Assembly (NCBI RefSeq): GCF_019711395.1
Contig: NZ_JAIGNL010000002.1
Span: forward strand, 787,001 to 851,000
Length of the DNA stretch: 64,000 bases
Source: Qipengyuania xiapuensis
GTDB lineage: Bacteria; Pseudomonadota; Alphaproteobacteria; Sphingomonadales; Sphingomonadaceae
Direction of reading: 5' to 3'
This document shows positions 1-64,000 of the stretch, in pieces. Each line of letters begins with the position of its first letter. The first letter of the stretch is position 1. The translations under genes and the position numbers were made by a program. A model generated the notes under the pieces. That model made no database searches, was not told the origin of the DNA, and was given only the letters and a program-made list of their open reading frames with translations.

Positions 1-674
1 ACATAGGACTTGAGCTCGGCTTCCTTTTCGCCCTCGTGGTAACCCTTGCCGTGCTGGGTCGAGACGACGATTGCGGTGCAGGCGACCGGCTTGCCGTTTT
101 CGTAGCGCAGCGAGAGCTGGCTCTTGGCATCGGGCTCGAGGAAAGGTGCGGCGCCGCTCTTGCGGTCTTCGGCAAGGCGCTCGAGGATCTTGTGGCTGTA
201 GTCGAGCGTGGCCGGCATGAGGTCTGGGGTTTCGTCGCAGGCGAAGCCGAACATGATGCCCTGGTCGCCGGCGCCCTCGTCCTTGTTGCCGCTGGCGTCG
301 ACGCCCTGCGCGATTTCCGAGGACTGGCCGTGGAGGTGGTTCTCGAAGGTCAGCGTGTTCCAGTGGAACCCGTCCTGCTCATAGCCGATTTCGCGAACGG
401 TGCGGCGAACCGCCTGCTCGATCTCGTCTTTCGCGCCCGGTGCCCAACCGCCGTTGTCGGCCCAGTCGGGATTGTTCTTGTCGTACATCGGGGCGCAGCG
501 GATCTCGCCCGAGAGGATGACGCGCTGCGTGGTCGTCATGGTTTCGCAGGCGACGCGCGATTCCGGGTCTTTCGCGAGCATCAGGTCGACGATGGCGTCC
601 GAAATCTGGTCAGAGACCTTGTCGGGATGTCCTTCGGAAACACTCTCGGACGTAAACAGGTAATTGGTGCGCAT
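1..674 (-). CDS. metK: S-adenosylmethionine synthetase, 5' part only (gene runs off the window)
   Basis: Reading the minus strand from the ATG at 674 gives a protein that begins [20 protein letters not shown], the typical MetK N-terminus including the GHPDK motif that contributes to the ATP and methionine site. The frame stays open to base 1, so about 224 residues are visible and the C-terminal part lies outside the window. MetK makes SAM from methionine and ATP in the cytoplasm. It starts only 31 bases after the stop of lnt on the same strand, so the two are probably co-transcribed, and there is no room between them for a SAM riboswitch. The gap is AT-rich with only a weak purine run before the start. 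The identification is firm; the missing end is a window effect, not damage. Confidence 0.95.
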
Positions 675-705
675 GGAGACCCCGATAAAAGATATAAAGA
701 TAACT

Positions 706-2301
706 TTAAGTGTGGTCCGGTTGGTAGCGGGCGGAAAGCCGACTTGCAACCAGCGAAACGGCTAAAAGTACTATACCCCAAAATAGTGTGAGCCAGTGCC
801 CGAAGCGGGCAAAAAGGGTGGGGTCCGCAGGCGGAGGGACCAGCGTGTCGATCTTCGCGGCCTCGCCCCTGCCGATCGCGTGACGCACGATGCCGCGCGC
901 ATCGATGATGGCGCTGATGCCGGTCGTGGTGGCACGAAGGACGGGTAGCCCCTCCTCTATTGCACGCATGCGCGCCTGCGCCAGGTGCTGCGGCGGCCCC
1001 CATGCGCCGAACCAGCCGTCGTTGGACGGATTGAAGATATAGTCCGGGCGGTGCCCGGGCTCGGCTACTTCGCCGGAAAAGACGATCTCGTAGCAGATCT
1101 GCATGCCCGCCTTGCCCCAGTTGCCGAAATCGAAGGTCTGCGGTCCGGGCCCGGGAATGAAGTCGATAGAGCCGGCCACAAGTCGCCTGAGGCCGAGCGG
1201 CTCGAGCCAGCTGCGCAGCGGCAGGTATTCGCCATAAGGCACCAGATGTGCCTTGGCGTAGCGTTGGCCGAGATTGCCCTCCGCATCGATCGGGGTAATC
1301 GCGTTGTAGGCCCCGGTTGCGCGCTCGCGGCCGTCCACTTCACCGATTTCGAGATCGACTGCTCCGGTCAGCAGCAGGCTGCCCTCGCCGATCGTCTGCC
1401 CGATACGATAGCGGGCGAATGCCGGGTCACCGCCGGCGGTCATCTGGACATAGTAGCGCTGCGGATATCCTTCGCGCAGGTAGTCGGGAACGCCGCTCTC
1501 GGGCCACAGGACCAGTCGTCGGCTGACAGGATTTCCCGGCCTGCTGAGCGCTGCGATGCGCTGGAACTGCTCTTCGAACTTGCTCGGGTCGTCGAGTTCC
1601 TCCTGCCGCAGGTTTGGCTGCACCAATGTGACCGGAAGGAAGCCCTCCTCTTCGGCAGGGGCCGGCCAGAACATGCCTGCGGAAAACACCACTACGATTG
1701 CGGCAAGGGCAATCCACCTGCGGCTGGCGAGCGACCATGCCAGCAGGCCCGAAATCGCGACCGCGATGCCGGATAGTGCGTAAGTGCCAGTTGCGGGGAG
1801 CAGTCCCGCCAGGCCTGCTCGCTCCCAGTTTCCAAGGAATGCCATCGAAAACGGTCCCCAGGCATAGCCGGTGAAGACCCAGCTACGCAGCCATTCGGTG
1901 GCAATCCAGGTGGCCCCGAAGGCAAGCGCAAATACGGGCAGCTTCTGCTTTCTCGCGATCAGCCAGCCCGCAAGTGCCGCCAATCCCGGATAGACCGCGA
2001 GGTATAGGGAAAGCAGCGGGACCGCCGCCCAGCCTAGCGCAGCAGGCAACTCGGCCTGGTAGGTGAAGGCCGTCGCGATCCAGTTGTTGGTCAGCGTGAA
2101 ATGCGCGACGCCGAACACCCAGCCCACGAAGAACGCGCTTCTTGCGCTCTCCTGCCGGTGAACGAGCCATACAAGCGCCCCCATCGCGGCGAGCGCAAAC
2201 GGCCAGATATGCAGGGGCTGGAAGCCGGTTGCCGAAACCAGCCCGAGCAAGAGCGCGCTCCACCTTGGGCGGCGCGCCATGAAGTCGGTGATACGATCCA
2301 T
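706..2301 (-). CDS. lnt: Apolipoprotein N-acyltransferase
   Basis: This integral inner-membrane enzyme transfers the third acyl chain to the N-terminal cysteine of lipoproteins. The first ~200 residues contain the expected hydrophobic segments, followed by a nitrilase-type periplasmic domain. The catalytic triad is recognisable: Glu in VLWPESGVP, Lys in [14 protein letters not shown] and Cys in MQICYEIVF, plus the conserved NPSNDGWFG loop. I chose the ATG at 2301 ([11 protein letters not shown]), giving 531 residues; a TTG 36 bases upstream is open but less attractive. It lies between the DUF4167 gene and metK, all on the minus strand. The length is normal for the family. Identification is confident; only the start is uncertain. 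Confidence 0.95.
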
Positions 2302-2362
2302 CGCCCCGCCTGTTACGTCAGGCGGCGGCGTTGGCAAGAAAAAGTGAGAAGGGCGAGCGCGA

Positions 2363-3019
2363 TCAGCCGACCGCGCTCACGTCCTCGTCTTCTGCAGGCT
2401 TGCGGCTGCGACGGCGCGGCGCCGGCTTGTCGTCGTCGGTGCCGATGGCCGGCGGAAGGGCCGATGCATCGATCTCGCCTTCATTGCCGGGCACGCCTTC
2501 TTCGCCCTTCTTGGCCTTGCGAGGGGCGCGGCGCTTCTTAGGAGCCTCGTCCTCGTCGTCCTTGCGGGTGAAGGGATTGTCGGCAGGCTCGAATTCGTCG
2601 CCGTCATCGTCGTTCGAGCTGCGGCGGGGCTTGCGACCGCGGCCGTCCTGCTGGCCCTGGTCGTCGTCACGGCGACCGCGAGCCTTGCGGCCTTTGCGGC
2701 GATCGTCACCGTCGTCGTCGGAATCGTCATCGTCCGACTGGTTCTGGCCGCGATCGTCGTTGCGCTTGGCCTTGGCCTCTTCCTGGCGGGCCTTGTTGTC
2801 GGCGATCACGCGGAAATAGTGGTCGGCGAACTGGAGATAGTACTCGGCCTGGACGCGGTCGCCATTGTGCTGGGCGTCCTGTGCAAGCTTCTTGTACTTG
2901 TCGAGCAGCTGGGGCGCGTTGCCCCGTGCCCGGCTGTCGATCCGGTTGGCCGAATTGCCGCCGCCCTGGTTGCGGTTGTTATTACGACCGCGGCGACGGT
3001 TGTTGCGATTGCTGTTCAA
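2363..3019 (-). CDS. DUF4167 domain protein, basic and low-complexity
   Basis: The 218-residue product begins with an Asn/Arg-rich stretch (MNSNRNNRRRGRNNNRN). The conserved DUF4167 segment follows at about residues 25-80 (APQLLDKYKKLAQDAQHNGD, then a run around AEYYLQFADHYFRVI). The remainder is a charged, disordered tail rich in Asp, Lys and Arg. Such proteins are common in Alphaproteobacteria; the N-terminus looks suited to nucleic-acid binding, but function is unknown to me. The start is a TTG preceded at some distance by AAAGGA; no in-frame ATG fits better. It sits between prmC and lnt with a 239-base upstream gap, so it probably has its own promoter. Confidence 0.85.
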   Translation of the reverse strand: MNSNRNNRRRGRNNNRNQGGGNSANRIDSRARGNAPQLLDKYKKLAQDAQHNGDRVQAEYYLQFADHYFRVIADNKARQEEAKAKRNDDRGQNQSDDDDSDDDGDDRRKGRKARGRRDDDQGQQDGRGRKPRRSSNDDDGDEFEPADNPFTRKDDEDEAPKKRRAPRKAKKGEEGVPGNEGEIDASALPPAIGTDDDKPAPRRRSRKPAEDEDVSAVG

Positions 3020-3210
3020 GGAATACTCGTCCTTTTAATGGCGCGGCGCGAACCCTCGGTTCGCCTGTTATCCGCCTTGCCCATCGAACACGCTGCGCCC
3101 TCTCGCAGCATGCGCGCCCCTGTTTGTGCATGGTATACGAGCCGCTTGGCCCGCACCGGAACTGCAATGTCGGAGCTTAGAACCGGCGGGTCGGACACGT
3201 CCGCGCACCA

Positions 3211-3248
3211 CTGGCCTGTGGCCAGAGGTAAAGCCTCGAATCGGCTTT
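3211..3248. other. Two adjacent inverted repeats in the prmC/DUF4167 gap
   Basis: A perfect 6-bp inverted repeat with a 3-base centre (CTGGCC-TGT-GGCCAG, 3211-3225) is followed by a second 6-bp one (AAAGCC, 7 bases, GGCTTT, 3230-3248). The second lies 11 bases beyond the prmC stop and could be a weak terminator on the minus strand; the first could be an operator or part of the DUF4167 promoter region. Nothing else coding is seen in 3020-3258. Confidence 0.35.
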
Positions 3249-3258
3249 GCCAACCCCT

Positions 3259-4095
3259 TTATGTCAAAATCAGGGCGCGTGGACGGTTTGCAAGGTCGCG
3301 CCTGAGCGCAACTTCGAAGCCCGCCGCACGCGCAATTTCACTCACAGCGCCGGATTGTTCGTGTCCGATTTCGAGAATCGCTACGCCCCGGTCAGTCATT
3401 AAATTCCGCAATTGCGGAATGATGATGCGATAGTCGTCGAGACCCTCGGGACCTGCGAAAAGCGCCGAGTGCGGTTCGAAATCGCGCACATCCTTGTCCA
3501 GCTGCGCCGCTTCCTCGACATAGGGCGGGTTGCACAGGATCAGGTCGAAGCGGCCGAGGTCGTCTGCCCATCCCTCTTCGCGCCAGTCGAGGAGGTGGAA
3601 TCGCACTCGATCCTCGATACCCAGCCGGTCGGCATTGTCGTGGGCGACCGCAAGGGCGGCAGGCGACCGGTCGGTGCCGACACCCTCCGCCTGCGTCTCC
3701 GCAACCACGCTGAGGAGCAAGGCGCCGCTTCCGGTACCGAGATCGAGAACGCGCTCCGCGTCACGCTTCAGCTCGAGCGCGGCCTCGACCAGCACCTCGC
3801 TGTCGCCGCGCGGGATCAGGGTATCGGGCGTAACAAGGAACTCGCGGCCGTAGAACTCCTGGTGGCCGAGAATATGGGCGACAGGCTCGCATCTGGCGCG
3901 CCTGTCCACCAGCGCCTCGAACTCCGCCGGGGCCTCGTCCCGCATCGCGCGCAGCAGCATGTCGGAACGCGCAATTCCGAGGACATGCGCCATGATCAGT
4001 TCGGCATCGAGCCGCGCGGTTTCGCTGGTTTCGAAGAGCCGGTCCGATGCCGCGCGGATGGCATCGGCGACCGTCGGGCGGGCTGCGTCAGTCAT
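3259..4095 (-). CDS. prmC: Release factor glutamine methyltransferase
   Basis: PrmC methylates the glutamine of the GGQ motif in RF1 and RF2 using SAM. The protein has the N-terminal helical domain (residues ~1-80), the SAM-binding [11 protein letters not shown] motif and the substrate-binding NPPY motif ([14 protein letters not shown]). Its ATG at 4095 lies inside the end of prfA, an 8-base overlap, implying translational coupling with its own substrate RF1; a TTG 12 bases further upstream is less likely. Length (278 residues) is normal for the family. The hisS-prfA-prmC order groups tRNA charging, termination and release-factor modification. Confidence 0.95.
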
Positions 4096-5155
4096 TGAGC
4101 GCGGCAAGCCGCTTGGCCTCGTCCTCGGCGATCAGCGCGTCCACCATCTCGCCAAGCCCCGGCCCTGCGATGATTTCGGGCAGCTTATGCAGCGTCAGGC
4201 CGATCCGGTGGTCGGTCACGCGGCCTTGCGGGAAGTTGTAGGTGCGGATGCGCTCGGACCGGTCGCCGCTGCCGACCATCGCCTTGCGCGCTTCGGCCTC
4301 GGCACCCTGCGCCTCGTCTCGCATCTTTTCGTAGAGACGCGCGCGGAGCACCTGCATCGCCTTCACGCGGTTCTTCTGCTGGCTGCGCTCGTCCTGGCAG
4401 GTCACCACGAGACCCGACGGCTCGTGCGTGATGCGCACGGCGCTGTCGGTCGTGTTCACGTGCTGGCCGCCCGCGCCACTGGCGCGATAGGTGTCGATCT
4501 TGAGGTCGCCCGGCGCAATGTCGATATCGACCTCGTCGGGCTGCGGCAGCACCGCCACGGTCGCCGCCGAGGTATGGATACGCCCGCCGCTCTCCGTTTC
4601 GGGCACGCGCTGGACGCGGTGGACGCCGCTTTCGAACTTGAGTTTGGCGAATACGCCCGTGCCGGTGACGTTGGCGACGATTTCCTTGAAGCCACCGACC
4701 TCGCTCGCATTCATGCTGACCGGCTCGACCTTCCAGCCCTGCTCGGCCGCGAAACGCTCGTACATGCGGTAGAGATCGCCAGCGAAGAGCGCCGCCTCGT
4801 CACCGCCCGTCCCTGCTCGGATTTCGAGCATGGCGGGCTTGTTGTCGGCGCTGTCGCGCGGGAGCATCGCAATGGCGAGCGCGCGCTCGGCTTCGGGAAG
4901 GCGCTCGCGCAGCGCGGCCAGCTCTTCTTCGGCCATGGCCTTCATCTCGGGATCGGCGAGCATTTCCTCGAGGCTCGCGATCTCCTCGCGCGTCGCCTTC
5001 ACCTCGGCAGCGACCTTCGCAACGGGTTCGAGCTCGGCATAATCGCGGCTCGCCTTGACGAACTCGTCACCTTCGAGCGTGCCCGACGCCATGCGCGCTT
5101 CGAGTTCGGCAAAGCGATTGGCAATCTGGTCGAGGCGTTCGGCAGGAACCTGCAT
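4088..5155 (-). CDS. prfA: Peptide chain release factor 1
   Basis: RF1 recognises UAA and UAG and triggers peptide release on the ribosome. The protein (355 residues) has the GGQ catalytic motif ([15 protein letters not shown]). The RF1-type recognition tripeptide appears as PET in [15 protein letters not shown], where many RF1 proteins have PAT; this P-x-T form distinguishes it from RF2 (SPF). The start lies 2 bases after the hisS stop, and the end overlaps prmC, so the three genes form an operon. Length is normal and no frameshift is present. Confidence 0.97.
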
Positions 5156-5157
5156 GG

Positions 5158-6414
5158 TCAGTCGAGCAGCTTCTCGAGCGATCCGGTCGCATGTTCGTCC
5201 GCCTTGATGCGCACATGCTCCGCGCCGTCACGGATAGCGAAGGCGACGATCTTCTCGGCGCCCGCCTTCACTGCCTTGTCGAAGCGTTTGCGGGGACTGC
5301 CCGACGCCATCAGCTCGGCCGAGTGACCGGCAGCCCTGATCTTTCCTATGGCCGCAATTGCGCGGTCGATGAGTTCATCGTTTTCGACCACGACAATCAC
5401 GTCGGCAAGCGGCTCGCCCTTGTCACCGACCAGCATCGCAAGACGTTCGATCCCTGCAGCCCAGCCCACGGCAGGCGTGGGCGCTCCGCCGAGACTTTCC
5501 ATCAGCCCGTCGTAGCGGCCACCACCGAGGATCGTGCTCTGGCTCCCGAGCCTGCCAGCCGCTTCGCTGCCTTCGTCGGGAATGAATTCGAAGGCGGTGT
5601 GACGGTAATAGTCGAGGCCGCGCACGAGGCTTTCCGCACGCGTCCATTTCACGCCTGCCGCATCGAGACCGCTGGTAACCGCGTCGAAGAACGCACGCGC
5701 ATCGTCTGAGAGGAACTGGTCGATCTTCGGGGCGTCGGCGACGAAGCGCTGGTCGCGCCGGTCCTTCGAATCGAGGATGCGCAGCGGGTTCTTTTCCAGC
5801 CGCTCCTGCGAATCCTCCGACAATTCATCCTTCACCGCGCGGAAGTGCTCGACCAGCGCAGCACGCCAGGCTTCGCGGCTGTCGCCGTCGCCCAGAGTGT
5901 TGAGGTGCAGCGTCACGCCCTCGATGCCGAGTTCCTTCAGGAGCTGATCGGCCATGGCGAGCAGTTCGACATCGGCCTGCGGCTCTGCCGCACCGATGAT
6001 TTCCGCGTCGATCTGGTGGAACTGGCGATAGCGACCCTTCTGCGGACGCTCGTAACGGAACAGCGGTCCGTGCGTCGCGACCTTGAGGGGCGCGTGCTGC
6101 TGCCAGCCATTCGAAAGATAGGCCCGCGCGATGCCCGCAGTGAATTCCGGGCGCAGCGTCAGCGATTCGCCGCCGCGATCGTCGAACGAATACATTTCCT
6201 TCGAAACGATATCGGTCGTTTCGCCAATCGAACGGGCGAACACTTCGGTTTTCTCGAAGACCGGCATTTCGACCCGGCGGAAGCGGTAGAGCTTGCGCAC
6301 GCGTTCGAAGGTGTCGACGACGAAGGCGAATGCCTCGGCGTCGGGTCCGAAAATGTCCTGCGTTCCACGGATTGCTTGCGGTGTCTTTGGCATGGGAGGC
6401 GCGATTACGACCAT
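5158..6414 (-). CDS. hisS: Histidyl-tRNA synthetase
   Basis: This class II synthetase charges tRNA-His. Motifs visible are the N-terminal [10 protein letters not shown], motif 2-like sequence around [20 protein letters not shown], and the histidine-specific [14 protein letters not shown], followed by a motif 3 region with [16 protein letters not shown]-terminal anticodon-binding domain ends the protein (418 residues). I kept the ATG at 6414 because a purine run (AAGGGGGA) precedes it; an in-frame ATG at 6393 lacks one. It heads the hisS-prfA-prmC operon and is divergent from ppa, with about 100 bases between them for promoters. Confidence 0.96.
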
Positions 6415-6514
6415 CGTCCCCCTTCCGCAATGCCTCTCAAGGCGCTAGGGCGCGCGGCGAAGTCTTTCTGGGGAGAGGGGCCGACATAATAAACACGCAA
6501 GCTAGAGAGCCTAA

Positions 6515-7051
6515 ATGCGCATCGACAAGATCCCCGTGGGCGATAATCCGCCCGAAAGCCTGAACGTCATCATCGAAGTCCCCACCGGTGGCGAACCGGT
6601 GAAATACGAGTTCGACAAGGAAAGCGGCGCGCTGTTCGTCGACCGCATCCTGCACACCCCGATGCGCTATCCGGCAAACTACGGCTTCATCCCGCACACG
6701 CTTTCGGACGATGGCGACCCGCTCGACGCGCTGGTCATCTCGCGTTCGCCCTTCATCCCGGGCTGCGTGGTGCGTGCCCGTCCGATCGGCGTGCTCAACC
6801 TCGAAGACGAGCATGGCGGCGACGAGAAGCTGATCTGCGTGCCGGTCGACACGACGTTCCCCTACTACTCCGACGTCGGCCAGACGAAGGACCTTCCCTC
6901 GATCATCTTCCAGCAGATCGAGCACTTCTTCACCCACTACAAGGACCTCGAGGCCGAGAAGTGGGTGCGCATCGGCAATTGGGGCGATGCCGAGGATGCC
7001 AAGCGCATCGTGCTCGAATGTATCGAGCGCTACGAGAACACCAAGAACTGA
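6515..7051 (+). CDS. ppa: Inorganic pyrophosphatase
   Basis: This family I soluble pyrophosphatase hydrolyses PPi to phosphate and drives biosynthetic reactions. The 178-residue length is typical of bacterial hexameric enzymes. The metal-binding signature DDGDPLDALV is present, along with conserved segments around MRYPANYGFIPHTL and YKDLE. It is a single gene, divergent from hisS and convergent with the BON-MscS gene; a clear intrinsic terminator follows directly. The ATG at 6515 has only a weak purine run upstream. Confidence 0.97.
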   Translation: MRIDKIPVGDNPPESLNVIIEVPTGGEPVKYEFDKESGALFVDRILHTPMRYPANYGFIPHTLSDDGDPLDALVISRSPFIPGCVVRARPIGVLNLEDEHGGDEKLICVPVDTTFPYYSDVGQTKDLPSIIFQQIEHFFTHYKDLEAEKWVRIGNWGDAEDAKRIVLECIERYENTKN

Positions 7052-7058
7052 TCACCGG

Positions 7059-7087
7059 AGGGGCGCTGAAAGGCGCCCCTTCTTTTT
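7059..7087 (+). terminator. Intrinsic terminator after ppa
   Basis: A perfect stem GGGGCGC/GCGCCCC (7060-7066 and 7073-7079, plus an A-T pair) with a 6-base loop is followed by TTCTTTTT. It begins 8 bases after the ppa stop and separates it from the convergent channel gene. Confidence 0.9.
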
Positions 7088-7097
7088 GGCGGTGCGC

Positions 7098-8486
7098 CTA
7101 TTCGACGGGCCGCGACGGATCGAGCAGGTCCTTGTCCTGCTCTCCGCCGCTTTCGCGCCGCTCCCGCTCCACCATGTCCGCGATCTCGTTGACCGGCCGG
7201 ACGTCCTCGTCGGTTTCGGTGACCGTGATCTGCTGGACGGTCTTTTTCGGCGGAGCCTTCGTCTCGGCTTCCGGAGAAGCACCCGCGCCTTGCTGGAAAG
7301 GGATGCTCGCGCTGCGCGGATCGAAGCGCAGGCGGTATATCGGTTCGGGCAGACCGAAGCCTGCGTCCTCGAGCGCTTCCTTCACGGCCGGGATCGCCTG
7401 GCTCTGCGCCTTCCACCAGTCTGTCTTTTCCTGGTCGATCCAGCCGAGGAATCGGATCACGACATTCGAATCGCCCACTTCCATGATCCGCGCTTCGGGT
7501 GCCGGATCGTCGAGCACGAAATCGAGCGCGGCGAGCGTGTCCCGGCCCAGCTGGCGCGCGGCGCGGGCATCGTCATCGGCATCCACCCCAAGGTCGAATT
7601 CAAACCGGCGCTGCGGGTTGCGGGTGTAATTCGTGATGACCGCGCGAAACACCTGGCCGTTGGGAATGCGCAGGTGATTGCCATCGAGCGTCATCAACAC
7701 GGTCGCCCTGCTGGTGAGGCGGATGACGCGGCCTTCGAGGTCGTCGATCCTCACCCAGTCGTTTGCCCGGAAAGGCTGGCGCAGGCTGAGCATCAGCGAA
7801 GCGAGGTAGTTCTCGATCGTCTCGCGCAGTGCGAAACCGAGCGCGAGGCCGATCACACCCGCGCCGCCCAGCACTGCGCCCAGCAGCGCTCCGGCTCCGA
7901 GAATGTCGAGCGCGACGACGAGGCCGCCGACCACGAAAACAAAGCGAATGGCGCTGGCGATCAGCTCTGCGAGGAACCCGTTGGGCGCGACCTTTTCCCA
8001 GAACCAGGACCATCCCGCGATCAGGTATCCGATGATCGAAATGACCGCCCAGATGCCGAGCGCGAGGGCGATCAGCGGTAGCATGTCGACGAAACTGTTC
8101 ACCCGGTCGGCCAGGCTGCCGATACCGGATCCGTCACCCGAGATCGAAAGGTCGCGCTCAAGGTCGTTCTCGACCGTGACGACGCCGGAGACACGTGCCG
8201 CAATGGCCTCGGCGCGCGCCACGGCTTGCTGGTCGGGAACGGTGCCCGACAGGGTCACCACTCCCTGTCTGACATCGATCGTCACGTCCTCGAATGCGGG
8301 AAGCTCGGAGAAGATGCCCCTTATGCGTTCGGCGATTCGCTCGTCGGCGCCTTCGTCCTGCGTATCCTCGATCGTCTGGACCGGGGCTTCGACCTCGGCG
8401 GGTGCTTCGGTCTCGGGCGTGGTCGGCAGCAGCGCTGCAGCAGGTGTCGCCGCCAGGAGAAGAAGGCTGGCGAGCAGTCGCTTCAT
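7098..8486 (-). CDS. MscS-family mechanosensitive channel with a periplasmic BON domain
   Basis: The 462-residue protein starts with a signal peptide (MKRLLASLLLLAATPAAA). A BON domain follows at about residues 50-115, with the typical VTLSGTV and VVTVENDL segments; BON domains are thought to bind membranes or glycans. Then come transmembrane helices and the MscS pore and beta domain, marked by GLALGFALRETIENYLASL and the RIPNGQVF segment. It probably acts in the inner membrane as an osmotic release valve, with BON in the periplasm. Its ATG overlaps the pmbA stop by 4 bases, so it is translated from the pmbA transcript. The C-terminal ~60 residues are charged and poorly conserved. Confidence 0.9.
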   Translation of the reverse strand: MKRLLASLLLLAATPAAALLPTTPETEAPAEVEAPVQTIEDTQDEGADERIAERIRGIFSELPAFEDVTIDVRQGVVTLSGTVPDQQAVARAEAIAARVSGVVTVENDLERDLSISGDGSGIGSLADRVNSFVDMLPLIALALGIWAVISIIGYLIAGWSWFWEKVAPNGFLAELIASAIRFVFVVGGLVVALDILGAGALLGAVLGGAGVIGLALGFALRETIENYLASLMLSLRQPFRANDWVRIDDLEGRVIRLTSRATVLMTLDGNHLRIPNGQVFRAVITNYTRNPQRRFEFDLGVDADDDARAARQLGRDTLAALDFVLDDPAPEARIMEVGDSNVVIRFLGWIDQEKTDWWKAQSQAIPAVKEALEDAGFGLPEPIYRLRFDPRSASIPFQQGAGASPEAETKAPPKKTVQQITVTETDEDVRPVNEIADMVERERRESGGEQDKDLLDPSRPVE

Positions 8487-9829
8487 TCGCCGGCCACCGT
8501 CATGCCGTCGATACGGACCGTCGGCACATTGACCGAACGGATCATCTCGAGATCGTTTGCCGGAGTGAGTGCGCGGAACATGTCCTTGAGATTGCCAGCT
8601 ATCGTGATTTCCGCAAGCGGTTCGGCGATCTGGCCGTTCCGGATACGGAAACCCGTTGCACCGCGGCTGTAGTCACCCGTGACCATGTTGACCCCCTGGC
8701 CGAAGAGCGAGGTGACATAGAGACCGTCCTCGATATCGGACATCAGCTGCTCGGGACTGACGCTGCCCGCAGGCAAGTGGAGATTGCTGGTGCTGATCCC
8801 CGGCGCCCCGCCGCCGCCGCGGCCGGCATGGCCCGTCAGTGCAAGGCCGAGCTGGCTGGCCGACGCCACATTGGTCAGCCAGCCGGTCAGCCTGCCCCCC
8901 TCGATGATCTTGCGCGGCGTGCAGGCGACGCCTTCGCCATCGAAGGGGCGCGAACGCAGGCCGCGCTTGCGATGCGGCTCCTCGATGATGTCGATGCCGC
9001 CATCGAACAGCTGGTCGTCCTCGTGACCGAGCATGAAACTGGATTTGCGCGCAATCGCCGGTCCGCCGATCGCGCCGATCAGGTGGCCGATAAGTCCGCC
9101 TCCGATACGCGGGTCGAAGACGACCGGGAATTTCTCGCTCGGCATCGACTTGGGATCGAGTTTTGCGACTGTCCGCTCGCCAGCTTCTCGCCCGATCTCG
9201 GCGGCCGACGGCAGGTCTGCGAGAAAGCGTGCACCGCGCTGCGCGTAGTCGGTCTGCATGTCGCCGCCTTCGCCTGCGACCATGCTGGCCGAAAGCGAGA
9301 AGCCGGTCCCCTCGTACCCGCGCGCGAAACCGGTCGACGTGGCGAGCGCGACCACCGATCGGTCGGCGCTGACGCCGGCGCCATTGCTGTTCGTGACACC
9401 TTCCACCGCCCTCGCGGCATCTTCAGTCGCGAGCGCCATCTCGCGCAGCGTCTCGGGACCGGGTTCGGCGGGATCGGCAAGCTCGAGCTCGGGCATGTCG
9501 CCGGTGAAATGACGATCTTCCGGTGCAAGGCCTGCGTATTCGTCCTCGGGCGCGTGGCGGGCCATCTCGACCGCCCGTTCGGCAAGCGCCTTCAACCCCT
9601 CGGGTGCAAAGTCGCTGGTGTGGATCGACGCCGAGCGCATGCCGACAAATACCCTGAGGCCGATTTCCTCGCTCTCGGAACGCTCGACCGCTTCGAGATC
9701 GCCGAGCCGCACACTGACCGATTCCGAAGAGTTCGCGCGCGCAACGGCGTCGGCCGCATCGGCACCCATCCGCTGGGCCAGCGCGACGAGGTCCTGGCAG
9801 CGCGCCAGAGCAGTTTCATGATCAATCAT
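8483..9829 (-). CDS. pmbA: TldE/PmbA-type metalloprotease subunit
   Basis: TldD and TldE (PmbA) form a heterodimeric zinc protease that trims peptides such as microcin B17 precursor and the CcdA antitoxin. This 448-residue protein has the TldD/PmbA N-domain (SVSVRLGDLEAVERSESEEIG, given here in part) and the C-terminal TSNLHL and GVNMVTGDYSRGATGF segments typical of the family. I do not see the HExxxH zinc motif of TldD, consistent with a PmbA assignment. The TldD partner is not in this window. It overlaps the downstream BON-MscS gene by 4 bases. Confidence 0.92.
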   Translation of the reverse strand: MIDHETALARCQDLVALAQRMGADAADAVARANSSESVSVRLGDLEAVERSESEEIGLRVFVGMRSASIHTSDFAPEGLKALAERAVEMARHAPEDEYAGLAPEDRHFTGDMPELELADPAEPGPETLREMALATEDAARAVEGVTNSNGAGVSADRSVVALATSTGFARGYEGTGFSLSASMVAGEGGDMQTDYAQRGARFLADLPSAAEIGREAGERTVAKLDPKSMPSEKFPVVFDPRIGGGLIGHLIGAIGGPAIARKSSFMLGHEDDQLFDGGIDIIEEPHRKRGLRSRPFDGEGVACTPRKIIEGGRLTGWLTNVASASQLGLALTGHAGRGGGGAPGISTSNLHLPAGSVSPEQLMSDIEDGLYVTSLFGQGVNMVTGDYSRGATGFRIRNGQIAEPLAEITIAGNLKDMFRALTPANDLEMIRSVNVPTVRIDGMTVAGE

Positions 9830-9896
9830 CTGGGGTCACAACTCCGAATACCGGTCTTGGGGTCCGGCTAGGGAGGTGCGGCGTGTGGTGCAAGCC

Positions 9897-10265
9897 TCAG
9901 GCAGTTGCGGCGAAGATTGCCTTCAGGATTCCGGTCAGGACGAAGGGCAGTCCGATGGCCAGCGCCCAGAGAAGGAACTGGTCGCGGCGAAAAGCGGGGC
10001 GCAGGTCCTCGTCGGCCGCCTCGGCATCGGACAAGTCCTTCCAACGCTTTTCGAACCAGCGGCATGCCGGGATGATGGCTGCAACGAGGATGACGAGGGC
10101 GAAATAGGGAAGCGTCGAGGAAACGCCTTCCTTCAGGGCATTGACGGTCACGAAAATCTGGAGGCCGGTATAGACAATGAGAGCCGTTGCCACATTGTCA
10201 CTCATCGCCTTGCGCCAGTCGCGCCGATGCTCGTGTTCGTGGCTGTTCTCGATTGCCTTGCCCAT
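9897..10265 (-). CDS. Small integral membrane protein, unknown function
   Basis: The 122-residue protein begins with a His-rich charged stretch (MGKAIENSHEHEHRRDW). It then has three likely membrane segments: about residues 27-42 (VATALIVYTGLQIFVTV), 51-67 (TLPYFALVILVAAIIPA) and 98-120 (LLWALAIGLPFVLTGILKAI). A charged loop rich in Asp/Glu separates the second and third. I do not recognise the family. Reading frame extends upstream through the lptB promoter region, but the ATG at 10265 is the first start outside the divergent lptB gene. It lies upstream of pmbA on the same strand, with a 67-base gap. Confidence 0.7.
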   Translation of the reverse strand: MGKAIENSHEHEHRRDWRKAMSDNVATALIVYTGLQIFVTVNALKEGVSSTLPYFALVILVAAIIPACRWFEKRWKDLSDAEAADEDLRPAFRRDQFLLWALAIGLPFVLTGILKAIFAATA

Positions 10266-10430
10266 TCTCAGTCTCCCCAGACTTCCTAGCGACTCCGATA
10301 GTTTCAAAAATGTTGCGGTCTGGCAAGCGCCGTTGCGCAGATTGCGCCGCTTTGACCCGTTCATGCACGAATCTTGCCAATTCGTCGATTTGGGTGGCCT
10401 ACGGGGGTTTTCCTGCAGGTTCTCCATGCT

Positions 10431-11228
10431 ATGGCCCTGCGCATGGCCGAAGATCTCCTGAGCGCTGACAACGATGCCGTACACGACGCAGCCCCGCCTA
10501 TTCCGCAGGGCGGGCTGGAAGTGATCTCTATCGCCAAGAGCTACGACAAGCGGCAGGTCCTGACCGATATCTCGCTCACTGTCGGCAAAGGCGAGGTGCT
10601 CGGCTTGCTCGGGCCGAACGGTGCCGGCAAGACCACCTGCTTCTATTCGATCATGGGCCTCGTGCGCCCCGATGCCGGCCGTATCCTGATGGACGGCGAG
10701 GATGTCACCAACCTGCCCATGTATCGCCGCGCGATCCTCGGCCTCGGCTATCTGCCGCAGGAAACGAGCATCTTCCGCGGCATGACGGTCGAGCAGAACA
10801 TCAACTGCGTGCTCGAAATGGTCGAGCCGGATCCTGACACGCGCGCCGCCGAACTCGACCGGCTGCTCGACGAATTCGGTCTTACCCGCCTGCGCGAAAG
10901 CCCCGCCATGGCGCTTTCGGGTGGTGAGCGCCGCCGCGCCGAAATCGCGCGAGCCCTCGCCGCGAAGCCCTCGATCATGCTGCTCGACGAGCCTTTCGCC
11001 GGGATCGACCCGCTTTCGATCAGCGACATTCGCGACCTCGTGAAGGACTTGAAGACGCGCGGCATCGGCGTCCTTATCACCGACCACAACGTGCGCGAGA
11101 CTCTCGAAATCGTCGACCGCGCCTGCATCATCTATGGCGGGCAGGTCCTGTTCGCTGGCACACCCGAAGCGCTGGTCGCCGACGAGAACGTGAAGCGTCT
11201 CTACCTCGGCGAGAATTTCACGCTGTGA
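10431..11228 (+). CDS. lptB: LPS export ABC transporter ATP-binding protein
   Basis: LptB powers extraction of lipopolysaccharide from the inner membrane with LptFG and LptC. The protein has Walker A (GPNGAGKTT), the signature LSGGERRR, Walker B (IMLLDEPFAG) and the switch histidine (ITDHNVRETL). The start is ambiguous: the ATG at 10431 has GCAGG 11 bases upstream, while the in-frame ATG at 10443 gives a protein of more usual length. The next gene is rpoN, 27 bases downstream, as in many Proteobacteria. lptA and lptC, often upstream, are not here. Confidence 0.95.
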   Translation: MALRMAEDLLSADNDAVHDAAPPIPQGGLEVISIAKSYDKRQVLTDISLTVGKGEVLGLLGPNGAGKTTCFYSIMGLVRPDAGRILMDGEDVTNLPMYRRAILGLGYLPQETSIFRGMTVEQNINCVLEMVEPDPDTRAAELDRLLDEFGLTRLRESPAMALSGGERRRAEIARALAAKPSIMLLDEPFAGIDPLSISDIRDLVKDLKTRGIGVLITDHNVRETLEIVDRACIIYGGQVLFAGTPEALVADENVKRLYLGENFTL

Positions 11229-11255
11229 TGACTGCGCGCGCCTGGAGTTAGTTCG

Positions 11256-12710
11256 ATGGCGCTCGGTCCGAGGCTAGACCTACGGCAAACGCAATCGCTG
11301 GTGATGACGCCGCAGCTCCAGCAGGCGATCAAGCTGCTGGCGCTGTCCAATCTCGAGATCGAGACCTTCGTGGCCGATGCGCTCGAGAGCAATCCGCTGC
11401 TCGAGATCGGAGAGGTCCGACACGAAAAGGGCGAGGATACAGGCGAGTCGCAGCCATCGGAGCACGAGGCGACCCCCGATTTCGACGGCGAGTCCGCGCT
11501 CGATATCGCCGAATATGCCCGCACCACCGACGCCGCTCCCGGCGACAGCGGCGACTGGGCGCAGACACCGGGCAGCGGCGGCGCGATCGATGGCCTGCCC
11601 GACCTCGAGAACCGATCCAGCGACGGGCCGAGCCTCGCAGAACACCTGTCCGATCAGATCGGCGCCCTGTCCTATTCTCCAGGCGAGGCGATCATTGCCA
11701 ACCGTATCGTCCACGAGCTCGACGAGGCAGGCTATCTCCATACTTCCCTGCGCGACCTTGCCGACGACCTCGGCGCGCCGCTGGTCGAAGTCGAGGATGC
11801 ACTCGAACTGGTCCAGTCGCTCGACCCGACCGGTGTCGGTGCGCGTTCCTTGCAGGAGTGCCTCAAGCTGCAGGCCAAGGAGGCCGACCGCTACGATCCG
11901 TGCATGGCGCGGCTCATAGAGAACCTCGACCTCCTCGCGAGCGGCGACATCGCGCGCCTCCGGCGGCTGTGCGAAGTCGACGAGGAAGATTTCGCCGACA
12001 TGCTCGCCGAGCTGAGGGGGTACGATCCCAAGCCGGGGTGCCGCTATGGCGGCGAGAGCGAGGCGGCGATCGTGCCGGATGTCCTCGTTTCGCCTTCCGA
12101 TGGTGGCGGCTGGCAGATCCGCATCAACGAAGCGAGCCTGCCCCGCCTCGTGGTCAACCGCGAGTATTACGTCGAGCTGGAAGCGGGGGCGCGCGACAAG
12201 GCCTCACGTGCCTGGCTGAACGAACAGCTGGGCGAGGCCGACTGGCTGATCCGTGCGCTGGACCAGCGCCAGAAGACGATTCTCAAGACTGCGAGCGAGA
12301 TCGTTACGCTGCAGGAAGGTTTCTTCCGCGAGGGCGTTTCGGCAATGCGCCCGCTCACACTGCGCGAAGTGGCCGAGAAGATCGAGATGCACGAATCGAC
12401 GGTCAGCCGCGTCACCAGCAATAAATATCTCTCCTGCCCGCGCGGGACCTTCGAAATGAAGTATTTCTTCTCCAGCGGGGTTGCGGCAGCGGGCGGTGAA
12501 GGCGCGAGCAGCGAGGCGATCAAGGCGCGCATCAGGTCCCTGTGCGATGCGGAGGACCCCAAGAAAGTCCTGTCCGACCAGAAACTTGCCGATCTCCTTA
12601 ACGAGGAGGGCTTCGACCTCGCTCGCAGGACGGTGGCAAAATATCGCGAGGCGATCGGCATCGGATCGAGCGCGCAAAGGCGCCGCGAGAAGAAGCTACG
12701 TAACATTTGA
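11256..12710 (+). CDS. rpoN: RNA polymerase sigma-54 factor
   Basis: The 484-residue protein has the Gln-rich region I (RLDLRQTQSLVMTPQLQQAI) that contacts activators, an acidic linker at about 50-115, the core-binding domain, and the C-terminal RpoN box ARRTVAKYRE (about residues 456-465) that recognises the -24 element. It directs transcription dependent on enhancer-binding ATPases. It follows lptB closely. Downstream the usual hpf and ptsN genes are absent; ctrA follows instead. The last 13 coding bases include a sequence (12695-12707) that recurs upstream of the receiver gene at 13791. Confidence 0.96.
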   Translation: MALGPRLDLRQTQSLVMTPQLQQAIKLLALSNLEIETFVADALESNPLLEIGEVRHEKGEDTGESQPSEHEATPDFDGESALDIAEYARTTDAAPGDSGDWAQTPGSGGAIDGLPDLENRSSDGPSLAEHLSDQIGALSYSPGEAIIANRIVHELDEAGYLHTSLRDLADDLGAPLVEVEDALELVQSLDPTGVGARSLQECLKLQAKEADRYDPCMARLIENLDLLASGDIARLRRLCEVDEEDFADMLAELRGYDPKPGCRYGGESEAAIVPDVLVSPSDGGGWQIRINEASLPRLVVNREYYVELEAGARDKASRAWLNEQLGEADWLIRALDQRQKTILKTASEIVTLQEGFFREGVSAMRPLTLREVAEKIEMHESTVSRVTSNKYLSCPRGTFEMKYFFSSGVAAAGGEGASSEAIKARIRSLCDAEDPKKVLSDQKLADLLNEEGFDLARRTVAKYREAIGIGSSAQRRREKKLRNI

Positions 12711-12746
12711 TGCAGTGACTGGTGCAGCCCGACAACAGTCGAAAAA

Positions 12747-12801
12747 GTTAACGGCTTTTACCTCACGTTAACCTTTTCCATTCACACCCATATTGGTTAA
12801 C
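12747..12801 (+). promoter_or_regulatory. Putative CtrA-responsive control region of ctrA
   Basis: Three GTTAAC palindromes occur at 12747-12752, 12767-12772 and 12796-12801. The sequence TTTA-N7-TTAA at 12757-12771 is one base from the CtrA consensus TTAA-N7-TTAA described in Caulobacter, which fits autoregulation. No GANTC site is seen in 12711-12854, unlike the Caulobacter ctrA P1 promoter. Site function is inferred from sequence only. Confidence 0.5.
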
Positions 12802-12854
12802 GAAGACAAAGCCCCTCATCGGGGCCGGGGAAACAGGGCTAGGGGGACTAACCC

Positions 12855-13550
12855 ATGCGTGTACTGCTGATCGAAGACGAACCGACAACCGCCAAGGCGA
12901 TCGAGCTCATGCTCACGACCGAAGGCTTCAATGTCTACTCGACCGACCTGGGCGAAGAGGGCCTCGATCTGGGCAAGCTGTATGATTACGATATCATCCT
13001 GCTCGATCTGAACCTTCCGGACATGCATGGCTACGACGTGCTCAAGAAGCTCCGCGTCGCCAAGGTCCAGACGCCGGTTCTCATCCTCTCTGGCATCGCC
13101 GAAATGGATTCGAAGATCCGCAGCTTCGGCTTCGGCGCCGACGATTACGTCACCAAACCGTTCCACCGCGAAGAACTCATCGCTCGCATCCACGCCGTGG
13201 TGCGCCGCTCGAAGGGCCACAGCCAGTCGATCATCCGCACCGGCAAGCTTGCCGTGAACCTCGATGCGAAGACCGTCGAAGTCGACGGTGCCCGCGTCCA
13301 CCTGACCGGCAAGGAATATGCCATGCTGGAGCTGCTGTCGCTCCGCAAGGGCACCACGCTGACCAAGGAAATGTTCCTGAACCACCTTTATGGCGGCATG
13401 GACGAGCCCGAACTCAAGATTATCGACGTCTTCATCTGCAAGCTGCGCAAGAAGCTCAGCCATGCTTGTGGCGGCGAGAACTACATCGAAACCGTTTGGG
13501 GCCGTGGATATGTTCTGCGCGATCCGAACGAAGAGGCAGAAGCCGCCTGA
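12855..13550 (+). CDS. ctrA: Cell cycle response regulator CtrA
   Basis: CtrA is the OmpR-type master regulator of the alphaproteobacterial cell cycle and motility. The 231-residue protein has an N-terminal receiver with the acidic pocket (LLIEDEP) and phospho-acceptor Asp51 ([15 protein letters not shown]), then a winged-helix DNA-binding domain with the near-invariant [14 protein letters not shown] and [14 protein letters not shown] segments. These match CtrA closely rather than generic OmpR proteins. It has its own upstream region with GTTAAC motifs and a strong terminator, so it is probably monocistronic. The C-terminus ends in EEAEAA; alanine-rich tails target Caulobacter CtrA to ClpXP, so proteolysis is plausible here. 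Confidence 0.96.
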
Positions 13551-13578
13551 ATTACTTGACCGTCTAGTTGACGGGAGG

Positions 13579-13616
13579 AAGCTCCGGCGGCCGAAAGGCC
13601 CCGGAGCTTTGTATTT
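13579..13616 (+). terminator. Intrinsic terminator after ctrA with a GAAA tetraloop
   Basis: Stem AAGCTCCGG/CCGGAGCTT (13579-13587 and 13601-13609) continues, after one bulged C, into GGCC/GGCC closed by a GAAA loop at 13593-13596. A T-rich run follows. It starts 28 bases after the ctrA stop. Confidence 0.9.
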
Positions 13617-13661
13617 ATAGTGGAAGTGTTTCTTATGTTATTTGGTCTGGGAACGATTTCT

Positions 13662-13701
13662 GCTACGTAACATTACGTAATTTAAACGCATCTTGCGTTT
13701 A
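13662..13701 (+). promoter_or_regulatory. AT-rich repeat cluster upstream of the receiver gene
   Basis: The 240-base gap between ctrA and the next gene holds a direct repeat TACGTAA (13664-13670 and 13674-13680, one helical turn apart) and a perfect 8-bp inverted repeat TAAACGCA-TCT-TGCGTTTA (13683-13701). The composition is unusually AT-rich for this genome. It could be a promoter with an operator. No coding potential is seen in 13617-13727. Confidence 0.5.
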
Positions 13702-13790
13702 GATAGTCCGTCTCATCAGGGGGAGTTTTGGTCGAGCGCAAGGGGGCTGCGCTTGCGATTTGTTTGCCGGCAACGGCGGAGGGTTTCGCA

Positions 13791-14219
13791 ATGGTAGCTT
13801 CAATTCAACCGAAGGTGGCGATCGTCGAGGACGACGAGATTCTTGCCTTCATGCTCGATGAAACTTGCAAATCGGCAGGTTGCAACGTTGTCGGGCGCGC
13901 GGCCAATGCTGCCGACGCGATCAAGCTGTTGCGCGATGCCCCGCCCGATTTCCTGATCCTCGATTTCGCTCTCGACGGCGACCACGACGGTCTCGAACTG
14001 CTCGAGGCGGTCAAGCGCTCGAGCCCCGACATGTTCACGATCCTCGTCACCGGCTGGGACATCAACGACATCGCCGCGCGGCTCGATGGCATCCAGCCCG
14101 ATCGTATCCTGCGCAAGCCCGTGATGCCGCACGTCCTGACGAACCTCATCGAAACGAGCTTCGCAGCCCGGCAGGACAGGCGGGATCCCGGCGAACTCGA
14201 GACCGTCACCAGGCACTAG
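13791..14219 (+). CDS. Single-domain response regulator (receiver only)
   Basis: The product is about 142 residues and consists of a CheY-like receiver without an output domain. The acidic pair is in VAIVEDDEILAFML, the likely phospho-acceptor Asp in FLILDFALDGDHDG, and the conserved Lys in RILRKPVMP. I chose the ATG at 13791 (MVASIQPKVAIVEDD); the frame is open to a GTG at 13728 but that extension has no family resemblance. Position directly downstream of ctrA suggests a role in the same phosphorelay, but no histidine kinase is nearby. Function is therefore unassigned. Confidence 0.85.
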   Translation: MVASIQPKVAIVEDDEILAFMLDETCKSAGCNVVGRAANAADAIKLLRDAPPDFLILDFALDGDHDGLELLEAVKRSSPDMFTILVTGWDINDIAARLDGIQPDRILRKPVMPHVLTNLIETSFAARQDRRDPGELETVTRH

Positions 14220-14229
14220 GCCATTGTGG

Positions 14230-15453
14230 TCAGCCCGCCGGCAGTGACTTCATCGCCGCTGCAAGGTCGAGCCCGCTCGGCTGCTGGTAGATTCGCAGGC
14301 CGAATTCCGGCAGGATTGCGAGCATGTGGTCGAAGATGTCGGCCTGGATGGCTTCGTATTCGTCCCAGTTCACGGTGTTGGTGAAGCAGTAGATCTCGAG
14401 CGGCAGGCCCTGCGGCCCCGGCGGAAGCTGGCGGACAAGCAGGGTAAAGCCCTCGCCCGCAATGCGCGGGTGGCTCTTGAGATAGGCGATCACATAGGCG
14501 CGCAGCGTTCCGAGATTGGTAATCCGCCGCGCATTGATCTCGTCGCAATCGCTGGAAAGTTCGTGCCGGTTCCACTCGGCGATCTCCTGCTCCTTGCGGT
14601 CGAGGTAGTCGTGAAGCAGGCGGAATCGCTTGAGACCCTCCACTTCCTCTTCGGTCAGGAAGCGGGCCGAATTCTGGTCGAGCACGAGGCTGCGCTTGAT
14701 CCGCCGCCCGCCGCTCTCGCTCATCCCGCGCCAGTTGCGGTAGCTGTCCGCGATCAGCCTGTGCGTCGGGATCGTCGTGATGGTCTTGTCGAAATTCTGG
14801 ACCTTCACCGTGTGCAGCGCGATGTCGATGACATCGCCATCGGCATTCATGCTCGGCATCTCGATCCAGTCGCCCACGCGCAGCATGTCGTTGCTGGTGA
14901 GCTGGACGCTGGCGACGAGGCTGAGGATGGTGTCCTTGAACACCAGCAGGAGCACCGCGGCCATCGCGCCGAGGCCCGATAGAAGCAACAGCGGCGACTG
15001 TTCGATCAGCACCGCGATCATCAGGATCGCTGCGCCGAAGAAGATCGCGATCTTGAGGACCTGCACGTAGCCCTTGATCGGGCGGCTTCGCGCTTCGGGG
15101 CGCCGCGAGTAGAGTTCGTTGACGTAGTTCAGCGCCCAGTTGATCCCCATGGCCACCGACAGGACGATCAGCGACCGCGCGACATTGACGGTGACGGTCA
15201 CCACCTCTTCGGGGAGGTTGGGTACTGCCTGGATGCCGCGCGATACGATCAGCAGCGGGATGACCGTTGCCAGCCAGGCAGCGGCCTTGTCGGCCGTCTT
15301 GCTGCGCGTATCGAGATAGGGCTCGGCAAAGCGCAGCAGCACCCGCTTGATGAGCCAGTTCACCGCCAGCGCGACGAGCGCCAGCCCCGTCAGCGCAATC
15401 AGCGACTGGAGCCATAGGGCGAGTTCGAAATAGTCGTTCACGAGATCATTCAT
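14230..15453 (-). CDS. YbdG/MscM-like mechanosensitive channel
   Basis: The 407-residue protein has several N-terminal membrane segments followed by the MscS-type core. Diagnostic segments are GLGAMAAVLLLVFKDTILSL (pore-lining helix region), VGDWIEMPSMNADGDVIDIA and TTIPTHRLIADSYRNW. The DGDV insertion and the RNWRGMSESGGRRIKR segment resemble E. coli YbdG rather than small MscS. It would sit in the inner membrane and respond to osmotic downshift. It is divergent from trmB and convergent with the receiver gene. It is the second MscS-superfamily channel in this window. Confidence 0.88.
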   Translation of the reverse strand: MNDLVNDYFELALWLQSLIALTGLALVALAVNWLIKRVLLRFAEPYLDTRSKTADKAAAWLATVIPLLIVSRGIQAVPNLPEEVVTVTVNVARSLIVLSVAMGINWALNYVNELYSRRPEARSRPIKGYVQVLKIAIFFGAAILMIAVLIEQSPLLLLSGLGAMAAVLLLVFKDTILSLVASVQLTSNDMLRVGDWIEMPSMNADGDVIDIALHTVKVQNFDKTITTIPTHRLIADSYRNWRGMSESGGRRIKRSLVLDQNSARFLTEEEVEGLKRFRLLHDYLDRKEQEIAEWNRHELSSDCDEINARRITNLGTLRAYVIAYLKSHPRIAGEGFTLLVRQLPPGPQGLPLEIYCFTNTVNWDEYEAIQADIFDHMLAILPEFGLRIYQQPSGLDLAAAMKSLPAG

Positions 15454-15556
15454 GTCGCGGGGGCGAGTAGCGAAACTGCCCCTCCCGCCTCAACCCCCGA
15501 ATTGACCGAGCCGACAAGCTGGACAAGCCCCGCTGCCATCGCCTAGCGGGCTGCGC

Positions 15557-16258
15557 ATGTCAGCATTCAAGGAAGGCGATCCGACCACGCTCAACCGGCT
15601 CTATGGCCGCAGCCAGGGCAAGCCCTTGCGCGCGGCCCAGCAGGAGCTGGTCGACAAGCTGTTGCCGCAGATCGCGGTACCGGCGGAAGGGCCCGTCACG
15701 TCAGAGGCGCTGTTCGGCTTCGACAGGCCGCTGCACTTCGAGATCGGCTTCGGTGCGGGTGAGCATCTTGCCTATCGGGCGGACCTGCTGCCCGACCATG
15801 GCTTCATCGGTGCAGAGCCCTTCCTCAACGGTGTCGCGCAGGCGCTGACCCATGTGCGCGACGGCGGGCTCGCCAATGTCCGTATCCACCACGGAGATGC
15901 GCTCGATGCGCTCGCCCGCGTGCCCGACGGCGCGCTGACAATGCTCTACCTGCTCCATCCCGATCCCTGGCCCAAGAACAAGCACGCCAAGCGCCGCATG
16001 ATGAACGACGGGCCGGTGCGCATGATCGCAGACAAGCTCAAGCCCGGCGGCGAATTCCGCTTCGGCACCGATCATCCGGTCTATCTGCGTCACGCGCTGA
16101 TGGTCATGCGCCGCTTCACCGACGAATTCGAATGGGTGATCGAAGACCGGCACAGCTGGGAAAACCGCCCCTCGGGCTGGTGCGAAACGCGCTACGAGCA
16201 CAAGGCGCGCAACACGTATGGCCACGAGGTCTGGTACTTCCGCTTCCGCCGGAAATAA
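15557..16258 (+). CDS. trmB: tRNA (guanine-N7-)-methyltransferase
   Basis: TrmB adds N7-methylguanosine at position 46 of tRNA using SAM. The 233-residue protein has the SAM-binding FEIGFGAGEHLAYRA, the catalytic-loop region LLHPDPWPKNKHAKRRMM, and the C-terminal TRYEHKA segment, all conserved in TrmB. The start ATG at 15557 follows a divergent intergenic region shared with the channel gene. In many Alphaproteobacteria trmB is next to metK; here they are about 15 kb apart. Confidence 0.95.
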   Translation: MSAFKEGDPTTLNRLYGRSQGKPLRAAQQELVDKLLPQIAVPAEGPVTSEALFGFDRPLHFEIGFGAGEHLAYRADLLPDHGFIGAEPFLNGVAQALTHVRDGGLANVRIHHGDALDALARVPDGALTMLYLLHPDPWPKNKHAKRRMMNDGPVRMIADKLKPGGEFRFGTDHPVYLRHALMVMRRFTDEFEWVIEDRHSWENRPSGWCETRYEHKARNTYGHEVWYFRFRRK

Positions 16259-16264
16259 CCGCAA

Positions 16265-17404
16265 TCAGAGCATTTCGCGCAAGGTCTCGAGCAGCGCGTC
16301 GGTGTCTTCGGGCGTGTTGTAGAGATGGGGTGTGACGCGCAGCGACTGGCCGCGCAGCGACACGAAGACCTTCCGTGCCGCCAGCTTCTCCGTGAGCCCC
16401 TCGGGCACGCCCTCGGGAAAACCGAGAGAGAGGAAATGCGGCGCGCGGACGCCTATCGGCGCCGAAGTCAGCCCGAGCTTCTCCGCTTCCACCGCAATAC
16501 GCGTGGTCGCCTTGCCCAACTCTTGAGCGATCGCCTCGATGCCGAACTCGAGCAGGAAATCGAACGCGGCAATCGCGCCGTTCAGAAGCGGCGGGTTCGA
16601 TCGTTCGCCGAAGTCGAAGCGCCGGGCGCCGGGCTGGTAGTCGTCGCGGTAGTCGACAAGCCGGGTGAAATCCTCCGACCCTCCACGGTTGATCCAGTTC
16701 TGCTCGAGCGGCTCGCCCTCGTGGTGGCGCTGATCGACGTAGAGCATGCCGATCCCGTATGGCCCCATCAGCCACTTGTAGCAGGCAGCGACAGCGAAAT
16801 CGGGTCTCACCGCCTCGAAGTCGAGCGGCAGGGCGCCGAGCGACTGGGTAAGGTCGAGCACGAGGGCCGCCCCTACTGCGCGGCACTTCTGCCCCACCCT
16901 TTCTAGGTCGACGATCCGCCCGTCGGCCCAGTGGCAATGCGGGAGCGCGGCAATCGCGGTGTCCTCGTCGATCGCTTCGAGGACTGCCTCGGTCCAGCAC
17001 GCTTCGCTCCCGCGCGAGACGGCCACCACCCGCGCGCCGCGCTCTTGGGCAAGCGAGCGCCATGTGTAGACGTTGGAAGGAAACTGGTCGGAAAGCGTGA
17101 CGATCGTCTGACCGGCCTTCACAGGCAGGTTGCGCGCAGCAACGGCGAGCCCGTAGCTGGCCGAGGGGACGATCGCGATGTGGTCGGCGCAAGTTCCGGC
17201 AAGCTCTCCGGCCCTGTCGCGGAAGGCCTCGCTCGCGATGAAGAAATCCTGCGGCCTGTAGGTCCATGGCGAGCGCTTCAGCATCGCGCCGTCGACCATC
17301 GCTTTCGACACGCTGTCCGAAAGCGGCGCCATGTAGGCGCAGTTCAAATAGTGGATGTCGGGAGGAATCGCGAAGCGGTGTCGCTGGTTCGGAATGGCAT
17401 CCAT
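16265..17404 (-). CDS. PLP-dependent class V aminotransferase-fold protein, kynureninase-like
   Basis: The 379-residue protein has the class V fold: an N-terminal IHYLNCAYMAPLSDSV segment, the DLTQSLGALPLDF stretch and the PLP lysine in VAACYKWLMGPYGIGMLY. The C-terminal region ends with SLRGQSLRVTPHLYNT, typical of the CsdA/kynureninase branch. Kynureninases share this architecture, but the true kynureninase here is the kynA-kynB-linked gene at 29.9-31.1 kb, so this one probably has a different or broader substrate. It is convergent with trmB and divergent from the aldehyde dehydrogenase gene. Substrate cannot be deduced from sequence. Confidence 0.8.
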   Translation of the reverse strand: MDAIPNQRHRFAIPPDIHYLNCAYMAPLSDSVSKAMVDGAMLKRSPWTYRPQDFFIASEAFRDRAGELAGTCADHIAIVPSASYGLAVAARNLPVKAGQTIVTLSDQFPSNVYTWRSLAQERGARVVAVSRGSEACWTEAVLEAIDEDTAIAALPHCHWADGRIVDLERVGQKCRAVGAALVLDLTQSLGALPLDFEAVRPDFAVAACYKWLMGPYGIGMLYVDQRHHEGEPLEQNWINRGGSEDFTRLVDYRDDYQPGARRFDFGERSNPPLLNGAIAAFDFLLEFGIEAIAQELGKATTRIAVEAEKLGLTSAPIGVRAPHFLSLGFPEGVPEGLTEKLAARKVFVSLRGQSLRVTPHLYNTPEDTDALLETLREML

Positions 17405-17505
17405 TGAGCAAGACTAGCCCGACAGCTCGCCGATTGCGAGACATAGGTGCGGAACGCGCCCGCCCCGTGCCCATTGATGGTGCAAGAGACACGAAGGAAC
17501 ACGTT

Positions 17506-18873
17506 TTGATCACGACCACCAATCCCGCGACCGGCGAGACGATCGCCACTTACGAAACGCTCGACGAGAACGGGATCGACGCGAAGCTCGAGACTGCGAC
17601 CCGTACCTATCGCGACTGGCGCACCACCTCGCTGGACCAGCGCACCACGCTGCTCCATGCGCTGGGCGACCTCTACGAGGAAAAGAAGGAAGAGCTCGCC
17701 CGCCTCGCGGTCACAGAGATGGGCAAGCCGATCACGCAGGCACGTAGCGAGGTCGAGAAATGCGCAAGCTTGCTGCACTATTATGCCGACAAGGGCCCGC
17801 CGATGCTCGAATCGAAATTCTGGGACCTTTCCGATGGCGGCCGGGCAGAGGCGCGCTGGCTTCCGCAGGGGCCGGTGCTGGCCGTGATGCCGTGGAATTT
17901 CCCATACTGGCAGGTCATCCGCTTCCTCGCGCCGACGATCCTTGCCGGCAATGTCGGTGTCCTCAAGCATGCCAGCATTGTGCAGGGCGTGGCTCAGAGG
18001 ATGGAAGAGTTGGTGCTTGAGGCAGGCGGGCCCGAAGGCCTGTTCCAGAACCTGTGCGTCTCCTCCGATCCGATCGGCAAGGTGATCGACGACCCGCGTA
18101 TTGTCGCGGCGACGCTGACCGGCAGCGAGGGCGCGGGCAGCGCCGTGGCCGAGCGTGCTGGCAAGAACCTGAAGAAGGTCGTGCTCGAGCTGGGCGGCAC
18201 CGATCCCTTCATCGTCATGCCCTCGGCAGACATGGACCAGGCGGTGAAGGACGCGGTGTTCGCGCGTATCCAGAACAACGGCCAGTCCTGCATCTGCGGC
18301 AAGCGGACCATCGTCCATGCCGCCATCTACGACGACTTCGCCGACAGGTTCATCGCGGCGCTCAAGGATGTGAAGCTGGGCGACCCGATGGAGGACGATA
18401 CCGAGCTCGGCCCGCTTTCGAGCGAAGGCCAGCGCGACACCGTGCTCGACCAGGTCGAGAAAGCGAAGGAAGAGGGCTGCACGCTGGTGTTCGGGGGCGA
18501 GAAGATCGACCGGCCCGGCGCGTGGATGACCGCTGGTCTTCTCACCGATGTCCCGCTCGCCAGCGAAACGGGGACCGACGAGATCTTCGGGCCCGTCGGA
18601 CAGCTCTACAAGGCCAAGGACATCGACGAGGCGACGACCATCGCCAATGCGATCCCCTACGGCCTCGGATCGGCGGTCTGGACCAATGACGAAGACGAGA
18701 AGGAACACTTCGCCAATGTCATCGAGGCAGGCATGACCACTTTCAACGCGGTCAACGGCTCCAGGATCGAGGCACCATTCGGCGGCATCAAGCGCTCTGG
18801 CCACGGGCGCGAACTGGCCGAGTTCGGCCTCCATGAATTCATGAACCTCAAGACGCTGGTCCACCCGGCCTAG
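17506..18873 (+). CDS. NAD(P)-dependent succinate-semialdehyde dehydrogenase (YneI/Sad type)
   Basis: This aldehyde dehydrogenase would oxidise succinate semialdehyde to succinate. The chosen TTG at 17506 has GAAGGA 7 bases upstream and gives 455 residues starting LITTTNPATGE, the normal length of the short Sad/YneI group. The cofactor-site PWNFPYWQ, LELGGTDPFIV with the general base Glu, and the catalytic Cys in NNGQSCICGKRTIV are present. An ATG 240 bases upstream is in frame but would run antisense into the neighbouring class V gene and lacks family similarity. The next gene, an SDR, follows 12 bases downstream. Exact substrate is inferred from the family. Confidence 0.88.
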   Translation: MITTTNPATGETIATYETLDENGIDAKLETATRTYRDWRTTSLDQRTTLLHALGDLYEEKKEELARLAVTEMGKPITQARSEVEKCASLLHYYADKGPPMLESKFWDLSDGGRAEARWLPQGPVLAVMPWNFPYWQVIRFLAPTILAGNVGVLKHASIVQGVAQRMEELVLEAGGPEGLFQNLCVSSDPIGKVIDDPRIVAATLTGSEGAGSAVAERAGKNLKKVVLELGGTDPFIVMPSADMDQAVKDAVFARIQNNGQSCICGKRTIVHAAIYDDFADRFIAALKDVKLGDPMEDDTELGPLSSEGQRDTVLDQVEKAKEEGCTLVFGGEKIDRPGAWMTAGLLTDVPLASETGTDEIFGPVGQLYKAKDIDEATTIANAIPYGLGSAVWTNDEDEKEHFANVIEAGMTTFNAVNGSRIEAPFGGIKRSGHGRELAEFGLHEFMNLKTLVHPA

Positions 18874-18885
18874 GAGATTTTCGAA

Positions 18886-19533
18886 ATGAGCAAGCACGTA
18901 CTCATCGTCGGCGCATCGCGCGGCATCGGCCTCGGCCTTGCAAAGGAGTTCAAGGAGCGCGGCTGGGACGTCACGGGAACCGAGCGCTCGCAAAGCGAAG
19001 AACTTCATTCACTCGATGAAGTGGCTGTCGCGACCCTCGACGTGACCGATCCCTCGACCTTCTCGGTCGATGGCGAATTCGACGCCGTGATCGTCAACGC
19101 CGGCATCACCGGCGCAGGGCACCAGTCGAGCGAGCAGGCGACGTCCGAGGAAGTGGCCGAGGTGATGATGACCAACGCTTTCGGCCCCGCGCATCTCGGC
19201 AAGAAGCTGCTGCCGCAGATCAAGCAGGGCGGCTCGCTGTCCTTCATGAGCTCGCTCATGGGCTCGATCGAGGACAGCTCGGGTGGTTACGAGCTCTACC
19301 GCACCAGCAAGACCGCGCAGAACATGCTTGCGAAGGGCATTGCCGAACAGGATGCGAAGCAACGCGACATCGCCGTGCTCTCGCTTCATCCCGGCTGGGT
19401 GCAGACCGACATGGGTGGCCCGAATGCGCACATCACCGTCGAGGAAAGCGCAAAGGGCCTCGCCGATGTCGTCGAGAATGCGAGCGGTGGCTACGCATAT
19501 GTCGACTACACCGGCAAGGCCCTGCCGTTCTAG
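18886..19533 (+). CDS. Short-chain dehydrogenase/reductase
   Basis: The 215-residue protein has the classical SDR nucleotide-binding motif (VGASRGIGLGLA), the NAG motif (IVNAGITG) and the catalytic YxxxK (YRTSK). It belongs with small SDRs that act on carbonyl groups using NAD(P)H. It starts 12 bases after the semialdehyde dehydrogenase and is probably co-transcribed; the SDR could act on a related carbonyl, but substrate is unknown. The gene is convergent with the outer membrane protein gene. Confidence 0.88.
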   Translation: MSKHVLIVGASRGIGLGLAKEFKERGWDVTGTERSQSEELHSLDEVAVATLDVTDPSTFSVDGEFDAVIVNAGITGAGHQSSEQATSEEVAEVMMTNAFGPAHLGKKLLPQIKQGGSLSFMSSLMGSIEDSSGGYELYRTSKTAQNMLAKGIAEQDAKQRDIAVLSLHPGWVQTDMGGPNAHITVEESAKGLADVVENASGGYAYVDYTGKALPF

Positions 19534-19545
19534 GAAGCCCGGCGC

Positions 19546-20151
19546 TTAGAAGCGCAGGCCGATGCCGGCGACGATCTGGTCGGTCGTCGCTTCACCCTGG
19601 TCGATGTCGGCCAGGTCGTTGTACTGCGAGCGGCGGTACTCGAGGCGTGCCTCGAGAGCCGAGGGCAGCTCGATCTGGATGCCAGCGCCGTAACGGATGC
19701 CGTCGGTGTTCTCCTCGAGATCCGAAAGCGAGCCGCTGGAGGTAAAGGCGGTCGTGTCGAGCGAGGTGTAGCCCACCTTGCCGTAGGCCGCGATGCCCGG
19801 GGTCAGCGCAAACCCGGCGCGCGCACCGAGATAGTACTGGCCATTGGTTTCGAGGCCTTCGCGGGCACCGGCGAAGCTGCCGGGAAAGCTCGTCGAGCCG
19901 TCGCTGGTCGAAAGCTCGCCCTCGATACCGACGAATGCACCGCCAAGGCCGAGGTCGTAGCCTGCGTTGATGCCGTAGACGGCGCTGTCGGCGGTCGCCG
20001 TGGCGGTGCCATCGGCCGACTCCACGTCGACGCCCTCATAGCCGCCGAGCGCGCCGATGAAGAACCCGCTCGGAGCCTCGTTGTCGTCCGCCATGGCGGG
20101 GGTGGCGACAAAGCCGGCGCCGATGACTGCAAGTGCGAAAAACTTCTTCAT
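19546..20151 (-). CDS. Small outer-membrane beta-barrel (porin-family) protein
   Basis: The 201-residue protein starts with a signal peptide cut after PAMA (MKKFFALAVIGAGFVATPAM). The mature part has alternating hydrophobic strands such as AVYGINAGYDLGLGGAFVGI and YYLGARAGFAL, and ends QIVAGIGLRF, with the terminal Phe typical of BAM substrates. The C-terminal half resembles OmpW/OmpA-type 8-stranded barrels (surface loops with Asp/Ser). The start has an ideally spaced AAAGGA, but that site is inside a long predicted hairpin (20158-20192). It is downstream of maeB on the same strand with a 115-base gap. Confidence 0.85.
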   Translation of the reverse strand: MKKFFALAVIGAGFVATPAMADDNEAPSGFFIGALGGYEGVDVESADGTATATADSAVYGINAGYDLGLGGAFVGIEGELSTSDGSTSFPGSFAGAREGLETNGQYYLGARAGFALTPGIAAYGKVGYTSLDTTAFTSSGSLSDLEENTDGIRYGAGIQIELPSALEARLEYRRSQYNDLADIDQGEATTDQIVAGIGLRF

Positions 20152-20157
20152 TTTCTT

Positions 20158-20192
20158 ATCCTTTCACATGCGATCCCTTGCACGTGAAGGAT
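20158..20192 (-). promoter_or_regulatory. Hairpin that buries the ribosome-binding site of the barrel gene
   Basis: On the minus strand ATCCTTCAC (20192-20184) followed by GTGC pairs with GCAT (20171-20168) and GTGAAAGGAT (20167-20158): 13 pairs with one bulged A and one G-U pair, loop of 8. The 3' arm contains the AAAGGA Shine-Dalgarno sequence, whose GGA ends 7 bases before the start codon. No T-run follows, so it is not a normal terminator. Folding must be confirmed by computation. Confidence 0.65.
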
Positions 20193-20266
20193 GCTGAAGC
20201 GCCCGCGCACTTGCACAAAGATGAACGGCTCGGCGGGCCGCGCCGATTGGGCGACGAACCGCCTCC

Positions 20267-22531
20267 TCAGCCCACCACGCCGGCGCTTGCGAGCACGGCG
20301 AGCGTCAGCACGTCGGGCGCAATCGCGGTCATCGGTGCGATCTGGACCGGCTTTTCCATCCCGACCATCATCGGGCCGATCGTGGTCTCGCCGCCCAGCT
20401 CGCGTAGCAGCTTGGCCGAAAGGTTGGCGGACTGGAGGCCCGGCATGATCAGCACGTTGGCGGGACCCGAGAGGCGGTTGAACGGATAAAGCTCCATCAC
20501 CTTCGGGTTGAGCGCCGCATCGGGCGCCATTTCGCCTTCATATTCGAAGTTCACGCCCTCGTCCGCGTCGAGCAGTGCCACCGCATCGCGAATGTTGCCC
20601 AGCCACTGGCCCGAAGGATTCCCGAAGGTCGAGTAGGACAGGAAAGCGACGCGCGGCTCATGGCCCATGCGCCGGGCGACAGCCGCAGTCTCGCGCGCGA
20701 TATGCGCCAGCTCGGCGGCGCTCGGACGCTCGTTGATCGTCGTATCGGCGAGGAAGGTGGTGTGGTTCTTGCCCACCATCATGTGAATGCCGAAAGGCGT
20801 TGCGCCGGGCTTCGGATCGAGCACGCGGCCGACTTCGCGGGCGGTCTGCGCGAATGTGCGGGTCAGGCCCGAGATCATCGCCTCGCCATGGCCGAGAGCG
20901 ACCAGCAGCGCAGCGAAGACGTTGCGCTCCTGGTTGACCATGCGGCCAACGTCGCGCTCGGTATAGCCGCGGCGCTGCAGGCGCTTGTAGAGATAGTCGA
21001 CCATTGCCGGGACCTTGTCCGACACGGCCGAATTCTCGATGATCCAGTCGTCGGGATCGTCCACGGCCAGCTCGACCAGCTTCTCGCGGACTTTCTCGGT
21101 ACGGCCGACGAGGATCGGCTCGCCATAGCCATAGTCGCGGAACTGGATGGCGGCGCGCAGCACCACGTCCTCTTCCGCTTCGGCGAAGACGACCCGCTTC
21201 GGGTTTGCCTTGGCCTGTTCGTAGATATTGGTGAGCGCACCGGTGGTCGGGTTGAGCCTGACCTTGAGCGCGTGGCGGTAGGCCTCGAAATCCTCGATCG
21301 GGGCCTGTGCGACACCCGAATCCATCGCCGCCTGCGCAACTGCCGACGACACGACTTCCATCAGGCGCGGATCGAAGGGCGCAGGGATGATGTAATCCTC
21401 GCCGAACTGGTGGCTCACGCCATAGGCGGCGGCCACTTCTTCGGGCACGCGTTCGCGGGCGAGCTCGGCGATGGCCTGCGCAGCGGCGATCTTCATTTCC
21501 TCGTTGATCGAGGTCGCCTGCACGTCCAGCGCGCCGCGGAAGATGAAGGGGAAGCCAAGCACGTTGTTGACCTGGTTCGGATAGTCCGATCGGCCGGTGG
21601 CGATGATCGCATCGGGGCGCACGGCCTTGGCCTCTTCGGGCATGATCTCGGGCACGGGGTTGGCCATGGCGAAGATGATCGGCTTGTCGGCCATCTTCTC
21701 GACCCACTCGGGCTTGAGCGCTCCAGCCGCAGACAGGCCGAGGAAGACGTCAGCGCCCTCGAGCGCTTCTTCGAGGCTGCGGTGCGGCGTCTCGACCGCA
21801 TGCGCGCTCTTCCACTGGTCGACATTCTCGCGGCCGGGATAGATCGGTCCGGCACGGTCGCACACGATCACGTTTTCGTGGCGCACGCCCATCGCCTTGA
21901 TCAGCGCGGTGCAGGCCAGGGCCGATGCACCGGCGCCGTTCACGACCATCTTCACCTTGTCGAGATCGCGGCCGGTCAGGTGGCAGGCGTTGATCAGGCC
22001 GGCAGCGGAGATGATCGCGGTACCGTGCTGGTCGTCATGCATCACCGGGATATTCATCTTCTCGCGCAGCGCCTGCTCGATGATGAAGCATTCGGGTGCG
22101 GCGATGTCTTCGAGGTTGATGCCGCCGAAGCTCGGTTCCATCAGCGCAACGGCGTTGATGAAGGCCTCCGGGTCCTCGGTGTCGAGTTCGAGGTCGATCG
22201 AATCGACATCGGCGAAGCGCTTGAACAGGACAGCCTTGCCTTCCATCACAGGCTTCGAGGCCAGCGCACCAAGATTGCCGAGGCCGAGGATCGCCGTACC
22301 GTTCGAAATCACCGCAACGAGATTCGAACGCGCGGTGTAGCGCGCCGCGTCCTGCGGGTTTTCGGCAATGGCCTCGACCGGCGCTGCGACGCCCGGCGAA
22401 TAGGCCAGCGCGAGGTCGCGCTGCGTCGCCATGGGCTTCGAGGCGATGATCTCGATCTTACCCGGGCGGATAGTCTCGTGGTAGAACAGCGCCTCGCGCG
22501 CGGTGAAACCGGTCTGCTTTTCTTCGGCCAT
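20267..22531 (-). CDS. maeB: NADP-dependent malic enzyme with phosphotransacetylase-like domain
   Basis: MaeB decarboxylates malate to pyruvate with NADP. Residues ~1-430 form the malic enzyme: ALAYSPGVAAPVEAIAENP, the metal site around HDDQHGTAIISAAGLINA and the nucleotide-binding VVNGAGASALACTALI. The C-terminal ~320 residues are the phosphotransacetylase-like domain of long MaeB proteins, which regulates the enzyme by acetyl-CoA in E. coli. The ATG at 22531 (MAEEKQTGFTAREAL) gives 754 residues; 18 further upstream codons are open but not conserved. Divergent from mutS. Confidence 0.94.
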   Translation of the reverse strand: MAEEKQTGFTAREALFYHETIRPGKIEIIASKPMATQRDLALAYSPGVAAPVEAIAENPQDAARYTARSNLVAVISNGTAILGLGNLGALASKPVMEGKAVLFKRFADVDSIDLELDTEDPEAFINAVALMEPSFGGINLEDIAAPECFIIEQALREKMNIPVMHDDQHGTAIISAAGLINACHLTGRDLDKVKMVVNGAGASALACTALIKAMGVRHENVIVCDRAGPIYPGRENVDQWKSAHAVETPHRSLEEALEGADVFLGLSAAGALKPEWVEKMADKPIIFAMANPVPEIMPEEAKAVRPDAIIATGRSDYPNQVNNVLGFPFIFRGALDVQATSINEEMKIAAAQAIAELARERVPEEVAAAYGVSHQFGEDYIIPAPFDPRLMEVVSSAVAQAAMDSGVAQAPIEDFEAYRHALKVRLNPTTGALTNIYEQAKANPKRVVFAEAEEDVVLRAAIQFRDYGYGEPILVGRTEKVREKLVELAVDDPDDWIIENSAVSDKVPAMVDYLYKRLQRRGYTERDVGRMVNQERNVFAALLVALGHGEAMISGLTRTFAQTAREVGRVLDPKPGATPFGIHMMVGKNHTTFLADTTINERPSAAELAHIARETAAVARRMGHEPRVAFLSYSTFGNPSGQWLGNIRDAVALLDADEGVNFEYEGEMAPDAALNPKVMELYPFNRLSGPANVLIMPGLQSANLSAKLLRELGGETTIGPMMVGMEKPVQIAPMTAIAPDVLTLAVLASAGVVG

Positions 22532-22644
22532 CTTGGTCCTCTGATTGGTCGGCCAAGCCCCTAAGGATATTTTTCGCCAAGTCATAGGGGAAAGGCGCCT
22601 TGCCCGACTCCCGAATCGTCAGGCGGGCCGCTACGGCAAGGCGC

Positions 22645-25263
22645 ATGGCCGCTAAACCCACCCCGATGATGGAGCAGTATCTCGCGCTCAAGCGCGAGGC
22701 AGGCGACGCCCTGCTCTTCTACCGGATGGGAGACTTCTTCGAGCTGTTCTTCGATGATGCGAAGGTTGCCAGCCAGGTGCTCGATATCGCGCTGACCACG
22801 CGCGGCGAGCATGGCGGCGAGCCTGTACCGATGTGCGGCGTGCCGGTCCATTCGGCAGAGGGCTACCTTGCAAGGCTCATCAAGGGCGGCTGCCGCGTTG
22901 CCATCGCCGAGCAGACCGAGACGCCCGACGAGGCCAGGGAACGCGCCAAGCGCGAAGGCAAGCCGGTATCAAAGGCGCTGGTGGCTCGCGACATCGTGCG
23001 TTTCGTTACAGCGGGCACGCTCACCGAAGAGGCTCTGCTCGAACCGCGGCGTGCGAACCTGCTGGTGGCGATCGCTCCAGTCCGCGACGGCGTAGGCATT
23101 GCCGCCTGCGACATCTCGACCGGTCGCATGAGCCTCGAGGATTGCGAGCCCGACCGGCTCGATGCGGCACTGGCGCGCCTCGGCGCGAGCGAGGTCGTGG
23201 CACCAGACGATTGGGACGATGGCGCTTCGGACGTCATAACCCGCCCGCGCCACGATTTCCGCAGCGACGATGGCGAGGCACGGCTCAAGGCCATCCATGG
23301 CCTCGCGACGCTGGACGGACTTGGCGATTTCTCGCGTCCGATGCTGGCCGCTGCTGCCGGATTAATCTCCTATCTCGACCATGCTGGACGCGGGAAGCTC
23401 CCGTTCCTCCTCCCTCCGGGCGCGCGCGGCAGCGGTGCGCATCTCGCGATGGACGCCGCAACGCGTTCGAGCCTCGAAATCCTGACCGCACAGAATGGCG
23501 GACGCGAAGGCAGCCTGATTGCCTGCGTCGATCGCTGCGCGACGGGTGCGGGCGCACGCCAGCTCGCAGAGGACCTGTCGGCACCTCTGGCAGACCGCGC
23601 CGGTATCGAGGCGCGGCTTGCGAGCGTGCAGCATTTCCACTCCGATCCGCTCCTGCGTGCAGACCTCCGCGCGATCCTGCGGCAGGCACCCGACATCGGT
23701 CGCGCCTTGGGCCGCCTGGTCGCGGGACGCGGCAGTCCGCGCGATCTCGGCCAGATCCGCGATGGCCTGTCGGAGGCAAGCCGCGTGCGCGACATGCTGG
23801 CGGCGAGTGCGGACCTGCCGCCGCTGCTCAGCGATGCCTCGCAGGCGCTCGGCGGGCATGCCGCCCTCGTCGACCATCTCGCGCGGGCGCTGGTCGCTTC
23901 GCCGCCCACCGAGCGCAGCCAGGGCGGCTTTATCGCACCGGAATACGACCATTCACTCGACGCGCTGCGCGAGACCTCCGGCAATGCGCGAAAGGCCATC
24001 GCCGCGCTCGAGGCGAAGTACCGCGAAGACACCGAAACAGCGTCGCTCAAGATCAAGCACAACAAGGTCCTCGGCTATTTCATCGAAGTGCCCGCCAAGC
24101 ATGGCGACAAGCTCATGGCGCCCGACAGCGGCTTCACCCACCGCCAGACGATGGCGGGCGCGGTGCGCTTCAACTCCATCGGCCTCCACGAGGAAGCCAG
24201 CCGCATTGCCGAAGCCGGAGCCCATGCTCTGGCAGCCGAGGAAGCCCATTTCGAGGAACTGGTCGGCGAAGTCGTTGCCGCGCGCGAAGCGATCGCTGCG
24301 ACTGCCGCAGCGCTCGCCCGGATCGACGTCGCCGCCGCGCTGGCCGAGCGTGCCGTCGAAGGCGACTGGACGCGCCCCGAAATATCCGACGAGCCCTGCC
24401 TCGATGTGACAGGCGGACGGCATCCCGTGGTCGAGCAGGCGCTCGCCAAGACGGGCGAACGTTTCGTCGCCAACGACTGCTCGCTCGGCCCGGACGATCG
24501 CCTCTGGCTCATCGGCGGTCCGAACATGGGCGGTAAATCGACTTTCCTGCGCCAGAACGCGCTGATCATGCTGCTGGCGCAGGCGGGCAGCTTCGTACCT
24601 GCCTCCTCGGCCCGCATCGGCATCGCCGACAGGCTCTTCAGCCGCGTGGGCGCATCGGACAATCTTGCGCGCGGGCGTTCGACCTTCATGGTCGAGATGG
24701 TCGAGACTGCAGCGATCCTCAGCCAGGCGACCGAGCGCAGCTTCGTCATCCTCGACGAGGTAGGGCGTGGCACCTCTACCTATGACGGCATGGCGCTCGC
24801 CTGGGCGGTGGTCGAGGCGGTGCACGAGCAGCTCGGCTGCCGGTGCCTCTTCGCAACCCATTATCACGAGCTTTCGCGCCTCGCCGACACGTGCGATGCT
24901 CTCAGCCTCCATCATGTTCGGGCGCGCGAATGGAAGGGCGATCTCGTCCTCTTGCACGAGCTGGCAAAGGGCGCGGCGGACCGCAGCTACGGCCTCTCGG
25001 TCGCCAAGCTTGCCGGCGTGCCGCAGCCCGTCATCAAGCGCGCCAAGGCAGTGCTCGACAAGCTGGAAAAAGGGCGGGCAGAAACCGGCGGGCTTGCCGC
25101 TGGCCTCGGCGACTTGCCGCTGTTCGCGGTCACTGCGCAGGCCGAGGAAGAACAGTGCGACGCGCTACGCGATGCGCTCGAAGCGCTCGACGTGGATTCA
25201 CTCTCGCCGCGCGAAGCGCTCGACGAGCTCTACCGGCTCAAAGCCGAGGCGGCGAAAAGCTGA
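22645..25263 (+). CDS. mutS: DNA mismatch repair protein MutS
   Basis: MutS recognises mismatches and recruits MutL. The N-terminal mismatch-binding motif is present (DALLFYRMGDFFELFFDDA, containing the Phe-x-Glu element in part as GDFFELF). The ATPase has Walker A GGPNMGGKST, Walker B-type FVILDEVGRGTSTYDG and a conserved His in FATHYHEL. About 872 residues from the ATG at 22645; a TTG at 22600 in frame would add 15 residues. It is divergent from maeB. A small putative membrane protein follows 29 bases downstream. Confidence 0.96.
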   Translation: MAAKPTPMMEQYLALKREAGDALLFYRMGDFFELFFDDAKVASQVLDIALTTRGEHGGEPVPMCGVPVHSAEGYLARLIKGGCRVAIAEQTETPDEARERAKREGKPVSKALVARDIVRFVTAGTLTEEALLEPRRANLLVAIAPVRDGVGIAACDISTGRMSLEDCEPDRLDAALARLGASEVVAPDDWDDGASDVITRPRHDFRSDDGEARLKAIHGLATLDGLGDFSRPMLAAAAGLISYLDHAGRGKLPFLLPPGARGSGAHLAMDAATRSSLEILTAQNGGREGSLIACVDRCATGAGARQLAEDLSAPLADRAGIEARLASVQHFHSDPLLRADLRAILRQAPDIGRALGRLVAGRGSPRDLGQIRDGLSEASRVRDMLAASADLPPLLSDASQALGGHAALVDHLARALVASPPTERSQGGFIAPEYDHSLDALRETSGNARKAIAALEAKYREDTETASLKIKHNKVLGYFIEVPAKHGDKLMAPDSGFTHRQTMAGAVRFNSIGLHEEASRIAEAGAHALAAEEAHFEELVGEVVAAREAIAATAAALARIDVAAALAERAVEGDWTRPEISDEPCLDVTGGRHPVVEQALAKTGERFVANDCSLGPDDRLWLIGGPNMGGKSTFLRQNALIMLLAQAGSFVPASSARIGIADRLFSRVGASDNLARGRSTFMVEMVETAAILSQATERSFVILDEVGRGTSTYDGMALAWAVVEAVHEQLGCRCLFATHYHELSRLADTCDALSLHHVRAREWKGDLVLLHELAKGAADRSYGLSVAKLAGVPQPVIKRAKAVLDKLEKGRAETGGLAAGLGDLPLFAVTAQAEEEQCDALRDALEALDVDSLSPREALDELYRLKAEAAKS

Positions 25264-25292
25264 AATTAACCCTTTCCCGCTAAGCGGGAGGA

Positions 25293-25718
25293 ATGTCCTT
25301 GCGCGCGACATTTGTCGGACTTTTCCTGATCACCGGCCTTTGTGCCGCGATGCTCTATGGCGTTTCGACCTATTTCGGCCGCGACGCCAATATGCGCAGC
25401 GCCGAAATTGCGTTTCATGAAAAGCACGGCACCAAGGCCCTGCCTGCCGGACGCCCGATGGAATCGGTCGATTCTGCCCCGCGCCGGACTGCTGCAGCGC
25501 GCACCGATACTTCTAGCGATCTCGACGCGTGGTACGGCGAAACGGCAGATGACGGCGGTTCTGTCACGCCCGACACCGGCCCTGCCGCAGCGGGCACGGA
25601 TCTCGATTCATGGTATGCCGCAGCGGGCTCGAATGACGGCCCTGCAGACACAACGCCGCCCGACAACAGCTATCTCGTGAACGATACCGAGCCCTTCGTA
25701 ACCACCGACCCCCTATAG
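25293..25718 (+). CDS. Signal-anchored small protein with DLDxWY repeats, unknown function
   Basis: The 141-residue product starts with a hydrophobic segment (about residues 5-26, ATFVGLFLITGLCAAMLYGV) that would anchor it in the inner membrane. The rest is polar and Ala/Asp/Thr-rich, likely periplasmic and disordered. Two near-repeats are seen: SSDLDAWYGE and GTDLDSWYAA. GGGAGG lies only 1 base before the ATG at 25293, so the TTG at 25299 (LRATFVG) is the better spaced start. A short CCCGC-TAA-GCGGG hairpin (25276-25288) overlaps that site. It follows mutS; no known family is recognised. Confidence 0.6.
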   Translation: MSLRATFVGLFLITGLCAAMLYGVSTYFGRDANMRSAEIAFHEKHGTKALPAGRPMESVDSAPRRTAAARTDTSSDLDAWYGETADDGGSVTPDTGPAAAGTDLDSWYAAAGSNDGPADTTPPDNSYLVNDTEPFVTTDPL

Positions 25719-25759
25719 GACTGTCGGAACCCTCGCGGCGCTCACCCGCTTGGACAATC

Positions 25760-26170
25760 ATGGCACAGGACGATCCGCCGAAAGGCAAGGACAAGAGCAC
25801 AGAGTGGGCGGAGTTCCGCACCGACCTCGCCGAGGACCGCAACATCATGGCGATGGAGCGGACATTTGCGGGATGGATGCGCACCGCCTTCGCCGCAATC
25901 GGCATCGGATTGGGCTTTCGAGCCGTATTCGGTGAATTCGAGCCGCCGTGGCTCGCAAAGGCCATCGCGACGATGTTCATCGTCGGCGGAGCCTGGCTGG
26001 CGGTGACGGCGGAGCGGCGTGCCTGCAAAACGCTGCAGAGGCTCGACCCGCACGAGTTCGAGGCTATCCCTACCCCCAACTTCAAGATCATGGCCTATGC
26101 CGTAGCCACAGGCGCCGCGATCCTTACCGCGGGCCTCTGGATACTCAACGATGGCGATATTGGCGGCTGA
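25760..26170 (+). CDS. DUF202 family membrane protein
   Basis: The 136-residue protein resembles the YidH/DUF202 family of small inner-membrane proteins. The conserved start of the domain is LAEDRNIMAMERTFAGWMRT, followed by three likely membrane helices at about residues 46-62, 68-86 and 110-130. Function of the family is unknown. It follows the signal-anchored protein with a 41-base gap and is convergent, end to end, with the hypothetical protein at 26171; the two stops touch. Confidence 0.85.
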   Translation: MAQDDPPKGKDKSTEWAEFRTDLAEDRNIMAMERTFAGWMRTAFAAIGIGLGFRAVFGEFEPPWLAKAIATMFIVGGAWLAVTAERRACKTLQRLDPHEFEAIPTPNFKIMAYAVATGAAILTAGLWILNDGDIGG

Positions 26171-26518
26171 TCAGTCATTCTCGTTCGGAAGGTCGGGATC
26201 GACTTCGTTCTTCTTCCCGTACTTGCCCTCGTTGTCATCATGGTTGGGTTCGCCGCGATAGGCGTCCATGTCGATCCTGCCCGAGCTTTCCATGTCACGC
26301 ATGTGATCGATGGTGTCCTGGGTGGAATCGCCCATGAGACCGGACGAGTTGTTGCTCTTGCCGCTTTCCGTGGGCGAACGAGTCTCGGTTGTCAGCTGTT
26401 CTGCCTGCTGTGCAACTTCCTGCGCCTGGCTGCGATGGTCGTCCTGCTCGTCATTATGCGTTTCGGGCGCGAGGCCCGACTGGCGCATTTCCTGACTCTC
26501 TACCTTGCGTTCGGTCAT
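26171..26518 (-). CDS. Hydrophilic protein of unknown function
   Basis: This 115-residue protein is strongly hydrophilic and rich in Asp, Glu, Asn, Gln and Ser, with no membrane segment and no recognisable domain. It looks intrinsically disordered. The ATG at 26518 is preceded by a very good AAAGGAGA with 6-base spacing, which supports real translation; an upstream in-frame start at 26542 lacks one. It follows hbd on the same strand with a 47-base gap. It resembles stress-type hydrophilic proteins only in composition. Confidence 0.65.
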   Translation of the reverse strand: MTERKVESQEMRQSGLAPETHNDEQDDHRSQAQEVAQQAEQLTTETRSPTESGKSNNSSGLMGDSTQDTIDHMRDMESSGRIDMDAYRGEPNHDDNEGKYGKKNEVDPDLPNEND

Positions 26519-26565
26519 GCAAATTCTCCTTTGCACAACCAACGGGCGGCAGGGGCAGCTAGTTC

Positions 26566-27438
26566 CTATCGCGTGGGCGCGGGGACCTCGCCCGAATAGT
26601 CGTAGAAGCCGCGGCCGGTCTTGCGACCGAGCCAGCCGGCTTCGACATATTTCACCAGCAGCGGCGCGGGCCGATACTTGGTGTCGCGGGTTGTCTTGTA
26701 GAGCACCATCAGGATGTCGAGGCAGGTGTCGAGCCCGACGAAGTCGGCCAGCTGAAGCGGCCCCATCGGGTGGTTGAGCCCGAGACGGCAGCCCTTGTCG
26801 ATATCCTCGATGCCCGCAGTCGACTGGCCGAGCACGAAGACGGCCTCGTTGATCATCGGCAGCAGGATGCGGTTGACGACGAAGCCCGGCTCGTCCTGGC
26901 TGAGCACGACTTCCTTGCCGAGACTTTCGGCAAAGCTCTTGGTGCGCGCGGTTGTCTCGTCGCTCGTCGCGAGGCCCGGGATCACTTCGATCAGGCCCAT
27001 GACAGGCACGGGATTGAAGAAGTGCAGGCCGATGAAGCGCGCCGGGTCGGGCGAATAGTTCGCCATGCGGGTGATCGGGATCGAGCTGGTGTTCGAGGCC
27101 ATCACGGCATGCGCGCCGAGCTTCTCTCCGGCCTTCTCGAAGATGACCTTCTTGATCTCTTCTTTCTCGGTCGCAGCCTCGATAATGAAGTCTGCCTCGG
27201 TCATGCGATCGTAGTCGCCCACCGGGGTGATCCGCTTCATCGCGGCTTCCGCGTCGGCGATCTCGATCTTGCCGCGGCCGACCAGCTTGCCGAGCGCCTT
27301 GTCGATACCGGCGACCGATTTCTCGGCCACGTCGAGGCTGACGTCGGCCAGCAGCACGTCCATCCCGTGCTGGGCGATCGTCTGCGCGATACCCGAGCCC
27401 ATCTGGCCAGCGCCGATAATGGCGATCGTCTTGCTCAT
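26566..27438 (-). CDS. hbd: 3-hydroxybutyryl-CoA dehydrogenase
   Basis: The enzyme interconverts (S)-3-hydroxybutyryl-CoA and acetoacetyl-CoA with NAD(P). The 290-residue protein has the Rossmann motif [15 protein letters not shown] and the catalytic segment [19 protein letters not shown] with the conserved His and Asn-Pro. The C-terminal domain carries the CoA-dehydrogenase signature ([15 protein letters not shown]). AAGGGA 7 bases before the ATG at 27438 fixes the start. It follows the adenosyltransferase gene after 60 bases. Role could be in fatty-acid or polyhydroxybutyrate metabolism. Confidence 0.93.
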
Positions 27439-27498
27439 CGAGAAATCCCTTCGCATGTGCAGCAAAGCGCGCGGTCTAGCGAGGGGACAGGGGCTTGG

Positions 27499-28077
27499 CT
27501 AGCGATTAGCGCCGGGAATCCACTTTACGTCGCGCTTGCCGCCATCGTTCGCCACGCGGGCGAGGACGAAGAGGTAGTCGGAGAGCCGGTTGATATAGGC
27601 GAGCGCCTGCGGATTGGTCGCATCGACCGATGCCATGGCGGTCATCGCACGCTCTGCCCGGCGCGTTGCGGCACGGGCGACATGGAGCCGCGCCGATGCT
27701 TCGCTGCCGCCCGGCAGGACGAAGCTCGTCAGAGGTTCGAGGTCGGCATTGAGCGCATCGATGGCTTTCTCCAGCCATTCCACCTGCGCCGTCACGACAC
27801 GCAGGACCATCTCGCTGGGGGCGAAATCGTCACCCTCCGGAGCCGGCGTCGCTAGGTCCGCGCCGAGGTCGAACAGGTCGTTCTGGACACGGAAGAGTGC
27901 GTCGGCGTGCTGCGAACCTTCCAGCGCAACGGCAGCCACACCGAGGGCCGAATTCGCTTCGTCGACAGCGCCGATGGCCTCCATGCGCGCGGCATGTTTC
28001 GGCAGGCGCGATCCGTCGACGAGACCCGTGGTCCCGTCATCGCCGGTGCGCGTGTAGATCTTGGTGAGCTTGACCAC
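27499..28077 (-). CDS. PduO-type ATP:cob(I)alamin adenosyltransferase
   Basis: It makes adenosylcobalamin from cob(I)alamin and ATP. The N-terminal ATP-binding signature is KIYTRTGDDGTTGLVDGSRL in part, and the C-terminal conserved RLSDYLFVLARVAN with the functionally important Arg/Asp is present. The GTG at 28077 (VVKLTKIYTRTG) gives 192 residues, the normal length, and lies 13 bases after the stop of the upstream HIG1-like gene; an earlier start would overlap that gene without similarity. Adenosylcobalamin suggests a methylmalonyl-CoA mutase elsewhere. Confidence 0.93.
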   Translation of the reverse strand: MVKLTKIYTRTGDDGTTGLVDGSRLPKHAARMEAIGAVDEANSALGVAAVALEGSQHADALFRVQNDLFDLGADLATPAPEGDDFAPSEMVLRVVTAQVEWLEKAIDALNADLEPLTSFVLPGGSEASARLHVARAATRRAERAMTAMASVDATNPQALAYINRLSDYLFVLARVANDGGKRDVKWIPGANR

Positions 28078-28090
28078 GAGGGGCCGCGCG

Positions 28091-28321
28091 TCAGTTGGCG
28101 ACCGCGAGCATGATGGCAATCACCACGATCGCCACGGCCTGCCACTTCACACGGGCCATCATGGCCCTGTTCTGCGCGAGCTGCATCTCCGTGGCATCGA
28201 CCTGTTCGCCGCTCTCGAGGTCGATCTTGGTGCTTTTCAGGAAAGCGACCACACCGCGCACGAGTGAGACGACGACCATGATCATGGCCAGGAGCAAGAT
28301 GATGATGAAGATGGTGTTCAT
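28091..28321 (-). CDS. HIG1/twin-transmembrane-type small membrane protein
   Basis: The 76-residue protein has two membrane segments (about residues 2-27 and 59-75) joined by a polar loop. The sequence before the second helix (AQNRAMMARVKWQAVAIVVI) partly matches the QRRQ/IHxR-type motif of HIG1 proteins, with Arg and Gln at the expected spacing but substitutions elsewhere. HIG1 proteins in Alphaproteobacteria associate with cytochrome oxidase. It lies between gluQ and the adenosyltransferase, 9 and 13 bases away, so it is operonic. The family call is tentative. Confidence 0.7.
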   Translation of the reverse strand: MNTIFIIILLLAMIMVVVSLVRGVVAFLKSTKIDLESGEQVDATEMQLAQNRAMMARVKWQAVAIVVIAIMLAVAN

Positions 28322-28330
28322 GCCGCTTAC

Positions 28331-29161
28331 TTAGGCACTCGCGAGCGTAATTCCAGCAGGGAATTCGCCGCGCCGGATGCGCTCCGCCAATTCGCGCCCG
28401 TCTTCGCCCTTTGCACGGCGGTCAGCCAGGCTTGGCGAATTTCGGCGCTTGGCCAGTTTCTGGTCATCGTCGCCGATCAGGATTGGGTGATGGTGCCAGT
28501 GAGGCACGGGCAGGTGCAGCAGCTCCTGCAGGACGCGGTGGATATGCGTCATCGCGAAGAGATCCTGCCCGCGGGTCACGAGCGTGACCCCGTCGGCCGC
28601 ATCGTCGAGCGTAGCGGCGAGATGGTAGCTGGCGGGCGCATCCTTGCGCACCAGCACCACGTCACCGAAAATCCGCGGATCGGCGATCTGCGTGCCGTTG
28701 TTCTCGTCCTCCCAGAAAAGCTCGCCGAGTTCCGCCATGGCGCGGTCGGAATCGAGCCGCAGCGCGACCGGCTTGTCCATGACCAGCGATCGCCCCTTGC
28801 AGGTGCCCGGATAGATCGCGCCATCCGGTCCCATGCGCGGTTTGAGCGCATTGATCTCTTTTCGCGTACAGGTGCAGGGATAGAGCAGCCCGCGGTGCAG
28901 CAGGTCGCGCGCGACCTCCTCGTAGCTTTCCAGCCGCGTCGACTGGGCGGGCACCTCTTCCCATTCGAGCCCGAGCCAGGCGAGGTCTTCGCGAAACTCG
29001 TCGGGCTTGTCGGGCAGCGAGCGATCCCCGTCGATATCCTCGATCCTGAGGAGGAACCGCCCTCCCCGCTCCTTCGCAAGGTCATGCGCGACAATGGCCG
29101 AATAGGCATGCCCGAGATGCAGCGAACCATTGGGGCTGGGAGCAAAACGGGTAACCACCAT
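28331..29161 (-). CDS. gluQ: Glutamyl-Q tRNA(Asp) synthetase
   Basis: GluQRS attaches glutamate to the queuosine base of tRNA-Asp; it is a truncated GluRS without the anticodon-binding domain. The 276-residue protein has the HIGH-type HLGH (SPNGSLHLGHAYSAI), a zinc site made by CTCTRKEI and YPGTC, and the KMSKS-like DQKLAKRRN. The length matches the family. It pairs logically with queC, found at 51.2 kb, which is needed for queuosine synthesis. It is divergent from the HNH endonuclease gene and starts the operon running to the hypothetical gene at 26171. Confidence 0.94.
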   Translation of the reverse strand: MVVTRFAPSPNGSLHLGHAYSAIVAHDLAKERGGRFLLRIEDIDGDRSLPDKPDEFREDLAWLGLEWEEVPAQSTRLESYEEVARDLLHRGLLYPCTCTRKEINALKPRMGPDGAIYPGTCKGRSLVMDKPVALRLDSDRAMAELGELFWEDENNGTQIADPRIFGDVVLVRKDAPASYHLAATLDDAADGVTLVTRGQDLFAMTHIHRVLQELLHLPVPHWHHHPILIGDDDQKLAKRRNSPSLADRRAKGEDGRELAERIRRGEFPAGITLASA

Positions 29162-29254
29162 GCCGGCCTCCTAACGCGCCTCCTGTGCATACGCACGGGA
29201 TAAGTCTGTGGATAGACAGTGTGTAACGGTCTTGACGCTTGAATCTGCGCATGG

Positions 29255-29896
29255 ATGTATCGACGCAGTCAGGGAGGGACGCAAGAAGTGTTCAAGGCCG
29301 AACTGATCGAGAGAGCTGCGACGTTCCGCTCGGCGGAAGAGGATCCCACTCGGAACCTCCAGTCCTGCCCCAGCCTCGTGCTGAACGCGGACTATACGCC
29401 GCTTTCCTATTACCCGCTGAGCCTGTGGCCATGGCAGACCGCCATCAAGGCGATCTTCCTCGACCGGGTGGACGTTATCGCGACCTACGACCGCGAGGTT
29501 CATTCGCCCAATCTCGACATGAAAATCCCAAGCGTGATCGCGCTGAAGCAATATGTGAAGCCGAGCGAGTTTCCCGCCTTCACCCGCTTCAACCTGTTCC
29601 TGCGCGATCGCTTTTCCTGCCAGTTCTGCGGCGACATGAACAATCTCACCTTCGACCACGTGGTCCCGCGCCGCCTCGGCGGCAAGACGACGTGGGAGAA
29701 CATCGCCACCGCCTGCGCGCCCTGCAACATGAAGAAGGGTGGCCGCACGCCCAAGCAGGCCGGAATGAAGCTCTATTCAGAGCCCATCCGCCCGACGCAC
29801 TGGCAGCTCCAACAGCACGGCAAGCAGTTCCCGCCGAACTACCTGCACGAGACCTGGCGCGACTGGCTCTACTGGGACATCGAGCTGGAAGAGTAG
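29255..29896 (+). CDS. HNH endonuclease family protein
   Basis: The protein has the HNH fold with two zinc-binding CxxC pairs: FSCQFCGDMNN and ACAPCNMKKGGRTP, with the catalytic DHVVPRRLGGKTTWEN between them. The N-terminal ~100 residues (CPSLVLNADYTPLSYYPL) belong to a widespread alphaproteobacterial HNH group whose biological role is unclear. Start is either the ATG at 29255 or the GTG at 29288, which has GGGAGGG upstream and would give 202 residues. It converges with kynU by a single base. Confidence 0.88.
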   Translation: MYRRSQGGTQEVFKAELIERAATFRSAEEDPTRNLQSCPSLVLNADYTPLSYYPLSLWPWQTAIKAIFLDRVDVIATYDREVHSPNLDMKIPSVIALKQYVKPSEFPAFTRFNLFLRDRFSCQFCGDMNNLTFDHVVPRRLGGKTTWENIATACAPCNMKKGGRTPKQAGMKLYSEPIRPTHWQLQQHGKQFPPNYLHETWRDWLYWDIELEE

Positions 29897-29897
29897 C

Positions 29898-31115
29898 TCA
29901 GGTCACCGCAGCTCGGGTGCGGAACTCGTCGCGTTGCCATTCCCCGCTCTCGAGCACCTCGGCCAGATGCCGTGCAGCTTCGGCCATGTCTTCGTAGCGA
30001 AGGTACGCAGGTGCGAAGCCGAAGCGCAGGATGTCGGGATCGCGGAAGTCGCCGATGACGCCGCGGGCGATCAGGGCCTGGCAGATGGCATAAGCCTCAT
30101 GGTGGCGGAAGGAGAGCTGGCTGCCGCGCGTCGCAGGATCGTCAGGGCTGACGAGCTCCAGTTCGACGCCAGACTCGGCGAGGCACTGTCGGAAGAACTC
30201 GGAAAGCCTTTGCGATTTGGCGTAGAGCTTCTCGACACCGATCTCGGCGATCAGATCGACACCCACTTCGAGCGCTGCGAGACCGAGGATGCCGGGCGTG
30301 CCGCATAACAGGCGTTCGACGCCTGGCGCGGGCCGGTAATCGTCGTCGAAGGCGAAGGGAGCAGCGTGGCCCATCCAGCCCGAAAGCGGCTGTTGTGTGT
30401 CCGCGATGTGCCGCTGCGCTACAAAGGCATAGGCCGGCGCGCCCGGTCCGCCGTTCAGGTATTTATAGCCGCAGCCAACCGCGAAGTCCGCCTCGCAGCC
30501 ATTGAGGTCGACCGGCAGCGCGCCGCCCGAGTGCGAGAGGTCCCATAGCACCAGCGCTCCTGCTTCGTGCGCTGCGCGGGTCAGGGCCGCCATGTCGAAC
30601 AGCTCGCCGGTCTTGTAATGAGCATGGGTTAGGAGGAGCAGCGCAACGTCCTCGTCCAGCGCGTCCATGAGATCGTCGCGTTCGGCCAGCCGCCGCTCGG
30701 CGAGGCCCCGCTTCTCCAGCCCCTCGATCATGTAGATGTCGGTCGGGAAATTGCCCGGTTCGCTCAGCACCACCTTCCGGCCGGGGCGCATCGCCAATGC
30801 AGCGGAAATCAGCTTGAAGAGGTTCACCGAGACGCTGTCGCAGGCAATCACCTCGTGCGGCTGCGCGCCGATAAGCGGGGCGATCTTGGCGCCGATGCTG
30901 GCGGGCAGGTCGATCCAGCCGGCGGTGTTCCAGCTGCGGATCAGGTCCCGACCCCATTCGCCGCGCACGACCTCCTCCAGCCGCGCGGGCGTTGCACTGG
31001 GCAGGCAGCCGAGCGAATTGCCGTCGAGGTAGATCACGCCCTCGGGTACATCGAAGCGCTCGCGATATTGAGCCAGCGGATCGCCCGCATCGAGGGTCCG
31101 CGCGCGATCGATCAT
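29898..31115 (-). CDS. kynU: Kynureninase
   Basis: KynU cleaves kynurenine to anthranilate and alanine using PLP. Family markers are VIYLDGNSLGCLPSAT, the SVSVNLFKLISAAL segment and the PLP lysine in GCGYKYLNGGPGAPA. The ATG at 31115 overlaps the kynB stop by 4 bases (ATGA), giving 405 residues; an upstream in-frame start would lie deep in kynB. It is the last of kynA-kynB-kynU. The downstream neighbour HNH is convergent. No kmo or 3-hydroxyanthranilate dioxygenase is nearby, so the pathway ends at anthranilate locally. Confidence 0.95.
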   Translation of the reverse strand: MIDRARTLDAGDPLAQYRERFDVPEGVIYLDGNSLGCLPSATPARLEEVVRGEWGRDLIRSWNTAGWIDLPASIGAKIAPLIGAQPHEVIACDSVSVNLFKLISAALAMRPGRKVVLSEPGNFPTDIYMIEGLEKRGLAERRLAERDDLMDALDEDVALLLLTHAHYKTGELFDMAALTRAAHEAGALVLWDLSHSGGALPVDLNGCEADFAVGCGYKYLNGGPGAPAYAFVAQRHIADTQQPLSGWMGHAAPFAFDDDYRPAPGVERLLCGTPGILGLAALEVGVDLIAEIGVEKLYAKSQRLSEFFRQCLAESGVELELVSPDDPATRGSQLSFRHHEAYAICQALIARGVIGDFRDPDILRFGFAPAYLRYEDMAEAARHLAEVLESGEWQRDEFRTRAAVT

Positions 31116-31756
31116 TCGGCCAGCTCCCTCAGGATCGCGCGGCACAGCCCCGCATCTCCGCCGCCGATCTTCAGCGGCAGCGCAATGAGTTCGTAGCGCC
31201 CCTCTGGCACGTCATCGAGCACCAGCCCTTCGAGGATCCGCATATCGTGTTTGAGCACGGCGTGGTGTGCATCCATCGTCTTGCTCTCCTGCGGATCGAC
31301 ACTCGGCGCGTCGGTCCCGACGAGCTTCACGCCCTGCAGCGCGAGCCATTCGATGGTCTCAGCGGCGATCGGCGTCCAGTCGCTGCGCCATTCGTCATGC
31401 GGGAAGGCGTCCCATGTGCGAAAAAGCACGCGGTCGACACTGTCGATATGCGGCAGGTCGGCGACATCGATCTCGCCCGAAACTCCGCGCGCGTCGATCA
31501 CGAGGCAAGTGCCGATATAGGGATCGAGCTCCATGCTCGCCGCATCGATACCCTCCTGCGAATAGTGCAGCGGCGCATCGGCATGCGTGCCCGAATGCGT
31601 GCTCATGGTCATCCGGCCGACATTGACCGGCGAGCGCTCGTCCATCCGCCAGGTGCGCTCGAAGGCGAAGTCGGTATCGCCGGGCCAGACCGGCAGTCCG
31701 GGGCGGAGAACCTGGCTGATGTCCCAGATCAGCCGCTTGCTCTTGTACGAGCTCAT
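31112..31756 (-). CDS. kynB: Kynurenine formamidase (arylformamidase)
   Basis: KynB hydrolyses N-formylkynurenine to kynurenine and formate. The 214-residue protein has the cyclase-family metal site in STHSGTHADAPLHY (the HxGTHxDxPxH motif) and the KMDAHH-like TMDAHHAVLKHD. The start ATG at 31756 overlaps the kynA stop by 4 bases and its end overlaps kynU by 4, so all three are coupled. The length is normal for the KynB cyclase family. Confidence 0.95.
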   Translation of the reverse strand: MSSYKSKRLIWDISQVLRPGLPVWPGDTDFAFERTWRMDERSPVNVGRMTMSTHSGTHADAPLHYSQEGIDAASMELDPYIGTCLVIDARGVSGEIDVADLPHIDSVDRVLFRTWDAFPHDEWRSDWTPIAAETIEWLALQGVKLVGTDAPSVDPQESKTMDAHHAVLKHDMRILEGLVLDDVPEGRYELIALPLKIGGGDAGLCRAILRELAE

Positions 31757-32544
31757 ATGGCGGTCCTCACGCTCAGCAATTCGGGGAAGAAGGCCGCCTT
31801 GAGAACCCCGGCAAGGTAGGGAACACCCGGCGTACCTCCCGTCCCCCGTTTGAAGCCGATGATCCGCTCGACCGTCTTGAGGTGGCCGAAACGCCAGCGC
31901 TGGAAATGATATTCGAGATCGACCAGCTTTTCCGCCAGCTCGTAGAGATCCCAATATTCCTTGGGGTCGCGGTAGATTTCTGCCCAGGCCGCCTCGACTT
32001 CGGGTGAATGCACCCACGGGCTGCCGTGGTCGCGCTCAAGCACGTCTGCCGGGATATCGAAACCCCGGCGAGCGAGAAGCGCCACTGCTTCGGCGTAGAT
32101 GCTCTTGCGCGTGAGTTCCTCGCGGAGGCCCTCGGCCACGTCGGGCGTCGCCTCGTGCATGGTGATCATGTCCGGATTCCGGCCGCCGAGCAGGAATTCC
32201 ATCATTCGGTACTGCGCGCTCTGGAAACCGCTCGACCCGCCGAGGTGCGGGCGGATGGTCGAATAGTCGTGCGGGGTCATCGTGCTGAGAACGTCCCAGC
32301 TCTGGATCAACTGGCCCTGCGCGCGCGCCACGCGGGCAAGCATCTTGAAGGAGGGACGCAACCGGTCTTCGCGGATGCATTCACGCGCTTCGAAGAGTTC
32401 GTGGAGGCACAGCTTGAGCCACAGCTCGCTGGCCTGGTGAACGATGATGAACAGCATCTCGTCATGGGCCTCGCTGGCCGGATGCTGTGCGGAGAGAATA
32501 CGCTCGAGGTCGAGATAGCTCGAATAGGTGACGTCTGAAGCCAT
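31753..32544 (-). CDS. kynA: Tryptophan 2,3-dioxygenase
   Basis: KynA opens tryptophan with O2 to N-formylkynurenine, a haem enzyme. Markers are the substrate-binding FIIVHQASELWLKL, SGFQSAQYRMMEF, and WRFGHLKTVERIIGFKRG, where the His is the expected axial haem ligand, followed by GTGGTPGVPYL. The 263-residue length fits bacterial TDO. First gene of the kynurenine operon; about 37 bases separate it from the upstream DUF4112 gene's stop, so transcription could start there or read through. Confidence 0.96.
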   Translation of the reverse strand: MASDVTYSSYLDLERILSAQHPASEAHDEMLFIIVHQASELWLKLCLHELFEARECIREDRLRPSFKMLARVARAQGQLIQSWDVLSTMTPHDYSTIRPHLGGSSGFQSAQYRMMEFLLGGRNPDMITMHEATPDVAEGLREELTRKSIYAEAVALLARRGFDIPADVLERDHGSPWVHSPEVEAAWAEIYRDPKEYWDLYELAEKLVDLEYHFQRWRFGHLKTVERIIGFKRGTGGTPGVPYLAGVLKAAFFPELLSVRTAI

Positions 32545-32581
32545 GGGCCGAAGCCCTAGCGCGCATTCGTCACGGTTGAAA

Positions 32582-33037
32582 CTACTGGTCGATGACCCGC
32601 GTCTGCGGATGATGCTTGTCGAGGTGCTTTTTCACCGTCTTCAGGTTCTTGGTGTTAGACCGGTAGACGAGGTCGAATGCATCGCCGACCACGGGGATCG
32701 AGCCCACTGCGCTGTCGACACCGATGCGTCCCATCATCTGCCACAGCTTCCATTTCGGCAGGCCGAGGTTCCTCGCCTCCCACACGAGATAGCTGCCCAT
32801 GGCGGCGGTGATGATGTCGCCGACGACAGGGATGAGGCCGACGATCGAGTCGAGGCCGATGCGGTAGTTCGTGCCCGGAAGCACGAAACTGCGCTCGAGG
32901 ATCATTTCCATCGCCTCGATCCGCTTGCGGATGGATTGCGGATCGTTCCCCGTCGGGAAATCGAAGCGCAGCGGGCTGGCCGCACCATCCGAGGCAGACG
33001 TTTCGGGCGTGTACGGCTTGAGGCGATTGTCTTCCAT
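32582..33037 (-). CDS. DUF4112 domain protein
   Basis: The 151-residue protein has the conserved DUF4112 stretch from about residue 35 to 130: FVLPGTNYRIGLDSIVGLIP, then VVGDIITAAMGSYLV and RIGVDSAVGSIPVVGDAFD. It looks like a small membrane-associated protein with two hydrophobic, Pro/Gly-broken segments. Function is unknown. The ATG at 33037 is downstream of the solute-binding protein stop by 5 bases, so the two are probably co-transcribed. Confidence 0.88.
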   Translation of the reverse strand: MEDNRLKPYTPETSASDGAASPLRFDFPTGNDPQSIRKRIEAMEMILERSFVLPGTNYRIGLDSIVGLIPVVGDIITAAMGSYLVWEARNLGLPKWKLWQMMGRIGVDSAVGSIPVVGDAFDLVYRSNTKNLKTVKKHLDKHHPQTRVIDQ

Positions 33038-33042
33038 GCGAC

Positions 33043-34506
33043 CTAGATGGGGGCGCGCGAGAGCGGGAACAAGGGATGGAAAGCCCAGGCATTCTCGGCA
33101 AAGCCCTCTACGCCCGCGCGGACTTGCGACCAGCGTATCGGCGCGCCGAGAGGGATATAGAGGTTCGTCGCCAGCAGGGTCGTCTCTGCCTCGGCAAGAT
33201 AGCTGGCCTCTTCCTCGGGGCTCGCGGCATCGAGGGCAAGCTGCACGAGGAAGTCGGCGTCTTCCGAGCACACGCCCGGCGACACCGAGCAATTGAACTG
33301 GTTAAGGAACCACCGCGCGCCGGTATAGCGGGCCGTCTCGTCCTTGAGCACGAGGTGCCCGCCCTCGCCCGGCGCAGCGCGCGAAACCGCGATGCCGACC
33401 CGTTCCAGGTCGCTGCGAAGCGAGGAGAACATCAGGTCAGAGCCGGGGCCCTGCGGCAATTCGATGGTGAAAGCGGCATCGCGGCCATTGGCGTTCTCCC
33501 AGCTCGAGACGGCTGCCGAAGCGCGGGCGCGGCGCTGGTCGAGAGTCAGGGTCGACCAGCGCTCCTCCAACCCTTCGCCATAACCGGGCAGGTTCAGCGG
33601 CACGATGCGGGTAGTGTCGGCCCAGCCGCCGAGATTGAGTTGCTGGACCATGGCCGAACGGTCGATGGCAATGGCCACCGCTTCGCGGCCAGCCGTACTC
33701 GACAAAATGCCCTCCTGACGTGCAACTGCGAACCCGAACAGGCCGATCGGGGAATCGAGCCTCACCGTCCCGCGTGCGAGCGCCCCGGTGATCGCCAGCG
33801 GCAGGGAGGCGGCGCGCCCGCCGAGGATCATGTCGAACTCGCCTTGCGAGAACGCCCGGGCCGCCTCTTCTGCCGCGACCGGCGTAACCGCGACGGTACG
33901 TGTCATGTCTTCCCATCCGGGCTGCTCAGCGAGGCCGCGGGCTTCCGGCGGGATCGCTTCCAGGATCCGCGTTTCCCCATCCAGCTCGAGCGACATCGGT
34001 CCGACCAGCCCTTCGGCGATCGAGACGCCCAGTTCGGGCTGCGCAAGCAGCTGCAGGAAAGCCGGCATCGGGCTGGTGAGGCGGATCTCTATGACCCTGC
34101 CGGTCATCGCCCTGACGTCGGTAACCTTGGCGAGATCGAGGCCGAGGCTGGTCCCATCGGCATTGCGGATCGTCTGGCGGATCGAGGCGGCTACGGCCTG
34201 TGCGGTAAGGCGCGAGCCGTCGGGCAGGTCGAACTCGGTAATGCGGAAGATGTAGCTGCGCCCGTCATCGGTCACGATCCAGCGTTCGGCGAGCGCCGGG
34301 ACGACTTCGCCCACGGCGTTGAAGCGGACGAGGCCCTGCCTGCTGGCAGCAAGCACCGCTCGCCGTCCCGCGAAAGATTCTCCGCCATCCTCCCCTGTGG
34401 TGGCGCCCGGCTCGATAAAAGCGATATCGACCACGCCGTCGTCCTGCGCGACACCGCAGGATGCGAGCGCGACGGAAGCGAGGAAGGCGAATGCCGGGCG
34501 GGTCAT
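33043..34506 (-). CDS. Orphan ABC-transporter solute-binding lipoprotein (family 5)
   Basis: The 487-residue protein starts with a lipoprotein signal (MTRPAFAFLASVALASCGVA) with lipobox LASC. It then matches the family 5 oligopeptide/nickel-binding proteins at segments such as RQGLVRFNAVGEVVPALAERW, the RLTAQAVAASIRQTIRN region and GGWADTTRIVPLNLPG. It has no permease or ATPase genes beside it, so it may be an orphan that shares transport modules or has another role. DUF4112 follows closely. The ATG at 34506 is the first with the signal peptide; the frame is open further upstream without similarity. Confidence 0.85.
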   Translation of the reverse strand: MTRPAFAFLASVALASCGVAQDDGVVDIAFIEPGATTGEDGGESFAGRRAVLAASRQGLVRFNAVGEVVPALAERWIVTDDGRSYIFRITEFDLPDGSRLTAQAVAASIRQTIRNADGTSLGLDLAKVTDVRAMTGRVIEIRLTSPMPAFLQLLAQPELGVSIAEGLVGPMSLELDGETRILEAIPPEARGLAEQPGWEDMTRTVAVTPVAAEEAARAFSQGEFDMILGGRAASLPLAITGALARGTVRLDSPIGLFGFAVARQEGILSSTAGREAVAIAIDRSAMVQQLNLGGWADTTRIVPLNLPGYGEGLEERWSTLTLDQRRARASAAVSSWENANGRDAAFTIELPQGPGSDLMFSSLRSDLERVGIAVSRAAPGEGGHLVLKDETARYTGARWFLNQFNCSVSPGVCSEDADFLVQLALDAASPEEEASYLAEAETTLLATNLYIPLGAPIRWSQVRAGVEGFAENAWAFHPLFPLSRAPI

Positions 34507-34549
34507 TCGGCGGGGGTAGCATCCCGCCTCGAAGGCGCAAGCGCCCTTT

Positions 34550-34915
34550 CTAGAGCGGGCGGACGCGCCAGTCCGAGCTTTGCGGTGCAACGGCGGGGCG
34601 CGCATAGCGGGGCGCCTCGGTGTTTTCCGAGCGCACCTGCTGGCGTGCGGCCTGCGAATCAATCGGGGCGTCGAAGGCAATCCCGACACGCACACCCTGC
34701 GTCCAGGCCACGCGCCCGGCTACCGGGCCAATGGTCTTGAGCCTGACGATCACGCGGTCGCCGCGATCGAGTATCGATGCGGCATCCACCAGAATGCCCG
34801 TATCCGACAGGTTCCGGATTTTCACCTTCTCGGGCTCAGTCGCTCCCTCGGGCTGAAGTTCAGCCATCAGGAACAGGCTATCCCGTTTTACTCCGCGCGT
34901 TTCGATTGCCGACAT
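34550..34915 (-). CDS. PilZ domain protein (likely c-di-GMP binding)
   Basis: The 121-residue protein consists mainly of a PilZ beta-barrel. The c-di-GMP motif is complete: RGVKR (the RxxxR form) at residues 7-11, and NLSDTG (the D/NxSxxG form) at about 35-40. The rest has the expected barrel (ILVDAASILDRGDRVIVRL). C-terminal 30 residues are polar. It is an output domain for cyclic-di-GMP with no catalytic partner visible here. It lies upstream of the solute-binding protein gene with a 43-base gap. Confidence 0.85.
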   Translation of the reverse strand: MSAIETRGVKRDSLFLMAELQPEGATEPEKVKIRNLSDTGILVDAASILDRGDRVIVRLKTIGPVAGRVAWTQGVRVGIAFDAPIDSQAARQQVRSENTEAPRYARPAVAPQSSDWRVRPL

Positions 34916-35040
34916 TGAGGCGCTTCCCTTTTGTGGTTGTAAGCCTGCCCTTCGCGATCCCTTGCACGCACACCTAGCAAGCCGACGATAACCGTCGGTT
35001 GAGCAAGGTGGTTAATTTGGCAAGAAATCCGGCAGTTGCC

Positions 35041-35499
35041 CTAGTCGTCGCGAGAAATTTTTTCTCGTCTTTCATGGGCTTCCTGCGCCTCGACCGTCAT
35101 CGTGGCGACCGGCCTTGCGATCAGGCGGCGAAGCCCGATGGGATCGCCCGTCACCTCGCACCAGCCGTATTCGCCCTGGTCGATCCGGCGCAGCGCAGCA
35201 TCGATCTTCGAGATCAGCTTGCGCTGGCGATCGCGCGTGCGCAGCTCGATGCCCCAGTCGGTCTCGGAAGATGCGCGGTCATTGAGATCGGGCTCGCGGA
35301 TCGGGCCTTCCTGCAGCGACTGCAGGGTCTGACCGGCCGCATCATGGATGGATTTCTTCCAGTCGAGCAACAGCACGCGAAAATAGTCGAGCTGCTTTTC
35401 GCCCATGTATTCTTCATCGTCTGTCGGGACATAGTCCTTGTCGACAGCAGCCTTCGCTTTCGCGAGTTTTTCGGAAACATTCGACGCCGAAGTGGCCAT
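35041..35499 (-). CDS. dksA: DksA-type RNA polymerase-binding protein (single-cysteine form)
   Basis: DksA binds the secondary channel of RNA polymerase and acts with ppGpp. The 152-residue protein has a coiled-coil region (about residues 35-100) with the acidic tip, and the C-terminal GEYGWCEVTGDPIGLRRLIA segment. Only one cysteine remains of the usual four zinc-ligand cysteines; alphaproteobacterial DksA often lacks zinc ligands, so this is expected rather than damage. Upstream 289 bases hold repeats and a CtrA-like box that probably belong to the divergent Sel1 gene. Confidence 0.92.
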   Translation of the reverse strand: MATSASNVSEKLAKAKAAVDKDYVPTDDEEYMGEKQLDYFRVLLLDWKKSIHDAAGQTLQSLQEGPIREPDLNDRASSETDWGIELRTRDRQRKLISKIDAALRRIDQGEYGWCEVTGDPIGLRRLIARPVATMTVEAQEAHERREKISRDD

Positions 35500-35681
35500 T
35501 GAGCCTTTTACCCTTCTACCCTAGTCGTATCCCGAAGAGCCGCCTGACCCGCCGGTCCGGATTTTTCCGGTACCGCAGCGCTCCGATGGCGCGGCCTATA
35601 GGAGGGCCACCGGACGCGCACAAGCGCCTTTCCAGATTCCTTCCATACCCTGTGACAGATTAAGCGCAGCCTACCGGACCG

Positions 35682-35724
35682 AGACTTGTCGCAAGTCTTG
35701 ATACCGGCGTTAACCATTTATTGA
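35682..35724 (+). promoter_or_regulatory. Inverted repeat and CtrA-like box before the Sel1 gene
   Basis: A perfect 7-bp inverted repeat AGACTTG-TCG-CAAGTCT (35682-35698) is followed by TTAA-CCATTTA-TTGA (35710-35724), one base from TTAA-N7-TTAA and containing the known half-site form TTAACCAT. It lies 64 bases before the Sel1 start codon. The remainder of 35500-35788 shows no coding potential. Confidence 0.5.
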
Positions 35725-35788
35725 CCATAACCCCCGAACTTGAGCTTGTCCGGCAGGGGAGCCGGTCGAAACTCGGGGGAGTAAGTAA

Positions 35789-36118
35789 ATGGAACTCAAG
35801 TCGATCGAAGGCGGCGCCGGCCGTATCGAACAGAGTGACGAGGCGATGGTCACCATCGCCGAACATCTCAATGATTATGCGAATGGCAGCATCGATGCGC
35901 TTTACGCGCTGGGGGTTGCCTACTCGACCGGAAGCCATGGTTGCAGCGTCGACATGATCGAGGCCCACAAGTGGTTCAATATCGCGGCATCGAAGGGCCA
36001 CGAGGAAGCTGCCTGGTGCCGCGCCGATGTCTCCGACGAAATGACTGCCCGCGAAATCGCCGAGGCCCAGCGCCGCGCTCGCGAATGGCTACTCGACGGC
36101 TCGCGCAAGGTTGCCTGA
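35789..36118 (+). CDS. Sel1-like repeat protein
   Basis: The 109-residue protein carries one to two Sel1-type helical repeats: ALYALGVAYSTGSHGCSVDM, with a following EAHKWFNIAASKGHEEAAWC. Sel1 repeats (subfamily of TPR) mediate protein-protein contacts. There is no signal peptide or membrane segment. ATG at 35789 has GGGGGAG 8 bases upstream. It is divergent from dksA and ends 1 base from the stop of the FemAB-like gene. The CtrA-like box suggests cell-cycle control, which would fit alphaproteobacterial polar or localisation proteins, but this is inference. Confidence 0.8.
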   Translation: MELKSIEGGAGRIEQSDEAMVTIAEHLNDYANGSIDALYALGVAYSTGSHGCSVDMIEAHKWFNIAASKGHEEAAWCRADVSDEMTAREIAEAQRRAREWLLDGSRKVA

Positions 36119-36119
36119 T

Positions 36120-37256
36120 TCAATTCCCTTTGCGGAAGGGCGTTCTTCGCTCGAGATAATTGCGGTCGGCGGCCACGCCTTCGCGCTCTCGCTCGAGGAA
36201 CTCCGCCACCGCCGCGCGAAAGCCGGGATCGGCGAACCAGTGCGCGGAAATGGTCTCGACCGGTTCGTAGCCGCGGGCCAGCTTGTGCCCGCCCTGGGCG
36301 CCCGCCTCCACCCGCGCTAGGCCGCGCTCGATGGCGATATCGATCGCCTGGTAGTAGCAAAGCTCGAAATGCAGGAAGCGGACGTGCTTCGTGCAGCCCC
36401 AGTATCTTCCGTAGAGCGCGTCTCCCCCGACGAAATTGAGCGCGCCTGCGATAGGGACGCCGTCCTCCATCGCCAGCACCAGCACGATGCGGTCGCCCAT
36501 CCGTTCGCCGAACAGGTCGAATGCGGCCCTTGTGAGATAGGGCTGGCCCCATTTCCGCGCGCCGGTGTCCTGGTAGAAATGCCAGAAAGCATCCCAGTGT
36601 TCGGGGCGGATTTCGCTCCCGGTCAGGCGGACGATCTCCAGCCCTTCCTTCGCCGCAGTGCGTTCCTTGCGCAGGTCCTTGCGTTTGCGCGAAGTCAGGG
36701 TGGCGAGGAAATCTTCGAACGTCGCAAAGTCGCGGTTGAGCCAGTGGAACTGGATATCGCTGCGCGGCAACCAGCCGGCCTGCTCGAACATCTCGCGCTG
36801 CTCGGGCTCGATAAATGTCGCATGGGCTGACGAAAAATCGTTCTGCAGGCAAAGCTGCTCGGCAGCCGAAAGCAGCGGGGTTGCGAGGGCCGGATCGGAA
36901 AGTAGCAGGCGCGGCCCCGTGGCGGGTGTGAACGGCACGGCGATCTGGAGCTTGGGATAGTAGTTGCCCCCTGCCCTCAGATAGGCATCGGCCCAGGCAT
37001 GGTCGAAGACATACTCACCCTGGCTGTGGCCCTTCGCATAGGCCGGCATGGCTGCGAGCGGCGGTCCGTCATCGGTGGAGATGACAATCGGCACGGGCTG
37101 CCAGCCGGTCCCCGGACCCACGCTTCCGGAATCTTCCAGAGCCGAGAGGAATTCGTGGCTGACGAAGGGATTGTCGCCGGCAAGTGCATTCCATGCAGCG
37201 GCATCGATACTGCCCACCGAACCGGCAATGCGCGCTGCTAGCCCGGTTTCGCTCAC
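36120..37256 (-). CDS. FemAB/GNAT-like N-acyltransferase (DUF482-type)
   Basis: The ~378-residue protein matches the DUF482/peptidoglycan-biosynthesis-like GNAT family. Markers are NPFVSHEFLSALEDSGSVGP, PAYAKGHSQGEYVFDHAWAD and FYQDTGARKWGQPYLTRAAF, then YYQAIDIAIERGLARVEAGA. Members are predicted acyl or aminoacyl transferases; substrate unknown. The start is a GTG overlapping the GDPD stop by 4 bases (GTGA), which is preferable to upstream codons in another gene's frame. Convergent with the Sel1 gene. Confidence 0.82.
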   Translation of the reverse strand: MSETGLAARIAGSVGSIDAAAWNALAGDNPFVSHEFLSALEDSGSVGPGTGWQPVPIVISTDDGPPLAAMPAYAKGHSQGEYVFDHAWADAYLRAGGNYYPKLQIAVPFTPATGPRLLLSDPALATPLLSAAEQLCLQNDFSSAHATFIEPEQREMFEQAGWLPRSDIQFHWLNRDFATFEDFLATLTSRKRKDLRKERTAAKEGLEIVRLTGSEIRPEHWDAFWHFYQDTGARKWGQPYLTRAAFDLFGERMGDRIVLVLAMEDGVPIAGALNFVGGDALYGRYWGCTKHVRFLHFELCYYQAIDIAIERGLARVEAGAQGGHKLARGYEPVETISAHWFADPGFRAAVAEFLEREREGVAADRNYLERRTPFRKGN

Positions 37257-38023
37257 GCCAGCCCGTCTCCCTCGGCGATCAGGGCATCTGCATGGCGTGA
37301 TCCATTGGCGCGCGTTGCGGGAGAATTGACCGTCCAGGTCAGCACCGGCATCCCGCGCTCGCGCAGGCCGGCAACCATGGGATTGGGCAAGGCGGCGACG
37401 TGATAGGCGATGAACTCGGGACGCGCGGCCCAAAGCGCCACGTGGCGCTGCCAGGCCTTTTGGGTCATGCCGATCTCGTCCTCTCGCATGACCAGCCCGC
37501 GGATCGTCTCCGGCGAGTTCCTGGCGAACCAGGCGCAGACACGCGGATCGAAGCTCATTACCGCATGGCGTCCGGCATAGCCCACGAGCGCGGCAGCGAC
37601 CGCCTCGCAGCTTCGCGCAACATCATAGCCGCGGCGCGACTTGATCTCGACGAGGATCGGCACCTTGCCGTCTACAATCGGCAGCAGGTCGTCGAGCCGT
37701 GCGAGCATGTGTTCGCTGTCGAGGAAAGCGATCTGGGCGAGTTCTTCAGCGGTGTGATCGGCCAGCGGACCACTGACTGCGGTGAGCCGGTCGAGTTCCC
37801 AATCATGAACCAGCATCGCGCAACCATCGCGGCTGCGCTGGATATCGCACTCGATCCCCAGCCCGCGTTCCACTGCGAGCGCGAAACCGGCAAGCGAGTT
37901 TTCGGGTACGCCCGGCGAATGCATTCCGCGGTGGGCATAGGTCCAGTCGCCCAACCACCCGACCCGCTCGGGATCGGGTACCTTGACGATCAGTCGGTCA
38001 AGCCTTGAGAGCAACGATCGCAT
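37253..38023 (-). CDS. Glycerophosphodiester phosphodiesterase
   Basis: The 256-residue enzyme hydrolyses glycerophosphodiesters to glycerol-3-phosphate and alcohols. The catalytic His pair is in AHRGMHSPGVPENSLAGF and MLVHDWELDRLT, with the metal ligands Glu/Asp in GIECDIQRSRDG and LVEIKSR. There is no signal peptide, so it is likely cytoplasmic. Its first bases overlap the RidA gene by 26, and its stop overlaps the FemAB-like gene, so it is in the middle of the coupled chain. Confidence 0.9.
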   Translation of the reverse strand: MRSLLSRLDRLIVKVPDPERVGWLGDWTYAHRGMHSPGVPENSLAGFALAVERGLGIECDIQRSRDGCAMLVHDWELDRLTAVSGPLADHTAEELAQIAFLDSEHMLARLDDLLPIVDGKVPILVEIKSRRGYDVARSCEAVAAALVGYAGRHAVMSFDPRVCAWFARNSPETIRGLVMREDEIGMTQKAWQRHVALWAARPEFIAYHVAALPNPMVAGLRERGMPVLTWTVNSPATRANGSRHADALIAEGDGLA

Positions 38024-38453
38024 CGACCTCTACCGCGGCGTCGAGCGGCAGCACCGGAACGCCGACCGCGCTGCGCGCATGCTTGCCCGGATGGCCGAAG
38101 ACTTCGAACATCAGGTCCGAGGCGCCGTTCACGACCTTGGGCTGGTCGGTGAAATCGGGCGTCGAGGCGACGAAGCCTCCGAGCTTGACCATGTGCGAGA
38201 CGCGTTCGAGCAAACCGGCAGCCTCGAGCTGTGCGAGGATCATGAGACCGCAGGCGCGCGCGGCTTCCTGCCCGCGCTCCAGCGACACGTCCTTGCCGAG
38301 CTTTCCGGTCACCAGATTGCCGTCGACGAAAGGCAGCTGGCCCGAAACATAGGCGGTGTGCCCGTCGACTACGACGGGCTGGTAGCTTGCTACGGGTGCG
38401 GCCGCGTCGGGCAGTTCGACGCCCATTTCCCGAAGACGTTCGTGAACACTCAT
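37998..38453 (-). CDS. RidA/YjgF-family enamine/imine deaminase
   Basis: RidA proteins hydrolyse reactive enamines and imines from PLP enzymes. The 151-residue protein has SGQLPFVDGNLVTGKLGKDV and the helix with QEAARACGLMILAQLEAA. The C-terminal PSIT-like segment (ARSAVGVPVLPLDAAVEVDA) keeps the conserved Arg that binds carboxylates in the 'active' subgroup. The family here is the RidA group similar to that in Alphaproteobacteria, longer than E. coli RidA (128). Start ATG 38453 overlaps the HAD stop by 4. Confidence 0.9.
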   Translation of the reverse strand: MSVHERLREMGVELPDAAAPVASYQPVVVDGHTAYVSGQLPFVDGNLVTGKLGKDVSLERGQEAARACGLMILAQLEAAGLLERVSHMVKLGGFVASTPDFTDQPKVVNGASDLMFEVFGHPGKHARSAVGVPVLPLDAAVEVDAIVALKA

Positions 38454-39079
38454 GCTGTTTCCTTTTCCAATTGCCCTCTCAGCCAGGGCAGTGCCTCGTC
38501 CCAGCTGTCGATACGTGCATCGGCATGGCCCGAAGTGTGCGCGCAGTCGATATGCGGGGCGAGCATGGGTTCGCCGCACAGGTGCAGCGTGGTGATCTCG
38601 GAGATCGTTTCGCGCGCCGAGCGGTGGTGCTGCGCCAGATCGTCGATGAAGATCGCTTTCGAGGGCCGGTATTCTGCAAGGATGTTCTGCAGCGCCGGTC
38701 CCTTGGGGCCCTGGTTGGTGAAGACCCGGGCATTGAGACCGTGCCCCGCCAGCTGCTCGCGGCGCATTTCCTGCCGCTTGTCGACGAGGTTCGTGAGGAT
38801 CACCACGTCGGCCTCTTCGGCCAGCGTATTGATGCCTTCGATCGCGCCGGGAATGGGGTTCTGGCGATGCATCTCGGTATCGAAGAACCCTCCCAGCATC
38901 TTCCAGATCTGTTCGGGCGCCAGCACTTCGCCGCTATCCTGCCAGCGCAGTGCCTGGCTGAAATCATTGCCGCTCATGCGGAACTCGACGCCCTGCGTTT
39001 CGGCCAGCCAGTCCTTGAACGGCGCCACCATGTAGAGGAGCACCTCGTCGCAGTCGGAGATAATCAGCGGTCGGCTCAT
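38450..39079 (-). CDS. HAD-superfamily hydrolase
   Basis: The 209-residue protein begins with a HAD motif 1 variant: IISDCDEVLLYMVAPFKDW (DxD with the second Asp replaced by Glu-Val, as DCDE). Motif II is VVILTNL with Thr, and motif III/IV is KAIFIDDLAQHH with two Asp. Phosphatase or related activity is expected but substrate unknown. The ATGA overlap with DUF3572 upstream and RidA downstream shows tight coupling in the chain. Confidence 0.85.
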   Translation of the reverse strand: MSRPLIISDCDEVLLYMVAPFKDWLAETQGVEFRMSGNDFSQALRWQDSGEVLAPEQIWKMLGGFFDTEMHRQNPIPGAIEGINTLAEEADVVILTNLVDKRQEMRREQLAGHGLNARVFTNQGPKGPALQNILAEYRPSKAIFIDDLAQHHRSARETISEITTLHLCGEPMLAPHIDCAHTSGHADARIDSWDEALPWLRGQLEKETA

Positions 39080-39312
39080 GCATTCAATTCCCTTGCAGCG
39101 GCAACCAGCACTTCGGGCCTCGTGTTGAGAGCGTCGGCTGCGGCAATGAGGTCCGGCTCGTGTCCGGCAAGAAATTCAAGAACGGCGGCCTGCACGGCTC
39201 GTTCCGTGATCCCGTGGCGCAGGCGCTCTGGCGTGAGTCCGGTCAGCGACAGCAGGCGTTCGGCGCGGCGTTCCTCGGTCAGCGCCCAGCCGAGCGCTTC
39301 CAGCGCCAGCAC
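39076..39312 (-). CDS. DUF3572 family protein; true start probably upstream at 39360
   Basis: The family core LALEALGWALTEERRAERLL, LTGLTPERLRHGI and FLAGHEPDLIAAAD is clear. Using the first conventional start codon (GTG, 39312) gives 78 residues that begin within the conserved region. In frame upstream, an ATT at 39360-39358 has GGAGGG with an ideal 7-base spacer and would add 16 residues (PTGDKSADGDNRAAE); a stop lies just beyond it. No ATG, GTG or TTG is available in that stretch. Function unknown; first in the chain, divergent from divK. Confidence 0.75.
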   Translation of the reverse strand: MLALEALGWALTEERRAERLLSLTGLTPERLRHGITERAVQAAVLEFLAGHEPDLIAAADALNTRPEVLVAAARELNA

Positions 39313-39420
39313 TTCGGCTGCCCGATTGTCTCCATCCGCCGATTTGTCGCCTGTCGGAATTGTCAGTCCCTCCGCTATTTCCTAAGCCCTGCCTCGAAAG
39401 AGACAGGAGATTTCGGCCCC

Positions 39421-39789
39421 GTGGCAAAGAGAATCCTCGTTGTCGAGGACAACGACCTCAACCGTAAGCTGTTCTGCGACGTGCTGAAAGCGAGCGGCTA
39501 CGAGGTTGTGCCGGTTTCGGATGGCAGCAATGTGGTGGCGACGGCAAAGAAGTTCCACCCCGAACTGGTGATCATGGACATCCAGCTGCCCAACGTCAGC
39601 GGTGTCGACCTCATCACCCAGCTCAAAGCGGATGCGGAGTTCGACGAAGTGCCCGTGCTCGCCGTAACCGCCTATGCCGGCAAGGGTGACGAGGAGCGCA
39701 TCCGCGATGCCGGCGCGCAGGATTATCTCGCCAAGCCGGTGTCGATCGGGCCCTTCATGGCGGCTGTTCGCAAGCTGCTCGACGGCTAG
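39421..39789 (+). CDS. divK: DivK-like single-domain response regulator
   Basis: The 122-residue receiver-only protein has VVEDNDLNRKLFCDVLKASG and the phospho-acceptor Asp53 in LVIMDIQLPNVSG, as in Caulobacter DivK, and the KPVSIG loop. DivK relays cell fate information to DivJ/PleC and through DivL to CckA and CtrA. The start is GTG at 39421 with AGGAGA about 11 bases upstream. The divergent pairing with a DUF3572 gene is a common alphaproteobacterial arrangement. DivK together with CtrA in this window makes the CtrA pathway reconstruction credible. Confidence 0.92.
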   Translation: MAKRILVVEDNDLNRKLFCDVLKASGYEVVPVSDGSNVVATAKKFHPELVIMDIQLPNVSGVDLITQLKADAEFDEVPVLAVTAYAGKGDEERIRDAGAQDYLAKPVSIGPFMAAVRKLLDG

Positions 39790-39908
39790 ATGCGGGCATA
39801 CGCGCATTCGAATAGCCGCGTCTCGCGCTTGACAAGCGGCCTCGGAAACCGCTTTGCCGCCCCATTCGTTACGGTCCGCATAAGCGGGTCGCACTGCACA
39901 GGATAGAA

Positions 39909-40166
39909 TTGGACCCTTTCATGGACCGAGCACAGGTAGACGCGAAGATCCGCGAACTTGCCGAACCCTTCAACAAGAAGGGCGTGACGATCACCGAGGA
40001 AACGACCTTCCAGAACGACCTGGAATTCGACAGCCTCACCGTCATGGATTTCGTCGCCGAGATCGAAGATGAATTCGACATCATCATCTCGATGAACCAG
40101 CAGGCCGAGATCGAGAATTACGGCCAGCTGGTCGACGCAGTGTGCAAGCTGCAGGCAGATTCATGA
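39909..40166 (+). CDS. Acyl carrier protein dedicated to sphingolipid synthesis
   Basis: The 85-residue ACP carries the phosphopantetheine serine in LEFDSLTVMDFVAEIEDEF. It precedes spt with a 4-base overlap (ATGA at 40163-40166), implying that it supplies acyl chains or is co-regulated with serine palmitoyltransferase, as for the Caulobacter sphingolipid cluster. AGGA at 39900-39903 is 5 bases before the TTG at 39909; the ATG at 39921 (MDRAQVDAK) is the alternative with a poor site. It is a specialist ACP; the housekeeping AcpP is not here. Confidence 0.87.
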   Translation: MDPFMDRAQVDAKIRELAEPFNKKGVTITEETTFQNDLEFDSLTVMDFVAEIEDEFDIIISMNQQAEIENYGQLVDAVCKLQADS

Positions 40167-41413
40167 GCGAGGGCATTTCCCAGCCCGACCAGCCGCAGGA
40201 ACTCGAGGGCGAGGGCAAGGACCTGTTCTCCAAGTTCGACGACATCATCGCGCTGCGCGAGGGTCTGCTCTCGCAGGGCCGCGAAGATCCGTTCAATCTC
40301 GTCATGGAAAAGGTCCTCTCGCCGACCCGCGCTATCTGCAACGGCCGCGAGACGATCCTGCTCGGCACCTACAACTACATGGGCATGACCTTCGACCCCG
40401 ACGTGGTCGAGGCGGGCAAGCAGGCGCTGGCCGATTTCGGATCGGGCACCACCGGCAGCCGTGTGCTCAATGGCACCTACCAGGGCCACAAGGAGTGTGA
40501 GCAGGCGCTCAAGGACTTCTACGACATGGACCATGCGATGGTCTTCTCGACCGGCTACCAGGCCAATCTCGGGATCATCAGCACAATCGCGGGCAAGGGC
40601 GATTACATCGTCCTCGACATCGACAGCCACGCCAGCATCTGGGACGGCTGCGCGATGGGCCAGGCCGAGGTCGTGCCGTTCAAGCACAACGACATCGAGG
40701 CGATGGAAAAGCGCCTGAAGCGCATCCCCGCCGATGCCGGCAAGCTGGTCGTGCTCGAAGGCGTCTACTCGATGCTCGGCGATGTTGCGCCGCTCAAGGA
40801 GATGGTCGCCATCGCCAAGAAATACGGCGCGATGGTGCTGGTCGACGAAGCGCATTCGATGGGCTTCATCGGCGAGAACGGCCGCGGCGTCGTGGAAGAT
40901 GCAGGTGTGATCGACGATGTCGATTTCATCATCGGCACCTTCTCTAAGAGTGTCGGCACCGTCGGCGGCTTCTGCGTTTCGAACCATCCGAAGTTCGAGA
41001 TCATGCGCCTTGTCTGCCGCCCCTATGTCTTCACCGCATCGCTGCCGCCCTCCGTCGTCGCGACGGCAGAGACCAGCATTCGCAAGCTGATGCACGGCTC
41101 GAACAAGCGCGCGCACCTGTGGGAGAATTCGAAGAACCTCCACAAGGGTCTTCGCGAGCTCGGATTCAAGCTGGGTACCGAGGAGCCGCAGAGCGCGATC
41201 ATCGCCGTGGTCATGCCCGACCTCGAGCAGGGCGCGGCCATGTGGGAAGCGCTGATCCGCAACGGTCTCTACGTGAACCTCGCAAGGCCGCCGGCGACGC
41301 CCGCCAACATGACCCTGCTGCGCTGCTCGCTCTGTGCAGAGCACAGCGAAGAAGAGGTCGGCCAGATCCTCGAGATCTTCGAAAAGTCAGGCAAGGAAGT
41401 CGGCATCATCTGA
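40163..41413 (+). CDS. spt: Serine palmitoyltransferase
   Basis: Spt condenses serine with a long acyl thioester to 3-ketosphinganine, the first step of sphingolipid synthesis. The 416-residue alpha-oxoamine synthase has GTYNYMGMTFDPDVV, the GTTGSRVLNGTYQGH segment, VLVDEAHSMGFIGENGRG and the PLP lysine in GTFSKSVGTVGGF. The length and features match the soluble Sphingomonas enzyme. It follows its ACP and a strong terminator follows 43 bases after its stop. It is the best taxon marker in the window. Confidence 0.95.
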   Translation: MSEGISQPDQPQELEGEGKDLFSKFDDIIALREGLLSQGREDPFNLVMEKVLSPTRAICNGRETILLGTYNYMGMTFDPDVVEAGKQALADFGSGTTGSRVLNGTYQGHKECEQALKDFYDMDHAMVFSTGYQANLGIISTIAGKGDYIVLDIDSHASIWDGCAMGQAEVVPFKHNDIEAMEKRLKRIPADAGKLVVLEGVYSMLGDVAPLKEMVAIAKKYGAMVLVDEAHSMGFIGENGRGVVEDAGVIDDVDFIIGTFSKSVGTVGGFCVSNHPKFEIMRLVCRPYVFTASLPPSVVATAETSIRKLMHGSNKRAHLWENSKNLHKGLRELGFKLGTEEPQSAIIAVVMPDLEQGAAMWEALIRNGLYVNLARPPATPANMTLLRCSLCAEHSEEEVGQILEIFEKSGKEVGII

Positions 41414-41456
41414 CCTCGCCTGGTTCGGCAAAGATCACTGTCATCGCATTTCTCGG

Positions 41457-41488
41457 AACGGCTCGCGGGTAACCGCGGGCCGTTTTGA
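41457..41488 (+). terminator. Intrinsic terminator after spt with GTAA tetraloop
   Basis: A 12-pair stem (AACGGCTCGCGG/CCGCGGGCCGTT, one T-G pair; 41457-41468 and 41473-41484) closed by GTAA is followed by TTTTGATT. Confidence 0.9.
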
Positions 41489-41526
41489 TTCGAACCATCC
41501 TGTGTCCACATCACAGGAGAATGAGA

Positions 41527-41643
41527 ATGCAGACCACTAGCAACACGAGCCGCTTCACCATCCTTGGCGGCACCTTCGGCTCCTTTGCCGCGCTGCTTTC
41601 GCTGGCGACACTCTTCGCGCCCGAAATCATGATGGCGATGTGA
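41527..41643 (+). CDS. 38-residue membrane peptide
   Basis: A short frame encodes 38 residues: a polar N-terminus (MQTTSNTSRFTI) and a hydrophobic helix (residues ~12-32, ILGGTFGSFAALLSLATLF) ending APEIMMAM. AGGAGA lies at 41515-41520, 6 bases before this ATG; the upstream in-frame ATG at 41521 abuts that site. It sits between the spt terminator and the OsmC gene, 51 bases before the latter. The excellent ribosome-binding site and single helix support translation; conservation is untested. Confidence 0.6.
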   Translation: MQTTSNTSRFTILGGTFGSFAALLSLATLFAPEIMMAM

Positions 41644-41694
41644 CCGGAACCGAGGCTGCAATCATGCGTCGGGTTGGCGAAAGGAAACCGACAT

Positions 41695-42126
41695 ATGAAA
41701 ACGACCAATACCGGCAGCGCGACCTACGAGGGCCTCGGCAAGGAAGGCAAGGGCCATGTCTCGACCGGCTCGGGCGCCCTCGCCGCCCAGCCCTATGGTT
41801 TCAACACCCGCTTCGAGGACGCACCCGGCACCAATCCCGAAGAACTCGTCGCGGCAGCCCATGCGAGCTGCTTCACCATGGCGCTGTCTTTCAAGCTCGC
41901 CGAGGCCGGCTTCTCCGATGGCCACGTAACGACCAGTGCCGAAGTGACGCTCGAAAAGCAGGATGGCGGGTTTGCCGTCACGAATTCGGCCCTGTCGACC
42001 AAGGGGAAGGTCCCGGGCATGGACCAGGCAAAGTTCGAAGAACTGGCAGCCGACGCCAAGGCGAACTGCCCGATCTCGAAACTTCTGAATGCTGAGATCA
42101 CCCTCGAGACGCGCTTCGAGGGCTGA
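41695..42126 (+). CDS. OsmC-family peroxiredoxin-like protein
   Basis: OsmC/Ohr proteins reduce organic hydroperoxides with two cysteines. The 143-residue protein has a first Cys in HASCFTMALSFKL and a second in ANCPISKLLNAEITL; the NPEELVAAAHASC segment and the C-terminal ISKLLNA are classical OsmC. The ATG at 41695 is the first reasonable start (MKTTNTGSATYEG). Followed by a strong bidirectional terminator. Confidence 0.92.
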   Translation: MKTTNTGSATYEGLGKEGKGHVSTGSGALAAQPYGFNTRFEDAPGTNPEELVAAAHASCFTMALSFKLAEAGFSDGHVTTSAEVTLEKQDGGFAVTNSALSTKGKVPGMDQAKFEELAADAKANCPISKLLNAEITLETRFEG

Positions 42127-42144
42127 GAGATTTTGGCGGGTTAG

Positions 42145-42184
42145 AAAGGCCGGCCGGGAGGGTCGCAGAACCCGGCCGGCCTTT
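42145..42184. terminator. Bidirectional terminator between OsmC and the hydroxylase-type gene
   Basis: A 14-bp perfect stem (AAAGGCCGGCCGGG/CCCGGCCGGCCTTT, 42145-42158 and 42171-42184) with a 12-base loop lies between convergent genes. The arms provide A- and T-runs for either strand. Confidence 0.85.
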
Positions 42185-42188
42185 CCGT

Positions 42189-43031
42189 TCAGGCGACCTC
42201 GGCGGTCGCCCCCTCTCCAACCGGTTTTTCGATCTTGTTCTCGGGAAACACGGGCCACATCAGCTGCTGGCCGAGCGTGGCCGGTGCGAGGTTCTCGACA
42301 CCGTAGCTCTTCGGGTAGCTACGCGTGATCTTGGCGGTGCCGAACAGCACGTCCCAGAAGAACAGAAGGTTACCATAGTTGCCCTTGTAGTGGGTCGCCT
42401 CGTCCTCGGCATGGCGGCCGTGGTGGGCATGGTGCGTGGCAGGCGTCGAGATCGTCCGCTCGACCACCCACATGACCGGCGAAAGCCATTTGATGGCGTA
42501 CAGCGGCTTGTCCCAGGCGACGTCCGAATGGGCGCCGGTGATCACCAGCAGCTTCACCACGATGTAGCCCGCGTAGACCCAGCCGAGGCCGAGGTAGATC
42601 AGCACGCCCGACAGCCAGATGCCTGGCATCATCGCATAGTAGAACAGGTTGTTGCGGTACACGAGGCGCACGCTCATGTACTTCGCGTTGTGGTGCGCGC
42701 GGTGGAGGTTGTAGAGCCACGGGAAGGTGTGGCTCGCGCGGTGCCACCAGTACTGCATCATGTCGTCGAGGATCAGGAACAGCCCGATCGCGGCAAAGAC
42801 GTTGATCCCGGCAAGCGCGCCTTCGTATTGCGGAGCCACCAGCCCTGCCAGCGCCGCCGACGAGAACAGCACCATCGGCTGGGTGAAGGCCAGCAGCACC
42901 ACCATGCTGACTGCCTCGACGATCCCGTCGTCGCGGGTCTGCTCTTCCTTCGAGAACAGGTTCGAACGCCACAGCTCGAGCGCAGCGAAACCGAAATAGA
43001 TCGCGATGATGGCAATGGTCGATGCAGGCAT
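42189..43031 (-). CDS. Sterol desaturase/fatty acid hydroxylase family membrane protein
   Basis: The 280-residue protein has several membrane helices and the eight-histidine di-iron pattern: HRASHTFPW, LHRAHHNAKY and HHAHHGRHAEDEATH. Such proteins hydroxylate or desaturate lipids, sterols or carotenoids. Proximity to spt invites a role in sphingolipid modification, but they are separated by OsmC and transcribed oppositely, so this is speculative. It is divergent from a Crp/Fnr regulator 57 bases away. Confidence 0.88.
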   Translation of the reverse strand: MPASTIAIIAIYFGFAALELWRSNLFSKEEQTRDDGIVEAVSMVVLLAFTQPMVLFSSAALAGLVAPQYEGALAGINVFAAIGLFLILDDMMQYWWHRASHTFPWLYNLHRAHHNAKYMSVRLVYRNNLFYYAMMPGIWLSGVLIYLGLGWVYAGYIVVKLLVITGAHSDVAWDKPLYAIKWLSPVMWVVERTISTPATHHAHHGRHAEDEATHYKGNYGNLLFFWDVLFGTAKITRSYPKSYGVENLAPATLGQQLMWPVFPENKIEKPVGEGATAEVA

Positions 43032-43088
43032 GGGTCTCTCCCCGGCAATCTTGTCGAATCTCCTCCTAGCCTTTACCCAGCCTCAATA

Positions 43089-43775
43089 ATGTCGAGAATT
43101 TTACAATTGAGCGCGACTCGGCGCTCCCTGGTCACGCCGATGCTGTTTTCGGCGCTCGACAGCGCGCTCCAGGCGCACTTGATCAGGACCTCGCGAGAGC
43201 GGACATTTGCCGACGGACAGATCATCCAGCAGCGCGGCGATCCCGCCGACGGGTTCTGGTTGATCGAGGCAGGCGCGGTGCGCGTCGGCCAGTTCCTCCC
43301 CGATGGCGAGTTTCGTGCGGTGGCCTTGCTCGGTGCCGGCGATTCCTATGGCGAGCTCGCCGTGTTTTCCGGAAAGCCGCGGATCGTCGACGCCATCTCG
43401 CGCGGCGAGAGCCGGGTGCGCCTCATCGCGGCGCGGCCCTTTCTCGATGCGTTGGCAAACTATCCCGCCTCGACGCGAGAACTGCTGGGCGCCCTGTCCG
43501 AGCAGTTGCAGGACACGCTCTCGATCCTTGCAGGCCTGAGGCACGGCACCAACCCTGCACGCCTTGCGGGTCTGCTGTCGACCATGGCCGGAGATGATGA
43601 GGGTGCAGCGAGCGTTACAATCACCCAGCAGGAGCTCGCCGACCTTCTCGGCGTGACTCGCGCCACTGCCAATGCTGCGCTGAAGGACCTGCATCGTCGC
43701 GGGCTGATCGAGCGTGGCTACGGCCGTATCCGGATTCCCGATCCCGAACGCCTGGCACGCTTCGCGCTCGACTAG
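43089..43775 (+). CDS. Crp/Fnr-family transcription regulator
   Basis: The 228-residue protein has an N-terminal cyclic-nucleotide-binding-type beta-roll (FADGQIIQQRGDPADGFWLI, GAGDSYGELAVFSGKPRIVD) and a C-terminal winged helix (ITQQELADLLGVTRATANAA). It lacks the cysteine cluster of oxygen-sensing FNR. The ATG at 43089 is the natural start; longer frames run across the hydroxylase gene. It probably controls its divergent neighbour or itself. Its stop overlaps that of the convergent aquaporin. Confidence 0.9.
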   Translation: MSRILQLSATRRSLVTPMLFSALDSALQAHLIRTSRERTFADGQIIQQRGDPADGFWLIEAGAVRVGQFLPDGEFRAVALLGAGDSYGELAVFSGKPRIVDAISRGESRVRLIAARPFLDALANYPASTRELLGALSEQLQDTLSILAGLRHGTNPARLAGLLSTMAGDDEGAASVTITQQELADLLGVTRATANAALKDLHRRGLIERGYGRIRIPDPERLARFALD

Positions 43776-44446
43776 TCTTCCTGTTTCGCGGAGTTCACCA
43801 GCCATCCCGCGAGCGTCGTCGCCGCGATGGCTCCGGCAATTTGCGCAAGGACGAAGCCGGGAACGTCCGCGGGCGCGATACCGGCGAAGCTGTCGGACAG
43901 GCTGCGCACCAGCGTGATCGCGGGATTGGCGAAGCTGGTCGAGCTGGTGAACCAGTATGCAGAAGTGATGTAGAGTGCGACCGCCATCGGGATGGCCTCG
44001 GCCCTCGTGCGCAGCAGGACAAGGATCGTCAGTACGAGACCGAAGGTCGCCACGAATTCGCCTGTCCACTGGCCGAGGCCTGCTCGCGCCTTGGTAGAGA
44101 ACTGCAGGATCGGCATGTCGAACATGAGATGGACGGCAAAGGCGCCGATCACTCCGGCCGCGACCTGGACGAGCACGAATGCCAGCGCCGGCCGGATCTC
44201 GATTTCGCGCCTGAGCGCGAAGGCCAGCGTCACCGCGGGATTGAAGTGGGCCCCGGAAATAGGCCCCAGCATCGCGATGAGGACGTAAAGGATCGCGCCC
44301 GTCGCCACCGTGTTGGCGAGCAGCGCCAGCGCGTCATTGCCCTGCGCCAGCGCCTCGGCCATCACGCCGGAGCCGATCACGCCCGCGAACAGGAAGAAGC
44401 TGCCGATCGCCTCTGCGGTCAGGCGGCGCGGGAGCGAATAGGTCAC
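43772..44446 (-). CDS. Aquaporin/MIP-family channel
   Basis: The ~224-residue protein has six helices and the two NPA loops: GAHFNPAVTLAFAL and SFANPAITLVRSL. The selectivity filter cannot be read reliably but the second NPA is followed by Ile-Thr-Leu-Val-Arg-Ser, with the constriction Arg. It transports water or small solutes such as glycerol. GTG start at 44446 overlaps the YqaA-type gene stop by 4 bases (GTGA), so both are from the same message. Confidence 0.9.
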   Translation of the reverse strand: MTYSLPRRLTAEAIGSFFLFAGVIGSGVMAEALAQGNDALALLANTVATGAILYVLIAMLGPISGAHFNPAVTLAFALRREIEIRPALAFVLVQVAAGVIGAFAVHLMFDMPILQFSTKARAGLGQWTGEFVATFGLVLTILVLLRTRAEAIPMAVALYITSAYWFTSSTSFANPAITLVRSLSDSFAGIAPADVPGFVLAQIAGAIAATTLAGWLVNSAKQED

Positions 44447-45093
44447 TTGGCCTGCTCGAGCTGGGCGCCGGAGCATACTCCGCCCTCTTCATCCTCGCTC
44501 CCACCGAGCTGCGTCAGCACCAGGACTCCGCCGACGACCAACACAACGAAGACCGTCGTCACGGTGCCGAGGTACTTGTCGATGACACGCTTGATCGGGG
44601 CGCCAAACACGCGGAACAGGATGCCCACGGTCATGAAGATGAGCGCGCGTGCAAACAGGCTCGAGAGCACGAAGGTGGCGAGGTTCATCCCCACGAAGCC
44701 CGCCGTGATCGTCAGCAGCTTGAAGGGCACCGGAGTCGCGCCCGCGATGAGGATTGCCTCGAAGTCGTACTCGTTGAGGTGGCAGGCCGCGACAGGGAAA
44801 GCCTCGGTTAGGCCGAGCATCGAAATCAGCCAGACGCCCACCGTGTCGTACAGCCCCCAGCCGATAGCATAGCCGAGCAGCGCGCCCGCCACCGACGAAA
44901 GCGTGGCGACGGCGGCGAACTTCACCGCCTTTTTCGGCTCGGCAAGGCACATGAGGCCAAGGAGCGGATGCGGCGGGATCGGGAAGAAGCTCGATTCGAC
45001 GAAGCAGAAGAACGCCAGCCACCACACCGCATGCGGATGCGACGCCTTTTCCATCGTCCAGTCGTAGAGCCCGCGAAGCGGTTTCATGATCAT
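44443..45093 (-). CDS. YqaA/DedA-superfamily membrane protein
   Basis: The 216-residue protein resembles the YqaA branch of the SNARE-associated/DedA superfamily. Markers are HPHAVWWLAFFCFVESSFFP, the IPPHPLLGLM segment and GATPVPFKLLTITAGFVGMN (a re-entrant motif). Several helices and a polar tail follow. DedA relatives act as lipid flippases and in membrane stress resistance. Co-translated with the aquaporin. ATG at 45093; an internal ATG at 45087 is an alternative. Confidence 0.85.
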   Translation of the reverse strand: MIMKPLRGLYDWTMEKASHPHAVWWLAFFCFVESSFFPIPPHPLLGLMCLAEPKKAVKFAAVATLSSVAGALLGYAIGWGLYDTVGVWLISMLGLTEAFPVAACHLNEYDFEAILIAGATPVPFKLLTITAGFVGMNLATFVLSSLFARALIFMTVGILFRVFGAPIKRVIDKYLGTVTTVFVVLVVGGVLVLTQLGGSEDEEGGVCSGAQLEQAK

Positions 45094-45190
45094 TGCAGGA
45101 GAGGTCTCTCAGGGCAGATGAGGTGGCCCAAGGGTTAGGCGAGCGCCACAAGCTTGGCAATCATGTTGGAGCGCCTGTCCAACTAACCTA

Positions 45191-45293
45191 TTTGGCACTT
45201 TTATCTTGACATCGTCACGCTATTTTGGCACATATAGAGAACATCGCGATAGTGTGATTCACTCGGAAAGGGCGGCCATTCGGTCGCCCTTTC
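45191..45293 (+). promoter_or_regulatory. Candidate promoter and hairpin upstream of the GTA remnant
   Basis: In the 235-base gap, TTGACA (45206-45211) is followed 17 bases later by CACATATA, a plausible sigma-70 promoter. The octamer TTTGGCAC occurs twice (45191-45198, 45225-45232). A 12-pair hairpin at 45266-45293 (GAAAGGGCGGCC, loop ATTC, GGTCGCCCTTTC) lies before the first GTA gene; no T-run follows, so it could attenuate or stabilise. No coding potential is seen. Confidence 0.45.
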
Positions 45294-45328
45294 GCGTCTG
45301 GCGGCTTCGCGCAACCGGGAGGCATGGC

Positions 45329-45823
45329 ATGGCCGGACAACGCCGCGCTTACAAGGAGATGCGCCCGCAATTCCGCGAAGGGGAAAACGGCCGGGTTTCG
45401 ACCAAGTGGCGCTCGCTATTCCTCGACTATCTCGCCGAGACATCGAATGTCACCGAAGCCGCGAAGCGCTGCGGCGCCAATCCGAGCAGGGCGTACAAGC
45501 TGCGCCGGACCGATCCCGAGTTCACACGCCAGTGGCGCGACGCATTGCTGGAAGGATACGAGCATCTCGAACTCGAAACCTTGCGCCGCCTTCGCGAGGG
45601 CGTTCCGCCGGACGGCCCCAAGTTCGATATTGCCAATGCGCTGAGGCTCCTTGCGCTTCACCGCGAAACCGTCGCCCGCGAGCGCGCCAAGATCGAGAAC
45701 AGCGATGAGGCCAGCGTGCTCGCCTCGCTCAACCGCAAGCTCGAGGCGATGCGGCAGAACGAGCTTGCTCTGGCCGGCAGGAAACGGGCCAAACCGGACG
45801 GGGCGCATGAAGCTGGCGCCTGA
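45329..45823 (+). CDS. GTA small-terminase-like protein (g1 type)
   Basis: The 164-residue protein is helix-rich with an HTH-like segment: ETSNVTEAAKRCGANPSRAY, KLRRTDPEFTRQWRDALLEG and EHLELETLRRLREG, typical of gp1-type packaging components of Rhodobacter-like GTAs. It precedes and overlaps terL by 17 bases. ATG at 45329 has GGGAGG 6-7 bases upstream; a longer frame to 45206 exists without similarity. It is intact, although the downstream GTA head genes are lost. Confidence 0.8.
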   Translation: MAGQRRAYKEMRPQFREGENGRVSTKWRSLFLDYLAETSNVTEAAKRCGANPSRAYKLRRTDPEFTRQWRDALLEGYEHLELETLRRLREGVPPDGPKFDIANALRLLALHRETVARERAKIENSDEASVLASLNRKLEAMRQNELALAGRKRAKPDGAHEAGA

Positions 45824-47141
45824 GTTCCTCGCGTGGCTGCGCAATCAGGACCAGGCAACGATGCGAGGCCTCATCGCAGGGCTGGAAGAGCGTGAGCGTG
45901 CGGCCATCGCCTATGACTGGTCGCTCTGGGCCCGTGCCAGCCAGCTGCCGCCGGAGGGCGACTGGTCGTGCTGGCTCGTCTGCGCAGGTCGCGGTTTCGG
46001 CAAGACCCGCATGGGCGCCAAATGGGTCCGCGAGCAGGCAATCGGCAATCCCGATGCGCATATCGCGCTCGTTGCCGCCAATTTGGGCGAAGCGCGCGCC
46101 ATCATGGTGGAGGGCGAAAGCGGGCTGCTCAACATCTGCCCGCCGATGTATCGCCCCGAGTTCGAGCCTTCGCGCCGCCGCCTCACCTGGCCCAACGGGG
46201 CAGTGGCAACGCTGTATTCGGCAGCCGAACCCGACACTTTGAGAGGACCGCAGCATTCGCATGCCTGGTGCGACGAGATCGCCAAGTGGTCCACTGCATC
46301 GGACCGCGCAACGCAGGCTTGGGACAATCTGCTCATGGGCCTGAGGCTCGGTGACGATCCGCGGATCGTCGCGACGACCACGCCGCGACCGGTGCCGCTG
46401 CTGCGCCGCCTCATGCTCGAGGAAAGCTGCGGGCTGGTGGAAGTCACGAGGGGCTCGACATTCGACAATGCCGCCAACCTCCCCGCCGCCTTCATCGGCA
46501 CGATGGACCGGCAGTTCGGCGGGTCGACACTCGGGCGACAGGAACTGGAAGGCGAGATGCTCGAGGATGTCGAGGGGGCCTTGTGGACCCGCTCGCTTCT
46601 CGAGGCCTGCCGTGCGGATACATCCGCCGAGGCTGCGGTGCGCGTGGTGGTCGGCGTCGATCCGCCTGCAAGCGCGCATGGCGATGAATGCGGGATCGTA
46701 GTCTGCGCTCTCGACGAGGCAGGCGAAGGCCGAGTGCTGGCCGATTGTTCGCTCGGCCCCGCCTCGCCCGAACGCTGGGCGCGCGCAGTCGCCGAAGCTG
46801 CCGCCGCCTGGAACGCCGACCGCGTGGTGGCGGAAGCGAACCAGGGCGGCGCGATGGTGGCAAGCGTGCTGCGCGCCGCCGACGTCTCGCTGCCCCTGAA
46901 GCTGGTGCACGCGAGCCGCGGCAAGGCTGCGCGCGCCGAACCGGTCGCCGCGCTCTACGAAGCCGGGCGGGTTCGCCATGCCGGCATGTTCGCGAGGCTG
47001 GAGGACCAGCTCTGCGGGCTGATGGCAGGCGGCGAGTACGAGGGCCCGGGCCGTTCGCCCGACCGCGCCGACGCACTCGTCTGGGCACCTACGGAACTAA
47101 TGCTCGGCAAGGTCTCGCGGCCCAAAATTCGAAATCTCTAG
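45807..47141 (+). CDS. GTA-type large terminase (TerL)
   Basis: TerL packages DNA with an ATPase motor and a nuclease. The 444-residue protein has Walker A-like CAGRGFGKTRMGAKWV, Walker B with catalytic acid HAWCDEIAKW, and the RNase H-type nuclease with Asp in VVGVDPPASAHGDECGIVV and a C-terminal DRADALVWA. Length is normal for GTA TerL and no stop or shift interrupts it. ATG 45807 is inside the end of g1. The neighbouring portal is broken, so packaging here could only serve capsids encoded elsewhere, or the gene is a passenger. Confidence 0.92.
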   Translation: MKLAPEFLAWLRNQDQATMRGLIAGLEERERAAIAYDWSLWARASQLPPEGDWSCWLVCAGRGFGKTRMGAKWVREQAIGNPDAHIALVAANLGEARAIMVEGESGLLNICPPMYRPEFEPSRRRLTWPNGAVATLYSAAEPDTLRGPQHSHAWCDEIAKWSTASDRATQAWDNLLMGLRLGDDPRIVATTTPRPVPLLRRLMLEESCGLVEVTRGSTFDNAANLPAAFIGTMDRQFGGSTLGRQELEGEMLEDVEGALWTRSLLEACRADTSAEAAVRVVVGVDPPASAHGDECGIVVCALDEAGEGRVLADCSLGPASPERWARAVAEAAAAWNADRVVAEANQGGAMVASVLRAADVSLPLKLVHASRGKAARAEPVAALYEAGRVRHAGMFARLEDQLCGLMAGGEYEGPGRSPDRADALVWAPTELMLGKVSRPKIRNL

Positions 47142-47153
47142 CAAGGAATTCCC

Positions 47154-47687
47154 ATGTCATTCCTCTCCAGCCTCGCCACCGCCTTCAAGGGCGGAGGCCA
47201 ATCGCGCGTGCCTGTCTCGCGCGGCTTCGTCTCGCCCTGGGCGAGCGCCTTCGACGTCACACCCGCTCGCTCACCATTCGACTATTCGCGCGAAGTGGGT
47301 GAGGCCTATCTCGCCAATCCCGTTGCCCAGCGCGCGGTCCGCACCGTCGCGGAAGGGGTCGGCGGTGCGCCGATCGCCTATCCCGACGAGAGGCTCGAGC
47401 GGCTGGTCGAATGTTCGTGCGGGTCGCAACCGCTGCTGTAAGTGCTCGCCGCGCACCTCGCGCTTCATGGCAATGCCTATGTCCAGATCGTGAAGGATGC
47501 GGCGGGCGTGCCGGTCGAGCTCTATCCGCTGCGTCCCGAGCGCGTGCAGGTGGTGGCCGGAGACGATGGCTGGCCGAGCTACTCCGCGCCGCTCGATCCG
47601 GATGGCGGCAGCACTATCGATGTAGAGGCGCGAACAGCAATTTCGGAATTGATTACCCTATTGAAGGCGTTTGGGATTTTTTCCTGA
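47154..47687 (+). pseudogene. GTA portal protein remnant (nonsense codon and 3' truncation)
   Basis: The first 95 codons encode a GTA/HK97-type portal N-terminus (SPFDYSREVGEAYLANPVAQ, RAVRTVAEGVGG). A TAA at 47439-47441 interrupts it, and the same frame continues as LAAHLALHGNAYVQIVKDAA and VPVELYPLRPERVQVV, which belongs to the portal family. Similarity fades at about 47620-47640 where the sequence becomes AT-rich, so more than half of a normal ~390-residue portal is gone. No protease, capsid or tail gene follows. The call as pseudogene is firm. Confidence 0.88.
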
Positions 47688-47812
47688 CAAGCAGGGAACT
47701 AGGCCCCCTGCGCAGCGTTTGGGCAGCGTGATGGGAGAGACCTCTTTCCAGATTTCGCAACTATCGGTCGGGAATCGCGACATTCTTGCAACAGTTCCTG
47801 CCCAAAGGCCGC

Positions 47813-47841
47813 TTGCCAGTGAGACAAGGCAAAGTTAGATA
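47813..47841 (+). promoter_or_regulatory. Candidate sigma-70 promoter for the OmpA gene
   Basis: TTGCCA (47813-47818), 17 bases, then TAGATA (47836-47841) lies about 45 bases before the OmpA start, in an AT-richer stretch (47688-47885) with no coding potential. Predicted from sequence only. Confidence 0.45.
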
Positions 47842-47885
47842 AGTTTCACTCGGTGGCTCCAATTCGCAAAAAGGGGAAATAAATA

Positions 47886-49001
47886 ATGCGGAAATTCGTC
47901 ATTGGTATGGCGATGGCCTCTACGGCCCTTGCATCGCCAGCCCTAGCCCGGGACAATTCTTGGTACATCGGCGCCGAATTCGGCCCGATGATCGCCGAGG
48001 ACATGACCCTCAACGACACCTCCGACAGCCAGCCTCTCGCACCCAGCCTCGGTATCGACTACGACACCGGCACGGGCTTCGACGGTGGTGGCTTCGTCGG
48101 TTACGATTTCGGTGCATTCCGTCTCGAAGCTGAAGTCAGCTATCGCGACGCGGATCATGAAGAAGTCGCCATCGAAGGCGTGGGCAACTTCCCCGCTCTC
48201 GATGAAACCAACTCGCTCGCGTTCATGCTCAACGGCATGTTCGACTTCGGCGACGACGACGGCATCCAGGGTTACGCCGGTGCTGGTATCGGTGTTGCAC
48301 GCACCAGCGTCGAAGGCGAAATTCTCGTTCCGACGCTGAACACGAACCCGCGGATCGACGACTCGTCGAGCGACCTCGCATGGCAGCTCCTCGCTGGTAT
48401 CCGCGCTCCGCTGACCGACAACATCGACGTCGGCCTGCGCTATCGCATGTTCACCGCAGAGGACGTGACGCTGGTCGACAACTTCGGCGACGAGCGTGAA
48501 GGCAAGTGGCGCACCCACTCGATCATGGGCACGCTGAGCTACAACTTCGGAGCTCCGCCGCCGCCGCCCCCGCCGCCGCCGCCGCCGCCGCCGCCGCCTC
48601 CTCCGCCCCCGCCGCCTCCGCCGCCGCCGCCTCCGCCGCCGGCTCCGGTTTGCCAGCAGGGCCCGTACATCGTCTTCTTCAACTGGGACGAGTCGGACAT
48701 CACTCCGGAAGCGGCAACCATCCTGGACAACGCGGTTTCGGCATACGCCAACTGCGGCACGGCTTCGGTCATGCTCGCTGGCCACACCGACACCTCGGGT
48801 TCGACGCAGTACAACATGGGCCTTGCCCAGCGTCGTAACGCCTCGGTCCGTGACTACCTGACCGCCCGCGGCATCCCCGACGGCCGGATCAGCAGCGAAG
48901 CATTCGGTGAAAGCCAGCTCCGCGTCCCGACCGCAGACGGTGTCCGCGAACTTCAGAACCGTCGTGTGGAAGTCACCTACGGTCCGGGTTCGGGCATGTA
49001 A
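47886..49001 (+). CDS. OmpA-family outer membrane protein with a 29-proline linker
   Basis: The 371-residue protein starts with a signal peptide (MRKFVIGMAMASTALASPAL). Residues ~24-220 form an 8-stranded barrel (NSWYIGAEFGPM, FGAFRLEAEVSYRDA). A run of 29 prolines (residues 224-252) joins it to the C-terminal OmpA domain that binds peptidoglycan: FFNWDESDITPEA, GHTDTSGSTQYNMGLAQRR and the conserved NRRVEVTY. It probably tethers outer membrane to the wall. AAGGGGAA precedes the ATG. The long proline run would demand EF-P during translation. Followed by a strong terminator. Confidence 0.93.
   Translation: MRKFVIGMAMASTALASPALARDNSWYIGAEFGPMIAEDMTLNDTSDSQPLAPSLGIDYDTGTGFDGGGFVGYDFGAFRLEAEVSYRDADHEEVAIEGVGNFPALDETNSLAFMLNGMFDFGDDDGIQGYAGAGIGVARTSVEGEILVPTLNTNPRIDDSSSDLAWQLLAGIRAPLTDNIDVGLRYRMFTAEDVTLVDNFGDEREGKWRTHSIMGTLSYNFGAPPPPPPPPPPPPPPPPPPPPPPPPPPPPPAPVCQQGPYIVFFNWDESDITPEAATILDNAVSAYANCGTASVMLAGHTDTSGSTQYNMGLAQRRNASVRDYLTARGIPDGRISSEAFGESQLRVPTADGVRELQNRRVEVTYGPGSGM
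48555..48641 (+). repeat. 87-base proline-codon microsatellite
   Basis: All 29 codons are CCN, mostly CCG mixed with CCT and CCC. The interruptions argue against one recent slippage burst, but the tract can still vary in length between strains. Confidence 0.9.
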
Positions 49002-49027
49002 TTCACTCGCAAGAGTTGAAATTCGAG

Positions 49028-49056
49028 AAGGGGCCGGAGCGATCCGGCCCCTTTTT
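49028..49056 (+). terminator. Intrinsic terminator after OmpA with GCGA tetraloop
   Basis: Stem AAGGGGCCGGA/TCCGGCCCCTT (49028-49038 and 49043-49053) closed by GCGA is followed by TTT. It begins 26 bases after the stop. Confidence 0.9.
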
Positions 49057-49096
49057 CGTTGGAGGTAGGAATGTCTGGATCAGGTAAGGACCAAGT

Positions 49097-49636
49097 ATGA
49101 CCCGCAAAACCCTCCTCGCGTCTCTCGTATTGGGATCGGCGCTCACTTTCTCGGCCTGCTCGACGATCGGCGACCTGCCCAGCGAGAGGATCGCGGAGGC
49201 ACAGCTGAATTTCGCGAACGGGCTACCAGCCGGAACGGCTCAGCTCATCAGCAACGGCCAAACCCTTACACTTGCCGCAGTAGCCACCGGGCTGGAGCCC
49301 GGCGAGCACGGCTTTCACCTTCACACGACTGGAAAATGTGAAGCACCCGGGTTCACCAGCGCGGGCGGACACCTCAACCCCGCCGGACGCGAGCACGGTT
49401 CGCTGAACCCCCAGGGGAAGCATCTGGGCGACCTCCCCAACCTGGTCGTTGGAGCCTCGCGTACAACGCGTGCCGAAGTCGATCTTGGAGAAGACAGCGC
49501 CGAGCTTCGCGCCAAGCTATTCGACGCTGATGGCACGGCCATTGTCATCCATGCCGCGGCCGACGACTACACGAGTGACCCCGCGGGCGATGCGGGGCCT
49601 CGCGTAGCTTGCGGAGTCGTCACGCGAGTGAGCTAA
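49097..49636 (+). CDS. sodC: Cu/Zn superoxide dismutase, lipoprotein form
   Basis: SodC dismutates superoxide in the periplasm. The 179-residue protein begins with a lipoprotein signal (MTRKTLLASLVLGSALTFSA, cleaved at Cys in FSACS). Copper ligands are in HGFHLHTTGKC and the zinc-loop region SAGGHLNPAGREHG, with HLGDLPNLVV and the C-terminal AGDAGPRVACGVV. Length and motifs are normal. It has 41 bases between the OmpA terminator and its start, where its promoter could lie, and converges with the MFS gene. Confidence 0.93.
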   Translation: MTRKTLLASLVLGSALTFSACSTIGDLPSERIAEAQLNFANGLPAGTAQLISNGQTLTLAAVATGLEPGEHGFHLHTTGKCEAPGFTSAGGHLNPAGREHGSLNPQGKHLGDLPNLVVGASRTTRAEVDLGEDSAELRAKLFDADGTAIVIHAAADDYTSDPAGDAGPRVACGVVTRVS

Positions 49637-49645
49637 GGCCGCTCT

Positions 49646-51229
49646 TCAGACCTCTTCGCCAGCCGCCCGAGCACGCTCGATGACTGTCTGCTCGGCCTTG
49701 GGCACGGTGCGATAGGCGACGAGCAAGAGCAACAGGCCGATCGGAACTGCTATCAGCAAGCTTAGACCGCCGGTCGACAGGCTTCCGGACATCGTCGAGA
49801 CTTGGCCAGCCATGTAGGGGCCGAGGGCAAGGCCCACCAGGGTGGTCGATAGGAAGAAGGTGGCAGTGGCAGTGCCTCGCATCCTCGGCAGCACGAGGTC
49901 CTGCGAGGTTGCCGCCGCAGCTCCGAGTGCCGAGCTTCCGAAGAGCGATTGCAAGAACGCGACGATGTAGAAGGTCGTCGTATCCTGAGTGGTGAACATC
50001 ACGTAGAGGAACGGCGCCGCTCCAACGAGACCGAACGCGACCACGATAAGCCGGCCTGCTGCAAGACGCTTGCGCAGGAAATCGGCCATCCAGCCGCCCA
50101 TAATCACCCCGAGGAAACCGCCAAGGGCGCCGGGACCGCCGATCCACCAGCCTGCAGTGGACGGCGCTTCGCCGAGGATGCGAATGGCGTAGGGAGCGGC
50201 CCAGAACGAAGCCGCATAGGACATGAATGCGACCATGCCGTAGCCAAGAATGGTCGTGAGAAAGGCAGGAGTGCCCCAGATCAACCTGAAGGTCGGTTCG
50301 TCACGACCCTTCAGCGTCGTCGCCCACGAGAAGATGGCATAGTAGCCGATGCCAACCGCTCCCCATTGCTGAGCGTTGCCGGTGAAGTCCGCCATCAACC
50401 AGGCGATGCTGCCGATAGCGAGCGCTCCCGCGAGGTTGATGGCAAGCCCGCGGGCACCGCCCTGAGCAGCACCGATCAAAGTGAAAGGCGGAATGACTGC
50501 GACCAGTTCCCTGAAGAAGCCGCGGAACGGATCCTTCGGTGGCGGAGTCACGATGCCTTCGCTCTGGCCGCGCAGAGGCTCGCGCAGGGTGAATACGAGC
50601 AGGGCCAGCAACAGGCCGGGCAAGCCTACGATAATGAACGCGGCCTGCCAGCCTGCCAGGCCGAGAGGTGCATCCACCGGATAGGCTTCGTTCCAGTTCT
50701 CGACGATAGCTCCGCCGATCAGCAGCGAGACGCCGCCGCCGATGTAAAGCCCCGACGAGTAGATCGCGAGCGCGGTTGCGCGCATCTTCTTCGGAAACCA
50801 GTCGGAGATGAGTGAGTATGCACTCGGGCTGGCGGTCGCCTCGCCCACGCCGACGCCGATGCGCGCAACGCTGAGTGTGGCAAAGCTTTTCGCAAAACCG
50901 GAAAGCGCGGTGAAAGCGGACCATATTGCGAGGCCGGCAGTCATTAGCCGTACGCGGTGCCAGCTATCGGCAAGCTTCCCGAGCGGGATACCGAAGAGCG
51001 CATAGAATACGCCGAAAGCCGTGCCGTAGAGAAAGCCGATCTGGTCGTCGCGCAGGCCGAGGTCGGCCTTGATGTCCTCGGCGAGGATGGAAATGATATT
51101 ACGGTCGACGAAGTTCAGGACATACACGACCACCAGAATGCTTAGTGCATACCAGCTGTAGGCCGGGACCTTGGTCTCCTCCTCGCCTGCTGGAATGTTG
51201 GTTGTTTCGGCAGACGTGGGCTGGCTCAA
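49646..51229 (-). CDS. MFS transporter (spinster-like)
   Basis: The 527-residue protein has 12 predicted helices with the MFS motif A-like FGIPLGKLADSWHRVR, the VGVGEATASPSAYSLISDWF segment characteristic of spinster-type members, and a cytosolic middle loop. A lipid or drug-like substrate is common for the group; this cannot be settled. It begins 4 bases after queC and so is on the same transcript. The C-terminal residues are charged. Confidence 0.85.
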   Translation of the reverse strand: MSQPTSAETTNIPAGEEETKVPAYSWYALSILVVVYVLNFVDRNIISILAEDIKADLGLRDDQIGFLYGTAFGVFYALFGIPLGKLADSWHRVRLMTAGLAIWSAFTALSGFAKSFATLSVARIGVGVGEATASPSAYSLISDWFPKKMRATALAIYSSGLYIGGGVSLLIGGAIVENWNEAYPVDAPLGLAGWQAAFIIVGLPGLLLALLVFTLREPLRGQSEGIVTPPPKDPFRGFFRELVAVIPPFTLIGAAQGGARGLAINLAGALAIGSIAWLMADFTGNAQQWGAVGIGYYAIFSWATTLKGRDEPTFRLIWGTPAFLTTILGYGMVAFMSYAASFWAAPYAIRILGEAPSTAGWWIGGPGALGGFLGVIMGGWMADFLRKRLAAGRLIVVAFGLVGAAPFLYVMFTTQDTTTFYIVAFLQSLFGSSALGAAAATSQDLVLPRMRGTATATFFLSTTLVGLALGPYMAGQVSTMSGSLSTGGLSLLIAVPIGLLLLLVAYRTVPKAEQTVIERARAAGEEV

Positions 51230-51233
51230 TTCT

Positions 51234-51950
51234 CTACTCCGTCAATGCGGGGGCATCCTTCGAATAGACGGTCGTATCGACAAGACCCGCCTCGGCAAAG
51301 CCTTTTCGCCGCAGACGGCAAGAATCGCAGGCTCCACAAGCCGTTCCTTCGGGAGTCGGATCGTAGCAGGACCAACTCCAGGCTGGATCGAGCCCGAGAC
51401 GATGGCACTCGCGCACGATGTCCGCCTTGCTCATGTCCTGCAGAGGGGCATGGATGTTGAAAGGCTCTCCCTCCACGCCCTGCTTGGTCCCCAGCCTCGC
51501 GGTTTCCGCAAAGCTGGCGATGAACTCGGGCCGGCAATCGGGATAACCGGAATAGTCGAGCGCATTGACGCCGATGAAAATGTCGCGCGAGTGGGAGCTC
51601 TCGGCAAATGCAGTTGTCAGGGCAAGGAAGACGAGGTTGCGTGCGGGAACGTAGGTGACCGGGATGTCATCGCCCACGCCATCCTTGGGCACATCGATAT
51701 CGTCGGTCAGCGCGGATCCGCCGAACCGGCGGAGGTCGAGGGGGAGTTCGACATGCCGGCGGACACCAAGCTTCTCTGCAATCGCCTTCGCCGACTGCAG
51801 CTCGCGGATGTGGCGCTGCCCATAATCGATAGTCAGGGCGTGGACCTCGAAGCCCCGCTCCTTCGCGATCGCAGCCGTGACCATGGAATCGAGCCCGCCC
51901 GACAGCAGGACGACAGCGGTTCCGGTATCATCTGGATGTGAATTGCTCAT
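51234..51950 (-). CDS. queC: 7-cyano-7-deazaguanine synthase
   Basis: QueC makes preQ0 from 7-carboxy-7-deazaguanine for queuosine in tRNA. The 238-residue protein has the PP-loop VVLLSGGLDSMVTAAIA and the zinc site with cysteines in CGACDSCRLRRKGF, and SCYDPTPEGTACG. Normal length. The 36-base gap to the upstream gene leaves no room for a full preQ1 riboswitch. Pairs functionally with gluQ, which modifies queuosine in tRNA-Asp. Confidence 0.95.
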   Translation of the reverse strand: MSNSHPDDTGTAVVLLSGGLDSMVTAAIAKERGFEVHALTIDYGQRHIRELQSAKAIAEKLGVRRHVELPLDLRRFGGSALTDDIDVPKDGVGDDIPVTYVPARNLVFLALTTAFAESSHSRDIFIGVNALDYSGYPDCRPEFIASFAETARLGTKQGVEGEPFNIHAPLQDMSKADIVRECHRLGLDPAWSWSCYDPTPEGTACGACDSCRLRRKGFAEAGLVDTTVYSKDAPALTE

Positions 51951-51986
51951 GCGCGCCAGCTAGGCGGTGATGCGCCAATCGGCAAG

Positions 51987-52403
51987 TCAGCGGCAGGCAC
52001 CCGTCCGCCTGGCTTCCGCCGAGAACTGGAATGGACGCCCATCGACAATGCCCTGGCTATCGATCTGGACAAGGCCAGCCGATTCCTTGCGGATATTGGT
52101 CCGGCCGTAGCCATTCCCGGGGCAGGTATATTGCACCGTCACTTCGTTGCTACCATCCTCGACGACGAACCGGTTGCAGCCGGTCTCGCTATGGCGGATC
52201 TGGATAAGCTCGCGTCCGCTGCGCAGGCAAATCCTGCGCGGCGGGGTCCCGTCGCGGAAGCGCAGTTCCCATCCACCGCGCTCGAGAGAATCCAGCATGG
52301 CGAGCGAGGATTGCGCTACGACCGGCGCGCCAAGAAAGGCAGCAGGGATCGCCGCCGTAAGCGCGAGCGTTCCAAGCAACTTTCGATTCGACACGATCTT
52401 CAT
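51987..52403 (-). CDS. Secreted small protein, DUF3617-like
   Basis: The 138-residue protein has a signal peptide with processing near PVVAQS. The mature part has four cysteines in a pattern (ICLRSG, SETGCNRFVV, VQYTCPGNGYG, RRTGACR) resembling DUF3617 or a similar secreted sphingomonad protein; family certainty is low. It would be periplasmic with two disulphides. No active site is visible. It lies between hslO and queC on the same strand. Confidence 0.65.
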   Translation of the reverse strand: MKIVSNRKLLGTLALTAAIPAAFLGAPVVAQSSLAMLDSLERGGWELRFRDGTPPRRICLRSGRELIQIRHSETGCNRFVVEDGSNEVTVQYTCPGNGYGRTNIRKESAGLVQIDSQGIVDGRPFQFSAEARRTGACR

Positions 52404-52521
52404 GGGACATTCTCTATCACAATTGGTGCAGCGCAGTATTTCCGAACATTGTAAATCTCGCCGATGAACCGTTCTGGAACAGCGGTAAACCGAGTTTGGC
52501 GGCTTTGTCGGGGTCGAAAAA

Positions 52522-53427
52522 CTAAGCTTCGATCGGGAACTTGCGAGAACAGAACGCGCAATCGACCATGATTATCCCGTTCTCGTCACGCATTTCCTGG
52601 CGGTCGGCTTCGGGAAATTTCGACAGCACGTCGACGTAATGCTCGACCGAGCAGCGGCAGCCCTTCTCGGTCGTGGCCATGCGCTCGATACGCACCTCGT
52701 CCTCTTCATGGAAAAGCCGCCAGATGATCGCTTCAAGCGACAATTCGGGATCGACAAGCTCGTCATATTTCACCGAACCGCCAAGGATCGCGACATGCTC
52801 CCATTCCGGGTGATCGAGGCGCGCGTGCAGCCGCTCGCGTCCCTCTTCGCCGTCGGGCAGATGCTGGACCAGCATACCCGCAGCGAGGCAATTGTCGCCT
52901 TCCGACCTGACAGCAGTACGGATCAGCGTCGGCACCTGTTCTGACTGATAAAAATAGGTTTCGCATGCTTCGGCCAGCGTCTCGCCCTCGAGAGGCACGA
53001 TGCCCTGATAGCGCCCGCGCCCCTTTGCCACATCGAAGGTGATCGCGAGATAGCCCTTGCCGAACAGGGCGAAGAGCGAAGGATTGGCGCCCAGTTCGGA
53101 CAGCCGTGCCTCGTCGAAATCGACGTAGCCGCGCAGTTCGCCCCCACGATAGTCGCACACTAGGAGGTTGACCGCCCCTGCCTCGGTCTGAGCCTGCATG
53201 GTCACCTGCGAACCATCATCCTTGAGCAGCGATCCCATCAGGGTGGCGAGCACGAGCGCCTCGGCCAGCAGATGTGTGATCGGCGCCGGGTATTCGTGAG
53301 CCGAGAGGATTTCGTCGAGTGCCCCGTCGAGGCGCACGATGCGCCCGCGGCTATCGCGCGAGGGAATGGTGAAGCCGAGCGTGCGGCCCGAATATGTCTC
53401 GTCAGTGGCGGGGGAAGTCTGCGTCAT
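52522..53427 (-). CDS. hslO: Redox-regulated chaperone Hsp33
   Basis: Hsp33 is activated by oxidation and prevents aggregation. The C-terminal zinc motif is present as CRCSVEHYVDVL and VDCAFCSRKF (CxC and CxxC). The N-terminal substrate-binding region has LLVCDYRGGELRGYV and GKGYLAITFDVAKGR. Length of 301 is normal. It follows argF on the same strand by 45 bases, the usual alphaproteobacterial argD-argF-hslO arrangement. Confidence 0.95.
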   Translation of the reverse strand: MTQTSPATDETYSGRTLGFTIPSRDSRGRIVRLDGALDEILSAHEYPAPITHLLAEALVLATLMGSLLKDDGSQVTMQAQTEAGAVNLLVCDYRGGELRGYVDFDEARLSELGANPSLFALFGKGYLAITFDVAKGRGRYQGIVPLEGETLAEACETYFYQSEQVPTLIRTAVRSEGDNCLAAGMLVQHLPDGEEGRERLHARLDHPEWEHVAILGGSVKYDELVDPELSLEAIIWRLFHEEDEVRIERMATTEKGCRCSVEHYVDVLSKFPEADRQEMRDENGIIMVDCAFCSRKFPIEA

Positions 53428-53472
53428 GCGGGCGCATATGGGAGTGCACCGGCGTCTTGAACAGGGGTGCGC

Positions 53473-54438
53473 CTATCCGCCGAGCAATCCGAGGCTCCAC
53501 AGCAGGATCGATTTCTGCGCGTGGATGCGATTTTCCGCTTCGTCGAAGACCACCGATTGCGAGCTTTCGAACACTTCCTCGGTCACTTCGTCTCCCACAT
53601 GAGCGGGCAGGCAATGCAGGAACTTTGCATCCGGCTTTGCGAGGGTCATCAGCTTCCCGCCAACCTGGAACGGTGCCATGGCTGCAATCTTGTTGTGCGC
53701 ATGGTCCTGTCCCATCGAAACCCAGGTGTCGGTGACGATGATGTCCGCGCCCCGCGCCGCTTCTTCCGCGTCATGGGTGATCGTGACTTGCGAACCGCCA
53801 TTGCGGGCAAGCTCTACGAATTCCATTTCCGGCTCATATCCCTTGGGCACGCCGACACGGACATTGAACTTGAAGATGCCGGCTGCCTCGAGGATCGAAT
53901 GCAGCACATTGTTGCCATCCCCCAGCCATGCGAGTTCGAGACCGGGGAGCGCCTTCCCGTGCTCGACCATCGTCAGCAGGTCGGCGACGATCTGGCACGG
54001 GTGCGACCGGTCGGTCAGCCCGTTGATGACCGGCACGCTCGCGTGATGCGCAAGCTCCTCAGCTTTTGCATGATCGTCCGTCCGGATCATGATCGCATCG
54101 ACCATGCGGCTCAGCACGCGCGCGGTGTCAGCGATGCTTTCACCGCGTCCGAGCTGGCTCGTACCGGAATCGAGGATTAGCGCCGAGCCGCCGAGCTGGC
54201 GCATCCCGATATCGAAGCTGACCCGCGTGCGGGTCGAATTCTTCTCGAAAATCATGCCGAGCACGTATCCCGCAAGCGGAGCATCCGCGTCGGGTTTGCC
54301 CTTCGGCCAGCCCGCGCGCGCTGCCTTGCGGTCCTGTGCATCAGCGAGCATCGCGGCGATCGCGTCGCCCCCAGCATCGCCGAGGTCGAGGAAGTTCCTG
54401 ACCACCGGCGCGAGGTCGAGCGCGTCGCCGCCCGCCAT
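53473..54438 (-). CDS. argF: Ornithine carbamoyltransferase
   Basis: The enzyme makes citrulline from ornithine and carbamoyl phosphate. The carbamoyl phosphate site [12 protein letters not shown] (STRTR) and HPCQI, and the ornithine site with [13 protein letters not shown] are present. The 321-residue length is typical of alphaproteobacterial enzymes. The start ATG overlaps the argD stop by one base (TGATG), strong evidence for translational coupling. Confidence 0.96.
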
Positions 54439-55628
54439 CAGCTTGCCTCCGGATCGAAGCTTGCCGCGCCGGCGGAGAGCTTGTCCATGAACTCGTCGAA
54501 CTCGGCATCGTCCGCCACGAGCGGCGGCAGGACACGGAGCGTCTGGTCACCCGCGGCGACGGTCAGCAGCTGGTGGTTGTCGCGCAGGTGGACGAAGAAA
54601 GGCCGGCTTTCGACCTTCATGCGGATGCCGAGCATGAGGCCCTTGCCGCGCACGAAGTCGAACAGCTCGGGATAGTTGCCGATGAACTGCTCGAGGCGGC
54701 TGCGCAGGCGCTCGCCTTTCTCGGTGACCTCGGCGAGGAACTCGTCATTGGCGACCGCGTCCATCACGGCCATGCCGGCAGCCATGGCAAGCGGGTTGCC
54801 GCCATAAGTCGAACCATGCGTGCCAAAGCCCATGCCGCGCGCCGCCTTCTCGGTCGCGAGACAGGCACCGATGGGGAAGCCTCCGCCGAGGCCCTTAGCG
54901 CTGGCCATGATATCGGGCTCGATGCCGTAGTGTTCGTAAGCATAGAGCTTGCCGGTACGCGCGACGCCGCACTGCACTTCATCGAACACCAGCATCAGGT
55001 CGTGCTCTTCGCACATTGCCTTGAGCCCGTGGATGAACTCGTCCGAAGCGGGGCGGATGCCGCCCTCGCCCTGGATCGGCTCGACGAGGAAGCCGGCGGT
55101 CTTGTCGCTCACAAGTGCCTTCGCGCTTTCGAGGTTGTCGAACTCGGCATATTTGAACCCGGCGAGCATAGGGTAGAAACCCTTGTGCATCTTCTCCTGG
55201 TTCGAGGCACTGATGGTCGCCATCGTCCGCCCGTGGAAGGCGTTGGTGAAAGTGATCAGCTCGGTGCGGTTCGCATCGCCGTCCTCGTGCTGGTGATAGG
55301 CGCGTGCGGTCTTGATGGCCGCCTCGACAGCTTCGGCACCCGAGTTGGTGAAGAACACCGTGTCGGCGAAGGTCTTGTCGACGAGGCGCTGTGCCAGTTC
55401 CTCACCCTGCGGGCTTCCGTAGAGGTTGGAGACGTGCATGAGCGTCGCGGCCTGCTTCTGGATCGCGGAGATGAGGCCCTCGTGGCTGTGACCGAGGAGG
55501 TTCACCGCGATGCCGCTGGCGAAATCGAGATAGCGCGTGCCGTCTTCGTCGATCAGGTGACAGTGTTCGCCTTTCACGGGGCGAACGCCGCAGCGGGGAT
55601 AAACGGGCATCAGCGGGCTGATCGACAT
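54438..55628 (-). CDS. argD: Acetylornithine aminotransferase
   Basis: This PLP enzyme converts acetylornithine semialdehyde in arginine synthesis. Markers are [47 protein letters not shown] and the PLP lysine in [13 protein letters not shown]. The 396-residue length is normal. AGGAG precedes the ATG at 55628 by about 11 bases. It heads argD-argF-hslO, behind the terminator of the cold-shock gene. Confidence 0.95.
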
Positions 55629-55647
55629 TGTCTTGCTAGGCTCCTCA

Positions 55648-55690
55648 AAAGGTCAAAGACAAATGGCGGCCCCGGGAAGGGAGCCGCCAT
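55648..55690 (-). terminator. Hairpin terminator after the cold-shock-domain gene (or leader hairpin of argD)
   Basis: On the minus strand ATGGCGGC/GCCGCCAT (55690-55683 and 55670-55663), with further CCC/GGG pairing inside, is followed by TTTGTCTTTGACC. It lies between the cold-shock gene and argD. A weak TTGACG-N17-TAGATC lies upstream of it, so it could also act in an argD leader. Confidence 0.7.
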
Positions 55691-55762
55691 CTGCGTGTTT
55701 GCCAGCGATCTATTCCTTCGCGTGGGGCACGTCAAACCCGTCGCGAAGCTCTATCCGGTACC

Positions 55763-56554
55763 TTATTCGGCAGGGACCAGATTGACCGCGGAATACTTGC
55801 CGCGTCGGTCGACCTCGAGGTCGAACTCGTAACGTTCGCCCTCGTTGATGGCCGAAAGGCCCGAACGTTCGACGGCGCTGATGTGAACGAACGCGTCCGG
55901 CTGGCCGTCGTCACGCGTCAGGAAGCCGAAGCCCTTCATCGAGTTGAAGAACTTGACCGTCCCGGTCGCTTTCTCGCCAGTGAGTTCACGGCGAGGCGCT
56001 TCGCTCTTCGCTTCGACGGGAATCACGTCGCCAACGACCTGGAGATCCTGTGCGGAAACCTTGCCGCCGCGATCTACGAGGTTGAATTCCAGCTCCTGGC
56101 CTTCTGCAAGACCTTCGAGACCGGCGCGTTCCACGGCGCTGATGTGGACGAAGATATCCTCTCCGCCGCCTTCCTGCTGGATGAAACCGAAGCCCTTCTG
56201 CGAATTGAAGAACTTCACCTGGCCCTTGCCGGTGCCGACGACCTGTGCGGGCATGCGGTTACCACCGCCGCCTCCGCCGCCACGCGGGCCGCCGCCAAAG
56301 CCGCCGCCGCGATTGCCGCCGCCGAAGCCGCCGCCACCGCCGCCACGGTTTCCACCGCCGCCGCCATAGCCGCCACGGTCTCCACCGCCGAAACCACCGC
56401 GATCGCCGCCGCCGAAGCCGCCCCGGTCACCGCCTCCAAAGCCACCGCCCTGGTCAAAACCGCCGGCAGGAGGACCACCGAACGGATCGTAGCTGTCTTC
56501 GCCGATATTATCCCGCTTGTCCCGTCCGCGGCGCCGCCCTCTGTCGTAACCCAT
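55763..56554 (-). CDS. Double cold-shock-domain protein with a glycine/arginine-rich N-terminus
   Basis: Two CSDs bind single-stranded nucleic acid: residues ~110-180 ([20 protein letters not shown]) and ~195-263 ([20 protein letters not shown]), each with RNP1 and RNP2 ([28 protein letters not shown]). The N-terminus has a basic [16 protein letters not shown] and repeated [15 protein letters not shown] units, an RGG-like RNA-binding tail. Likely RNA chaperone. ATG at 56554; a TTG at 56614 is also open. A long leader (56555-56814, shared with terC) fits cold-shock regulation. Confidence 0.9.
56236..56481 (-). repeat. Glycine-codon repeat coding for GGGxRGG units
   Basis: The DNA encodes reiterated GGGDRGGF/Y and GGGNRGG units in the cold-shock protein N-terminus. 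It is a source of spurious open frames on both strands and may vary in length between strains. Confidence 0.7.
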
Positions 56555-56689
56555 AGTCCGTAAAATACCTTGTCGCGCAGCCAAGTAATCATCGCGAGCG
56601 TACGTAGGCTGCAAGGCGTACCACTCGCATGCGGGTCGGGGATTCCTAGACGAAACCCTCCCGCACCATCTTGGGGCATAGCGCGATTC

Positions 56690-56704
56690 TTCGCATCATG
56701 CGAA
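56690..56704. promoter_or_regulatory. Palindrome in the cold-shock/terC divergent region
   Basis: TTCGCAT-C-ATGCGAA is a perfect 7-bp inverted repeat with a single central base, typical of a dimeric regulator site. It is between the divergent genes; the rest of 56555-56814 has no coding potential. Confidence 0.45.
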
Positions 56705-56814
56705 TAATTTAGCCCCGCCCGCCTGTCTGCCGCACAATTGTGACATTTTCGCAAGGACCTGCGCTCATCTGTTTCACTTGCAAGGCGGGGCGGGGTTGGG
56801 CACGGAAGGTCGCC

Positions 56815-57627
56815 ATGGATCTCATCGCCCTCTTTTCCGATCCGGCCGCATGGCTGGCTCTGCTCACGCTCATCGCGCTCGAAGTTGTCCTCGGTGTCGA
56901 CAATCTGATCTTCATCGCGATCCTCTCGAACAAGCTGCCCGAACACCAGCAGCAGCGGGCCCGGCGGATCGGTCTTTCGCTCGCGCTCATCATGCGCATC
57001 GGGATGCTGATGCTGATCGGCTGGCTGGTCACTTTGCAGGCGCCGCTGTTCGACCTCGGGATCGAGGGCCAGCCCGGGCCCTATGGCGAGCCCACGTTCG
57101 AGACGGCGTTTTCCGGTCGCGACCTGATCCTGCTGGCGGGCGGGCTCTTCCTCCTGTGGAAGGCGACCAAGGAAATCCATCACTCGATGGAACCGGAAGA
57201 CAACTCGGGCGACCTGCTCGACAAGACCCCCGGACCGGTCGATGCGGTCAAGGCAACCTTCGGTGCGGTGATTGCGCAGATCGTCGCGATCGACCTCGTC
57301 TTCTCGGTCGATTCGATCCTCACCGCAGTCGGCATGACCGACGAGATCCCGATCATGGTCATCGCAGTTGTGATAACCGTCGGCATCATGATGGTCGCCG
57401 CCGATCCGCTGGCCAAGTTCATCGAGAAGAACCCGACGCTCGTCATGCTCGCCCTGGCCTTCCTCGTGATGATCGGCCTCGTCCTGATCGCAGACGGCTT
57501 CGGCTTCCACGTGCCTAAGGGATACATCTATGCGGCGATGGGTTTCTCGGTGGGCGTCGAGATCCTCAACATGCTCCAGCGCAAGCGCAGGACGGATACG
57601 CCCCAACCAGAGGGACCGAACCAGTGA
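56815..57627 (+). CDS. TerC-family integral membrane protein
   Basis: TerC proteins transport metals such as manganese. The 270-residue protein has about seven helices and the conserved acidic-rich stretches [20 protein letters not shown] and [17 protein letters not shown], whose Asp residues are thought to bind metal. ATG at 56815 has CGGAAGG upstream. It overlaps the next gene by 4 bases (GTGA). Length is typical. Confidence 0.9.
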
Positions 57628-58064
57628 GCCAGTTCAAGACCATCACCGACAACTTTCTCGCTTCTCCGCAAATCATGCCGGAGGATATCGAGCAGGCGAA
57701 GGCAGAAGGCGTCACCCTCGTCATAAACAACCGGCCCGACGACGAGGCGCCCGACCAGCCGGCCGGGGCCTTGATCCGCAAGGCAGCGCTCGATGCCGGG
57801 ATGGACTACAAGGCAATTCCCGTCAGTTCGGCCGGCTTTTCGATGCCGCAGGTGGACGCGATGGCCGAGGCGCTGGCCGGCACGACGGGCAAGACGCTCG
57901 CCTTCTGCAGGAGCGGGACGCGCTCGACGCTACTCTGGGCCCTCTCGCAGGCGAAGAACGGGGCCGACCCCGCGACGATCGCGGAACAGGCGGAACGCGG
58001 CGGCTACAATGTCGCGCCGGTCCGCCCGACCATGGACATGCTCGCGGGCAAGTCTTCCGACTGA
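57624..58064 (+). CDS. TIGR01244-family phosphatase/sulfurtransferase-like protein
   Basis: The 146-residue protein belongs to the dual-specificity-phosphatase-like group found fused to beta-lactamase-like proteins. It has a Cys-loop CRSGTRS that resembles the phosphatase CX5R motif, and [17 protein letters not shown]. The start is GTG overlapping terC. The catalytic class is inferred. It is coupled to terC, so may act in the same metal response; unproven. Confidence 0.85.
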
Positions 58065-59483
58065 TTACTTGCGGTAGTCGAGCGGGGGATCGCGATCTCC
58101 CAGCAGCGAGACATATTCGTAATCCGCGCCGCGCGATGCGTCGAATTCGGCACGCGCCTGCGTGCGAAGCTCCGGATTTGTGAACAGTTCGACCGCCATC
58201 AGGGTCATCGCTTTGGCGGCATGCTGCGCACCTTTCTGGCCTATGGAATGACCGCTGGCCGCCACTGCCTGCCAGCTGTGCGCACTCGTCCCGGGCACCC
58301 AGGTTGCCGTCCTCACGCCAACGGTCGGCGTCGCCCATGATACGTCACCGACATCGGTCGAGCCGTAACCCAGGGTCTTACTGTAGGGCTGGACCCGCTG
58401 CGCTTCCTCGAGCGGGATCGCGTTCTCTCCAAAGCTTTCCGAGATCGTTTCCGCCCATGCGCGCTCTTCGGGCGTGTATTCGATGCCGCCGAGCGATCGC
58501 AGCTTCCTGTCCATGACGCGGGCGAGTGTCTCGTTCACGAGCAGCGGGTTGTTGCCGTGGATGATCTCCCAGTCGACCTCGGTACCGGTGCCGAGCGCTG
58601 CGCCCTTCGCGGTGGCTTCGAGACGGGTCCACAGTGCGCGCACTTCGTCCGCATCCGAATGGCGGACATAGTAGAAGACTTCCGCGAAGTCGGGGATCAC
58701 GTTCGGCGCAGCCCCGCCCTCGGTGATGACGTAATGGATGCGCGTATCCATGCTCGTGTGCTCGCGCATCATGTTGACCATCATGTTCATCGCCTCGACC
58801 CCGTCGAGCGCGCTGCGGCCGCGTTCGGGGGCACCTGCAGCATGGGCGGAAACTCCGCGGAAACGGAACTTGGCCGAACGGTTGGCGAGGCTGGTGCGCG
58901 CCGCTGCGCTGTTCTCGTCATCGGCGTGCCAGTGGATCGCGATATCGACATCGTCGAACATAGCGGCGCGGGTCATGTAGACCTTGCCCGAACCGCCCTC
59001 CTCGGCCGGAGTGCCATAGAGCCGGATGCGGCCTGGCGTTCCGGTCTGCTCGAGCCAGCGCCTGATCGCGATCGCGGCGGTGAGCGAACCAGCGGCAAAC
59101 AGGTTGTGCCCGCAGGCGTGGCCTGCCCCGTGTTCCGATTGCTCGCGTGTCGCAGATGCGGTCTGGCTGATGCCGGGGAGCGCATCGTATTCTGCAAGGA
59201 TGGCGATGACCGGACCTCCCTCGCCCCATTCGGCAAGGAAAGCGGTGGGAATATCGGCGATGCCCGCTTCGACAGTGAAGCCCTCGCTCGTGAGTTCGTC
59301 CTGCAGGAGCCCGCTCGACCGGGTCTCGAGGTAACCGAGCTCGGCCCAGTCCCAGATCTGCTTCGCGACGCGATCCGTGCGCTCTTCCTGTGCCGCGACC
59401 TCGGCCAAGGGGTCGGCAGTCTGTGCAGCAAGCGGCACGGCGCTCGCCATGGCAAGGCTGGCGAAAACGGCGGTTGTCCTCAT
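58065..59483 (-). CDS. M20-family amidohydrolase, secreted (AbgB-like)
   Basis: The 472-residue protein has a signal peptide (MRTTAVFASLAMASAVPLAA). Metal ligands are seen in EHGAGHACGHNLF and GTPAEEGGSGK, with the lid-domain FRFRGVSAHAAGAPERG. It resembles the AbgB/indole-acetyl-amino-acid hydrolase clade and would release amides in the periplasm. The stop touches that of the convergent TIGR01244 gene. ATG at 59483 is chosen because the signal peptide begins there. Confidence 0.9.
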   Translation of the reverse strand: MRTTAVFASLAMASAVPLAAQTADPLAEVAAQEERTDRVAKQIWDWAELGYLETRSSGLLQDELTSEGFTVEAGIADIPTAFLAEWGEGGPVIAILAEYDALPGISQTASATREQSEHGAGHACGHNLFAAGSLTAAIAIRRWLEQTGTPGRIRLYGTPAEEGGSGKVYMTRAAMFDDVDIAIHWHADDENSAAARTSLANRSAKFRFRGVSAHAAGAPERGRSALDGVEAMNMMVNMMREHTSMDTRIHYVITEGGAAPNVIPDFAEVFYYVRHSDADEVRALWTRLEATAKGAALGTGTEVDWEIIHGNNPLLVNETLARVMDRKLRSLGGIEYTPEERAWAETISESFGENAIPLEEAQRVQPYSKTLGYGSTDVGDVSWATPTVGVRTATWVPGTSAHSWQAVAASGHSIGQKGAQHAAKAMTLMAVELFTNPELRTQARAEFDASRGADYEYVSLLGDRDPPLDYRK

Positions 59484-59548
59484 ATCTCTTCTCCCCGATT
59501 GCAGCGATGCTTGCCGCAAACCGGCGCCCGTGCCAATCGATCAATGCA

Positions 59549-59950
59549 ATGGAACTGCCGCCCGCCCTTCTCCAATTCCTCGGCTCGCTCGCCGCGATCC
59601 TCGTTCTTGCCGCCATCGCTTGGGGCCTGAAGCTGGGTCCCGAGCGTAAGCTGGCGAGCGAGGAAGACACCCGCGCCGCAGCGGCAGAAGCGGTCGATGG
59701 ATTCGTCGCGACCGACATCGCTCGCGACCGGGACGGCAGGGCCGCGCTGCTTGCGGATCACGGCGGCCGGATCCTGCTCCTCCGTTCGCACGGGACACAT
59801 ATGGCCGGGCGGGTACTGACCCGGGAGGCGAGCGCGCAGATCACCGATGGCGCGCTCTTGGTCGACACGGGCGAGCGCCGTTACGGTGCCGTGCGGCTCG
59901 AGCTCGACGATCCTCAAGCTTGGGTTAAGCGCATCGAGGCTATAGGATAG
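59549..59950 (+). CDS. Membrane-anchored small protein of unknown function
   Basis: The 133-residue protein has an N-terminal hydrophobic segment (about 6-26, LLQFLGSLAAILVLAAIAWG). The rest is a soluble domain with ARDRDGRAALLADHGGRILL and GERRYGAVRLELDD, with repeated beta-like strands. I do not recognise a family. It precedes the hydroxylase-type gene by 9 bases, so is in the operon. The ATG at 59549 is the nearest with a membrane anchor directly after it; longer frames overlap the M20 start. Confidence 0.7.
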   Translation: MELPPALLQFLGSLAAILVLAAIAWGLKLGPERKLASEEDTRAAAAEAVDGFVATDIARDRDGRAALLADHGGRILLLRSHGTHMAGRVLTREASAQITDGALLVDTGERRYGAVRLELDDPQAWVKRIEAIG

Positions 59951-59959
59951 CGCCACGAC

Positions 59960-60904
59960 ATGCCTGATTTCTCGCCCACTGAATATGCCGTGCCCGGCTT
60001 CGTTGCGCTGGTCCTGATCGAGATGATCTGGGCCTGGCGGCGCAATCCCAGTGCGTACGAACCGAGGGACACGCTCACCAGCCTTGCCTTCGGACTGGGC
60101 AGCACCGTGGCAGGCCTCCTGTTCGGCGGGCTGTTCTTCGCGCTCTATCTCTTCCTGTGGGAATACCGGTTGTTCGACATCGGCTGGGCCTGGTGGGCAT
60201 GGATCGCCTGCTTTGTGCTCGACGATCTCAAGTATTACTGGGTTCACCGATTCGGTCACCGGGTGCGCTGGTTCTGGGCGAGCCATGTGAACCACCATTC
60301 CAGCCAGCACTACAATCTGAGCACCGCGCTCCGCCAGACATGGACCGGCTTCCTGACGCTGGGCTTCGCTTTTGCCCTGCCGCTGGTCCTGCTCGGCTTC
60401 CACCCGGCGATGATCGCCACCTGCGGCGGGTTCAACCTGATCTACCAATTCTGGATCCACACCGAGGCGATCGACCGCATGCCGCGCTGGTTCGAGGCGG
60501 TGATGAACACGCCGAGCCACCACCGCGTGCACCACGCGACCAATCCGCGATATCTCGACCGAAATTACGCGGGCGTCTTCATTATCTGGGACAAGATGTT
60601 CGGCACTTTCGAGCCCGAAACGAAGGACGAGAAAATCCGCTACGGCATCGTCAAGCAGCTCGGCAGCTTCAACCTGCTGTGGGCCGTCTTCCACGAGTGG
60701 ATCGGCATCGCGCAGGACATGTGGCGCGCACCCTGGAAGCACAAGCTATCCTACCTGCTGCGCGAGCCCGGCTGGACGCACGACGGCAGCCGCCAGACCA
60801 GCGACGAAATCCGCGAGGCGTGGCTAAAGCGCGCCTTTATCGACTCCGGGGGCAAAACAGTTTCGGAAGAAAACCCGATTGCGGGCGAGGCCGAGCCTGC
60901 CTAA
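59960..60904 (+). CDS. Sterol desaturase/fatty acid hydroxylase family protein (second)
   Basis: The 314-residue protein has several helices and the His boxes HRFGHRVRWFW, HVNHHSSQHYNL and the C-terminal HHRVHHATNPRYLD. It belongs to the di-iron lipid hydroxylase/desaturase family. It differs clearly from the one at 42.2 kb. Co-transcribed with the unknown gene before it and the GMC oxidoreductase after it. Substrate unknown. Confidence 0.9.
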   Translation: MPDFSPTEYAVPGFVALVLIEMIWAWRRNPSAYEPRDTLTSLAFGLGSTVAGLLFGGLFFALYLFLWEYRLFDIGWAWWAWIACFVLDDLKYYWVHRFGHRVRWFWASHVNHHSSQHYNLSTALRQTWTGFLTLGFAFALPLVLLGFHPAMIATCGGFNLIYQFWIHTEAIDRMPRWFEAVMNTPSHHRVHHATNPRYLDRNYAGVFIIWDKMFGTFEPETKDEKIRYGIVKQLGSFNLLWAVFHEWIGIAQDMWRAPWKHKLSYLLREPGWTHDGSRQTSDEIREAWLKRAFIDSGGKTVSEENPIAGEAEPA

Positions 60905-60928
60905 CCTCTCGAATCGAGAGGAGACCCC

Positions 60929-62515
60929 ATGGACGAATTCGATGTAGTGGTTGTCGGCGGCGGCAGCGGCGGCAGCGCGGTTGCCGGAAGGCTGGCCGAA
61001 GCGGGTAAGAGCGTGTGCCTGCTCGAGGCTGGCGGGCGCAATGACGGTTTCCGGGTGACGATCCCGGGGATGCTCGCTTTCAGCAACGACAAGATCAATT
61101 ACCGCTTCGAAACGGTCCCGCAGAAAGGCCTCAACGGCCGGATCGGCTACCAGCCGCGCGGCAAGGGCCTTGGCGGGTCTTCGGCCATCAATGCGATGGT
61201 CTATATTCGCGGCCACCGCTGGGATTACGACAACTGGGCGAGCCTCGGCTGCACCGGCTGGGCCTATGACGACGTCCTGCCCTATTTCAAACGCGCCGAA
61301 ACGAACGAGCGCGGCGAGAATGCCTATCACGGCGACGACGGGCCGCTGTTCGTTTCCGACCAGAAGTTTCCCAATCCCGGAAGCAAGGCCTTCATAGAGG
61401 CGGCGACCCAGCTCCAGCTTCCGCACAACACCGACTTCAACGGCGAGAAGCAGGAAGGCTTCGGCCTCTACCAGGTCACGCAGAAGGACGGCGAACGCTG
61501 GTCGGCCGCGCGCGCCTATGTCGAGCCGCTGCGCAGCAACAAGAACCTCGACGTCCGGATCGGCGTCACCGTCCAGAAACTCGAGATCGAGGACGGGCGG
61601 GTCACCGGCGTGACCTACTCGGCGGGCAATCGCACCCGCACGGTGAAAGCGCGCGGTGGCGTCGTGCTGAGCGCAGGCGCGTTCAATTCTCCGCAGATCC
61701 TCATGCTGTCGGGCATCGGACCGGGCGCACACCTCAAGGAGCATGGCATAGATGTGGTGCTCGACAAGGAGGCGGTCGGTTCGGACCTGCAGGACCACCT
61801 CGACTACGTGTCGAGCTGGGAGAGCCCCGACAAGGACCTGCTCGGCGACAGCCTCAAGGGCACGATCCGCATGGCCAAGGGCCTGATCGAACACCGCCGT
61901 CATCGCACGGGGCCATGGACGTCTCCCTATGCCGAGGCCGGCGGTTTCTGGACGGTGATGGACGATGCCCCCGCCCCCGACGTGCAGTGGCACTTCGTCC
62001 CCGCCATGCTGGAGGATCACGGCCGCACCAAGGTGAAGGGCCACGGCTTCTCGCTCCATGCCTGCGTGCTGAGGCCCGAGAGCCGGGGCACCGTCCGGCT
62101 GGGCAGCCGCAACGCCGCGGACGCGCCGGTGATCGATCCCAACTTCCTCGGCGACGAACGCGATCTCGACGTTCTGCGCCGCGGGGTGCGCCTGTCGCAC
62201 CGGATTGCCGGGGCCCCCGCGCTACAGGCGTTCGAGCCGAAGGACCGCTACCCGATCGACATCGACAATGATGCCGAGCTCGACGAACTGATCCGCAACC
62301 GCGCGGACACGGTCTATCACCCGGTCGGCACCTGCCGCATGGGCCCGGGCGAGGACGACGTGGTCGATCCGACGCTCAAGGCTAACGGGATCGACGGCCT
62401 CTGGATCGCCGATGCCAGCATCATGCCGCGCCTTGTCTCGGGCAACACCAACGCACCGAGCATCATGATCGGCGAACGCTGCGCGGACTTCGTGAAGGCG
62501 GAGCTTGCTGGGTAG
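60929..62515 (+). CDS. GMC-family FAD oxidoreductase (alcohol/choline dehydrogenase-like)
   Basis: The 528-residue flavoprotein has the FAD motif [20 protein letters not shown], the GMC signature [19 protein letters not shown], and the C-terminal catalytic His in [12 protein letters not shown], with a final [13 protein letters not shown]. These resemble AlkJ/BetA-type enzymes that oxidise alcohols. The gene follows the hydroxylase-type gene by 24 bases; a hydroxylated product being oxidised is a possible functional link, inferred only. Confidence 0.92.
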
Positions 62516-62873
62516 GCTGCGCGGCTGGGCGAAAGCGCTCAAACGGAACGTCTTCGCGCTTTGGATCGCAGCGCGGGACAAACGGACGCCGCTGGCAGCG
62601 AAGCTGGTCGCCGGGCTCGTCGCCGCCTATGCGTTCAGCCCGATCGATCTGATCCCCGATTTCATTCCGGTGCTCGGCCTGCTCGACGACCTGCTTCTCC
62701 TACCGGCAGGGATCTGGCTCGCGATCCGGCTTATACCGGATCCGCTGATGACAGAATTCCGCAGCCAAGCCGACCAAGGGATGGACCTGCCCGATGCGAA
62801 GGGCGCGGCGGTCGCCGTCGTCATGATCTGGATCGTGCTGGGCATCATCGCGGGTGCAGCGATCATGCAATGA
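62505..62873 (+). CDS. DUF1232 (YkvA-like) membrane protein
   Basis: The 122-residue protein has the DUF1232 core: [20 protein letters not shown] followed by [21 protein letters not shown]-terminal hydrophobic helix follows at about 98-118. Function unknown. The TTG start overlaps the GMC stop by 11 bases; no better start is seen. A terminator follows directly. Confidence 0.85.
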
Positions 62874-62875
62874 AA

Positions 62876-62906
62876 AAGGCCGGGAGCTTGCGCCCCCGGC
62901 CTTCCT
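62876..62906. terminator. Terminator between DUF1232 and the TonB-receptor gene
   Basis: Stem AAGGCCGGG/CCCGGCCTT (62876-62884 and 62895-62903) with a 10-base loop lies between convergent genes. A- and T-runs flank it, so it may serve either strand. Confidence 0.85.
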
Positions 62907-62929
62907 CCCTCTCCCGAAGGGCTCGTGCC

Positions 62930-64000
62930 TTACCAGGTCTTGCGCATGGTCAGGCCGAAGGTCCGCGGCTGGTTGGTGCGATAGGCGAGACGCGCGCGGC
63001 CACCGCGTTCGCGGTCGAAGCTGAGCAGCGCGTTCTCGTCGAGCACGTTGTTGACATAGGCGATGAGCGACAGGCCGCTGTCGAAGTCGATACCGGCACT
63101 GAGGTTCACGATGTCATAGGACGGCAGCAGCAGGTCGACCGTCGTCTCGGCATCCGCCGGAGCACCAAGGTAGGGCAAGCCATGGACGAAGGTCCGCGGG
63201 TTGTTTTCCTGGTCGGCAGGCTGCGTGTAGCGATTGCCCACGTGGCTCCACGAAGCCGCGAGATAGGCATTTGCGTCGCCGCTGATCGGCCATTCGTAGC
63301 TGCCCGAGGCGGTGAACTGCAGCTCGGGCACCGAAGGCAGTCGGTTGCCTTCGCGAATACCCGTTGCCGTCACCAGCGCCGCATCGTCGGAGATCGTGCT
63401 GTCGAACTCCGCTTCGATCCAGCTGCCCGAGAAGACGAGGTCGAAACCGTCGACCGGCTCGAAGCCGATTTCCGCCTCGACACCCATCGAGTGCGCCTCG
63501 GGGACGTTGAAGACGACGCGCGACGAGCAGCTTCCGGCATCGAGCGTGACCTGCAGGTCGCTGATGTCGTTATAGAAGCCCGCGACATTGGCGTAGAAGC
63601 CGTTGCCGGTCGCCTTGGCGCCGATCTCGTAGTTCCACAGCGTCTCGTCGTCATAGGACTGGAAGGAGCCGAACAGCGCCTCGTCCTGCGGTGAACACAG
63701 CGTGACGTTGAGCGGATCGTTCACGCCGCCGAGACGGAAGCCCTTCGAGGCCTGCGCGTTCACCGTGAGATCGTCGCTCACGTCGTAGCTGAGCAGGATA
63801 CGCGGGCTGATGCCGTCGCTTGCGGTCTCGTCGCGGGCATTGTCGCCATTGGCGAACAGGCCGCCCGAGTTGAACTCGCGGTTCTCCTTGTAGTCGTACC
63901 AGCGCGCACCGACGGTCACGTCGAACTTGTCGTTCAGCGCATAGGTACCTTCACCGAAGACCGCGATCTGCTCGAGATCGTAGGGAAGGTCGGCATTGTA
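62930..64000 (-). CDS. TonB-dependent receptor, C-terminal part only
   Basis: The frame is open from base 64000 to the stop at 62930, so about 356 C-terminal residues are visible and the plug and signal are outside. Strands such as YGVEAE-like SMGVEAEIGFEPVDGF, LVTATGIREGNRLPSVPELQ and VNLSAGIDFDSGLSLIAYV, and the terminal GLTMRKTW with its aromatic end, are typical of TonB barrel receptors. The segment RLGGVNDPLN fits the known sphingomonad group with many TonB receptors. Substrate cannot be read. Confidence 0.93.
   Translation of the reverse strand, partial: YNADLPYDLEQIAVFGEGTYALNDKFDVTVGARWYDYKENREFNSGGLFANGDNARDETASDGISPRILLSYDVSDDLTVNAQASKGFRLGGVNDPLNVTLCSPQDEALFGSFQSYDDETLWNYEIGAKATGNGFYANVAGFYNDISDLQVTLDAGSCSSRVVFNVPEAHSMGVEAEIGFEPVDGFDLVFSGSWIEAEFDSTISDDAALVTATGIREGNRLPSVPELQFTASGSYEWPISGDANAYLAASWSHVGNRYTQPADQENNPRTFVHGLPYLGAPADAETTVDLLLPSYDIVNLSAGIDFDSGLSLIAYVNNVLDENALLSFDRERGGRARLAYRTNQPRTFGLTMRKTW

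Follow-up and report, generated by a model that had tools for sequence, protein, structure and literature searches.

The window, a 64,000-nucleotide stretch of the Qipengyuania xiapuensis genome, holds at positions 45329–47687 what is very probably, from gene order and alignment to relatives, a decaying remnant of an RcGTA-like head–tail cluster that is kept at the same place in relatives. These coordinates enclose exactly the g1-like gene, terminase (TerL) and dead portal that a sequence-only reading had reported there. As a decaying GTA, the locus adds one more case to a known kind and is of modest interest; the part worth following is a junction that recurs in its relatives.

Parts of the remnant and the deletion that joined them

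All parts lie on the plus strand. The first gene (45329–45823), open in translation and encoding 164 amino acids, is a g1-like terminase small subunit: PHROG 4044 matches its last 148 residues (E 1.5e-12), there is no Pfam match, and the name comes from PHROGs alone. It shares 46% identity with the g1 of locus L165 over residues 76–200 of the latter and occupies the g1 slot of complete clusters. The TerL gene follows (45813–47141), with 442 open codons, and is of GTA type, with matches to PF03237 (E 3.2e-23) and PF17289 (E 5.5e-23) that cover both the ATPase and the RNase H-like domain; the earlier claims of a TerL free of stops and shifts, with ATPase and nuclease parts in place, thus hold. 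Next comes the 5′ part of the portal gene (47154–47579), recognized by its similarity to the portals of relatives, with 75–80% nucleotide identity in six of them and 80% to that of L163. No complete portal is left, as about 140 codons precede the deletion and an in-frame TAA (47439–47441) lies within them. Before the stop the piece has no family match in Pfam or PHROGs and was identified only through a relative's portal; after the stop it matches PHROG 12, with PF04860 just below the cut-off. The portal is therefore dead, as had been read from the letters, through a stop codon and a deletion; it is not frameshifted.

In frame with the portal piece stands the 3′ end of a DUF2793 (spike or tail-fibre) gene (47575–47687), comprising its last ~37 codons and 71% identical in nucleotides to L163, the stretch behind the gene included. 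Then follows an OmpA-family outer membrane protein gene (47886–49001; PF00691 and PF13505), which had been noted before and is not part of the GTA; an OmpA gene also follows complete clusters and adjoins, on the right, 29 of 37 loci that are intact or partly deleted. With a CRP-like regulator before it and OmpA after it, the remnant has the flanks seen in relatives, marking an orthologous slot. Within the window we found no match to protease, capsid, connector or tail genes, as had been stated, nor to g12–g15. Two CCG-type repeats in the window fall in coding sequence, one (48555–48641) as a proline-rich linker in OmpA and the other (56265–56448) as a glycine-rich segment of a cold-shock-like protein, named by eye, on the minus strand.

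In the genus, the intact cluster runs g1, TerL, portal, orfX, protease, capsid, g6, g8, major tail protein, g10, g11, g12, g13, g14, g15 and, as its last gene, DUF2793, followed by OmpA; the gene labels are ones that we take to follow RcGTA nomenclature. The window has lost everything between the two ends, so that portal codon ~140 runs in frame into the DUF2793 3′ end. In alignment to the sister genome G160 (locus L163), the portal can be followed up to 47579 and DUF2793 from 47565, and the junction (47565–47579) lies in an imperfect direct repeat of 10 nt, 9 of which are identical between the L163 portal and DUF2793. The two repeat copies are 11,445 bases apart in L163, giving a deletion of ~11.4 kb as measured on this sister genome. 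From the L163 alignment, the repeat at the join and the portal TAA, the locus reads as the product of one ordinary-looking deletion and one nonsense codon; together with the synteny with complete clusters, this bears out the suggestion that it is a leftover. Compared with the RcGTA-type cluster of Alphaproteobacteria, it keeps the order and slot of g1, TerL and portal but has lost the protease, capsid, connector, tail and g12–g15 genes, and its portal is truncated and stopped.

The ~11.4 kb from mid-portal to the DUF2793 end were removed, we suggest, by slippage or microhomology-mediated joining; the portal piece is broken by its in-frame stop. Particle production would thereby have been abolished, and TerL, which may be intact through the recency of the loss rather than through continuing use, would be next to decay.

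The intact terminase and its possible uses

Pairwise dN/dS was of no use for the window TerL, which is at most 73% identical to copies in the genus; in its closest pairs, synonymous sites are saturated. With relatives this diverged, we instead counted departures at columns conserved in 128 other aligned TerLs. The window copy departs at 1 of 128 columns conserved at ≥97% (43rd percentile of 117 intact TerLs) and at 3 columns conserved at ≥90% (9th percentile of the same 117). With departure counts this ordinary, the window TerL shows no sign of relaxation and looks as constrained as the copies in complete clusters, which in the simplest reading fits a recent deletion. One of its best-conserved positions, read by eye, carries a charge change near Walker A, which may be early decay or nothing. 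Scored in the same way, 11 TerLs from other partly deleted clusters are open, have no stops and are mostly unremarkable, the exceptions being L177 and L255 at the 91st and 96th percentile of the ≥90% columns.

The window TerL is also a mosaic whose N and C parts have different nearest relatives: g1 and TerL residues 1–153 are nearest to the alleles of G146, G170 or G171, and the remainder of TerL with the portal to those of G160, G169 or G204, with no sharp breakpoint at residue 153 or otherwise. TerL mosaics were also seen in L170, L174, L177 and L270, with best breakpoints at residues 243–266, roughly between the ATPase and nuclease domains.

The genome (2,713,266 bases in 2 contigs, given as 100% complete) was searched with the families PF03237 for terminase and PF05065 for capsid, and with TerL protein and GTA DNA. 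PF03237 matches once, as does TerL protein, and the profile search found no HK97-type capsid of PF05065. When the genome was searched as DNA with the 11.7 kb that run from portal to g15 in a complete cluster, a check that the earlier reading had called for, the portal piece and three short matches came up; the 12 candidate places scored, of 334, held no second cluster and no GTA DNA beyond this. All three short matches fall on one query stretch between g11 and g12 and represent a dispersed repeat. In L165 this stretch (12165–12443) contains pieces of ~30–270 bases that match many places in genus genomes.

That selection has preserved g1 and TerL for some separate role, such as packaging for other prophages or DNA metabolism, is improbable but is the best of the competing explanations. 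TerL is open over 442 codons without stop or frameshift and under ordinary constraint, and g1 is open too, which speaks for such a role. Open and mostly unremarkable TerLs, however, also occur in the 11 partly deleted clusters scored elsewhere, which is what deletions of mostly young age would give, and the genome lacks a PF05065 capsid partner, while the portal piece of the same block is already broken. Still less probable is an assembly error that fused the portal with DUF2793: the short repeat at the junction could invite one, but the genome is assembled in two contigs and given as complete, the portal stop codon is an independent lesion, and relatives often show losses at this cluster. Least likely of the three is that the terminase serves a GTA lying elsewhere in this genome: its sole support is the suggestion of the sequence-only reading, and against it stand a single PF03237 match, the absence of a PF05065 capsid and the failure to find other GTA DNA among the scored candidates in a 2.71-Mb genome of 100% completeness. 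The lone intact terminase most likely represents a transient stage of GTA loss and not one kept for a GTA elsewhere.

A TerL–DUF2793 junction shared by relatives

TerL has a match in 50 of 60 genus genomes and none in the other 10; by hand count, the matches comprise 33 near full length, 1 partial (27–356) and 16 with the N-terminal part only. In the family, at least 319 of 397 genomes have a TerL match, and in one set of relatives 6 of 28 genomes had no match. The best 80 of 463 IMG/VR loci are near full-length TerLs by selection and have no bearing on deleted forms. Other partial GTA deletions, with differing break points, were observed at L145, L148, L174, L177, L255, L259, L272 and L279.

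We read the loci of 50 relatives whose TerL match ends near residue 150 or is otherwise short. In 41 of these (among L140–L157, L221–L227 and L230–L250), the join links codon 153 of TerL with codon 20 of DUF2793. Spacing is identical in 37 of the 41, with 4 nucleotides between TerL codon 152 and DUF2793 codon 20 (34 found by script, and L154, L236 and L242 by eye, codon 152 being altered in the latter two); of the other four junctions, two have 1 nt more and two have 2 nt fewer. Outside the 41 are L228, L229, L234 and L245, which reach a contig end, and L145, L148, L159, L248 and L251, which have other break points or further decay. Within the genus, 14 of the 16 genomes with only the N-terminal part have the junction, 12 of them with the same spacing. 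The interval from TerL codon 153 to DUF2793 codon 20 measures 12,173–14,624 bases (median 12,883) in 29 complete clusters, in which both ends are present and lie >11 kb apart. TerL codons 1–153 contain no stop in any of the 41 remnants, and the DUF2793 part contains stops in two of them.

The window does not have this junction: it keeps the whole TerL, its own join runs from the portal to the DUF2793 end, and it is not an example of the recurrent deletion.

When the missing GTA part was sought in 22 short-TerL genomes (21 with the junction, and G141), no long match appeared among the 12 candidates scored in each. Six of the 22 carry a PF05065 capsid outside this locus; the one in G086 also has a 96-base DNA match to the GTA capsid, so that a GTA-like prophage is possible there. 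In the draft genomes G141 (L228/L372) and G291 (L234/L374), contigs end on both sides exactly at the junction, which could reflect a fork in the assembly graph if intact and deleted forms coexist. Coexistence stays a lead, because a TerL protein search of G141 found no C-terminal part.

Independent deletions or one spread allele

The same join and spacing, the scatter of remnants on rpoB and TerL trees and the lineage-native flanks suggest a recurrent, position-specific deletion in relatives. On an rpoB tree of 41 genomes, for which mostly remnants were sampled outside the genus, the 16 remnants need 10 state changes; well-supported branches force at least 9 of these, and the remnants come together in none of 200 bootstrap trees. 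There is some clustering, as shuffled labels need 12.9 changes on average and 32 of 500 shuffles are as low. For the same 16 loci, the TerL-N protein tree requires 15 changes (at least 14 forced) and the DUF2793 tree 11 (at least 6 forced). A larger TerL-N tree, made from DNA, has 169 rows and 423 columns and leaves many forks unresolved; its 41 remnant rows (39 of the 41 junction loci, L228 and L234) require 37 changes, where shuffled labels give 37.1. At least 18 of the 37 are forced, and the remnants form 40 remnant-only clades.

Close relatives can differ in state. The rpoB sister genomes G190/G170, G172/G198 and G161/G177 are of opposite state, and G188/G153 differ as judged by locus, their left flanks being 95–100% identical. 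L155 has unusual codons in common with its sister, and these reach to ~20 nt from the cut on its left side and ~8 nt on its right; by eye, groups g48, g37 and g2 keep their own residues at codons 20–21 in both states. In close pairs (L149/L160, L155/L088, L224/L175, L153/L167 and L151/L153), remnant TerL-N dN/dS is 0–0.11, which fits recent loss.

The spread of one allele by homologous recombination was considered and rejected: similarity of codons between remnants is not clearly raised near the junction (22 remnants and 89 intact loci on the left, 40 and 23 on the right), and the codon beside the cut is that of the nearest intact relative in 46% of 35 parsed junctions, compared with 16% when intact relatives are drawn at random. 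Four grounds leave some plausibility to a very short shared tract, or to one old allele that recombination has homogenized. First, against native flanks, the three closest pairs (L224/L175, L155/L172 and L149/L160) have at least one mismatch within ~8 nt to the right of the cut. Second, with residue numbers read by eye, S144 is AGC in 15 of 15 remnants with serine there versus 32 of 60 intact loci, and G147 is GGT in 7 of 19 versus 11 of 88. Third, the dinucleotide at the join matches that of the nearest relative in 41% versus 32%, a difference that is not significant (p 0.23, n = 22). Last, the dinucleotide AT, present at 21 of 112 intact TerL sites, is absent from all 35 parsed junctions.

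Several routes to the recurrent cut were tried. Repeat slippage was rejected: aligned in register, the TerL and DUF2793 sites of 15 loci are 0.21–0.25 identical and rank 60th–96th of 121 offsets. In this the recurrent junction, which has no homology in register, is unlike known short-repeat deletions; the window junction with its 10-nt imperfect repeat resembles them, as do the deletions of L145, from TerL into g10, and L279, from capsid into DUF2793, which by eye are both cut at short matching sequences. TerL codon 153 was also discarded as a general recombination hot spot, since of 20 TerL breakpoints 6 lie at 240–279 and 2 at 140–159. The joined flanks fold somewhat better than shuffled sequence (mean z −1.7 in 35 remnants, and −0.6 and −0.3 at the intact sites), but a junction hairpin was rejected, the arms of a junction pairing no better with each other than with arms exchanged between lineages. 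Across the 35 of 41 junctions parsed for the dinucleotide and codon tests, the join dinucleotide is TC in 13, CT in 12, TT in 6, AC in 2, CC in 1 and GT in 1; intact DUF2793 sites have TC or TT in 36 of 53, and intact TerL sites have CT in 74 of 112. Such a mixture might arise from a staggered cut, or from a short exchange of strands, that is resolved to one parent or the other; the non-significant match to the nearest relative and the missing TerL-type AT speak against this.

We therefore put forward only tentatively, at somewhat less than even confidence, that the GTA of the Sphingomonadaceae, taken in the GTDB sense, has been removed repeatedly and independently by a position-specific TerL153::DUF2793-20 deletion, a favoured recombination event and not random decay. 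The parent-type join dinucleotide would be as expected from a staggered cut or strand exchange, and the isolated tips on the TerL tree would look as if GTA-less lineages were short-lived, or as if producers and non-producers formed a standing polymorphism within species.

Pseudogenized and lost GTA clusters are known in Alphaproteobacteria, and the consulted portion of PMC10883770 discusses cheaters that are proposed to arise and to be restrained by population structure. The window locus resembles those lineages in having lost GTA genes that relatives keep; it differs in that the event is resolved to the nucleotide. In relatives one junction recurs, on which that portion of the paper is silent. 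An excerpt of PMC9836097, citing earlier work, describes GTA genes as conserved, though to differing degrees, in roughly half of Rhizobiales, Sphingomonadales and Caulobacterales members. No shared GTA deletion junction was seen in the titles or abstract openings of the literature searched, and prior publication is possible.

The persistence of costly GTAs is an open question: in the model of PMC6209664, as given in the part consulted, recombination benefits alone cannot pay for lysis. A single, easily typed junction that arises again and again would mark GTA-negative cells in cultures and in nature, and such a direct marker for counting them would make the question of GTA persistence testable.
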